Origin: Alphaproteobacteria bacterium
GTDB taxonomy: Bacteria; Pseudomonadota; Alphaproteobacteria; Micavibrionales; Micavibrionaceae
Assembly: GCA_029880245.1 (NCBI GenBank)
Contig: JAOUOR010000011.1
Location: 1 to 38,166 of the forward strand
Direction of reading: 5' to 3'
Length of the DNA stretch: 38,166 nt
In this document: in pieces, positions 1-38,166 of the stretch
Position numbering within the stretch: the stretch's first letter is position 1
How the letters are laid out: each line of letters begins with the position of its first letter
Translations under genes and position numbers: made by a program
Notes under the pieces: generated by a model
What the model was told of the DNA's origin: nothing
The model's input: the letters and a program-made list of their open reading frames with translations, nothing else
Database searches by the model: none

Positions 1-1
1 G

Positions 2-690
2 GATGATGCTTATGGCCAGCTTGGCGATGATGCGACGCTTGCCGACAAATCGACCCCTGTGATTGTGGCGGGCGGGGCGACGTGGAAGGCCGTGGCGGGG
101 GGCGGTTATCACAGCTGCGGGATCAAGTCGGATGATACGCTGTGGTGTTGGGGGCGTGATTTCTTTGGCCAGCTCGGCGACGATTTTACGTACGCCGACA
201 AATCCACCCCCGTGATTGTAGCGGACGGGGCGACATGGAAGACCGTGGCGGCGGGCAGCTCACATACCTGCGGGATCAAGTCGGATGATACGCTGTGGTG
301 TTGGGGGCGTGATTTATTTGGCCAGCTCGGCGATGGGGGGCTGGCACTTAACAAATTAACTCCCTCGCCCGTGACAGGCGGGGCGACGTGGAAGGCAGTG
401 GCGGCGGGCGGCGAACATAGCTGCGGGATCAAATCAGATGATACGCTCTGGTGCTGGGGGGCTGACAGCTACGGCCAGCTTGGCGACGACGCGACGCTGG
501 CCGCCAAATTGGCCCCTGTGATTGTGGCGGGCGGGGCGACATGGAAAACAGTGACAGGGGGCGGCGAACATAGCTGCGGGATCAAATCGGATGACACACT
601 CTGGTGCTGGGGAAGTGACATTTATGGAGGGCTTGGCGATAGTATTCCTACGGTCAAGCAACCTACACCCGTGGCTGTGGCCGAGAGTGA
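2..690 (+). repeat. Tandem 153-bp coding repeat (RCC1 units)
   Basis: The codon for the Trp of GATWK recurs at 83, 236, 389 and 542, an exact 153-bp period (51 codons), with a partial unit before the first. Blocks around GGGATCAAGTCGGATGATAC are identical or nearly so between copies at DNA level, including synonymous positions. This suggests recent duplication or gene conversion, so copy number may vary between strains. Confidence 0.9.
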
Positions 691-1489
691 CTCGTTTTTA
701 TCGTCAACGATAACTTACAAAACCTCCGGTACGACCAAGGGCGGCGCATCGCCGTGGACAGTGGGGGGGGCTTCATTTGCTATGACGACGGGAGATGCGT
801 TGATGGTCTGCATCGCCACGCTCGGCACCGTGACGGGGGTGACATGGAACGGTACGGCCTTGACGCTCAACGCCCAAAATAACGCTACAGTGCCGTATTA
901 CTCTGTTTATTCTCTGCCTAATGTGACGGGGGCCACGGGCGACCTTGTGCTGACGATGAGTGGCACCATCACAGCTGCCGTAACCGCCTATTCCGTGACA
1001 AACCTGACATCAGCGCCCTTTGACAAGCAATCGGGCACGACAGGTACTTCCACTACCCCCTCAAGCACCGCTGCCACGACGACGCAGGCAAATGAATTTC
1101 TGTTCGGCTGCATCGCCGCTAATGGTCCTGAGATTGATGGCACGTGGGACGCGCCGTTTTCCGCTGCGCCGGGAACGTCTGCCATCGCCACGAGCGGTCA
1201 GGGAGCCGCCAGCAATATTGCGGTCCGGACGGGATATGCCACAGTTACTGCAACAGGTTCTTATTTGGCTTCTATGACCGGGATCACCAGCCGTGATTGG
1301 GCGGCGGCAATCGCTACTTACAAGAATAATACAAATCCTGTTCCCTGCAGCTGCACATGGCCGGTGGGGAGTGGTACAGGCTGCACCTCCTACGGCTCCT
1401 GCTCCACAGCCGCGCAGATGAATTACGATGCCACCAACGGCATGCTCTGGTGCGATGGCACGAACTGGCGCGGGATGAAAGCGCCGTGA
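2..1489 (+). CDS. RCC1-repeat surface/secreted protein, 5' end outside window
   Basis: The reading frame is open from base 2, so the gene is cut at its 5' end and the first in-window start-like codon at 59 is not the true start. The visible part has at least four RCC1-type (beta-propeller) repeats of 51 residues, each with GATWK, HSCGIKSDDTLWCWG and FGQLGD-like blocks. A threonine/alanine-rich beta region follows (about residues 215-430 of the visible part). The protein ends in a cysteine-rich tail with YDATNGMLWCDGTNWRGM. RCC1 repeats usually serve in protein binding; the paired cysteines in every repeat suggest an extracytoplasmic location. The tail resembles short C-terminal modules I associate with exported proteins of related bacteria, but I cannot name a family. 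No signal peptide is visible because the N-terminus is missing. Substrate and role are unknown. Confidence 0.8.
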   Translation, partial: DDAYGQLGDDATLADKSTPVIVAGGATWKAVAGGGYHSCGIKSDDTLWCWGRDFFGQLGDDFTYADKSTPVIVADGATWKTVAAGSSHTCGIKSDDTLWCWGRDLFGQLGDGGLALNKLTPSPVTGGATWKAVAAGGEHSCGIKSDDTLWCWGADSYGQLGDDATLAAKLAPVIVAGGATWKTVTGGGEHSCGIKSDDTLWCWGSDIYGGLGDSIPTVKQPTPVAVAESDSFLSSTITYKTSGTTKGGASPWTVGGASFAMTTGDALMVCIATLGTVTGVTWNGTALTLNAQNNATVPYYSVYSLPNVTGATGDLVLTMSGTITAAVTAYSVTNLTSAPFDKQSGTTGTSTTPSSTAATTTQANEFLFGCIAANGPEIDGTWDAPFSAAPGTSAIATSGQGAASNIAVRTGYATVTATGSYLASMTGITSRDWAAAIATYKNNTNPVPCSCTWPVGSGTGCTSYGSCSTAAQMNYDATNGMLWCDGTNWRGMKAP

Positions 1490-1501
1490 TTTTTTCTGAG
1501 A

Positions 1502-2476
1502 CTATAAGCTAGCGCTGCGCAATCTGTTCCAAAGATAAGGCGGTGTGCCGATTCTGATATCCTGCACATTGGTATTATCGCACACGCCGTAAAGGGAGTC
1601 ATGCGCGGCTATTTTTTCCTGCACATGCGGGCTTTGGATTGAAGAATAGCGCTCATCCGCCCAATCCAGATGCGTAAGATAAGCCGGAATTTTCTTCTTC
1701 GGGATTTTAATGAGCACCATCGGCAGCTCCAGCTTTCTAAGGGCTTTCCCGATCTCTCTTTCTGATATATCCGGTGCATTTTTCCGGTATTTTTCTGTCA
1801 TATCACTATAAATCTCCGCAGCGTGTTTTTCGTAGAAGCTGCGGTGTTTTCCCTCATACCAGGTGTTGAAGATATTGGCAGAGGCCTTTTCAAACATCGT
1901 TCCCCGCTCCATATCCTTTTCAAATTCTCTGGCCAGTTCCCGCCAATCGGCGCTCGCCATTGCCCCGTTCCACGGGCTGCTTACGCCTTTTTCCTTTAAG
2001 CGCCATGATGCGCCTATGGCTTCTACTTCCGCCCAAGCCTCACAGAAGAGAAAGGCGCTTACGAAGCTTTGCATGTCCAGATGAACGGGATAAACTCCGC
2101 GCTCGGCAATCGGAATCAGATACAAACCGAGCATGTCCTGATAGAAATGGATGATCTCGTGCAAAAGGCTGTGGGTGTTTACATCCTGCCCCAGACTTGC
2201 GCAAAGGTGAAAGCGTGCTATGGGGGCATTTTCGCTTCCCAAAGCCTGCACAAATCCATCGGCAAAGGCTTGTTGTTTTTCAGGGCTATCCAGTTTTTCA
2301 GTGGCTATGCTGTGCGGGATATAAAGCCCGACATTGCCAAAGAAGGGGAAATGCATTTCATAACCGAAATCGGCAAGGCTATAGAGGATATCCTCGAAAT
2401 ACGGGTCCTGCCTGATCGTTTCAAACAGCAGAGCTGTCTTCTCTTTTCTGGATTTGAAAAGGTAAGGCCATGACAT
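1502..2476 (-). CDS. Putative zinc metallopeptidase-like protein with HEXXH motif
   Basis: This 324-residue protein has no signal peptide or membrane segment. The sequence shows HEIIH at residues 106-110 and, about 40 residues later, EAWAEVEA (Glu146, Glu150, Glu152). That is the layout of gluzincin-like zinc peptidases: HEXXH plus a downstream Glu in a helix. It resembles uncharacterised alphaproteobacterial families annotated as putative metallopeptidases (perhaps DUF6782), but I cannot confirm the family. It begins 11 bases after the lipoprotein gene on the same strand, so it is probably the last gene of the ilvB-ilvN transcript. It converges on the RCC1 gene with a 12-base gap. Activity and substrate are inferred only from the motif. 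Confidence 0.65.
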   Translation of the reverse strand: MSWPYLFKSRKEKTALLFETIRQDPYFEDILYSLADFGYEMHFPFFGNVGLYIPHSIATEKLDSPEKQQAFADGFVQALGSENAPIARFHLCASLGQDVNTHSLLHEIIHFYQDMLGLYLIPIAERGVYPVHLDMQSFVSAFLFCEAWAEVEAIGASWRLKEKGVSSPWNGAMASADWRELAREFEKDMERGTMFEKASANIFNTWYEGKHRSFYEKHAAEIYSDMTEKYRKNAPDISEREIGKALRKLELPMVLIKIPKKKIPAYLTHLDWADERYSSIQSPHVQEKIAAHDSLYGVCDNTNVQDIRIGTPPYLWNRLRSASL

Positions 2477-2487
2477 GCTATAGCGGC

Positions 2488-2916
2488 CTAGTCATAGAGA
2501 ACGCTTTTTACTGCTCTTTCCAATTGTATCTGAATTTCCGGCCCGCCTAGAATTTGTCCATTATCCAAACCGAAAACCTGACCGTCTACTTCGATCCGGT
2601 ACAAGTTAGCATCGAAAGAAGAATTAAACATGCCAAAGCTTTCAATAAAAGTACAATTATAGTCCTTATTAACATCCAGCCAAGAATCGCTCTCGGTTAC
2701 GGAAACCGTGACATCACGATAGCCATTCCCTAACTTCTTTGATACTCTGGAATTGACTTTGTTGACAGATTTAACTGTAAAGCCATCATTTCTAAAAATA
2801 CTTGCTGCGGCTTCGCATGCCCTGCCCATTTTTTTATCGGCTTCTTCCCGCGTGACGCATCCCGTCAGAAGTGTTAAACAGATGGCCAGGCTACACAGTC
2901 TTAGATTAGCTTTCAT
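2488..2916 (-). CDS. Small predicted lipoprotein
   Basis: The 142-residue protein starts with a basic N-terminus and a hydrophobic stretch ending in LLTGC, a lipobox with Cys20 as the predicted lipidated residue. The mature part is short and mostly polar, with no family I recognise. The ATG lies one base after the ilvN stop, and its ribosome binding site (AGGAGC) is inside the end of ilvN, so translational coupling to ilvN is likely. A metallopeptidase-like gene follows after 11 bases. Placing an envelope lipoprotein in a branched-chain amino-acid operon is odd; a functional link is not shown by the sequence. Confidence 0.7.
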   Translation of the reverse strand: MKANLRLCSLAICLTLLTGCVTREEADKKMGRACEAAASIFRNDGFTVKSVNKVNSRVSKKLGNGYRDVTVSVTESDSWLDVNKDYNCTFIESFGMFNSSFDANLYRIEVDGQVFGLDNGQILGGPEIQIQLERAVKSVLYD

Positions 2917-2917
2917 G

Positions 2918-3490
2918 TTATGCTCCTATGGGGTTTTTCCCTCGTGAAATTGCTGCCACGCCGGTCCGGCTGACATCGACCAGACCAAGCGGACGCATCA
3001 GATCGATAAAGGCGTTGACCTTTTCCGACGTTCCCGTGATTTCAAAGACAAAGGATTCCAATGTGCTATCCACGGCGCGGGCCCGAAAAATATCGGCGCA
3101 CCGTAAAGCTTCAATGCGTTTTTCCCCTGTGCAGTTAACTTTAACCAGCGCCAGCTCCCGCTCCACATAAGCGGTTTCAATTGTTAAATCGGAAACCTCC
3201 AGAACCGGCACAAGGCGATCTAGCTGCGCTTTGATCTGATTGATAACGACCGGCGTTCCGGTGGAAACTATTGTGATGCGTGATAAATGCTGGTCCTGAT
3301 CGGTTTCCGCCACGGTCAAGCTCTCGATATTGTACCCCCGCCCTGAGAATAATCCGATCACACGCGCCAAAACGCCCGGCTCGTTATTCACCAGTATCGC
3401 CAGAATATGTGTCTCTTCTTCTTCCTGAATGGGCGCTGGCGCATAAACGCTCACGCTCTTGGTTCTTTTTTGTCTTTTCGGTTCGGTCAT
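2918..3490 (-). CDS. ilvN: Acetolactate synthase small (regulatory) subunit
   Basis: The 190-residue protein is the regulatory subunit of acetohydroxyacid synthase, the first common enzyme of valine, leucine and isoleucine synthesis. Residues about 26-100 form an ACT domain with HILAILVNNEPGVLARVIGL and GRGYNIESL, the usual valine-sensing fold; the second half is the typical IlvN/IlvH C-terminal domain. It follows ilvB by 102 bases on the same strand and overlaps the regulatory region of the next lipoprotein gene. The length fits the IlvH type (about 160-190 residues). In this family the small subunit raises activity of the large one and gives feedback inhibition by valine. Confidence 0.95.
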   Translation of the reverse strand: MTEPKRQKRTKSVSVYAPAPIQEEEETHILAILVNNEPGVLARVIGLFSGRGYNIESLTVAETDQDQHLSRITIVSTGTPVVINQIKAQLDRLVPVLEVSDLTIETAYVERELALVKVNCTGEKRIEALRCADIFRARAVDSTLESFVFEITGTSEKVNAFIDLMRPLGLVDVSRTGVAAISRGKNPIGA

Positions 3491-3592
3491 TTATTGTTCT
3501 TACCTAAAAATAATGTCTTATTCTTTTGTCCTATATCTGGCCCGCGCAATCAAGTCTTTGTTTGGAGTTCTACAATCAAGTTGCGCGCTTCG

Positions 3593-5404
3593 TCAAACCA
3601 AGCTCTTATCGAACTTATCCGCATCAGGCGATAAGATCATCTCGTTATGGGCTTTGCCGGAGGGGATCATCGGGAAGCAATTTTCCTTCTGATCGACGCG
3701 AACATCCACAATCGTCACACAATCGGTTTTCAGCATCTTCTGTATGACATCATCCAATTCATCCGGTGTGTTTGCAATAAAACCTTTGCCACCATAAGCT
3801 TCGGCCAGCTTGACAAAATCCGGCAGACTTTCGGTATAGCTTTCGGAATATCGCTCTCCGTGAAGTAATTCCTGCCACTGGCGGACCATACCCATCCATT
3901 GATTGTTCAGGATAAATATTTTCACCGGAAGGTGGTATTGTACAGCTGTGCTCATTTCCTGAATATTCATCAGGATCGAAGCCTCACCGGCGACATCCAC
4001 CACAAGCGCGTCGGGATGCGCCATTTGAGTTCCGATTGCCGCAGGCAGGCCGTAACCCATCGTACCAAGCCCCCCCGACGTCATCCAGCGATTCGGCTTG
4101 TTAAAGGACAAAAACTGCGCCGCCCACATCTGGTGCTGCCCTACTTCCGTGGTGATAAAAACCTCGCGCTTGTCCTTTTCCATGAAATAACGAAGGCGCT
4201 CTAGAGCATATTGCGGCTTTATAATTTTCTTGTCTTTCTTATAAGCCAAGCAATTTTTAGCGCGCCAGTGATCTATCTTGTCCCACCATTTGGTCAATGC
4301 TTTTTGATCGGCCTTGTAACCCTTTTTGCGCCAGACTTCCAGCATTGCCTTAAGTGCCCGCTCGGCATCTGCAACGATTGGTAAATCCACCACCACATTT
4401 TTATTAATCGAACTCGCATCAATATCCACGTGAATTTTCTTGGAATCAGGAGAAAATTTATCAATGCGCCCTGTCACGCGGTCATCAAAACGCGCACCGA
4501 TATTGATCATTACATCACAATCATGCATCGCCCAATTCGCCTCATACGTGCCGTGCATCCCCAACATCCCAAGCCACTGCTTATCATCAGCCGGATAAGC
4601 TCCAAGACCCATTAGGGTGCTCGTGATTGGAAATCCTGTTTCCCGCACCAATTCACGCAAAGCTGCGCTTCCTCCCGGGCCTGTGTTAATAACCCCGCCG
4701 CCCGTATAAAATACCGGATTTTTGGCCTCGGCCATCATTTCAACGGCCAGTTCAATCGCTTCCATATCCGGATCAATCGGCGGCTGATAATGTGTATGCA
4801 TAACCGCTTTTTCTTTTTTCGTATAAGAGCCCTTGGCAAATTGGATATCTTTTGGGATATCAATGACAACCGGACCAGGGCGGCCGGAGCGCGCAATATG
4901 AAAAGCCTCATGGACGGCGCTGGCAAGATCATTCGGATCTTTAACCAGATAATTATGTTTGGTACAGGGCCGTGTAATTCCTACTGTATCGGCTTCTTGA
5001 AACGCATCTGTTCCAATCAGAAAGGTGGGAACCTGCCCCGTGATACAAACAACGGGAATTGAATCCAGCAAAGCATCTGTCAGACCTGTCACAGCATTTG
5101 TGGCACCAGGGCCGGACGTTACAAGAGCGCAGCCCACTTTTCCGGTTGAGCGTGCATACCCTTCTGCAGCGTGCAAAGCCCCGCCTTCTTGGCGAACCAA
5201 GACATGTTTGATTTTATCCTGTTTGAAAATTTCATCGTAAATAGGAAGAACCGCGCCGCCAGGATAACCGAAAATTGTATCCACACCTTGCTCGATCAGG
5301 GCTTCAATTATGATCTCTGCGCCCGTCATTTCCTTTGCTTTTTTATTTACCTCTATCGAAGCAATCTTATCGTCTTCTTCTTTTTTTGTTTTTGTATTCG
5401 TCAT
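3593..5404 (-). CDS. ilvB: Acetolactate synthase large (catalytic) subunit
   Basis: This 603-residue ThDP-dependent enzyme joins two pyruvates to acetolactate, or pyruvate and 2-oxobutyrate to acetohydroxybutyrate. It has the N-terminal ThDP-binding region with FGYPGGAVLPIYDE and catalytic Glu73 in RQEGGA, a central domain, and a C-terminal domain with MTSGGLGTMGYGLPAAIG and ILNNQWMGMVRQWQ. The metal-binding motif reads GEAS (Glu474) where GDAS/GDGS is usual. The first 25 residues are a lysine/glutamate-rich extension ahead of the conserved TGAEIIIEAL. The start has a good site (AAAGGA, 6 bases). Expression is probably set by the attenuator at 5491-5621. The symbol could equally be ilvI or ilvG. 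Confidence 0.95.
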   Translation of the reverse strand: MTNTKTKKEEDDKIASIEVNKKAKEMTGAEIIIEALIEQGVDTIFGYPGGAVLPIYDEIFKQDKIKHVLVRQEGGALHAAEGYARSTGKVGCALVTSGPGATNAVTGLTDALLDSIPVVCITGQVPTFLIGTDAFQEADTVGITRPCTKHNYLVKDPNDLASAVHEAFHIARSGRPGPVVIDIPKDIQFAKGSYTKKEKAVMHTHYQPPIDPDMEAIELAVEMMAEAKNPVFYTGGGVINTGPGGSAALRELVRETGFPITSTLMGLGAYPADDKQWLGMLGMHGTYEANWAMHDCDVMINIGARFDDRVTGRIDKFSPDSKKIHVDIDASSINKNVVVDLPIVADAERALKAMLEVWRKKGYKADQKALTKWWDKIDHWRAKNCLAYKKDKKIIKPQYALERLRYFMEKDKREVFITTEVGQHQMWAAQFLSFNKPNRWMTSGGLGTMGYGLPAAIGTQMAHPDALVVDVAGEASILMNIQEMSTAVQYHLPVKIFILNNQWMGMVRQWQELLHGERYSESYTESLPDFVKLAEAYGGKGFIANTPDELDDVIQKMLKTDCVTIVDVRVDQKENCFPMIPSGKAHNEMILSPDADKFDKSLV

Positions 5405-5490
5405 TTTTTATCCTTTATGCCTCGCCTTCGCGTTTCGTAAATTATCCTATTTTGTGTACAATGTTTAGCCTTAATGCCAAAAAACTGCAT

Positions 5491-5515
5491 AAAAAAACGC
5501 CCCTTTTTGGGGGCG
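5491..5515 (-). terminator. Rho-independent terminator of the ilv attenuator
   Basis: On the minus strand CGCCCC (5515-5510) pairs with GGGGCG (5503-5498) around an A-rich loop, followed by seven T (5497-5491). It lies between the leader peptide and ilvB, about 86 bases before the ilvB start. Confidence 0.85.
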
Positions 5516-5557
5516 CTGCGCTTTTTGGTTTTATGCCGTTACCTCAAGCGTGCGCCC
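5491..5557 (-). promoter_or_regulatory. ilvB transcription attenuator: alternative antiterminator and terminator
   Basis: Read on the minus strand, GGGCGC (5557-5552) plus GCTT (5549-5546), inside the last leader codons, can pair with AAGC (5523-5520) plus GCGCCC (5516-5511). The second arm overlaps the 5' arm of the terminator (5515-5509), so the two structures exclude each other. A ribosome at the leader stop would mask the first arm and let the terminator form. A ribosome stalled in the Val/Leu run (5594-5565) would leave it free and allow read-through into ilvB. Confidence 0.75.
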
Positions 5558-5621
5558 TCCCGTTGAGTACGAGAGCCACAAGCACGACAAGCACAGCGTT
5601 AATATATGAGTTATTAATCAT
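5544..5621 (-). CDS. ilvL: ilv operon leader peptide (attenuation)
   Basis: A 25-codon ORF with residues 10-19 reading VLVVLVALVL. Eleven of 25 residues are branched-chain: five Val, four Leu and two Ile. It stops at 5544, ahead of a terminator hairpin and ilvB on the same strand. This is the layout of leader peptides whose translation senses charged tRNA-Val/Leu/Ile. The start has no clear ribosome binding site. A weak -10-like TAAAGT at 5633-5628 lies only 7 bases before the ATG, so a leaderless start is possible. An in-frame stop at 5633-5631 rules out a longer form. Confidence 0.8.
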   Translation of the reverse strand: MINNSYINAVLVVLVALVLNGRAHA

Positions 5622-5669
5622 ATTATGACTTTATGTGGAATTTTTTCTTTATGCAAGAAAAAATATTTT

Positions 5670-5735
5670 CCCCTCACCCAGATGCTTACGCATCTTTCCC
5701 TCTCCCCACTGGGGAGAGGGATTGAGGGAGAGGGG
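5670..5735. repeat. Pyrimidine/purine-rich palindromic repeat (type C)
   Basis: The element contains CCCTCTCCCC (5698-5707), loop ACT, then GGGGAGAGGG (5711-5720), a 10-bp perfect stem, preceded by the smaller hairpin GATGC-TTAC-GCATC. The same 10-bp stem recurs at 22570-22592 and the flanks are of the same style. It sits between the end of miaA and the ilv promoter region. It could act as a transcript end structure for miaA, but no T-run follows. Confidence 0.7.
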
Positions 5736-5738
5736 TCG

Positions 5739-6620
5739 CTAATACTGATTCCGGAACCATGTGATTTGCTGTTTGGCATATTGGCGGGTACGGGCTTGTG
5801 CCTGCTCTATTGCCTCATCTTTGGAGAGTTTTCCCCTAATATACGCCACGAGCTGCGGATAGCCCAAAGCCTTGAGGAGCGGTACATTATGATGGACTTC
5901 ACCCTCTTCTACGCGTTTATTAAAAGCCTCGACTTCCTCCAAAGCACCATTTTCCAGCATCATCAGAAAACGGCTATTACAGCGTTCATGCAATACGGAA
6001 CGCTCCGGAATAATTAGCTCCTTTTCGAAATGCCAGTTTTCCGGCGGAGCGATGCGCTCTTTTTCCTGCCATACTGACAAGGACATGCCTGTGGTTTCCA
6101 GAACCTCCCAAGCCCGCATCAGCCGCGCTGTGTGAAAGGGATGAAAGCGCTCCGCCATTTCGGGATCGCGTTTATGCAGCGCTTCATAAAAGGCTGGATT
6201 GCCTAGCTTTTTTTGCATGGCTACGGTGGCATCACGTATCTCTTGCGGAATGTCGGGCATGGGCGATAGCCCCTCGATCAGGGCTTTAATATAAAGCCCG
6301 GATCCACCAACGATAATCGGGGTTTTACCCTGCTCAAGCACTTTATGGATGAGCGGCTCGACAATCTCACGCCAATTTCCAGCTGAACACGTCTCGTTAG
6401 GGTGTAAATGGCTATAGAGTTCGTGTGGCGCTGCGCTTAAATCTTCTTCGGAGGGCTGCGCGGTAAGCTTCGGCAGTCCCTCATAGATTTGCATGGAATC
6501 ACAATTGATCACCACACCGTTTTTTTCGAGCGCCAGTTCAAGCGCGCGCGCAGACTTCCCGCTTGCCGTCGGTCCGCCAATAATATAGATGGTATGTGTA
6601 TCTTGTTGCCTATCAACCAT
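5739..6620 (-). CDS. miaA: tRNA dimethylallyltransferase
   Basis: This 293-residue enzyme adds an isopentenyl group from DMAPP to A37 of tRNAs that read UNN codons. Residues 11-20 hold the P-loop GGPTASGKSA; DSMQIYEGLPKLTAQP (about 41-56) is the substrate-binding motif with the conserved Asp and Thr. IIVGGSGLYIKALIEG and the C-terminal ARTRQYAKQQITWFRNQ are also family hallmarks. The length matches the family (about 300). It is transcribed divergently from the permease gene with only 18 bases between start codons, so each promoter must lie at least partly inside the other gene. Confidence 0.95.
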   Translation of the reverse strand: MVDRQQDTHTIYIIGGPTASGKSARALELALEKNGVVINCDSMQIYEGLPKLTAQPSEEDLSAAPHELYSHLHPNETCSAGNWREIVEPLIHKVLEQGKTPIIVGGSGLYIKALIEGLSPMPDIPQEIRDATVAMQKKLGNPAFYEALHKRDPEMAERFHPFHTARLMRAWEVLETTGMSLSVWQEKERIAPPENWHFEKELIIPERSVLHERCNSRFLMMLENGALEEVEAFNKRVEEGEVHHNVPLLKALGYPQLVAYIRGKLSKDEAIEQAQARTRQYAKQQITWFRNQY

Positions 6621-6638
6621 AATGGAACGCCTTATCCC

Positions 6639-7511
6639 ATGTCACAGCCAAATACGCAAGATAATCTGAAAGCCATTATACTGGCAGTTCTAGCCTTTGC
6701 CGCCTTTTCGTGCAGTGATGCTTTGCGTAAATTACAATCCATGGATTACGCAATTACCGATATTTTATTCTGGCAGGCCCTTTTCGGCATGGGCTTGATT
6801 ATAACATTCTCGCCCCTATTGGGCGGAATCAAAGCCTTGTGGAAAACCGAGAACCAGAAATGGCATATGGCGCGCGGCGCAATGATGGGTTTGAATACAT
6901 GTTTATCTCTCAACGCGTTATCTCTCTTGCCGATGGTTGATTCATACACGATTTTCTTTTTATCGCCTTTTATAACCTGCTTGCTGTTTATTATGCTCTT
7001 TGGTGAAACAATCGGTCTTTACAGATGGCTTTCCATTTTCGTTGGGTTTGCAGGAGTTGTTATTGCCTTTCGTCCCGGCTTTGAAACCTTAGGATACGCG
7101 CATCTTCTGGCGCTATCATCCTGTTTTACTTTTGCATTTTCCAATATTTTTGCCCGTTATGCAGGACGCGGTAGTGCCAAGATATCCTTCGGGTTCTGGC
7201 CATTATTCTTTGTCGCCATTGGTGTTTTCACTGTAACTGGCGGACAGATCGAATATTATAATATGCAGTTTTTAATGGCGGGTTTAGCCATAGGGTTTTT
7301 CTACGGCACGGCTCTGATTATGATCGCCTCCAGCTTCACACTGGCCGATGCGTCCATCATTTCACCATTTCAATACACACAGCTTATCTTCGCTCTTGGT
7401 TTTGGATATTTTCTCTTTGGTGATATCCCCGATGCCTTAAAAATAACCGGAGCGCTTATTATATCGGCTTCGGGCATATTCTTTTTCTACAGGCAAAAAA
7501 CTGCCCGATAA
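6639..7511 (+). CDS. EamA/DMT-family transporter
   Basis: The 290-residue protein has about ten hydrophobic segments with the internal duplication of the drug/metabolite transporter superfamily (EamA domains). LFGETIGLYRWLSIFVGFAG is at the end of the first half and LFGDIPDALKITGALIIS at the end of the second. It is predicted to sit in the inner membrane and move a small metabolite; the substrate cannot be read from sequence. I chose the ATG at 6639 because upstream in-frame codons run back through miaA and the product then starts just before the first helix. It meets degP tail to tail with no gap: its stop ends at 7511 and the degP stop begins at 7512. Confidence 0.85.
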   Translation: MSQPNTQDNLKAIILAVLAFAAFSCSDALRKLQSMDYAITDILFWQALFGMGLIITFSPLLGGIKALWKTENQKWHMARGAMMGLNTCLSLNALSLLPMVDSYTIFFLSPFITCLLFIMLFGETIGLYRWLSIFVGFAGVVIAFRPGFETLGYAHLLALSSCFTFAFSNIFARYAGRGSAKISFGFWPLFFVAIGVFTVTGGQIEYYNMQFLMAGLAIGFFYGTALIMIASSFTLADASIISPFQYTQLIFALGFGYFLFGDIPDALKITGALIISASGIFFFYRQKTAR

Positions 7512-8996
7512 CTATCGATCAAGGCGTAGCGCCACAAAACGCACATCGCCGCCCCGATTGACAAGCAAAAGAACCGACTTACGGGCATTAGCTTTCGCCT
7601 TTTCGATGATATCAAGCGCATCTTCCGGTGTTTCAACAGGTTGCTGGTTGATCTCCACGATGACATCACCGGAATCCAGCCCCTTATTTTCTGCCTCGGA
7701 AGCCTGTTTCACATCATAAACTAATACGCCTTTAACATCGTTAGGGATCTGAAACGCAGAGCGATCTTTATCCTCAATAGCCTTAAGCGTCATACCAACG
7801 CTTTCCACTTCGATGCCAGAGCTTTTCGGTTTATCCTCGGCGCTTGGCACAAGCCCTTCATCTTCGGCCTTTTCAAGTTCACCGACTGTAACATGAGCAG
7901 AATGTACTTTGCCATCCCGCCAATATTTAACAGTAGCTTCGGATTCAATGCCGGCTTCGGCCACATAACGCGGAAGCATTTTCATCTCATCAATGGCATT
8001 GCCGTTAAATTCGATAATAATATCACCAGCTTCCAAGCCGGCTTTCTCGGCAGGTCCGCCTTCCGTTACACTGGCTACTAATGCGCCGCGCGGTTTACCC
8101 AGTTCAAGGCTCTCAGCAATTTCTTCGGTCACGGTTTGAATACGAACGCCCAGCCAGCCTCTTCGTGTACGCCCATATTTAATAATCTGGTTAATCACAG
8201 GCTTGGCCAAAGAAGAAGGGATAGCAAAGCCAATTCCAACCGACCCCCCTGTGGGGCTAAAAATGGCGGTGTTAATGCCAATCACTTCGCCGCTCATATT
8301 GAACATCGGTCCGCCTGAATTCCCGCGGTTGATCGAGGCATCGGTCTGGAGGAAATCATCATAGGGACCGGCATCAATGTCACGAGCACGGGCAGAGAGA
8401 ATACCGGTGGTCACACTCCCGCCCAGGCCAAAGGGATTTCCGATCGCCATAATCCAGTCTCCCACCCGCGCCGCGTCACTATTGCCAAAGGGCACAGCCA
8501 CTAATTTAACATCTTTTGCATCTACTTTTAAAACAGCAAGATCAGTTTTCTCATCGGTACCGATGACTTCTGCTGGCAATGAAGTATCATCAGAAAGAAT
8601 AACCTTTACTTCATCCGCATCACGTATCACGTGGTTATTGGTGACGACATACCCGTTTTGTGCATCAATTATGAAACCGGAACCTAGCGATGTATGGGGC
8701 ATAGAAGGCATGCCGCGCCCTTGACGATCCATGAATTCCTCGAAAAAATCCTCGAAAGGCGAGCCCTCAGGGAATTGTGGCATTTCCGGAAAATCACGCG
8801 GCATAACCGGTTTTTGCGTAGTCGAGATATTAACCACAGCGGGTGTCAGCTTTTCCGCTAAATCGGCAAAGCTGGCAGGAACCATCTGAACTGCCGGAGT
8901 TGCCTGACCTTTTGCCAGAGCGTCACCTGTTACAGCCAATGAGAACCCGGCAATCATTACAAATTTTACAACTGCAAAAGATCGTCCTTTTTTCAT
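7512..8996 (-). CDS. degP: Periplasmic serine protease/chaperone, Do/DegP family
   Basis: The 494-residue protein has a signal peptide (cleavage after about VTGDALA), a trypsin-like domain and two C-terminal PDZ domains (about 280-370 and 400-490). The catalytic triad is visible: His in VVTNNHVI, Asp in TDLAVLKVD and Ser in NRGNSGGP. The family degrades or refolds misfolded envelope proteins. Two ATGs are adjacent; the second (8996) lies 7 bases from AAGGAG, the first (8999) only 4, so I chose the second. It is the third gene of an hflK-hflC-degP operon, and HflKC also works in membrane protein quality control. Confidence 0.93.
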   Translation of the reverse strand: MKKGRSFAVVKFVMIAGFSLAVTGDALAKGQATPAVQMVPASFADLAEKLTPAVVNISTTQKPVMPRDFPEMPQFPEGSPFEDFFEEFMDRQGRGMPSMPHTSLGSGFIIDAQNGYVVTNNHVIRDADEVKVILSDDTSLPAEVIGTDEKTDLAVLKVDAKDVKLVAVPFGNSDAARVGDWIMAIGNPFGLGGSVTTGILSARARDIDAGPYDDFLQTDASINRGNSGGPMFNMSGEVIGINTAIFSPTGGSVGIGFAIPSSLAKPVINQIIKYGRTRRGWLGVRIQTVTEEIAESLELGKPRGALVASVTEGGPAEKAGLEAGDIIIEFNGNAIDEMKMLPRYVAEAGIESEATVKYWRDGKVHSAHVTVGELEKAEDEGLVPSAEDKPKSSGIEVESVGMTLKAIEDKDRSAFQIPNDVKGVLVYDVKQASEAENKGLDSGDVIVEINQQPVETPEDALDIIEKAKANARKSVLLLVNRGGDVRFVALRLDR

Positions 8997-9042
8997 CATA
9001 AAACTCCTTGTTTTGCTCTGTTGTGACTAAGGTTTATAAGCC

Positions 9043-10005
9043 TTATGGCTGTTGTTTGTTAAAATGTTTAAAGAATTCGCCATCCGGCGTCAGAATCATG
9101 CGTGTATCACTATTGCCCATTGTGTTTTTATAGGCCTCCATTGAGCGCAGAAAAGAATAAAACTCCTTATCGACATTAAAAGCATCGGCATAAATCTTGA
9201 TAGCCTGACGATCACCTTCCCCTCTGATGATCTCTGAATCACGGCGTGCTTCCGCAAGAATGATATCCCTGTCTTTTCTGGCTGTCGAACGAATTTCAAG
9301 GGCCTTTTCCTCACCCTTGGCTTTTCTCTCCGTAGCACGCTCGGCCAAAGCTGCGTTCATCTGACGAACAGTTGAGTCTCTCAATTCCTTGGTTAAATCG
9401 GCGCGCACAATGCGCACATCGATAATATCAATCCCCAGACTGTCATCCGTTACTTTTTTATTGACGCGGTTTTTAATGGCTGCCATGACAACAGTCCGTT
9501 GTTCCGAAAGCAATTCCGGCAAAGTCGTGTCACCAAGTACAGCTTTAGTAGAATCGTTAACAATACTTTCGATACGCTTATTTGCATTATCGACCGTGCG
9601 CAAAGTCTTCATAAATTGCAGAGGGTCCACGATGCGGTATCTCAAGAAAGTATCGACAATAATCGGCTCCCCGCTGACATTACCAATTGTGGGTTTAAGA
9701 TCTGTGTTGGCTTCATTTTCTTCATTCTGGTCTTTTTTGGGTTCCTCAACGGCCTGTGACTTAGAGCTGGAAATAACAACCTGTTCGGGATTTGGATCAA
9801 TCGAGAGTATCCGGCGGTCAAAATAACGGACATTCTGGACAAATGGCAATTTGAAGTGAAGACCCGGCCCTCTTGGCTCACCTTTTGGCTGACCAAGCTG
9901 AAGGACGATAGCCTGCTCCCTTTGATCCACGGTAAAGAAAGACTGGGAACCGATCAAAAGAGCCAGTGCCAGTATTACAAAGAGGACTAATAATTTTGTA
10001 TCCAT
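9043..10005 (-). CDS. hflC: HflC, SPFH/band 7 modulator of FtsH protease
   Basis: The 320-residue protein has one N-terminal membrane anchor (about residues 4-24) and a band 7 domain with FFTVDQREQAIVLQLGQP and YRIVDPLQF, then a helical region rich in Ala, Glu and Arg. HflC pairs with HflK to form a large periplasmic cage around FtsH. A charged insertion of about 30 residues (roughly 83-113, rich in Lys, Glu, Asn and Pro) breaks the band 7 domain before the VDTFLRYRI strand; most HflC proteins lack it. It lies 26 bases after hflK and 43 bases before degP on the same strand. Confidence 0.93.
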   Translation of the reverse strand: MDTKLLVLFVILALALLIGSQSFFTVDQREQAIVLQLGQPKGEPRGPGLHFKLPFVQNVRYFDRRILSIDPNPEQVVISSSKSQAVEEPKKDQNEENEANTDLKPTIGNVSGEPIIVDTFLRYRIVDPLQFMKTLRTVDNANKRIESIVNDSTKAVLGDTTLPELLSEQRTVVMAAIKNRVNKKVTDDSLGIDIIDVRIVRADLTKELRDSTVRQMNAALAERATERKAKGEEKALEIRSTARKDRDIILAEARRDSEIIRGEGDRQAIKIYADAFNVDKEFYSFLRSMEAYKNTMGNSDTRMILTPDGEFFKHFNKQQP

Positions 10006-10031
10006 AATCGATCTATTTCCTAAATTATTGA

Positions 10032-11201
10032 CTATTGTTTTTTCGCTTTGAGCTCATTTAGCGGCAAATAAGGTACAACGCCTTGTCCCCCATCCTTTGA
10101 GTCCATAATAATTTTTTGCGCATTACCCAAAACCTGTTCCATTGTTTCGATATATATGCGCTCCTTGGTTACATCCTTGCCACCCAAATAGGCCTGATAG
10201 ATCAGACGGAAACGCTCGGCGTCCCCTGTTGCCTGCGCAATTTTTGACTGCTTATAGGCTTCGGCTTCCTGACGGATCTGCGTGGCATTACCGCGAGCGG
10301 TTGGAATAATTTTTTCCCGCTCGGCCTGAGCCAGATTTTGCGTTTCCTCGGCAATCTGATAGGCTGACTGCACGTCCTGAAACGCTTGCTGCACGTCTGG
10401 ATGTACTTCGGCCTTGTCAATTAGAACCTGTTTGACGTTCACACCGGAATGGTATTCATCCAGATTTTTCTGAATAATGTCCTTAACCTTAGAAGCAATT
10501 TGGGCACGGCCCGTAGTGATGACCGGAAACATCTCAGTTTGACCAACAACCTCACGAATTGCGCTTTCTGCCACCTTTTTTATTGTTCCTTCCTGATCTT
10601 CGATCTGGAATAGATAATCCTCGGCCGATTTGATATCCCATTGTATCGTCATATTAAGTTCGATGATGTTACGATCCGCTGTTAGCATCAAACTTTCGTC
10701 ATTAACACGAATCTGCGTGGTTCCCATACGCGAAGAGATAGCTTCTCTTAAGCCGATATTCATGCTTTGCTGCTTTGTAACCTCGACCTTGGTCATTTGT
10801 TCAACCGGTGCGGGAAAATGATAGCCCAGACCTTCTTGATCTATCGTACGTGACCAAGCCCCAAAGCGCTGGATCACACCATGCTCACCCGGATTAATGA
10901 TGTAAAACCCGCTCGCCAGCCATAAAGCAAGTACAGCCAGTAAAATCAATAATAGTGCTGTGCCGCCTCCCATATTGCCGGGAAGGACTTCACGCAAACC
11001 ATCTTGGGCATTTTTAAGAAAATCATCCAAATCATTTGGGCCGTCTCCCCTGCCGCCGTGATTACCGCCACCACGATGACCCCCACCATTATGATTTCCC
11101 CACGGGCTTTGACGCTTGCCTTTTCCTTCTCTGGAGCCTTCACTATAATCCCCCCAGGGGTTTTTACGTTTTTTACGGTCTTTCTCATTATCGTCAGACA
11201 T
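10032..11201 (-). CDS. hflK: HflK, SPFH/band 7 modulator of FtsH protease
   Basis: The 389-residue protein opens with a Gly/His/Arg-rich cytoplasmic tail (about 1-55), a single membrane helix at about 81-100, then a band 7 domain starting at FYIINPGEHGVIQRFG. A long helical region with AQAEREKIIPTARGNA follows, with a C-terminus ending PYLPLNELKAKKQ. This is the usual HflK layout, including the glycine-rich N-terminus absent from HflC. It is the first gene of the hflK-hflC-degP operon and is divergent from mrp; the 82-base spacer must hold both promoters. Confidence 0.95.
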   Translation of the reverse strand: MSDDNEKDRKKRKNPWGDYSEGSREGKGKRQSPWGNHNGGGHRGGGNHGGRGDGPNDLDDFLKNAQDGLREVLPGNMGGGTALLLILLAVLALWLASGFYIINPGEHGVIQRFGAWSRTIDQEGLGYHFPAPVEQMTKVEVTKQQSMNIGLREAISSRMGTTQIRVNDESLMLTADRNIIELNMTIQWDIKSAEDYLFQIEDQEGTIKKVAESAIREVVGQTEMFPVITTGRAQIASKVKDIIQKNLDEYHSGVNVKQVLIDKAEVHPDVQQAFQDVQSAYQIAEETQNLAQAEREKIIPTARGNATQIRQEAEAYKQSKIAQATGDAERFRLIYQAYLGGKDVTKERIYIETMEQVLGNAQKIIMDSKDGGQGVVPYLPLNELKAKKQ

Positions 11202-11283
11202 GATATGGCATTTTCCTATAGTTTCAGATAGAAGGTAACAATATCTTTTTTACAACGTAAAGCAAGCCTTGAAGGGTGAAATT

Positions 11284-12405
11284 TTGTTCAGAAAGCAAAA
11301 AGACAATTCAAAACCTGTTTATGAGGCGCTCGGCCATATTATTGATCCGGCCTCAAGGCAAGATATTATATCGGCAGGCATGGTCACTTCCGTGCAAATG
11401 GACAAGGCCGGTCATGCGGTTGTGGTTATCACTGTGGATGCCGCGCAAGGCTCTGCTCTAGAGTCCTTAAGACAGGACGCGGAAAAAACTGTTAGTGCTT
11501 TGAAAGAGGTTAAAAAGGCAACTGTTATCCTCACGGCGGAAACCAAATCCGCACCGCCGCCCAAAGGGCCTGATCCGCACGGTATGAATAAAAACCCGCC
11601 ATTGAATATTCCCGCGCGCCATATTATTGCCGTGGCTTCGGGGAAAGGCGGCGTTGGGAAATCAACCGTTACGGCGAATCTGGCTGCTTATATCGCCAAT
11701 AAAACAAGCAAGGATTATAGTGTTGGTCTATTGGATGCAGATATTTACGGACCCAGCCAGCCTGTGATGATGGGCAAGGCGGATTACAAGCCCGAACTTG
11801 ATGAAAGCAAAAAAATCCAGCCACCCATGCGTCATAACATCAAGATGATGTCGATCGGCTATATGACTGATCCGGATAAAGCCCTGATCTGGCGCGGGCC
11901 GATGGCACAAAGTGCATTTTATCAGATGCTGCGTGATGTCGCTTGGAGCGATAATGTAGAGGGTAAGGAGGTGCCTTTGGATTTCCTGTTTATCGATTTG
12001 CCGCCGGGGACTGGCGACATACAATTAACTTTGGCGCAAAAAGTTAAACTTACGGGCGCGATTATTGTTTCCACGCCGCAGGATATCGCCCTGATTGATG
12101 CGCGGCGCGCTGTGCAGATGTTTGAAAAAACAAATGTTCCGATTCTTGGCATTATCGAAAATATGAGCACCCATATTTGTTCGAATTGCGGGCATGAGGA
12201 GCATATATTCGGGCATGGCGGCGCGAAAGATGAGGCAAAAAAACTCGGCGTTCCTTATCTTGGCGGGATCGCCCTGTCCAAGTCTATCCGCACCCATTCC
12301 GATGAAGGCACGCCTGTGGTTTTATCCGATCCGGAAAGTGCGGAAGGCCAGAGTTTTGCAGAAGTGGCGGAAGGGATTTTTAGACAACTCCTTGTCATCG
12401 CCTGA
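11284..12405 (+). CDS. mrp: Mrp/ApbC-type iron-sulfur cluster carrier ATPase
   Basis: The 373-residue protein has an N-terminal MIP18/DUF59-like domain (about 5-85) and a P-loop ATPase domain with the deviant Walker A ASGKGGVGKST (about residue 118), LLDADIYGPSQP and FLFIDLPPGTGD. A CSNC motif in the C-terminal part is the expected cluster-binding pair. The family binds and transfers Fe-S clusters. No ATG or GTG is available. TTG at 11284 follows GAAGGGTG with good spacing, while TTG at 11269 has no visible site, so I chose 11284. It faces folA tail to tail across a palindromic repeat and is divergent from hflK. Confidence 0.9.
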   Translation: MFRKQKDNSKPVYEALGHIIDPASRQDIISAGMVTSVQMDKAGHAVVVITVDAAQGSALESLRQDAEKTVSALKEVKKATVILTAETKSAPPPKGPDPHGMNKNPPLNIPARHIIAVASGKGGVGKSTVTANLAAYIANKTSKDYSVGLLDADIYGPSQPVMMGKADYKPELDESKKIQPPMRHNIKMMSIGYMTDPDKALIWRGPMAQSAFYQMLRDVAWSDNVEGKEVPLDFLFIDLPPGTGDIQLTLAQKVKLTGAIIVSTPQDIALIDARRAVQMFEKTNVPILGIIENMSTHICSNCGHEEHIFGHGGAKDEAKKLGVPYLGGIALSKSIRTHSDEGTPVVLSDPESAEGQSFAEVAEGIFRQLLVIA

Positions 12406-12418
12406 GTTCCCTAACGGC

Positions 12419-12484
12419 GTCATTCCTGCAAAAGCAGGAATCTTTTGGGTCTGGCATTCAGATCCCTGCTTTCGCAGGGATGAC
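12419..12484. repeat. Palindromic intergenic repeat (type A) between mrp and folA
   Basis: Begins GTCATTCCTGC and ends GCAGGGATGAC. Each end forms its own hairpin: CCTGC-aaaa-GCAGG, and CCCTGC-tttc-GCAGGG. It lies 14 bases after the mrp stop and overlaps the last 27 bases of folA. Related copies are at 18552, 22292 and, more diverged, 21509 and 32550. Confidence 0.85.
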
Positions 12485-12985
12485 ACGTTTTTTCAAAGTT
12501 ATGAAACTATAGGGCGGGTCATGGTCTAAATGGTCTTCGCGGGTCGTTTCCGTCCATTCATCTATATTCAGGTCTGGAAAAAACGCGTCACCATCAACTG
12601 CTTTGTGAACTTGTGTAAGATGGATAGTATCCGCCTTATCCAAAGTCTTCTTATAGATTTGCGCGCCGCCAATAATAAAAACTTCTTTATTTGTGCGTCT
12701 CAGGGCATAGTCAATTGCCTCTTCCGGCGAAGCAAAAACTGGCACATTTATATTTTCAGGCGGCGTGTAGCCTGAACGGCTGATGACGATGTTTTCCCTG
12801 CCCGGTAAGGGTTTATTCAAATAGCCCAGCACTGATTCAAAGGTGTTACGCCCCATAATCACAGGATGCCCCATCGTTAAAGCTTTGAAACGCTTAAGAT
12901 CTTCGGAGATATGCCACGGCATTTTGTTATCCATGCCTATGCAGTTATTCTCCGCCATGGCCACTATAAGAGATAAAGTAACCAT
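12458..12985 (-). CDS. folA: Dihydrofolate reductase
   Basis: The 175-residue enzyme reduces dihydrofolate to tetrahydrofolate with NADPH and regenerates the folate oxidised by ThyA. The start SLIVAMAENNCIGMDNKMPW has the usual substrate loop; PVIMGRNTFES and the EVFIIGGAQIYKKTL cofactor region are clear. The last eight residues, VIPAKAGI, and the stop are encoded by the type A palindromic repeat, so the C-terminus has been extended or replaced by the element. It starts 6 bases after the thyA stop, and the two are surely co-transcribed. Confidence 0.95.
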   Translation of the reverse strand: MVTLSLIVAMAENNCIGMDNKMPWHISEDLKRFKALTMGHPVIMGRNTFESVLGYLNKPLPGRENIVISRSGYTPPENINVPVFASPEEAIDYALRRTNKEVFIIGGAQIYKKTLDKADTIHLTQVHKAVDGDAFFPDLNIDEWTETTREDHLDHDPPYSFITLKKRVIPAKAGI

Positions 12986-12991
12986 AATTCC

Positions 12992-13786
12992 CTATACCGC
13001 CACGGGGGCTTTGATATGGGGGTGGGATTCATAGCCGACAAGCTCGAAATCCTCGAATTTGAAGTCAAAGATGTTCTTAACGTGCGGGTTTAGGTGCATC
13101 TCCGGCAACTTATAAGGCTCGCGCGAAAGCTGGAGCTGTGTTTGTTCGATATGGTTGGAGTAAAGATGCGCATCGCCAAGCGTATGGATAAATTCGCCGG
13201 GTTTCAGTCCCGTGACCTGTGCGACCATCATGGTCAGAAGCGCATAAGAGGCAATATTAAACGGTACGCCTAGAAATATATCGGCGCTGCGCTGATAAAG
13301 CTGGCAGGAAAGCTTGCCGCCGGCCACATAAAACTGGAAGAAACAATGGCAAGGCGGCAGCGCCATCTTGCCGATCTCCCCGACATTCCAGCTACACACG
13401 ATCATGCGGCGGTCATCGGGATTGGTCTTGATGCGCTCTATCACATTGGAAATCTGGTCGATCTCGCGCCCGTCCGCCGTGCCCCAGCTTCGCCATTGAT
13501 GCCCGTAAACAGGACCCAGATCACCGTTCTCATCGGCCCACTCATCCCAGATGGACACGCCGTTTTCCTTCAGATATTTGATATTCGTGTCACCTTGCAG
13601 AAACCATAAAAGCTCGTGGATGATGGAGCGCAAATGACATTTCTTGGTGGTGACGAGCGGGAAACCCTGCGCGAGATCAAAGCGCATCTGATAGCCGAAA
13701 ACCGAGCGTGTGCCCGTGCCTGTGCGGTCTTCTTTTACCGCACCATTATCAAGGACATGCTGCATGAGATCGAGATATTGTTTCAT
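12992..13786 (-). CDS. thyA: Thymidylate synthase
   Basis: The 264-residue enzyme methylates dUMP to dTMP with methylene-tetrahydrofolate. The length equals that of E. coli ThyA. The catalytic Cys is in [14 protein letters not shown]; the dUMP-binding region has [20 protein letters not shown] and the N-terminus has [20 protein letters not shown] strong site (AAGGAG, 7 bases before the ATG) supports the start. It forms a two-gene operon with folA. Confidence 0.97.
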
Positions 13787-13859
13787 AGTTACGCTCCTTA
13801 AGATTTAATGGACCCTGATTATAAGCGATTCTTTTGTGAGATAATAGCTTTACAAAGCA

Positions 13860-13996
13860 CGCCTAACGTCATAGAAAATGAGTGCAATATTTTTGAGCAC
13901 AGAGCGTTTAGAGTGAATGAGGCGCTAGGAGCGAAGTGTACCTTGACGTACATGAGCGACGAAGCAACGATATTCAGGCTGAACGATCCAAGCTCT
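13860..13996 (+). other. Structured non-coding stretch upstream of tRNA-Ser
   Basis: Between thyA and tRNA-Ser this stretch contains small hairpins, CGC-TAGGA-GCG (near 13922) and TGTAC-CTTGAC-GTACA (near 13938), inside a run of purine-rich, GCGA-repeating sequence. I recall similar sequence near genes in other alphaproteobacteria but cannot name an RNA family. The overlapping 71-codon ORF (13808-14023) runs into the tRNA and has no ribosome site, so I treat the region as non-coding. The strand is uncertain. Confidence 0.4.
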
Positions 13997-14001
13997 AATA
14001 A

Positions 14002-14094
14002 GGAGACTTGGCCGAGTGGCTGAAGGCGCTCCCCTGCTAAGGGAGTATAGGGTTAATAGCTCTATCGAGGGTTCGAATCCCTCAGTCTCCGCCA
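14002..14094 (+). tRNA. tRNA-Ser(GCU)
   Basis: The acceptor stem GGAGACT pairs with AGTCTCC, followed by G and an encoded CCA. The anticodon stem CTCCC/GGGAG encloses loop CTGCTAA, giving anticodon GCU for AGC and AGU codons. A long variable arm and the GGTTCGAATCC T-arm are present, as expected for a class II serine tRNA. Confidence 0.97.
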
Positions 14095-14151
14095 TCCGCC
14101 TTCGCTTACGCTTCGGCGAGATTGACGAGACGAAGCTTAGAGAAGCGGATG
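14093..14151. repeat. Long imperfect palindrome touching the tRNA-Ser 3' end
   Basis: CATCCGC (14093-14099) matches GCGGATG (14145-14151) in reverse. Further inside, CTTCG and CGAAG can also pair around a GAGATTGACGAG loop. The left end overlaps the CA of the encoded tRNA CCA. It may be a processing or termination structure, or a repeat end. Confidence 0.65.
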
Positions 14152-14188
14152 CCCCGTCGAAGTGTAAAACGGAGTAACGAAGACGGGC
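14151..14188 (+). repeat. Second inverted repeat directly before the GIY-YIG gene
   Basis: CCCGTC (14153-14158) pairs with GACGGG (14182-14187) around a 23-base loop. It ends 8 bases before the ATG at 14196, so in an mRNA it would occupy the normal ribosome-binding position; no other ribosome site is visible. Confidence 0.6.
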
Positions 14189-14195
14189 AAATAAA

Positions 14196-14435
14196 ATGTT
14201 CTATGTCTATATTCTTCAAAGCATTAATACACCTGAACATTTCTATACAGGACTTACTGTCGACTTAGAAAAACGCGTTGATAAGCATAACTCCGGAAAA
14301 TCTATTCATACCAATAAATTTAAGCCTTGGAAAATCAGGACCTATATGGTTTTTGATGAAAAAGAACGTGCAGAAAAATTCGAAAAATATTTGAAAACAT
14401 CCTCAGGCAGAGCTTTTGCAAAAAAGAGATTTTAA
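14196..14435 (+). CDS. Mini GIY-YIG nuclease-domain protein
   Basis: The 79-residue protein is a bare GIY-YIG domain: FYVYILQS and FYTGLT give the two tyrosine strands, with LEKRVDKHNSGKSIHTNK and the KPWKIRTYMVFDEKERAEKFE helix typical of the small UvrC-like (YhbQ-type) group. The family may cut branched or damaged DNA, but most members have no assigned role. It lies 101 bases after tRNA-Ser, behind two palindromes, and its last four bases overlap the end of the convergent membrane protein gene. The compact tRNA-palindrome-GIY-YIG layout suggests a small mobile or domesticated unit. Confidence 0.85.
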   Translation: MFYVYILQSINTPEHFYTGLTVDLEKRVDKHNSGKSIHTNKFKPWKIRTYMVFDEKERAEKFEKYLKTSSGRAFAKKRF

Positions 14436-14929
14436 CTAAATCCCATCCAGCCATATTCTTTGGCTGAGATGTAGTAAAAGAAACCATGAAATGTTAATAG
14501 ATGGAAAACATAGAAAGACAGCGCAATATAAATGCTCTTATTTGTGAAGTATTCTGGAAATCTTAGTTGTAAATCGCGAGTATAAAGGTGAACTTGAGTA
14601 ATAACAAAGATTGGACTAAAAGCTCCAATAATTAAAACACCAAGAAAAATATAACTTAGGAAATCCGTGATAATATCTGAACCTGTCATCCAATTATTGT
14701 AAATTCTGTATAAGAAGGCAGAAATGATACATAAAAGCAAAACAGAGATAGACACCCCCATACTGGGGCCATATTGGTGGTGCAGTTTGTATGTTTCATA
14801 GGGATCATCAGAGACAAGAGCTTTACGATAAACATCACGAACTGCCGTTGGCCCGATTAAAATAACGAGCAAGATAACTAAGATTATAAAGACCTTTTGT
14901 CCAATAATTGTAATATCACCTTCAAACAA
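14432..14929 (-). CDS. Four-helix membrane protein of unknown function
   Basis: The 165-residue protein has about four membrane segments (residues 11-27, 57-75, 88-110 and 132-152), with charged loops such as RDVYRKALVSDDPYETYK after the first. I do not recognise a family, and there is no enzyme motif. It converges on the GIY-YIG gene with a 4-base overlap at the 3' ends. The 141 bases upstream are AT-rich and hold no gene. Its base composition is more AT-rich than that of its neighbours, which could mean horizontal origin. Confidence 0.6.
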   Translation of the reverse strand: MFEGDITIIGQKVFIILVILLVILIGPTAVRDVYRKALVSDDPYETYKLHHQYGPSMGVSISVLLLCIISAFLYRIYNNWMTGSDIITDFLSYIFLGVLIIGAFSPIFVITQVHLYTRDLQLRFPEYFTNKSIYIALSFYVFHLLTFHGFFYYISAKEYGWMGFS

Positions 14930-15070
14930 ATTTTGTCTCCAGTTTCAGGAAGAGCAGTGCCCTCTTATGTACTTCTCTTATGACATGCCCATATACCACC
15001 AAAATTATTTCGATATATTTTACAACTTTCACGCAAGCATTTCTATTTTTCATTTTATTCTTCTTTAAAA

Positions 15071-16057
15071 TCACCCACTAGCAGCCCGTTTCAACCGATC
15101 ATTAATCGCGATACCGATGCCCTTCTCCGGCACGGCCATCACGGCGATACGTTTATGTTCGGGTTTATCCAGATCACGGAGCATGGCAAAGAGATTACTG
15201 GCGGCCTCGTAAAGATCACCTGATTCGCTTAAATTCCGGATCATCGTATCCGGCAGGCTTGAGGCCGCGCCGCCGCCCTTCATCCCCATAAATTTAATAG
15301 AGCCAAAAGCCAGCAAGGCTTCACCCTCTTCCAGATCAATAGCATTCAAGCGCACCGCACACTCCGGCGCGTAATGTTTCAAAAGCTGCCCCGGAGATTT
15401 GGGCGTATCGGTTGCGCCCAGATCATAAGAGACTTCCTCACCCAGAATGCGGGCAATCTCCTCGGCGCTTATCCCGCCGGGCCTGAGGATGAGGGGATGT
15501 TCTCCGCTGCAATCCAGCACTGTTGATTCAAGCCCGACCTTACAGGCTCCATCGGCCAGAATCAGATCGATTTTATCGCCCAGACTTTTTGCAACATGTG
15601 CAGGTGTTGTCGGGCTGAGGCTGCCTGATATATTAGCGCTGGGCGCGGCGATGGGAAAGCCGCAAGCCTTAATCAGATCCCGCGCGGTTTTGTGGGTGGG
15701 TACGCGCACGGCCACTGTATCCAGACCCGCCGTGACCAGATCAGACAAGCCGCTATCGCTGCGGCGCTTTAGGATCATAGTCAACGGACCGGGCCAGAAA
15801 TTCTGCGCGATGATGCGTTCCTTGTCTGAAAGCCCGGCAATTCTTGATGCCTCTTGAACGCTATTTACATGTACGATTAAAGGATTAAAGCTGGGCCTGC
15901 CTTTGACCTTGAAAACTTTAGCAACTGCCGTTCCATTTCGTGCATCGGCAGCAAGGCCGTAGACTGTTTCCGTTGGGATGGCAACTAACCCACCATCCCT
16001 TAATATTCTGGCAGCTTCTTCGATGGATTGAGGCGTGGGCGTTACGATTCTAGCCAT
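15071..16057 (-). CDS. L-threonylcarbamoyladenylate synthase, long Sua5/YwlC type
   Basis: The 328-residue protein makes threonylcarbamoyl-AMP from Thr, bicarbonate and ATP for the t6A37 modification of tRNAs reading ANN codons. The YrdC domain (about 8-200) has GGLVAIPTETVYGLAADA, KGRPSFNPLIVHV and GFPIAAPSANISGSLSPT. A linker follows, then a C-terminal Sua5 domain (about 225-325) that includes PKSPGQLLKHYAPECAV. This two-domain form is the Sua5/YwlC (TsaC2) type rather than short TsaC. It sits 6 bases after anmK on the same strand. Confidence 0.93.
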   Translation of the reverse strand: MARIVTPTPQSIEEAARILRDGGLVAIPTETVYGLAADARNGTAVAKVFKVKGRPSFNPLIVHVNSVQEASRIAGLSDKERIIAQNFWPGPLTMILKRRSDSGLSDLVTAGLDTVAVRVPTHKTARDLIKACGFPIAAPSANISGSLSPTTPAHVAKSLGDKIDLILADGACKVGLESTVLDCSGEHPLILRPGGISAEEIARILGEEVSYDLGATDTPKSPGQLLKHYAPECAVRLNAIDLEEGEALLAFGSIKFMGMKGGGAASSLPDTMIRNLSESGDLYEAASNLFAMLRDLDKPEHKRIAVMAVPEKGIGIAINDRLKRAASG

Positions 16058-16063
16058 AGCATT

Positions 16064-17167
16064 TTAATGTTGATGCTCTGCTACAAAATTCGTCTTATAA
16101 AGCTTGCCACCCGTCAGTTTTTTGGGCGCTCCCGTTGTGTTGGGCTCCGTAATGTGCAGCCCTTGGAGTGAACGCACAGCCAGATAGGCAAAGCCTTCGG
16201 CTTCCATCGCATCGCCGTTCCAGCCCTGCTCTTCCGCAGATTCAACAGGACAGGTTAAATGCTTTTCCAAAAGCTCCATAAGGAAAGTATTCTTGCGACC
16301 ACCGCCTGTGATATAAGCAATCTTTGGCTTTTGCGGACATAAGGATATGGCCTTATTGATGGCCTCGACAGTCCATTGCGTAAGAGTTGCCACGCCATCC
16401 GCATTGGGCAAATACTGAAGCTCCTGAATATCCCAGGCATTCCGATCCAGAGATTTGGGCGGCGCTTCATCGAAATAAGGCAGCTTCATCCATTTCCTGA
16501 CCATGTCCTTATCCGGCGTACCGCTCCGTGCTAACTCACCTTTGTCATCATAGTCTTTTTCAAAATGCTCTCTCATAAAATCATCAATCAAGGCATTACC
16601 GGGTCCGCAATCAAAAGCCAGAAGTTCATCCTTATTAATATATGTGATATTAGATACACCGCCAATATTTACGAAGGCCAACGGCTTTTTGCACTCATGC
16701 GCCAGAGCCTTGTGATAAAGTGGTAAGAGCGGTGCACCCTGACCGCCATTTGCAATGTCGTTTTGACGCAGATCGCCTATGACATTAATCACGCATGCAT
16801 CAGCTAAAGCTTGAGGATTACCGATCTGACGGGTGATTCTCTCTTTTGGATCATGTAAAATCGTATGGCCATGAAAGCCAATAATATCTATCTTGCCCTT
16901 CAAATCATAATTATTGACAAAATTGCGTACTATGGAAATATGCTTATCTGTGACAATTTTATCGGCCAAACGCACATTCAGCGAATCGCCTCGACTACCT
17001 AGCGCATCGCGAATAGCTTCGCGTTCTGTCTTCGTATAATACGCACTTTCGAATCGTTTTCTTTCGATATGATTCTCGCCGTCGGTTTCAATCAGGGCAA
17101 TATCCACTCCGTCCAGAGATGTTCCGGACATCAGACCTATTGCATGAAATATTTTTTGTTGTATCAT
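16064..17167 (-). CDS. anmK: Anhydro-N-acetylmuramic acid kinase
   Basis: The 367-residue kinase converts 1,6-anhydroMurNAc from cell-wall turnover into MurNAc-6-phosphate. GLMSGTSLDGVDIALIETDG at the N-terminus, DIIGFHGHTILHDP, VNIGGVSNITYI and AYITGGGRKN are family signatures of the ASKHA fold. The ATG at 17167 has AAAAGG 8 bases upstream and gives nearly the E. coli length (369). A GTG at 17188 would add seven residues with no better site. It is divergent from tyrS and probably heads an anmK-sua5 unit. Confidence 0.93.
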   Translation of the reverse strand: MIQQKIFHAIGLMSGTSLDGVDIALIETDGENHIERKRFESAYYTKTEREAIRDALGSRGDSLNVRLADKIVTDKHISIVRNFVNNYDLKGKIDIIGFHGHTILHDPKERITRQIGNPQALADACVINVIGDLRQNDIANGGQGAPLLPLYHKALAHECKKPLAFVNIGGVSNITYINKDELLAFDCGPGNALIDDFMREHFEKDYDDKGELARSGTPDKDMVRKWMKLPYFDEAPPKSLDRNAWDIQELQYLPNADGVATLTQWTVEAINKAISLCPQKPKIAYITGGGRKNTFLMELLEKHLTCPVESAEEQGWNGDAMEAEGFAYLAVRSLQGLHITEPNTTGAPKKLTGGKLYKTNFVAEHQH

Positions 17168-17270
17168 CGCGCAACCTTTTATTCTCACGGGATTTTATGT
17201 TACGAAAAAAGTGATGGCAATAATCGGACATAAAAATTAAAGACTTAGACACGGAAAAATTATTAGCGAT

Positions 17271-18527
17271 ATGAGTAAGACCTATAAATCAGATTTTTTA
17301 AATATCCTTAACGAAAGAGGATTCATTCATCAATGCAGTGATTTTGAAGGACTGGACGAGAAATTAGCCAGCGGCCTGCAAAGTGCTTATATCGGTTTTG
17401 ATGCCACGGCCAAAAGCCTGCATGTCGGGAATCTGACAGGCATTATGATGCTGCACTGGTTCCAGCAAACAGGCCATAAGCCAATTACGCTGATGGGGGG
17501 CGGCACATCTAAAATCGGGGATCCTTCCTTTAAGGACGAACAGCGCAAATTGATGGATGACGAGACCATCGAAGAAAACATCAAGCATATTCAAAGCACC
17601 TGTTTCAATCAGTTCCTGAAATACGGTAAAGGCAAAACAGATGCGATGATGGTCAATAATAATGACTGGCTGGATAACCTGAAATATCTTGAATTCCTGC
17701 GCGATTACGGGCGTTATTTTACGATTAACCGCATGGTTTCCTTCGAGAGCGTCAAGCAACGCCTTGACCGTGAAAGCCCGCTTACCCTTCTCGAATTCAA
17801 TTACATGGTCATGCAGGGCTATGACTTTCTTGAACTCAACCGGCGTCACGGAACGATCCTGCAAATGGGCGGCTCCGACCAATGGGGTAATATAATCAAT
17901 GGCGTCGATCTTGCCCATAAAGCCGACCGGAAACAGCTCTTCGCACTGACGGCCCCGCTCCTGACTACGCCGGACGGCAAGAAAATGGGTAAAACCGAAA
18001 ATGGCGCTGTGTGGCTGAATGCCGATATGCTCAGCCCTTATGATTATTACCAATACTGGCGCAACATTGAAGATGTCATGGTCGGGACGCTTCTCAAGCG
18101 CTTCACCACTTTGCCGATGGAGGAGATTGCCAAGCTGGAGAGCCTTCAGGGACAAGAAATTAACGAAGCCAAGAAAGTACTGGCTTATGAGGCCACCAAG
18201 ATCTGTCACGGCGAAAGGGCTGCTACGGATGCCCAAGATACAGCGCAAAGCGTCTTTGAAAAAGGTGATCTTGGCGGTGATCTGCCAACATTCGAGATTG
18301 ATAAGAGCGCTCTGGAAAACGGTATTGCTGTGATAGATATCCTAGTGGAATCAGGGTTTTGCGCCTCTAAAGGCGAGGCCAAGCGTCTTATTAAAGGTGG
18401 CGGGGCGCGCATCAATGATGTTTCAATTAGTGACATTGATGCCAATATAAGCATATCTGATCTCAATGATAACGGGCAGATCAAACTTTCCTCCGGTAAA
18501 AAGAAACACGCGATTTTCAAGGTTTAA
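17271..18527 (+). CDS. tyrS: Tyrosyl-tRNA synthetase
   Basis: This 418-residue class I synthetase charges tRNA-Tyr. The HIGH-like motif is HVGN (51-54) after SAYIGFDATAKSL, and the KMSKS-like motif is KKMGKT (about 237-242). The tyrosine pocket has YDFLELNRRHGTILQMGGSD. The C-terminal 70 residues form an S4 RNA-binding domain (GFCASKGEAKRLIKGGGARI). The gene is divergent from anmK across about 100 bases and ends just before a type A repeat. No T-box or other leader structure is visible. Confidence 0.96.
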   Translation: MSKTYKSDFLNILNERGFIHQCSDFEGLDEKLASGLQSAYIGFDATAKSLHVGNLTGIMMLHWFQQTGHKPITLMGGGTSKIGDPSFKDEQRKLMDDETIEENIKHIQSTCFNQFLKYGKGKTDAMMVNNNDWLDNLKYLEFLRDYGRYFTINRMVSFESVKQRLDRESPLTLLEFNYMVMQGYDFLELNRRHGTILQMGGSDQWGNIINGVDLAHKADRKQLFALTAPLLTTPDGKKMGKTENGAVWLNADMLSPYDYYQYWRNIEDVMVGTLLKRFTTLPMEEIAKLESLQGQEINEAKKVLAYEATKICHGERAATDAQDTAQSVFEKGDLGGDLPTFEIDKSALENGIAVIDILVESGFCASKGEAKRLIKGGGARINDVSISDIDANISISDLNDNGQIKLSSGKKKHAIFKV

Positions 18528-18551
18528 TGTTCTCCCGTGAAATCAGTATTA

Positions 18552-18618
18552 TCATCCCGCACTTGATGCGGGATCCGGTTCTTTGAGGCTTATTGATCCC
18601 TGCTTTCGCAGGGATGAC
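18552..18618. repeat. Palindromic intergenic repeat (type A) after tyrS
   Basis: Begins ATCATCCCGCACTTGATGCG and ends CCCTGCTTTCGCAGGGATGAC. The right 24 bases match the copy at 12461-12484 almost exactly; the left half is diverged but keeps the hairpin CCCGCA-cttga-TGCGGG. It could also serve as a transcript end structure between convergent tyrS and the Dabb gene. Confidence 0.8.
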
Positions 18619-18631
18619 AAAAAAATGGATT

Positions 18632-18916
18632 TTAGGCTGGAATATCAACGGCGATGCGTTTATCGCGCAAGGGGCGGACTATTTCGATGGTATTGGCATA
18701 AACCGGATCGTTTTTGTAGCTTTGTAATGCTGCCTCATCGGGAAATTCGCCATAAACGACAATGTCGACATCATTAGCGATCTGGTCTATCTTGTTATTT
18801 CTGGTCACACTTAAGGACCAATTGCCCTTAATGCCCTCCAGAGCTTTCAGGCCATTATAAACCCGATCTATGTCTTCCGGATTTTTTGCGGTGAATAAAA
18901 CTATATGTCGGATCAT
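18632..18916 (-). CDS. Dabb (stress-responsive alpha/beta barrel) protein
   Basis: The 94-residue protein starts MIRHIVLFTAK, the hallmark of the Dabb ferredoxin-like barrel family. VDIVVYGEFPDEAALQSYKN and a following HP-like strand region (YANTIEIVRP) fit the rest of the fold. Members form small dimers; bacterial roles are mostly unknown. It converges on tyrS with a type A repeat between, and a type B repeat lies upstream of it. Confidence 0.85.
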   Translation of the reverse strand: MIRHIVLFTAKNPEDIDRVYNGLKALEGIKGNWSLSVTRNNKIDQIANDVDIVVYGEFPDEAALQSYKNDPVYANTIEIVRPLRDKRIAVDIPA

Positions 18917-18946
18917 TTTTACCCCATCCTAACTTTAACTTTCTAC

Positions 18947-19034
18947 GTCATTCCCTGAATTTTCTTAAAAAATTCTAAGGGAATCTATTTTATGGATCGC
19001 CCTAGAATATGCTTTGCACATTCGGGCGATGACG
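18947..19034. repeat. Palindromic intergenic repeat (type B)
   Basis: Starts CGTCATTCCCTGAATT, has TATGGATCGCCCTAGAAT in the middle and ends TTCGGGCGATGACG. Ends CGTCAT and ATGACG are inverted. A second full copy with the same middle is at 22401-22489, and a half copy is at 21669-21699. It lies between the ferredoxin and Dabb genes. Confidence 0.85.
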
Positions 19035-19046
19035 AAACTTAACGAC

Positions 19047-19385
19047 CTACCACTTAGTTTTTGTACCCGGCACAGCTATAACAAGCCCATCCAGATCATC
19101 GCTCATACGGATCTGACATCCAAGACGGGATTCAGGTCTTATATCATAAGCAATATCAAGCATATCTTCTTCTTCGTCCGATTTCTCATTATTATATGCG
19201 GTCACGCGCTCTTCCCAATCCGGATGAATATACATATGGCATGTGGCGCACGCCATAGAGCCACCGCATGCCCCTTCGATTTCCTCAATCCCCGCATCAC
19301 GCAAAATCTCCATCAAGGACCAGCCCTCTTCGACCTCCAGAGTCTTTTCTTCTCCGGTTTTTAATATCACAGTTATTTCGGACAT
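19047..19385 (-). CDS. 2Fe-2S ferredoxin, adrenodoxin type
   Basis: The 112-residue electron carrier has the cluster ligands in ACGGSMACATCHMYI (C-x5-C-x2-C) and the fourth Cys in SRLGCQIRM. This spacing is that of adrenodoxin/Fdx ferredoxins linked to Fe-S cluster assembly. The acidic stretch EKSDEEEDMLD is also typical of this group. It starts 4 bases after the cysteine desulfurase stop, so the two are translated together. It probably supplies electrons for sulfur reduction on a scaffold, but no scaffold gene is in the window. Confidence 0.93.
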   Translation of the reverse strand: MSEITVILKTGEEKTLEVEEGWSLMEILRDAGIEEIEGACGGSMACATCHMYIHPDWEERVTAYNNEKSDEEEDMLDIAYDIRPESRLGCQIRMSDDLDGLVIAVPGTKTKW

Positions 19386-19389
19386 AAAC

Positions 19390-20538
19390 TTATTCCTGTT
19401 TTTTACTTTGGCGTTTTACAAGTTTTTCCCACACTTCGAGAAAAGTATCAATATCAGTTTTCTCCGTAGCCCAACCCATCGAGACACGAAGAGCACTGGC
19501 CGCTATATCATCGCTATACCCCATAGATTTCAAAACCGCACTGGGCTTAACTGTTCCGCTGGAACAGGCTGAGCCGTTACTAATGCATATTCCTTCAACA
19601 TCAAGAGCCATAAGCATATTTTGAGCCTTAAGGCTCGGCATGCTAAAAAAGCTGGTCGTGGCGCAGCGCTTAACATTTTCTCCGTGGATGATAATATCCG
19701 GAGAGATTTCTTTCAGGCGTCTTTCCATTTCATCGCGCCATTGCCTGAGCGTTTCATTCCTTCCCGCATCTTCGGCACTCGCCTTACATGCCGCGCCAAA
19801 ACCCGCAATGGCCGCAATGTTCTCTGTTCCGGCTCGCAAGCCTTTTTCCTGCCCCCCTCCGATCAAGGCAACAGGTTCCTGCCCACAGATTTTGGTAACT
19901 AACGCGCCCGCCCCTTGCGGTCCTCCTAATTTGTGAGAGGAAATGGTCACAAAATCCGCATTTAGATCTTCGATTGGCAAGCAACCAGATACTTGTGTGG
20001 CATCACAATGGAAGAGTGCACCATGCTTATGAGCGACTTCCGCAAGCGCCGGAATGTCCTGCAATATGCCGCTTTCATTATTACACAGCATCACCGAGAC
20101 AAGAGATATGTTCCCGTAGTCATGACATATGTCATCAATAGTCTGAGGCAACATAAGGCCGTTATCTTCAACACAAGCCGGAATGACTTGCGTCTGATAT
20201 GTCTTCCGGAATTCCAGAATGGAAGGATGCTCAGTATTACTGATCAGAATCATATCATCAGGAAATTTCTCCAAGAAATGCCGGATCACCGCATTATTAC
20301 TCTCGGTTGCACCGCTGGTGAAAGTGATCTGATTACAATCGCATCCCATAAATGCCGCGACTTTCTCCCTTGCCTGTTCGATGATTTTACGACCTTCCTG
20401 ACCATAGCTATGGATAGAAGATGCATTCAGGGCTGCATTTTCCAGCGACAAAATCTTGAGCATTGCCTCAAATGCTTCAGGGCGAAGCGGCGCGCTTGCA
20501 CTGTAATCCAGATAAATTTTTTGTGTATTCTTATGCAT
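19390..20538 (-). CDS. Cysteine desulfurase, NifS/IscS class V aminotransferase
   Basis: This 382-residue PLP enzyme takes sulfur from cysteine as a persulfide for Fe-S clusters and tRNA thiolation. The PLP lysine is in SSHKLGGPQGAGAL, the N-terminus reads IYLDYSASAPLRPEA and the mobile catalytic Cys is in SNGSACSSGTVKPS. The SACSSG motif and overall length place it in group I (IscS/NifS-like) rather than SufS. It is the first gene before the ferredoxin. It could be named iscS, but without an adjacent iscU I leave the symbol blank. Confidence 0.93.
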   Translation of the reverse strand: MHKNTQKIYLDYSASAPLRPEAFEAMLKILSLENAALNASSIHSYGQEGRKIIEQAREKVAAFMGCDCNQITFTSGATESNNAVIRHFLEKFPDDMILISNTEHPSILEFRKTYQTQVIPACVEDNGLMLPQTIDDICHDYGNISLVSVMLCNNESGILQDIPALAEVAHKHGALFHCDATQVSGCLPIEDLNADFVTISSHKLGGPQGAGALVTKICGQEPVALIGGGQEKGLRAGTENIAAIAGFGAACKASAEDAGRNETLRQWRDEMERRLKEISPDIIIHGENVKRCATTSFFSMPSLKAQNMLMALDVEGICISNGSACSSGTVKPSAVLKSMGYSDDIAASALRVSMGWATEKTDIDTFLEVWEKLVKRQSKKQE

Positions 20539-20654
20539 TATTCATACTTTATTACTCACTATCCACAGTAGTTTCAAGCACTTATCATAATTTTGTAGAC
20601 TTATTTATTGTTCTCTAATATAAACTGAACACTAAATTTATATGCGCCCTTTTA

Positions 20655-20675
20655 TTTTTACACAATATGTAAAAA
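20655..20675. promoter_or_regulatory. Perfect inverted repeat, candidate operator
   Basis: TTTTTACA (20655-20662) and TGTAAAAA (20668-20675) form a perfect 8-bp inverted repeat with a 5-base spacer, in the AT-rich spacer between the divergent cysteine desulfurase and hydrolase genes. A -10-like TATATA follows at 20678. The layout suits a dimeric regulator acting on the hydrolase promoter. Confidence 0.45.
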
Positions 20676-20735
20676 AGTATATAGGCACAAAGGTTTATTA
20701 TACATACAGATCTTAACATTAATGAGGTTTTTTTA

Positions 20736-21413
20736 ATGCCTGAAGTTATCCTCAATGGCCCGGCGGGCCGCCTTGAAGGTCGTTATTCCCACTCCAAGGT
20801 AAAGAACGCGCCGCTGGCTATGGTCTTGCACCCCAACCCGCAACATGGCGGAACGATGAATAACAAGATCACATTCGCGATGTTCAAAGCTATGGAAGCT
20901 CGCGGGTTTTCGACATTGCGTTTTAATTTCCGCGGTGTTGGCCGGTCACAAGGCATGTTTGATGAAGGTGAAGGCGAGCTTAGCGATGCGGCTTCTGCGC
21001 TGGATTGGCTACAGGAAATCAATCCGAATGCGCCTTATGTCTGGGTGTGCGGATTTTCCTTCGGAGCATGGATCGGCATGCAGCTTCTGATGCGCCGGCC
21101 CGAGATTGAAGGCTTTGTATCCGCAGCCCTTCCGGCAGACACAAAAGACTTCACATTTCTTGCGCCCTGCCCGACATCAGGTCTTATTTTGCATGGCGAG
21201 CACGATGATATTGTAAGCGGCGAGTCTGTAAAAGAGCTCATTCAAGTACTTCATGATCAGAAGGGCATTGAGCTTGATTACCGCGAGATCAGAGGCGCCA
21301 ATCACTTCTTCCATGACCGCACGGATGAATTGGTTGAACACATACATGATCACATGAACAACGCCGGACGTGGCGGTATGGACGTTCCTGTGACCATTAA
21401 GAAAGCTGCCTAG
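20736..21413 (+). CDS. Alpha/beta hydrolase
   Basis: The 225-residue serine hydrolase-like protein has the oxyanion region LHPNPQHGGTMNN, FNFRGVGRSQG and the nucleophile elbow GFSFGAW. An Asp is in LHGEHDDIV and the catalytic His in GANHFFHD. This is the short COG2945-like group common in alphaproteobacteria; the substrate is unknown. TGAGG precedes the ATG by 8 bases. A strong terminator follows at 21440-21470, so it is probably a single-gene unit. Confidence 0.9.
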   Translation: MPEVILNGPAGRLEGRYSHSKVKNAPLAMVLHPNPQHGGTMNNKITFAMFKAMEARGFSTLRFNFRGVGRSQGMFDEGEGELSDAASALDWLQEINPNAPYVWVCGFSFGAWIGMQLLMRRPEIEGFVSAALPADTKDFTFLAPCPTSGLILHGEHDDIVSGESVKELIQVLHDQKGIELDYREIRGANHFFHDRTDELVEHIHDHMNNAGRGGMDVPVTIKKAA

Positions 21414-21439
21414 AGCTACCATGTCGCTATGGGATTTGT

Positions 21440-21470
21440 AAAGCGGGCTTAAAGCCCGCTTTTGTTTTTT
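21440..21470 (+). terminator. Rho-independent terminator after the hydrolase gene
   Basis: AAAGCGGGCTT and AAGCCCGCTTT form a stem of about 10 bp with a very short loop, followed by TTTTGTTTTTT. It lies about 26 bases after the hydrolase stop. Confidence 0.9.
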
Positions 21471-21508
21471 CTGGAAAGGTGCAAATAGAAGCAAATCCCT
21501 TCACTCTT

Positions 21509-21572
21509 GCATCCTGACGAAAGTCAGGATCCCTTGACCAGCTATATCAGATCCTGATTGACATCAGGATGC
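21509..21572. repeat. Diverged type A-like palindromic repeat
   Basis: GCATCCTGACGAAAGTCAGGATC at the left and GATCCTGATTGACATCAGGATGC at the right each form a hairpin, and the outer ends are inverted. The design matches the type A repeats but the stem sequence differs. Confidence 0.75.
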
Positions 21573-21614
21573 GAATACGGCTCCCATCAGCCGCCATCAT
21601 TGCCTGTACCTGAC

Positions 21615-21652
21615 GATTCCTCCATGCGGGCGATGCCCTTAGTTGGAATGAC
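21615..21652. repeat. Half copy of a type A repeat, inverse orientation
   Basis: The stretch GATTCCTCCATGCGGGCGAT...GTTGGAATGAC is the reverse complement of the left half of the repeat at 22292-22361 with few differences. It shows partial copies within the spacer between the hydrolase and peroxiredoxin genes. Confidence 0.7.
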
Positions 21653-21668
21653 AAAGGTATACATTTAC

Positions 21669-21699
21669 CGTCATCGCCCGAATCTGTAACAACAGATTC
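21669..21699. repeat. Half copy of type B repeat abutting the peroxiredoxin stop
   Basis: CGTCATCGCCCGAATCTG...CAGATTCTA is the reverse complement of the right half of the type B repeat at 22401-22489. Its end touches the stop codon of the peroxiredoxin gene. Confidence 0.65.
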
Positions 21700-22184
21700 T
21701 AAGCTACGGATTGCTGTTTTAACCCGGCCAGAGCCTTTTGCACATCTTCCACGTGACCCGGGACTTTCACTTTGCGCCAGATTTTGGCGATAATGCCGTC
21801 CTCATCAATCAGGAAAGTCGAGCGCTCAATGCCCATATATTTACGGCCATACATGCTCTTTTCTACCCAAGCGCCATACTCTTCGCACGCACTTCCATTT
21901 TCATCAGAAGCCAAAGGAAAATTCAGCTTGTATTTTTCCTTAAACTTATCGTGCTTTTTGACACTGCATTTGGACAGGCCGATAATCTGCGCATTCAGCC
22001 CTTCAAAATCCGGTAAGGCATCACGAAAACCACAAGATTCAGTTGTACAGCCCGGCGTATCATCCTTGGGATAGAAATATAAAACCACGTTCTTGCCCTT
22101 TAAACCGGAAAGCGTAATATCTCCACCCCCATCCGTGGGCAGTGTAAAATCCGGTGCTTTGTCACCTTCTTTGAGGTCAGGCAT
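21699..22184 (-). CDS. bcp: Thiol peroxidase of the Bcp/PrxQ type
   Basis: The 161-residue peroxiredoxin reduces hydrogen peroxide and organic peroxides. The peroxidatic and resolving cysteines sit five residues apart in TPGCTTESCGFRD, the atypical 2-Cys PrxQ pattern. LYFYPKDDTPGCT, GLSKCSVKKHDKF and IERSTFLIDEDG are family motifs (the usual Val/Ser in the second is Lys-Cys here, adding a third Cys). The length is as expected. It is a single minus-strand gene with repeats on both sides. Confidence 0.94.
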   Translation of the reverse strand: MPDLKEGDKAPDFTLPTDGGGDITLSGLKGKNVVLYFYPKDDTPGCTTESCGFRDALPDFEGLNAQIIGLSKCSVKKHDKFKEKYKLNFPLASDENGSACEEYGAWVEKSMYGRKYMGIERSTFLIDEDGIIAKIWRKVKVPGHVEDVQKALAGLKQQSVA

Positions 22185-22291
22185 GGTTAATCTCCTTCGT
22201 ATTTGTGTTGATGGGATTTAAGGCTATGAAAGCTACAGCTAAGAAGCAAGATTTAATTTCACCAAAAATGGCAGGAAGATTTTTTGCTTTT

Positions 22292-22361
22292 GTCATTCCG
22301 ACTAAGGGTATAGCCCGCATGGAGGAATCTTATAAGATCCCTCGACTTCGCTCGGGATGAC
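22292..22361. repeat. Palindromic intergenic repeat (type A)
   Basis: Starts GTCATTCCGACTAAGGG and ends CCCTCGACTTCGCTCGGGATGAC. The terminal GTCATTCC/GGGATGAC frame is shared with the copies at 12419 and 18552; the internal AGGAATCTTATAAGATCCCT is the junction of the two hairpins. Confidence 0.8.
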
Positions 22362-22400
22362 AGTTATTTTTACCGCAAATAGACACTGATAAACACTTAT

Positions 22401-22489
22401 CGTCATTCCCTGAATTGTCGTTAGGAAATTCTAGGGGAATCTATATGGATCGCCCTAGAATCTGCTTCCCGCAGATTCAGGCGATGACG
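22401..22489. repeat. Palindromic intergenic repeat (type B)
   Basis: Starts CGTCATTCCCTGAATT, has TATGGATCGCCCTAGAATCT and ends TTCAGGCGATGACG. It matches the copy at 18947-19034 at most positions, including the central TATGGATCGCCCTAGAAT. Confidence 0.85.
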
Positions 22490-22511
22490 GTTGCAGATAT
22501 TATATATAACC

Positions 22512-22592
22512 CTCCCCCTTACCCCCTCCCTAAAGGAAGGGGGAATAGTGTGGTGGTGCCTGCTATACTCCCTCTCCCCGTGGGGAGAGGGG
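22512..22592. repeat. Type C GC-rich hairpin repeats
   Basis: CCCTCTCCCC (22570-22579), GT, GGGGAGAGGG (22582-22591) repeats the 10-bp stem found at 5698-5720. Just upstream CCCCCTCCCT-AA-AGGAAGGGGG forms a second stem. Together they look like the arms of one longer element. Confidence 0.7.
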
Positions 22593-22754
22593 AAGACGCG
22601 GCAGGGTCGGAGGTGAGAGTAGAAAAGCATTAACAAGAGGAAAACAATGAATCTTATGGATCAATGTTACAATCTCTATTGTATGGTATAGAATAGTTCG
22701 GGAAATTGTTGCTATACTCCCTTAAGATATCACACATTTTTCTGGAAGAGCTCT

Positions 22755-25700
22755 TTGGCTGAGAAACATATTCATATATGCAAGAAAGCTGGGTATTGGG
22801 GATTGGTAATTTCCATTACTTTGGGGCTGACACTTGTGATTTTGGGCTTGTTTTTTGTGTGGCGCGTTCACCAAAAGCCCCTTGATCTGGGTTTTGCCAA
22901 GGGCTTTATTGAGGCGGCTCTTTATGATCGAGAAACCGGAAATTCCGTACAAGTAAAAGCCGTTGATCTTTTCTGGCCGAATTTATCCGGTGCGCTCCTC
23001 CTGCGCTTGAGCAATAGTGTGATCGTAACGCCAGAGGGCCAAAACCTGTTTTCCGCCGATCAAATCGCCATGAGTTTCTCTCGATACGGTTTGATTCAGG
23101 GACGCTTAATGCCCAAGCATATCATCATCACCAAGCCCAGTATTCAGCTTAAACGCCTTCAAGATGGCGGTTTTTCTTTCGGCTTTACGGCGCATGAAAA
23201 AACCGATATCACAGCAACTGATCAAGACCAAAGTGAAATGATAGCCCGCATTATGGGTTATATTGCCCGGCCCGGGAAACACGCTGTGAATGATTCCATA
23301 GTTTCCCGCCTTGAAGGTGTCGAGATCCGGGAAGCCCGACTGAGAGTGGCCGATGATATTATGGGTATGTCATGGAGTCTGCCGGATTTTAGTGCAAAAA
23401 TGGTCAGTGCCCCCCGGGGGATGATTGCCGATTTTTCTCTGCCACTGCCGGAAGTAAACGGGAATGAATCAGGCGTCTTCGTAAAAGTTTCCTATTTCTG
23501 GGACAATAAAAATACTTTTATCGAAGCCGATATGAAGAAACTGCAAGTTTCAACAATCGCCAGGCAATCCCCTCTTCTTGCCATGTATCACGATCAGGAC
23601 ATGATTGTCGATCTGGAGCTTAAAGCTTTGCTGGACAATAACTTTCTACCTGATGTTGTTAAACTTGCTCTTTGGTCCGAGCAAGGCATTATTGCCTATC
23701 CGGATATTTTCGATGCGCCGATCCCTTATAAGGATATGGTTCTGGAAACTGAATATAGCGCCAAAAACAAGCAGCTTTCTTTTGGCAATTCCGGCATTAC
23801 CTTGAATGATGATATAAAGTTATCACTGGAAAGTCAGATGACTCTTGATATCCAGAATCCCGAGAACATGCTGTCCGGTCCCATTTCACTCGAAATTAAA
23901 GAGCTTGCACATGAAAAAATCAATGCGTTATGGCCCAAAGCTTTGCGCGGTGATGGCAGCGAGAAATGGATCGTCAAGCGTATGTCAGACGGCACGCTTT
24001 ATGATCTATGGGCCACGGCTATTCTCAAAACATCCAAAGGGCCGGACGGCTTTGATTTTGATGCGCAAAATGTTAAGGCCGGCTTTAGCTTTAAAAATAT
24101 GAGCGTGGATTACCGTGCGCCGCTTGATCCGGTCACCAAAGCCAATGGTAAGGGTACATTTGACCTGAATACAGATATTCTGGACATCACAGTAGAAGAC
24201 TCAATGTTGGGTTCCATGAAGGTCAAAAACAGCAGACTTGTTTTTGATGAAGTTGCAGCTGTGGGCAAGGGCAACGCCGATATGCACGTCGAGCTGGAAG
24301 GCAAAATCAAGGATATTTTTCAATATATCAGCAAAGAGCCGATTAATCTGGGAGACAGGCTTGATATGGATATCTCCGAGGTCAAAGGCCATGCGGCCCT
24401 TAATATTGGCCTGAAATTTCCTACTAAACCAGGTGTGGAGCTCAAAGAATTTGATATTGATGTTACAGGGACCCTCACAGATACGTTGATTCCCGATGTC
24501 GTACAAAATCTGGATTTAAGCGGTGGACCGCTTGATCTGGTATTCACGGACGGGCTTATCAAAGTAAGCGGTAAGGGGATGCTTGAAAAGCGAGAGATGG
24601 ACTTTTCATGGGAAGAATTCCTTGAAAGCGAAGGAAAACCTTATAAGAGCAAAGTATCGGCCAAAATCACAGCCGATCCGAATATTCGCACTATGCTTGG
24701 TATTGATTTAAGCGATTTCATAGAAGGGCCTGTGCCTGTTACTGTTGATTACACGTCTTTTTCAAACAAAACCGCAAAAGCAAAAGTAACTGCGAATGCA
24801 ACGCCTGCCCTGTTTTTTGTCGAGCCGTTTAATTTTGCCAAAGCCGCAGGCGAAAAAGGGCAGGCCAGCTTTACCGCACATTTCAAAAATAATGAAATTC
24901 AAAATATTACAGATCTAAAAGCTTCGGGTAGCGATTTTTCTATATCAGGAGCAAATATTAACTTCACCAAGGGAGAAGACGGGGCGGAGCTAGAAAGCGG
25001 TGATGTTAAGGACTTTTCAATCGGAGAGACTAAAGGCACATTGAATTTCCAGTTTGACAAATCAAGAGCCGCTAAGATTCTTATGAATACCAGCTTCCTT
25101 GATGCACAGCCCTTTTTCCTGCCCGCAGATAAGGATGCAGTTTATGACGAGCCTGCCATGCAAATCTCAGTAACAGCAAAATCCATGCGCACAGCGCCGC
25201 AGGAAATTATCACGTCCAATACAATTTATATGGATATTGATGATAAGGGCCGTTTTAACCAGCTTGAGATGGACGGGATTGTCGGCGGTAGTGAACTTTA
25301 TGTGCGTTTTAAACCGGATGCGCAAGGCAAGCGTACATTCCGCCTTCAAACGGATAATGCAGGTGCGTTCTTAAAGGCCTTTCAGGTTTATGATAATATT
25401 CGCGGCGGCCAGCTTGTGATCTACGGCGAGCCCATAAACGGCGTCTTTGACCGGAGCATTAGCGGGCAGGCTGAACTGACCGGTTTTAAAGTTGTTAATG
25501 CGCCTGCCCTGGCAAGCCTGCTAGGGATTATGTCCCTGACGGGCATAGCCGATGTTTTGTCCAATGACGGACTTGATTTTAATCGCCTGGAGGCTAATTT
25601 TAACTGGATATACCGAAAAGGAGGAAGTCTTCTTGTCCTTAAAAATGGAACAACCTCTGGCAATTCCATTGGTCTGACTTTTGACGGGACTTTTGATAAT

Positions 25701-25928
25701 GCCGAGCGTTTGGTTGATGTTGCAGGCACGATTATACCTATGTCGGGTGTAAATAATTTTATCGGTAAAATCCCGTTAGTAGGAGATATTCTAACAGGTG
25801 GCTCCGGCAGTGTCTTTGCCGCGACCTACAGCATTAAAGGACCATCGGAAGAACCTGTTATCACCTTTAACCCTTTATCGGTCTTAACGCCCGGAATTTT
25901 GCGCCGTATATTATTCGAGAAGAAGTAA
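22755..25928 (+). CDS. Large AsmA-like protein, DUF3971/YhdP family
   Basis: The 1057-residue protein has one N-terminal membrane helix (about 15-37) and then a very long beta-rich periplasmic region. It starts with FWPNLSGALLLRL and LIQGRLMPKHIIITKPSIQL and ends with an AsmA-like C-terminal part containing GLDFNRLEANFNWIYRKGGS, GSVFAATYSIKGPSEEPVIT and FNPLSVLTPGILRRI. Relatives (YhdP, TamB, AsmA) are thought to form lipid-carrying bridges between inner and outer membranes. The start is a TTG at 22755 behind GGAAGAG; no ATG precedes the membrane helix in frame. It is a single gene followed by a 184-base AT-rich spacer. Confidence 0.85.
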   Translation: MAEKHIHICKKAGYWGLVISITLGLTLVILGLFFVWRVHQKPLDLGFAKGFIEAALYDRETGNSVQVKAVDLFWPNLSGALLLRLSNSVIVTPEGQNLFSADQIAMSFSRYGLIQGRLMPKHIIITKPSIQLKRLQDGGFSFGFTAHEKTDITATDQDQSEMIARIMGYIARPGKHAVNDSIVSRLEGVEIREARLRVADDIMGMSWSLPDFSAKMVSAPRGMIADFSLPLPEVNGNESGVFVKVSYFWDNKNTFIEADMKKLQVSTIARQSPLLAMYHDQDMIVDLELKALLDNNFLPDVVKLALWSEQGIIAYPDIFDAPIPYKDMVLETEYSAKNKQLSFGNSGITLNDDIKLSLESQMTLDIQNPENMLSGPISLEIKELAHEKINALWPKALRGDGSEKWIVKRMSDGTLYDLWATAILKTSKGPDGFDFDAQNVKAGFSFKNMSVDYRAPLDPVTKANGKGTFDLNTDILDITVEDSMLGSMKVKNSRLVFDEVAAVGKGNADMHVELEGKIKDIFQYISKEPINLGDRLDMDISEVKGHAALNIGLKFPTKPGVELKEFDIDVTGTLTDTLIPDVVQNLDLSGGPLDLVFTDGLIKVSGKGMLEKREMDFSWEEFLESEGKPYKSKVSAKITADPNIRTMLGIDLSDFIEGPVPVTVDYTSFSNKTAKAKVTANATPALFFVEPFNFAKAAGEKGQASFTAHFKNNEIQNITDLKASGSDFSISGANINFTKGEDGAELESGDVKDFSIGETKGTLNFQFDKSRAAKILMNTSFLDAQPFFLPADKDAVYDEPAMQISVTAKSMRTAPQEIITSNTIYMDIDDKGRFNQLEMDGIVGGSELYVRFKPDAQGKRTFRLQTDNAGAFLKAFQVYDNIRGGQLVIYGEPINGVFDRSISGQAELTGFKVVNAPALASLLGIMSLTGIADVLSNDGLDFNRLEANFNWIYRKGGSLLVLKNGTTSGNSIGLTFDGTFDNAERLVDVAGTIIPMSGVNNFIGKIPLVGDILTGGSGSVFAATYSIKGPSEEPVITFNPLSVLTPGILRRILFEKK

Positions 25929-26112
25929 TATAGTCATTTGATTTTAGCATACTTCAAAAAGACAATTTGTATTTGGCCATTTATTGGTCAATATAAGGGG
26001 CTAAAATAGTGTGTGCCAACAAATAGACTTTATAAAAACCCCTTTGAATCAGCTTTATTTTAAGGCATACTGTAGTAGGTATTTACAATCCTCCCTCTAC
26101 TCGTGAGACCTC

Positions 26113-27213
26113 ATGAGAAAAAAAACAGCTTTTATCACAGGCATTACAGGTCAAGATGGCGCTTATCTTGCGCGCTTTCTTTTGGATAAAGGATATCGCG
26201 TACACGGACTTGTGCGCTGGGACAGCTATGTAGATTCATCTGAAAACATAGCTAGACTTAAAACGCTCGGGATAGAAAAAGGGGATATCACCTTGCATTA
26301 TGGTGATCTGACCGATGCGCAGAATATTACCGCCCTTATTTCCCACATTAAGCCGGATGAGATCTATAACCTTGCGGCGCTCTCTCAGGTCGGGGTCAGT
26401 TTCGAGACTCCGGCTTCTGTCATGGATATCAATACAAAGGGGTGCTTGGCCATTTTGGAAACTGTAAAACTGCTAAAGATGGAGAAATTGGCCAAAATAT
26501 ATCAAGCCAGCTCTTCCGAGATGTTCGGCAATTCCCCGCCCCCACAAAATGAAAATACTGCCTTCGCCCCGTGCAGCCCTTATGGTGTTGCCAAGCTGGC
26601 CTCTTACTGGCTCGTAAAGACATATAGGAGCGCCTACGGGATGTTTGCAGTCAATGGCATATTATTTAACCATGAAAGTCCTCTGCGCGGCGATGATTTT
26701 GTTACACGTAAAATTACACGATCTGTGGCCGCCATAGAAGCCGGAATGATGGACGAATTGCGGCTCGGTAATCTGGATGCCAAACGTGACTGGGGGCATG
26801 CTATGGATTATGTACGCGGCATGTGGATGATGATGCAGCACGATAGTGCAGATGATTTTGTGCTGGCTACAGGGCAATCCTGTACGGTGCGGGAATTTGT
26901 AACCCTTGCTTTTCATGAGATAGGAACAGATATTATCTGGAAAGGTTCCGGATTAAAAGAAAAGGGTTACGATAGAGAGACTGGAAAAACCCTTGTGAGT
27001 ATTGATCCGGCCCTGTTTCGGCCAAAAGATGTCCATAATTTGCTGGGCGATTCTTCTAAGGCACGGGATATTTTAGGCTGGACCCCCTCTTACACGATTT
27101 CACTTGTGCTAAAGGATATGATTAGAACAGATCGCACAGAACTTAGAATAGAAAAGGCTTTGGAGAAGTATGATCAGCCAATTTTGGCTAAAAGAGCCCC
27201 TCTCTCTGCATAA
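26113..27213 (+). CDS. gmd: GDP-mannose 4,6-dehydratase
   Basis: The 366-residue short-chain dehydrogenase converts GDP-mannose to GDP-4-keto-6-deoxymannose. TGITGQDGAYLARFLL is the NADP-binding loop with the Gmd signature. Ser and Glu of the active site are in QASSSEMFGNS and the Tyr-Lys pair in YGVAKLASYW. GILFNHESPLRG, FVTRKIT and RDWGHAMDYVRGMW are also diagnostic. The last 44 bases overlap the next gene. With it, this gives the GDP-fucose branch for surface polysaccharide. Confidence 0.95.
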   Translation: MRKKTAFITGITGQDGAYLARFLLDKGYRVHGLVRWDSYVDSSENIARLKTLGIEKGDITLHYGDLTDAQNITALISHIKPDEIYNLAALSQVGVSFETPASVMDINTKGCLAILETVKLLKMEKLAKIYQASSSEMFGNSPPPQNENTAFAPCSPYGVAKLASYWLVKTYRSAYGMFAVNGILFNHESPLRGDDFVTRKITRSVAAIEAGMMDELRLGNLDAKRDWGHAMDYVRGMWMMMQHDSADDFVLATGQSCTVREFVTLAFHEIGTDIIWKGSGLKEKGYDRETGKTLVSIDPALFRPKDVHNLLGDSSKARDILGWTPSYTISLVLKDMIRTDRTELRIEKALEKYDQPILAKRAPLSA

Positions 27214-28153
27214 TAAAACCATATGGATCGCAGGCCATAATGGCATGGTTGGACGGGCGCTGCACCGCACTTTGGCCAATGAGGGATGCCGCATTATTAC
27301 CGCCAGTCGTAACGAGCTTGATTTAAGAGATCAAGCTGCGACACATCAATGGGTGAAGATCAATAAGCCGGAAATGATCATTATAGCCGCAGCCAAAGTC
27401 GGGGGGATATTGGCTAATGATGCTTTTAAATGTGATTTCCTCTATGACAATACAATGATTGCCATGAATATTCTTCACGCCGCTTATGAAAACGGGGTAA
27501 AGCATGTTCTCAATCTGGGGTCATCTTGTATTTACCCGAAGGATGCGGCACAGCCCATCACTGAGGACCAGCTCTTAAGTTCGACCTTAGAGCCAACCAA
27601 TGAGGCCTATGCACTGGCCAAAATAATTGGGCTAAAATTGGCTAAATATTATAGTGAGGCGCATAATATGCGCTATATTTCGGCGATGCCTTGCAATCTT
27701 TATGGCATTGGGGATTCCTATCATGTCCAAAACTCTCATGTGATTCCCGCCCTCATCATGAAAGCCCATGAAGCAAAACTTGGCCAAAGCCCTGCTCTGG
27801 AAATATGGGGAAGCGGCAAGCCGCTGCGGGAGTTTCTCTATGTTGATGATTTGGCCAGGGCTCTTGTGTTCTTACTGAAGAATTATGCAGAGCCGGATCA
27901 TATCAATGTCGGCTCAGGCATCGAAATATCAATTGCTGATTTGGCTGAGCTTATATGCGAGATTGTTGGTTATAAGGGAAAGCTTGTTTTTGATACATCC
28001 AAACCTGATGGCACATACAGAAAAGTTATGGACAGCTCGGCTCTGAAGAACAAAAACTGGGCACCCAAAACAGATCTGAATACCGGATTAAATCTGGCTT
28101 ATGAGGATTATCTAAAGAATCATTATAAAGGCGAAGAACAACGCAGCGCTTAA
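27170..28153 (+). CDS. fcl: GDP-L-fucose synthase
   Basis: The 327-residue epimerase-reductase turns GDP-4-keto-6-deoxymannose into GDP-L-fucose. WIAGHNGMVGRAL is the cofactor loop; NLGSSCIYPKDAAQPITED gives the Ser, Cys and Tyr region. YALAKIIGLKLAKYY holds a Y-x3-K pair and GSGKPLREFLYVDDLARA the substrate loop. The ATG at 27170, behind TTTGGAGAAGT, lies inside gmd (44-base overlap), so the two are translationally linked. The first 15 residues precede the conserved domain, so a shorter start is possible. It converges on the Hpt gene with a 4-base overlap of stops. Confidence 0.94.
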   Translation: MISQFWLKEPLSLHNKTIWIAGHNGMVGRALHRTLANEGCRIITASRNELDLRDQAATHQWVKINKPEMIIIAAAKVGGILANDAFKCDFLYDNTMIAMNILHAAYENGVKHVLNLGSSCIYPKDAAQPITEDQLLSSTLEPTNEAYALAKIIGLKLAKYYSEAHNMRYISAMPCNLYGIGDSYHVQNSHVIPALIMKAHEAKLGQSPALEIWGSGKPLREFLYVDDLARALVFLLKNYAEPDHINVGSGIEISIADLAELICEIVGYKGKLVFDTSKPDGTYRKVMDSSALKNKNWAPKTDLNTGLNLAYEDYLKNHYKGEEQRSA

Positions 28154-28509
28154 ATTGTTTCCTGCAATTTAGCATCCGCATAAGAGAGGGCCTCCTCCAG
28201 TGATGGTATTAATTCATTGATAGAATTACCATCTCCTCCTTGCTCTATAATATTTCTGGCACTTACTTCAATTGATTCAGCAATTTTTCCAATACCAGAA
28301 ACGCCCACGCTCAAACTTGAGGATTTCAAAGGATGTGCCCCCGAAGACACTTTCTGGAAATCGTCTTCCGCTAACCCCTCTTTGATGGCCTGTATGTATT
28401 TTGAAGCATTTGCCAAGTAACTCTCTACCATTGCCGGCCAGTTATCTTCCATAAGCTCTTGCATATCCTGTATTATGCCATCATCTATTTCATGTATGTC
28501 CAGCGTCAT
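28150..28509 (-). CDS. Histidine phosphotransfer (Hpt) domain protein
   Basis: The 119-residue all-helical protein has the phospho-accepting His59 in SGAHPLKSSSLSVGV, the core Hpt motif (H-x-L-K-S/G-x-S). It passes phosphate between a hybrid kinase and a response regulator. Its ATG overlaps the stop of the upstream response regulator by 4 bases (ATGA type), so the two are made together and probably act as a relay pair. No kinase gene is in the window. Confidence 0.88.
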   Translation of the reverse strand: MTLDIHEIDDGIIQDMQELMEDNWPAMVESYLANASKYIQAIKEGLAEDDFQKVSSGAHPLKSSSLSVGVSGIGKIAESIEVSARNIIEQGGDGNSINELIPSLEEALSYADAKLQETI

Positions 28510-28910
28510 TTTTCCTTCTGGCCCCTTCTGAAAATCTTACCTAATCTTAGAAGCAGGTTTTCAGGCTCGAAGGGCTTTACGATATAATCATTCGCGCCTA
28601 ACTCCAGACATGTAGACACGTCACTTACATTTTTATCGCCGGTAAGCATAATAACCGGAATAGACTTTGTTCTCTCATTGTCTCTGATCTGCATCAAAAC
28701 ATGATCACCGGACATATCAGGCATTTGCCGGTCCAGAATAATGGCATTGGGCATATAATTATTATTTAGTATTTTAAGGGCTTCCTTTCCCCCTGATGCT
28801 TTCGTTACGCCATAGTTCGCCTTTTCAAGAACTGCCGCAGTTTTCATCAAAACTGTAGCATCATCATCCACAATCAGTACCTTTATCAGATTATTAGGCT
28901 TTCCTGTCAT
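28506..28910 (-). CDS. Single-domain response regulator
   Basis: This 134-residue CheY-like receiver has no output domain. The acidic pocket is LIVDDD (13-18), the phospho-acceptor Asp60 in AIILDRQMPDMSG, the switch Thr90 in VIMLTGDK and Lys112 in VKPFEPEN. It overlaps the Hpt gene and both are transcribed away from tRNA-Arg. Function likely depends on protein-protein contact, as in phosphorelays controlling cell cycle or motility in alphaproteobacteria; the target is unknown. Confidence 0.9.
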   Translation of the reverse strand: MTGKPNNLIKVLIVDDDATVLMKTAAVLEKANYGVTKASGGKEALKILNNNYMPNAIILDRQMPDMSGDHVLMQIRDNERTKSIPVIMLTGDKNVSDVSTCLELGANDYIVKPFEPENLLLRLGKIFRRGQKEK

Positions 28911-29030
28911 ATTTACCCCACGAGACCTTTAAACTATCGATAGTATATGTCTTATTTTACCTTTGAAAAAGTAAAAGAATGGTCATTTACAATGATTTTC
29001 ACAGAAATGAAAAGGACGGCTTTGTTTCAA

Positions 29031-29106
29031 TGGCGCGCCCGGCAGGATTCGAACCTGCGACACCTGGCTCCGGAAACCAGTGCTCTATCCCCTGAGCTAC
29101 GGGCGC
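29031..29106 (-). tRNA. tRNA-Arg(CCG)
   Basis: On the minus strand GCGCCCG (29106-29100) pairs with CGGGCGC, followed by G and an encoded CCA (29033-29031). The anticodon stem CTGGT/GCCAG encloses loop TTCCGGA, giving anticodon CCG for the CGG codon. The T-arm GCAGGTTCGAATCCTGC is standard. Confidence 0.97.
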
Positions 29107-29152
29107 TTTTTGTTTTAAATTAACAACTTACAATAAAGTCATTTTTTGCAAA

Positions 29153-29181
29153 ATTTTATCAGGGTGACATATAGGTGACAA
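29153..29181 (-). promoter_or_regulatory. Probable sigma-70 promoter of tRNA-Arg
   Basis: On the minus strand, -35 TTGTCA (29181-29176) and -10 TAAAAT (29158-29153) are separated by exactly 17 bases; each matches consensus at five of six positions. Transcription would start near 29146, about 40 bases before the tRNA. The -35 region holds a direct repeat of TGTCACC at 11-base spacing. Confidence 0.65.
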
Positions 29182-29280
29182 AATTTCGCTATTTACCCCT
29201 GATCTTAACATTGCTATCCAACTTTTATACTACGTTCCAGATTTTTGCAAACCGCTTTGATCAATGCAGAAGAAAAAGGA

Positions 29281-30285
29281 TTAGTTCCATGTTACATCTC
29301 CTTTGCTGTGAAAGACGCCATGCTGATAGAAGGTTTCACCTAATTGCTTATGTGTCATCGTGATTGTGTAGGTAAACTCTCCATTGCCTAAATCTGCGTG
29401 AATGACATGCGTTTTCCCGGGTGTTAGCCAATGAGGAAGCGGTATTTTATATTTAAGAAACTTCCAGAAATAACGATAGCTCTTGAAGTGTAGTTCTTGG
29501 TTTTCTTCATAAACATGCAGCTTCATCCCGAAACCACCGCCTACACATTCGAGCATCTCCCCCGCCTTGCTTTCTTGCTTGGAAGACACAACCACATAAG
29601 GATTCTTGTTTGGGATGAAATATGTACGTTGCCAGTAAACACCTTCTCTATTGGGTTTTTTAAACAGAGCAACTTCCATTGGCACATTTTCTCCCTGATA
29701 GGAAGAAAGAGGATTGCCTATTATTCTTGTCAGGCTTGCAAACAGCCAGCCCATAAATGAACGGCGCATAATCTGCATCACCCCTTCATAGATCGTGGCA
29801 TTACCTATCACAGGCTCTTTTTCAAAACGCTTTTGAATATTAGGATTTAATTTATGCCAATCATCCCCTAACTGGCTTTTGAGTGTATTTTTTGGTTTTA
29901 GATTATGAATATCATCGATATCCAAAAGCCTAAGGATAAAATTACGAATAACCTTACCCAGAGGATAGAAAATATTTGCTTTGAATTTCGTATTGAAGAA
30001 AAGACGATTAGGAAGAGCCAGCCACCCTTTCCTTTGTGAGCGAAGCGCTATTTCTCTCATAGCATCACTACCAAAATACATGGCTCCGTCAATATTGGCG
30101 ACCATACCTTTATCGAGGTCAAAGCCTTGACTGGTCACTTTATCCATGATTTCACTATCAAGGCGGGCATCTATAAGGGTGAGATTTACAGTGTCATCAG
30201 CCTTTATATTCTTGCAATATGTCCTGCAAACAGGGCACTGGTCATCATAGACTAGCTCTATGTTTTCTTTGCCTGACTTAATCAT
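29281..30285 (-). CDS. DCC thiol-disulfide oxidoreductase domain fused to DUF4166-like domain
   Basis: The 334-residue protein starts with a DUF393/DCC domain (about 9-125): LVYDDQCPVCRTYC has the thioredoxin-like CPVC pair (Cys17, Cys20) and a third Cys24. A second domain (about 140-334) with ATIYEGVMQIMRRSFMGWLF, MLECVGGGFGMKLHVYEENQ and YFWKFLKYKIPLPHWLTPGK looks like DUF4166, known from fusions with nucleotide-sugar or NAD-binding proteins. There is no signal peptide, so it is probably cytosolic or membrane-associated. It is divergent from an ArsR-type regulator with palindromes between. A redox role is inferred from the CxxC only. Confidence 0.8.
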   Translation of the reverse strand: MIKSGKENIELVYDDQCPVCRTYCKNIKADDTVNLTLIDARLDSEIMDKVTSQGFDLDKGMVANIDGAMYFGSDAMREIALRSQRKGWLALPNRLFFNTKFKANIFYPLGKVIRNFILRLLDIDDIHNLKPKNTLKSQLGDDWHKLNPNIQKRFEKEPVIGNATIYEGVMQIMRRSFMGWLFASLTRIIGNPLSSYQGENVPMEVALFKKPNREGVYWQRTYFIPNKNPYVVVSSKQESKAGEMLECVGGGFGMKLHVYEENQELHFKSYRYFWKFLKYKIPLPHWLTPGKTHVIHADLGNGEFTYTITMTHKQLGETFYQHGVFHSKGDVTWN

Positions 30286-30316
30286 GTCTTGCCCTCTCGC
30301 ACTCAGTATGTTATAT

Positions 30317-30332
30317 TTAACTAAATAGTTAA
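30317..30332. promoter_or_regulatory. Perfect 16-bp palindrome, candidate ArsR-type operator
   Basis: TTAACTAAATAGTTAA is a perfect palindrome in the 110-base spacer between the divergent DCC and ArsR-type genes. It lies 32 bases upstream of the DCC start codon, where a bound repressor would block that promoter. Confidence 0.5.
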
Positions 30333-30360
30333 TTATCTTAAAATGACATAGCTTAGATAA

Positions 30361-30376
30361 TTAGTCAATAGGCTAA
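30361..30376. promoter_or_regulatory. Second, imperfect palindrome with similar layout
   Basis: TTAGTCAATAGGCTAA keeps the TTA...TAA ends and 16-bp size of the palindrome at 30317. It lies 20 bases before the regulator start, a fit for autoregulation. ATTATCT (30332-30338) and AGATAAT (30355-30361) form a further inverted pair between the two. Confidence 0.4.
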
Positions 30377-30395
30377 ATACTAAAAAAGGAAAAAT

Positions 30396-30722
30396 ATGAA
30401 AAACGTTAGTAAAGTTTTCGATGCACTCTCATCCGATATCAGAAGAAAAATATTGGCTTATCTTTCTGCTACCGATATGACTGCAGGTGAAATCGCAGAT
30501 TACTTTCATATTTCAAAACCTTCCCTATCCAAACACTTGTCTATTCTTGAAAATGCAGGGCTTGTAGAAAGCGAAAAGAAGGGGCAATTTGTTCATTATA
30601 GCCTAGTAGAAGAAAACCTGACCAATGTGCTTAACGGGTATCTTCAAGATGTTTGCCCTGTGGCGCGCCCTATCAAAAAAGACAGCCGCGAGAAAGCAAA
30701 AGGGAAAAAGTCTTCTTCATAA
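30396..30722 (+). CDS. ArsR-family winged-helix repressor
   Basis: The 108-residue protein has the ArsR/SmtB fold: KVFDALSSDIRRKILAYLS, TAGEIADYFHISKPSLSKHL as the recognition helix pair, and ENAGLVESEKKGQFVHYSL as the wing. No metal-binding ELCVCDL box is present, so it is more like the SdpR/PagR-type, non-metal group. The C-terminus is basic (KKDSREKAKGKKSSS). AAAAAAGGA precedes the ATG. It probably represses the divergent DCC-DUF4166 gene and itself through the palindromes in the shared spacer. Confidence 0.88.
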   Translation: MKNVSKVFDALSSDIRRKILAYLSATDMTAGEIADYFHISKPSLSKHLSILENAGLVESEKKGQFVHYSLVEENLTNVLNGYLQDVCPVARPIKKDSREKAKGKKSSS

Positions 30723-30813
30723 TTTTGGACCATTCTTTTTCAGTTACGCTCCTTTACCAGAGGCGCAGTCAAAGCTGTGATTATTGGGGATGGCGGTTAA
30801 GTTCGTCCATAAA

Positions 30814-31128
30814 TTATGAAACAGTGTAGCTATCGGGCATGTTTACCAATTGATAAGCAGGATCAGCACCCCAATGCATATGATTCCATTTTGGAATATC
30901 TCTGCAATCTTTTGCTGTTACAGTTGTTTTTCCGGCATTTTTCCATTGGTCAATAAGTCTGATGGCAGATCTTAAGACATCACTTTCATTAATATAGGCC
31001 TGCATAAGTTCGGCACCGCCGCCATGAGGAAAATGCTTACTATTATTTTCTAGTAGTCCCGAAAAATCAGATTTTAACTCCTCCAAATCACTTCCATCCA
31101 TTGAAATTAAAGGTATACCCGCTGACAT
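30814..31128 (-). CDS. Hypothetical small protein
   Basis: I do not recognise this 104-residue protein. It is soluble, with no signal or membrane segment, and has a conserved-looking C-terminal part CRDIPKWNHMHWG rich in Trp, His and Met. A good ribosome site (AAAGGAG, 7 bases) supports it as a real gene. It stands alone, in convergent orientation to the ArsR-type gene, and about 150 bases downstream of the ABC ATPase gene end. Confidence 0.65.
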   Translation of the reverse strand: MSAGIPLISMDGSDLEELKSDFSGLLENNSKHFPHGGGAELMQAYINESDVLRSAIRLIDQWKNAGKTTVTAKDCRDIPKWNHMHWGADPAYQLVNMPDSYTVS

Positions 31129-31279
31129 TTCTTAACTCCTTTTCTTGTAATAATTGATCTCAATAGCCGATATTAACATAATTATCACAAAAATATCAAA
31201 CAGATCAATCCTTTTTTAACCACCAAGGCAAGTCCCTTATAAATACTGCGCTTTTCTGTCTGTAAAAAGTAAAGTCATT

Positions 31280-32218
31280 TCAATGACTTGAAGTCAGATG
31301 GAGGAAGACATCTTCCAGATCGCTTTGGTCCGTGGTGATATCGACAATGCCGTATCCTGTCTTTTGTACAGCCTCTATAATGGCGCCTACCGGTGTTTCC
31401 GAGGCATTATAGCGGATAAATACGGAGCGCTTATCCTTAAGCTCGGCACCAAAGCTGATCAACCCTTCCGGAATTTCTTTAATCTCCCGATCCAGCATAA
31501 AGGTAATTTCCTTGCCTTCCAGACGCGAGAGTAAAGTTTCCTTATCTTCATTGGCTATAATCTGCCCATTGTTGATAATAGCTACATGGTCGCACAGCTC
31601 TTCGGCCTCTTCCAGATAATGGGTTGTCAGCAAAATTGTTACACCTTGCTTATTCAAAATTTTGACATTATTCCAGAGCTGCTTGCGAAGTTCGATATCA
31701 ACGCCGGCAGTCGGCTCGTCCAGCACAAGAATCGGCGGGTTATGAACCATGGCCTTGGCCATTAAAAGCCGCCTTTTCATTCCTCCTGAAAGCGAGCGCG
31801 TATAGGAATGAGCCTGATCAGACAGACCAACCATCTCGAGAATTTCATTCGTGCGGCGTTTGGCTTTCGGCACCCCGTAAAGTCCGGCTTGAAGATCAAG
31901 CAGCTTAGAGGGCGTAAAAAACGGATCATAATTTATTTCTTGCGGCACGACCCCGATGGAGGATTTCGCGTTACGCTCATTCACGTCAATGTCAAACCCC
32001 CAGATATTGACCTGTCCCGAGGTCTTTAGCACAAGGCCTGCCATAATATTGATAAGCGTTGATTTTCCCGCTCCGTTTGGCCCTAACAGGGCAAATATAG
32101 AGCCTTTCGGGATATCAAGCGATATATCTTTCAGCGCTATTTTCTCACGCGACACCTTGCCGGCCTTATAGGTTTTATTGAGGTTGCGGATTTCTATGGC
32201 GTTATCTGTGCTGCCCAT
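31280..32218 (-). CDS. ABC-2 type transporter ATP-binding protein
   Basis: The 312-residue ATPase has Walker A GPNGAGKSTLIN, signature LSGGMKRRLLMAKAM, Walker B PILVLDEPTAGVD and the switch His in LLTTHYLEEAEELCDH. The C-terminal 80 residues (GKEITFMLDREIKEIPEGL onward) match the extension of the YadG/CcmA-like exporters. It would energise a separate ABC-2 membrane subunit, but neither neighbour is a permease, so the partner is elsewhere. The ATG is followed at once by the typical first strand IEIRNLNKTYK. Confidence 0.92.
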   Translation of the reverse strand: MGSTDNAIEIRNLNKTYKAGKVSREKIALKDISLDIPKGSIFALLGPNGAGKSTLINIMAGLVLKTSGQVNIWGFDIDVNERNAKSSIGVVPQEINYDPFFTPSKLLDLQAGLYGVPKAKRRTNEILEMVGLSDQAHSYTRSLSGGMKRRLLMAKAMVHNPPILVLDEPTAGVDIELRKQLWNNVKILNKQGVTILLTTHYLEEAEELCDHVAIINNGQIIANEDKETLLSRLEGKEITFMLDREIKEIPEGLISFGAELKDKRSVFIRYNASETPVGAIIEAVQKTGYGIVDITTDQSDLEDVFLHLTSSH

Positions 32219-32341
32219 TATATGACACTTTGGTTGTATGATGTGTAAAACTTATAAATTATTAATAGATTTCTTTAAAATTTTTGCAAATAAAAATTTA
32301 GGGAATAGCAGAAAGAGGCTTTGTATTTTTTCCCAGTTTTA

Positions 32342-32375
32342 TTAACCGCGAATGGACGCCAATAAACGCGAATAC
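32342..32375. repeat. CGCGAAT-type dispersed repeat
   Basis: TTAACCGCGAATGGACGCC followed by AATAAACGCGAATAC. A decayed inverted relative (TTTATTCGCGGTTTATAGG, then GCATTCGTGTTTATCTGTGG) is at 32728-32785. The two may be the outer arms of one larger element enclosing the rest of the spacer. Confidence 0.55.
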
Positions 32376-32410
32376 ATAAAGCACCGCAGGCTACTAATAT
32401 CTTTGATTTT

Positions 32411-32487
32411 AACTACAGAGATAAACAGAGAGCGCAAAGTTTTTTAATTTGAGGGATATCTCTGTGATCTCTGCGCGCTCTGTAGTT
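32411..32487. repeat. 77-bp inverted-repeat element (ACTACAGAG type)
   Basis: AACTACAGAG (32411-32420) and CTCTGTAGTT (32478-32487) are perfect inverted ends; inner CAGAGAGCGCA and TGCGCGCTCTG-like parts continue the pairing. The transcript could fold into a long hairpin. Confidence 0.75.
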
Positions 32488-32549
32488 TTTATAACGGCTT
32501 CGCCGTATTTTTTACGCAAAGGTACGAAAAATCGAAGTTTGTAAAATAT

Positions 32550-32640
32550 GTCATTTCGAACATTTCGTAGAAATGGAGAAATCTGACCCGCTATCACCCT
32601 GTTCAGATTCCTCCGTCTCTTACGAGACGTTCGGAATGAC
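32550..32640. repeat. Type A-like palindromic repeat
   Basis: Starts GTCATTTCGAACATTTCG and ends GAGACGTTCGGAATGAC. Ends are inverted; each arm forms its own hairpin (TTTCGTAGAAA; GTCTC-TTAC-GAGAC). It shares the GTCATT/AATGAC frame with the type A copies but not the stem sequence. Confidence 0.7.
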
Positions 32641-32791
32641 AGGAATAAAACCCTTCGTACCTTCGCGGGGATGACAATAGGGGCGAGGCTGGCGGAATAT
32701 TGGCAAGAAATATTTGTATCTATTTACCTTTATTCGCGGTTTATAGGATGAATATCCCTGAGAGGCATTCGTGTTTATCTGTGGTTTTTTA

Positions 32792-34246
32792 TTACGCGCG
32801 GTTACGCAAGCCGGTAACGCGTTTATTCTTCGTCGGTGCGTTATTATCAACAAGCTCTACCGGATAATCGCCTGTGAAACACGCATCACAAAATTGTGGA
32901 GATTTATCATTGCGCTTGGTCTCGCCTACCGCCTTGTAAAGTCCGTTCAGCGAAATATAAGCCAGAGAATCCGCCTTGATATAATCGCAAATTTCCTGCT
33001 CCGACATTTTATGGGCAAGAAGTTCATCCTTATCAGGTGTATCAATCCCATAGAAGCAACTATATGAAGTCGGCGGAGAGGCTATGCGCATATGGACTTC
33101 CTTGGCTCCGGCAGCGCGTATCATTTCTACTATTTTGCGCGATGTTGTCCCGCGCACGATAGAATCATCGATCAGGACGACATTCTTACCTTCAATATAG
33201 GCACGGTTAGCATTATGTTTCAGCTTCACCCCCAAATGGCGAATTTTATCCGAAGGCTCAATAAAGGTGCGTCCAATATAGTGATTGCGGATAATACCAA
33301 GCTCGAAAGGTATGCCGGATGCTTCGGCAAAGCCAATTGCTGACGGCACACCGCTATCTGGCACAGGCACAACAATATCCGCACCCTCGCACGGAGCTTC
33401 GCGGGCCAGCTCTGCGCCAATATTCTTACGCATCTCGTAAACGGATTTGCCTTCCATAAAGCTGTCGGGGCGGGCGAAATAAATATATTCGAAGATACAA
33501 AAGCGCTTAGGCTTTTTTTCAAACGGAAACAAACTTTTTAGCCCGTCTTTATCAATGACGACCATTTCCCCCGGTTCTATTTCCCGCTCCAGCTGTGCGC
33601 CGATAATATCCAATGCACAACTTTCCGAGGTCATGATATAAGCTTTGCCAAGACGCCCCAGAACAAGCGGGCGAATCCCGAAAGGGTCACGTAGCCCCAT
33701 TAACAGCCCTTCACTTTGAGCAATAATAGAATACGCACCTTTAATATGCTTAACGGCATCAACAAGCTTATCCGGTACGCTCTTTTGCTTTGATTTTGCG
33801 ACCAGATGAACCAGAACTTCCGTATCACTTGTTGATTGGAAGATAGACCCGCCTTTGACTAATTCCTCCCGCAATTGAAGTGTATTGGTTAAATTACCGT
33901 TATGGCACAAGGCAAAACCGCCGTGATCCATATCAGCATAAAGCGGCTGTATGTTGCGAAATTCAGGCTCTCCGGTTGTGGAATATCTGTTATGTCCGAT
34001 GGCTATATTGCCTTTTAGACTGTCAATCACTTCTGCCCTACTGAAAGTGCCGTCAACAAGACCAAAAGCATGCTTGGCGTAGTAATTATCCCCGTCAAAG
34101 GTGATGATCCCGCAGGCTTCCTGTCCTCTATGCTGGAGGGCATGAAGGCCAAGCGCCGTCATGGCCGAAGCATCAACATGGTTGAAAATACCAAAGACAC
34201 CGCATTCTTCATGCAGTTTATCATCATCTTGATCAATAAAGCTCAT
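32792..34246 (-). CDS. purF: Amidophosphoribosyltransferase
   Basis: This 484-residue enzyme makes phosphoribosylamine from PRPP and glutamine, the first step of purine synthesis. A short propeptide ends before the catalytic Cys15 in EECGVFGIF; LHALQHRGQEACGI is the glutaminase region and VVLIDDSIVRGTTS the PRPP loop. Cysteines in RFCIFEYIYFARPDS, SYSCFYGID and QFCDAC match the four Fe-S ligands of the B. subtilis type rather than the E. coli type, so a [4Fe-4S] cluster is likely. It follows cvpA by 27 bases. Confidence 0.96.
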   Translation of the reverse strand: MSFIDQDDDKLHEECGVFGIFNHVDASAMTALGLHALQHRGQEACGIITFDGDNYYAKHAFGLVDGTFSRAEVIDSLKGNIAIGHNRYSTTGEPEFRNIQPLYADMDHGGFALCHNGNLTNTLQLREELVKGGSIFQSTSDTEVLVHLVAKSKQKSVPDKLVDAVKHIKGAYSIIAQSEGLLMGLRDPFGIRPLVLGRLGKAYIMTSESCALDIIGAQLEREIEPGEMVVIDKDGLKSLFPFEKKPKRFCIFEYIYFARPDSFMEGKSVYEMRKNIGAELAREAPCEGADIVVPVPDSGVPSAIGFAEASGIPFELGIIRNHYIGRTFIEPSDKIRHLGVKLKHNANRAYIEGKNVVLIDDSIVRGTTSRKIVEMIRAAGAKEVHMRIASPPTSYSCFYGIDTPDKDELLAHKMSEQEICDYIKADSLAYISLNGLYKAVGETKRNDKSPQFCDACFTGDYPVELVDNNAPTKNKRVTGLRNRA

Positions 34247-34273
34247 TACAGTGCGGACCTTGCCATTACTAAT

Positions 34274-35038
34274 TTACTCGTTATACCCGCCAGCTTGAGG
34301 AATTATATTATTCAACTCGATAAGCTCGTCCATTTTGTTACGGAACTCTTCGGGATAACCATCGGTATTTTTTTGTGTTTCCTGCGAGTCATCTGGCTGA
34401 GGGTTTTGATCTCCTTCAGAATCTTCATTCTTTTTCAGCAAATCCATATTTTCCAGCGCTTCACGCGCCAATGAATTTTCAGGCTTTTCAAGCTCCTGAT
34501 GGATATTCTCTTCTGTACCTTTTGGAATAAACCCTGCAATGACTTCGGCAGTTGTCTCAAGATAAATAAAGGATTTGCTGTCTTTAAACCATTTCCATTC
34601 TTCTTTTTGTTTCTCATCAACCAGATAGTAAACAGGCAAATAAAGCAAACCAAGCAAGACAACCCCGCGAGCAATACCGAAAACCACGCCCAAGGTGCGG
34701 TCCAAAGCCCCAAGTCCAATATTCTTTGCCCCTTCGGCAATAAAATGGCTGATGATTGAGAGTATAATAACAAAGACAATAAAAAGACCGCCATATGCCA
34801 TAATATCTGCGATCATGGTCATAGGCACCATATCCATCAGCTTTTGCGGTTCTTCTGCTTTGGGGTCAACACCAAGCCAGCCTTGAACAGTCGGGATGAA
34901 CATCGGGCCACCAATATAGGCCGCAATAATGCCCCCACCTATGCCAAATATTGTCAGGATTTCACGGATAAAACCGCGCAGAAAAGAGATAATTGCAGAA
35001 ATCAGTATTACAGAAATGACGAGAACATCCACAATCAT
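34274..35038 (-). CDS. cvpA: CvpA family inner-membrane protein
   Basis: The 254-residue protein has four membrane segments in the first 130 residues (near 4-22, 28-48, 74-97 and 108-128). ISAIISFLRGFIREILTIFG and GALDRTLGVVFGIARGVVLLG are CvpA signatures. The C-terminal 100 residues are hydrophilic and acidic, with many Asp, Glu, Asn and Gln, and longer than in E. coli CvpA (162 residues). CvpA is needed for colicin V production in E. coli and for envelope stress tolerance; the biochemical role is unknown. Linkage to purF is conserved across proteobacteria. Confidence 0.93.
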   Translation of the reverse strand: MIVDVLVISVILISAIISFLRGFIREILTIFGIGGGIIAAYIGGPMFIPTVQGWLGVDPKAEEPQKLMDMVPMTMIADIMAYGGLFIVFVIILSIISHFIAEGAKNIGLGALDRTLGVVFGIARGVVLLGLLYLPVYYLVDEKQKEEWKWFKDSKSFIYLETTAEVIAGFIPKGTEENIHQELEKPENSLAREALENMDLLKKNEDSEGDQNPQPDDSQETQKNTDGYPEEFRNKMDELIELNNIIPQAGGYNE

Positions 35039-35193
35039 ATCAAAGCTTTACCTCTATGCAGTCTTTAAGAAAAAGTTTTTTAAGCTTGATACATACGCCA
35101 ATTATTCAAGAAAAGCAATGTCCTAAATCTCTTATGAGGCTTTCAATCCTTATTGATTTATTACGCCTAAATAATGCGCAATAATAAAATTGC

Positions 35194-35739
35194 TTATGCT
35201 ACTTTTGAAGCCAAAATCATAATCATCTGACGGCCTTCAAGCTTAGGGTGCAGCTCTATGGAAGAAATCTCTTCCAGTTCCTCAATCATTTGCTTGAGCA
35301 AATTAAAGCCGATTTCCTGATGGGCCATTTCACGGCCTCTAAGGCGCATAGAAACCTTGACCTTATCACCATTTTCAAGAAACCGTGTGGCATTTCGCAT
35401 CTTAACATCATAATCATGCTTTTCGATTCGCGGGCTAATCTTGATTTCCTTGATTTCAACAATTTTCTGCTTTTTACGGGCTTCGGAGGCTTTTTTCTGC
35501 TGCTCGTATTTATACTTGCCGTAATCCATAATCTTGCAGACTGGCGGGTCGGCATTGGGTGAGACTTCTACCAAATCCAAACCTTCATCAAAAGCCATTT
35601 CGATAGCTTTATCCGTTGGGAAAACACCTTTCATTTCACCTGCCGAATCAATCAAACGTATTTTATCGGATTGTATCTGATCATTAACATTTGGTCCTTC
35701 CTGCTTAGGCGGGCCGCTTTTTGTTGGTCTAGAAATAAT
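35194..35739 (-). CDS. infC: Translation initiation factor IF-3
   Basis: The 181-residue factor binds the 30S subunit and checks start-codon pairing. The N-domain has [20 protein letters not shown] and [20 protein letters not shown]; the C-domain has RISPRI-like [15 protein letters not shown] and [14 protein letters not shown]. An upstream ATG at 35772 would add 11 non-conserved residues and has no site. Two ATT codons (35739, 35736) follow AGGAG at 5 and 8 bases, so a rare AUU start, as in E. coli infC, is likely. That start allows IF-3 to limit its own synthesis. rpmI and rplT, the usual partners, are not downstream; cvpA follows instead. Confidence 0.93.
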
Positions 35740-35878
35740 AGTCTCTCCTGTCTTAGTTAAACAAAATACCATGAAGCATATTTATACGCGTCGCTATCAT
35801 AGTCAAAAATATTTATCAAAGCATTAATAGGGCTGTTTGTAACTGTATGCAAGTGTTTCTGGGGGAAATCACGATAAT

Positions 35879-37285
35879 TTAGCGTTCATTCATCGCATTA
35901 TCCAGAGTTTTGATTATAGGTTTCATCAAATATTGCATAACCGTTTTCTTGCCAGTGAGGATATCCACGCTGGCCACCATTCCCGGAATAATCGGCAAGA
36001 CCTCGCCCTTGCGCTTCAATTCTGTTTCATAGGTCCGCAAGCGCACGCGGTAGAAACTATTGCCTTTATCGTCCTCGATTGTATCGGCAGAGATATCAAG
36101 AAGCTCACCGTTTAAACCGCCGTAAATAGAAAAGTCATAGGCTGTAATTTTAATCACTGCTTCTTGCCCGGGATAAATAAAGGCCCGATCACTCGGTTTA
36201 ACTCTGGCCTCGACAATAAGCTGATCATCTTTAGGCACAATCTTGATGATGTCTTCACCTGCACGCACGACACCTCCAACAGTATTTACCGTTAATTCCT
36301 GAATAGTTCCACTCACCGGAGATTTTATCTCGCGGCGGGTTTTGCGTTCTTTAAGGGCGCTTAAGCGCTCGCGAATTTCATTCATCTCCCTAAGCTTGGT
36401 TGCCAGTTCTTCTTGCGCCTGCGCTCTCGCTGTTTGGACAACCTCGTCAAGGCGTGCATTAGCCTCCTTAATGGCAGATTTCGTTCGCGGAACACTGGAT
36501 AACAAGCCGTTAAGCTCGGATTGCTTTTCCTTAATCCCTCTTTGGAGTTGGAGCAATTCAATCTCCGGCGCCGAGCCGCGCTCAACCAAAGGTTTGATCA
36601 TATTCATTTCTTTTTGCTGCAGACTAATCACGCCGCGCAGATCTCCGATCCTGATATTCAGCTCATCAAGTTCTTGTTCCCGCTGTGTTTTTTGTTGATC
36701 GAGAACATTTTTTTGCCCTTGAATCTGGAGTTGATTAGCTCTGAAAGCATTTAATTCCTCTTGAACGCTCTCAGGTGCTTCTTTGAGAACTTCATCTGGA
36801 AATTCAACTTTTTCTTTACCCTCTGCTGAGGCTTGCAGGCGTCTAATTGAGGCCAAAAGACCAAGATAGCGCGCCCGGTTAGCGCCTAAATCCGAGGATG
36901 CCTCAATATCACGCAAGCGCATCAGAACTTGTCCCTGCCTGACTTCATCGCCTTCCTTGACCAGAAATTCTTCGACAATTCCCGCATCCAGAGATTGCAG
37001 GGCTTGAACTTCGCTGGAAGGGATGATTTTGCCGTCACCGCGCGTGACCTCATCTAAAGTGGCCACATTGGCCCAGATAATAAAAAGTATAAAGAACGAG
37101 GCTATGGACACCAGTAGTAAATGCTTTGAAAGCGGCATTTGTTCATCGACATCGAAAAAACTAAGTGCATGGGCTGTTACTATACCTGCATGCTCGGCCT
37201 CTTTGTTTTGGCTAATGGCTGTCCAGCTTTGCATCGCATCCTCTTCGGCTGGATTTTCCTGTTTTTTCTTCTTCTTATCAGACAT
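35879..37285 (-). CDS. Type I secretion membrane fusion protein, HlyD family
   Basis: The 468-residue adaptor has a lysine-rich cytoplasmic tail, one membrane helix (about 54-76), a biotinyl-lipoyl half-motif (GKIIPSSEVQALQSLDAGIV), a long coiled coil (about 130-310) and a closing beta-barrel with SPVSGTIQELTVNTVGGVV and GLNGELLDISADTIED. It links the inner-membrane ABC exporter to an outer-membrane TolC-like pore. The ATG at 37285 has GGAG 7 bases upstream and overlaps the end of the ABC gene by 8 bases. A longer frame from 37315 lacks a ribosome site. Confidence 0.92.
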   Translation of the reverse strand: MSDKKKKKQENPAEEDAMQSWTAISQNKEAEHAGIVTAHALSFFDVDEQMPLSKHLLLVSIASFFILFIIWANVATLDEVTRGDGKIIPSSEVQALQSLDAGIVEEFLVKEGDEVRQGQVLMRLRDIEASSDLGANRARYLGLLASIRRLQASAEGKEKVEFPDEVLKEAPESVQEELNAFRANQLQIQGQKNVLDQQKTQREQELDELNIRIGDLRGVISLQQKEMNMIKPLVERGSAPEIELLQLQRGIKEKQSELNGLLSSVPRTKSAIKEANARLDEVVQTARAQAQEELATKLREMNEIRERLSALKERKTRREIKSPVSGTIQELTVNTVGGVVRAGEDIIKIVPKDDQLIVEARVKPSDRAFIYPGQEAVIKITAYDFSIYGGLNGELLDISADTIEDDKGNSFYRVRLRTYETELKRKGEVLPIIPGMVASVDILTGKKTVMQYLMKPIIKTLDNAMNER

Positions 37286-38166
37286 CGGTTTTCTCCGCGG
37301 CTGTACCATATTCACGCGCTTGAAGCTTACGGATCACTTCATCTTTCGGACCAAAAGCTACAATACGGCCATGATCAATCAAAATCAGTTTATCTACAAG
37401 TGCCAGCATCGACCCTTTATGCGTAATGAGAATCGAGGTTTTATCCTGACAAATTGCATGCAAGCGCTTCAGCAAGCGGTTCTCCGAAGCCGGATCCATA
37501 GAAGCTGTCGGTTCATCCAGAATAAGAATTGGTGGATCGTAAAGAAGGGCGCGCGCAATTGCTACGGCTTGACGCTGCCCACCGGAAAGAGCTTCACCGC
37601 GCTCCCCGACTTGTGTATCAAGGCCGGCTGATGAATCTTTAAGAAATTCCAAAACACCGGAAATCTCGGCCGCCTTCATAACCGCGCGGTCTGGTGCGGT
37701 TTCATGGCCCATTGTAATATTATCACGAACAGAGCCATAGAAAAGCTGGGGGCTTTGCTGCACAGCGCCAACATTACGGCGTAAATCACCGGGATTGATC
37801 TGGCGGACATCCGTACCGTCAATCTGAACAGAACCGCTCGTTGGCTCATAAAGATTGATGAGCAGGCGCTCCATTGTCGTTTTTCCGGAACCAACTGCCC
37901 CGATAACACCTACTTTCTCACCGGGCTGGATAGTAAAGCTTACATGATTCAAAGACGGTGTCTGCTGGTTTGGATAGTTAAACACGACGTCGCGAAATTC
38001 TACGCGGCCCGCCACATGATCCAGACTCACAAAATGTTTTCCGGCAGGGCGTTCAACATCACGTTTCATCAGATCATCAAGCTGTATGAGAGCCTCGCGA
38101 GATTGATTAAGACGCGTCATCAGACCGGCTATTTGTGCCAAAGGCCCCATGGCCCGACCTGAAAGA
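37278..38166 (-). CDS. Type I secretion ABC transporter, C-terminal part (cut by window end)
   Basis: The visible 295 residues are the end of the membrane domain and the full ATPase domain; the frame stays open to the last base, so the N-terminus lies outside. LSGRAMGPLAQIAGLMTRLN is the last membrane-domain helix seen in LapB/HlyB-type exporters. The ATPase has Walker A GAVGSGKTTM, signature EALSGGQRQAVAIARAL, Walker B PILILDEPTASMD and switch His in LITHKGSM. It exports large repeat proteins with the HlyD partner encoded next. The substrate gene is not adjacent in the window. Confidence 0.93.
   Translation of the reverse strand, partial: LSGRAMGPLAQIAGLMTRLNQSREALIQLDDLMKRDVERPAGKHFVSLDHVAGRVEFRDVVFNYPNQQTPSLNHVSFTIQPGEKVGVIGAVGSGKTTMERLLINLYEPTSGSVQIDGTDVRQINPGDLRRNVGAVQQSPQLFYGSVRDNITMGHETAPDRAVMKAAEISGVLEFLKDSSAGLDTQVGERGEALSGGQRQAVAIARALLYDPPILILDEPTASMDPASENRLLKRLHAICQDKTSILITHKGSMLALVDKLILIDHGRIVAFGPKDEVIRKLQAREYGTAAEKTDV

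Follow-up and report, generated by a model that had tools for sequence, protein, structure and literature searches.

Attenuators of the kind considered here have been described before for alphaproteobacterial ilvB. A leader peptide preceding alphaproteobacterial ilvB is listed as already described in PMC1273637, which ascribes it to Vitreschak et al. 2004, and the ilvBN genes of Caulobacter are reported to combine tandem Ile and Val codons with attenuation (PMC4117421; Tarleton et al. 1994). The account of Corynebacterium glutamicum ilvBNC places the transcription start one nucleotide from the start codon of a 15-codon leader and describes terminator, antiterminator and anti-antiterminator hairpins (PMC11857589). 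In Streptomyces lividans the leaderless leaders ilvL and leuL are reported before ilvBHC and leuA, the amino acid of each being matched to the product, and the leuA leader is described as having no typical terminator (PMC8079986). Mycobacterium tuberculosis ilvB1 follows, according to PMC13236596, a branched-chain uORF with two mutually exclusive structures, the antiterminator being masked once a ribosome reaches the stop codon. The trpL attenuator RNA of Sinorhizobium meliloti, rnTrpL, is reported to start at the leader AUG and to encode a 14-residue peptide, and a trans-acting role has been reported for both RNA and peptide (PMC7298713, PMC10117765). None of the paper titles listed in our literature search concerned this attenuator in Micavibrio-like bacteria, which is weak evidence, the subscription literature lying mostly outside that search.

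The locus analysed here lies in a 38,166-nucleotide stretch (the window) of contig JAOUOR010000011.1 from a member of the Micavibrionaceae, in which a leader, a terminator and the ilvB and ilvN genes follow one another on the minus strand (Table 1). The miaA gene lies upstream of the leader, on the same strand as ilvB, and ends at 5739; the end of the terminator T-run is separated from the ilvB start by 86 nt. We put at about 90% the probability that ilvB-ilvN is controlled by a ribosome-mediated branched-chain transcription attenuator sensing charged tRNA-Val and tRNA-Leu, a reading that draws on sequence comparison and on folding models. The 25-residue leader with its VLVVLVALVL run, proposed in the initial annotation of the window, was confirmed at 5621-5544. 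When the 334-nt intergenic region was shuffled 2000 times with its dinucleotide composition kept, no short ORF with nine Leu/Val in ten residues arose. Two other elements were seen nearby. Directly past miaA, at 5695-5740, CCCTCTCCC...GGGAGAGGG forms an inverted repeat rich in GC, which may be the terminator of miaA or else a repeat element. About 50 nt 5' of ilvB, within 5405-5490, lies a segment resembling AAATAGGATAATTTACGAAACGC that by eye recurs in several loci of genus g1 and in locus L006 and may represent an additional promoter or an operator.

Table 1 Features of the ilvB leader region and the genes that follow it
Feature	Position	Strand	Evidence or remark
Leader ORF, 25 codons, MINNSYINAVLVVLVALVLNGRAHA and stop	5621-5544	minus	Stop TGA 5546-5544; sequence, recurrence, shuffles
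Regulatory Val/Leu codons V10 to L19	5565..5594	minus	Leader sequence, relatives
-35 element TTGCAT, 35 nt 5' of leader ATG	5651..5656	minus	TTGC position common to leaders
-10 element TAAAGT, spacer 17	5628..5633	minus	Putative +1 at the A of the leader ATG, 5621
Segment 2: antiterminator 5' arm, also 3' arm of 1:2 hairpin	5545..5560	minus	Swap test, masked folding
Segment 3: antiterminator 3' arm, overlaps terminator 5' arm	5509..5523	minus	Swap test, masked folding
Intrinsic terminator: 8-bp stem, 6-nt loop, T-run to 5491	5491..5517	minus	Recurs in relatives
Possible 1:2 hairpin within leader, -17.0 kcal/mol	5544..5587	minus	Folding; conservation ambiguous
ilvB, acetolactate synthase large subunit, AAAGGA 5' of ATG	3593..5404	minus	
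ilvN/ilvH, acetolactate synthase small subunit	2918..3490	minus	

The stem of the terminator is formed by 5517-5510 with 5503-5496 (-14.5 kcal/mol) and is followed by T residues to 5491. The antiterminator comprises the pairs 5557-5552 with 5516-5511 and 5550-5546 with 5523-5519, extended by 5560-5559 with 5510-5509, such that the two structures (5560-5546 with 5523-5509, and 5517-5496) are mutually exclusive; the coordinates given in the initial annotation proved correct. The 236-nt region folds with z -2.28, while the 71-nt piece 5560-5490 taken alone (z -1.81) prefers the antiterminator. It should be emphasized that a terminator of this sort could arise by chance, a simple scan returning two sites in 601 nt where shuffles average 0.9, and the case rests on comparison with relatives and not on the terminator alone.

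For this comparison the ilvB protein was searched in 58 relatives and in 104 genomes of the family, 74 of which gave a match at E 1e-150 or better; the absence of a strong match in the other 30 would fit the reported lack of Ile and Val synthesis in Micavibrio aeruginosavorus (PMC3189940). A leader was called where at least seven Ile/Leu/Val occurred in 11 residues and a terminator came after the leader. By this measure leader and terminator were present in 54 of 75 ilvB upstream regions from the same taxonomic order (52/72 in the family, 2/3 outside it and 9/9 of those fetched from the source genus), and thus both the leader frame and, as set out below, the pairing recur in the upstream regions of related ilvB genes. 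The relatives' leaders have a median length of 24 codons, and 45-62 nt separate their stop codon from the T-run. In the other 21 regions the sequence examined did not contain such a leader; in one of them, from genome G094, it lies farther upstream. Three loci whose contig ends at or inside ilvB (L027, L029 and L030) were left out, two others (L135 and L148) offered less than 800 nt of upstream sequence, and the count of 75 excludes G002, a source-genus genome with a 53-residue match, and G105, a partial match whose stretch has a leader of the same kind. A covariance model, which matches its own training sequences by construction, gave 54 matches with an E-value no higher than 1e-5, spread over 53 genomes; 51 of these lie within 500 nt upstream of ilvB. 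The other three were in G094, where the attenuator precedes a gene for a PLP-dependent enzyme that lies before ilvB, in G012 (L189 480-980), where it is kept upstream of ilvC and ilvB looks by eye like an N-terminal remnant, and at G068:C32.

Leaders of the family are rich in Val (20.5% of residues, 5.1 per leader on average) and Leu (21.1%, 5.2 per leader), with less Ile (6.0%, 1.5 per leader). Asn, found mostly ahead of the Val/Leu run or in its first part, makes up a further 10.2% (2.5 per leader); such A-rich codons perhaps keep a leaderless start unstructured.

Conservation of the stems was assessed by a swap test, since RNAalifold on a MAFFT alignment, which held 43 of 45 leaders (L023 and L028 being left out), kept just five pairs. 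The test set the duplex energy of an arm and its native partner against that of the same arm and a partner taken from another species, in 45 non-redundant leaders (nine of the 54 being left out as near-identical) and 20000 permutations, which ignore the tree and do not give strict probabilities. The antiterminator (2:3) paired better with its own partner than with swapped ones (-19.1 versus -16.5, z -6.9, 0/20000), as did the terminator (3:4; -15.2 versus -12.6, z -10.4, 0/20000); the control 2:4 pairing did not differ (z +0.3, 12221/20000) and 1:3 stood weakly above swaps (571/20000). A first run on 20 sequences, two of which had mis-called T-runs, had given 18/20000 for the antiterminator and 0/20000 for the terminator. 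More than one type of Watson-Crick pair occurs at every antiterminator position from -8 to -2; these types are taken from predicted duplexes and are pairs by construction, the real test being the swaps. These sequence comparisons indicate that pairing is constrained in both stems across the family.

The mechanism proposed for the locus is as follows. Transcription would begin at, or 1-2 bases from, the leader AUG, so that ribosomes would read the leader as a leaderless mRNA. Under a shortage of Val or Leu, a ribosome coupled to the polymerase would stall within VLVVLVALVL and leave 5560-5546 free to pair with 5523-5509; the antiterminator so formed would block the terminator and the polymerase would read into ilvB. 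When Val and Leu are both plentiful the ribosome would reach the stop codon and cover 5560-5546, the terminator (5517-5491) would form and transcription would end.

Folding the RNA with the bases under the ribosome masked is consistent with this scheme, as the position of the ribosome switches the predicted structure. Of the codons in the run, the model covered V10, V12, V13, V15, L17, V18 and L19, to which the start and stop codons were added. With the ribosome at V12, V13, V15 and L17 the antiterminator has 8.5, 9.5, 10.7 and 10.8 expected pairs and the terminator 2.8, 1.1, 0.3 and 2.1, respectively. At V10 the figures are 4.2 antiterminator against 6.7 terminator pairs, and at V18 and L19, where the footprint extends over the beginning of arm 2 and abolishes the antiterminator, 0.5 antiterminator pairs each and 5.7 and 5.2 terminator pairs. 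Since V10, V18 and L19 fail to favour the antiterminator, this simple model would have its effective sensor in the middle of the run, from about V12 to L17. A ribosome at the stop codon leaves 0.0 antiterminator and 5.3 terminator pairs, and in this state some of the Val/Leu codons also pair with segment 3 in the model (the 1:3 pairing of the swap test), which shortens the terminator. The unmasked RNA, or RNA with its start codon alone covered, forms no antiterminator and about five terminator pairs, as expected of superattenuation without translation. The logic put forward in the initial annotation, that the arm freed by a stalled ribosome is masked by one that has reached the leader stop, is thus supported by the recurring leader, the species-specific stems and the masked folding.

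The same annotation had also pointed out that the leader lacks a clear ribosome site. Indeed there is no Shine-Dalgarno (SD) sequence, which is probably no defect, as a putative promoter is placed to set its +1 at the ATG and the leader is probably leaderless, with transcription starting at that codon. TTGC stands 35-37 nt 5' of the leader ATG in 44 of 53 leaders (L135, with less than 45 nt before its leader, being left out), and a -35/-10 geometry aimed at the ATG, with TTG at -34 to -38 and a correctly spaced TA, occurs in 46 of the 53, the maximum in shuffles being six. The same geometry was found at 11 of 790 control ATGs of these regions, and SD-like 4-mers precede 5 of 53 leaders. Because leader calling had favoured starts with TTG upstream, the count was repeated on leaders with a single candidate ATG, where the geometry occurred in 27 of 32; with the last ATG it was 38 of 52 and with the first 31 of 52. 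It could be argued that the attenuator is the same but has a conventional 5' untranslated region, with transcription starting well upstream of 5621 and ribosomes binding without a Shine-Dalgarno sequence. The fit to the Escherichia coli promoter consensus is weak, a scan with that consensus giving no report of a minus-strand leader promoter, and by eye several Rhodobacterales have SD-like sites before their ilvB leaders. Against such a start, which we regard as distinctly unlikely, stand the promoter geometry in leaders, including those with one ATG, its rarity at control ATGs and the scarcity of SD-like 4-mers.

The leaderless start of the proposed attenuator may extend beyond the family. A relaxed scan of 80 regions upstream of ilvB, taken from Alphaproteobacteria at large and from near relatives, picked up leaders in 27; five of these have TTGA or TTGC 33-41 nt before the start, including three from Rhizobiales (L079, L103 and L105). 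The attenuator thus looks leaderless here and in these three Rhizobiales, judging by promoter position, while several Rhodobacterales leaders have SD-like sites by eye, so the mode of start may have changed while attenuation stayed, which offers a testable point on attenuation and 70S initiation. A broader proposal is that branched-chain attenuation in the family generally runs on leaderless leaders, and would need 70S initiation at a 5'-terminal AUG, and that the terminated RNA of about 130 nt, itself a small leaderless mRNA, could act in trans, as reported for S. meliloti rnTrpL; we think it unlikely.

The hairpin and T-run might instead be merely the terminator of miaA, with the Val/Leu ORF coincidental, given that the 3' end of miaA lies upstream in the same orientation and that the hairpin is good as an intrinsic terminator. 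In 41 of the 54 leader-bearing regions, however, a motif search found no miaA C-terminus in the upstream sequence examined, and the element thus stays with ilvB and not with miaA; the leader also recurs, its arms pair in a species-specific manner and miaA is separated from it by a promoter-like site, all of which makes a miaA terminator very improbable. Control of ilvB by a protein regulator or a riboswitch-like RNA, with the leader a relic, would draw on several relatives that have no leader and carry an AT-rich block and promoter-like site by ilvB, but by eye that block is not visible before ilvB here, no Rfam family scores at its cut-off and both stems are constrained in pairing within the family, so that this explanation too is very improbable. 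At the gathering score Rfam reports two tRNAs in the window and no leader or riboswitch family; around the leader, 21 matches at E up to 10 all fall under their cut-offs, and at the gathering threshold neither the attenuator nor 16 loci from relatives and the source genome gave a match.

The AT-rich block, resembling TATAATTTTATTTCGTTTTTTGGAAT, adjoins ilvB with its promoter-like site either alone (L010, L019, L116, L145, L151 and L153) or past an attenuator (L025, L129, L131, L132, L134, L140 and L158), and is often accompanied by a CCTCC or TCTCC motif and a terminator-like hairpin. By its sequence the block would seem to be a further regulatory element, or one that replaces the attenuator; it had no Rfam match in 16 loci, including L010, L025, L116, L129, L131, L134, L145, L151, L153 and L158.

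Leaders also precede other branched-chain genes. In one genome of genus g18 (L191 530-750) an LLILALLLDL leader and a terminator stand before a leuA-like gene with an HMGL domain, and in a second (L190 490-690) a Leu-run leader and terminator lie near the end of the contig, with short frames in between; both have by eye a TTGAC promoter-like site about 36 nt 5' of the ATG. The g18 genomes are absent from the strong ilvB matches among family genomes, and the L191 leuA-like protein had no match in 38 relatives at E 1e-100. A family model located the leuA of the source genome itself, which is preceded by a short Leu-rich ORF (L197, about 1275-1331), MDVSNKTIFLLNLLLICP and stop, with TTGCAA 36 nt 5' of its ATG. 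No attenuator is claimed there, because no T-run terminator is evident in that leader region and it folds no better than shuffles (59/200). Upstream of ilvC in the same genome no Val/Leu-run leader is evident. As Leu-run leaders precede leuA or leuA-like genes and Val/Leu leaders precede ilvB, the leader codons seem to follow the product of the downstream gene.

The initial annotation had also held that one antiterminator hairpin is needed, a layout simpler than the four-segment enteric one. This is unproven, as a 1:2 hairpin is predicted within the leader (Table 1). A conserved 1:2 hairpin had been suspected by eye; as a co-varying stem it is unsupported, swaps giving 8654/20000 in the first run of 20 sequences with its two mis-called T-runs and 1529/20000, which is not significant, on the 45 leaders. 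Compared with synonymous recodings those 45 leaders are on average more structured (mean z -0.91, SE 0.12), and the leader of the window itself has a z of +0.1.

This study documents an ilvB attenuator with species-specific pairing across the Micavibrio-like family and offers an explanation for its missing ribosome site; apart from the point on the mode of start, the biology is ordinary. The locus shares with the described alphaproteobacterial ilvB leader and Caulobacter ilvBN a short branched-chain leader and attenuation before ilvB. It differs from them in its Val/Leu run, in leader length (a median of 24 codons over the relatives' leaders, where many found in other Alphaproteobacteria have 14-18) and in its apparently leaderless start. 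The M. tuberculosis ilvB1 system, of another phylum, differs in its 166-nt leader and short LVVI run (as given in PMC13236596). C. glutamicum ilvBNC, likewise from another phylum, has a near-leaderless start like the one predicted here, with terminator and antiterminator hairpins comparable to those of the locus and an anti-antiterminator in addition. The S. lividans ilvL and leuL leaders, also from another phylum, have the leaderless start that is predicted here and a similar match between codons and product, although their runs are shorter, and the leuA leader of that species resembles the leuA leader of the source genome in having no typical terminator. Finally, S. meliloti trpL is alphaproteobacterial, as is the locus described here, and its RNA starts at the AUG, as predicted here, with Trp in place of Val and Leu.
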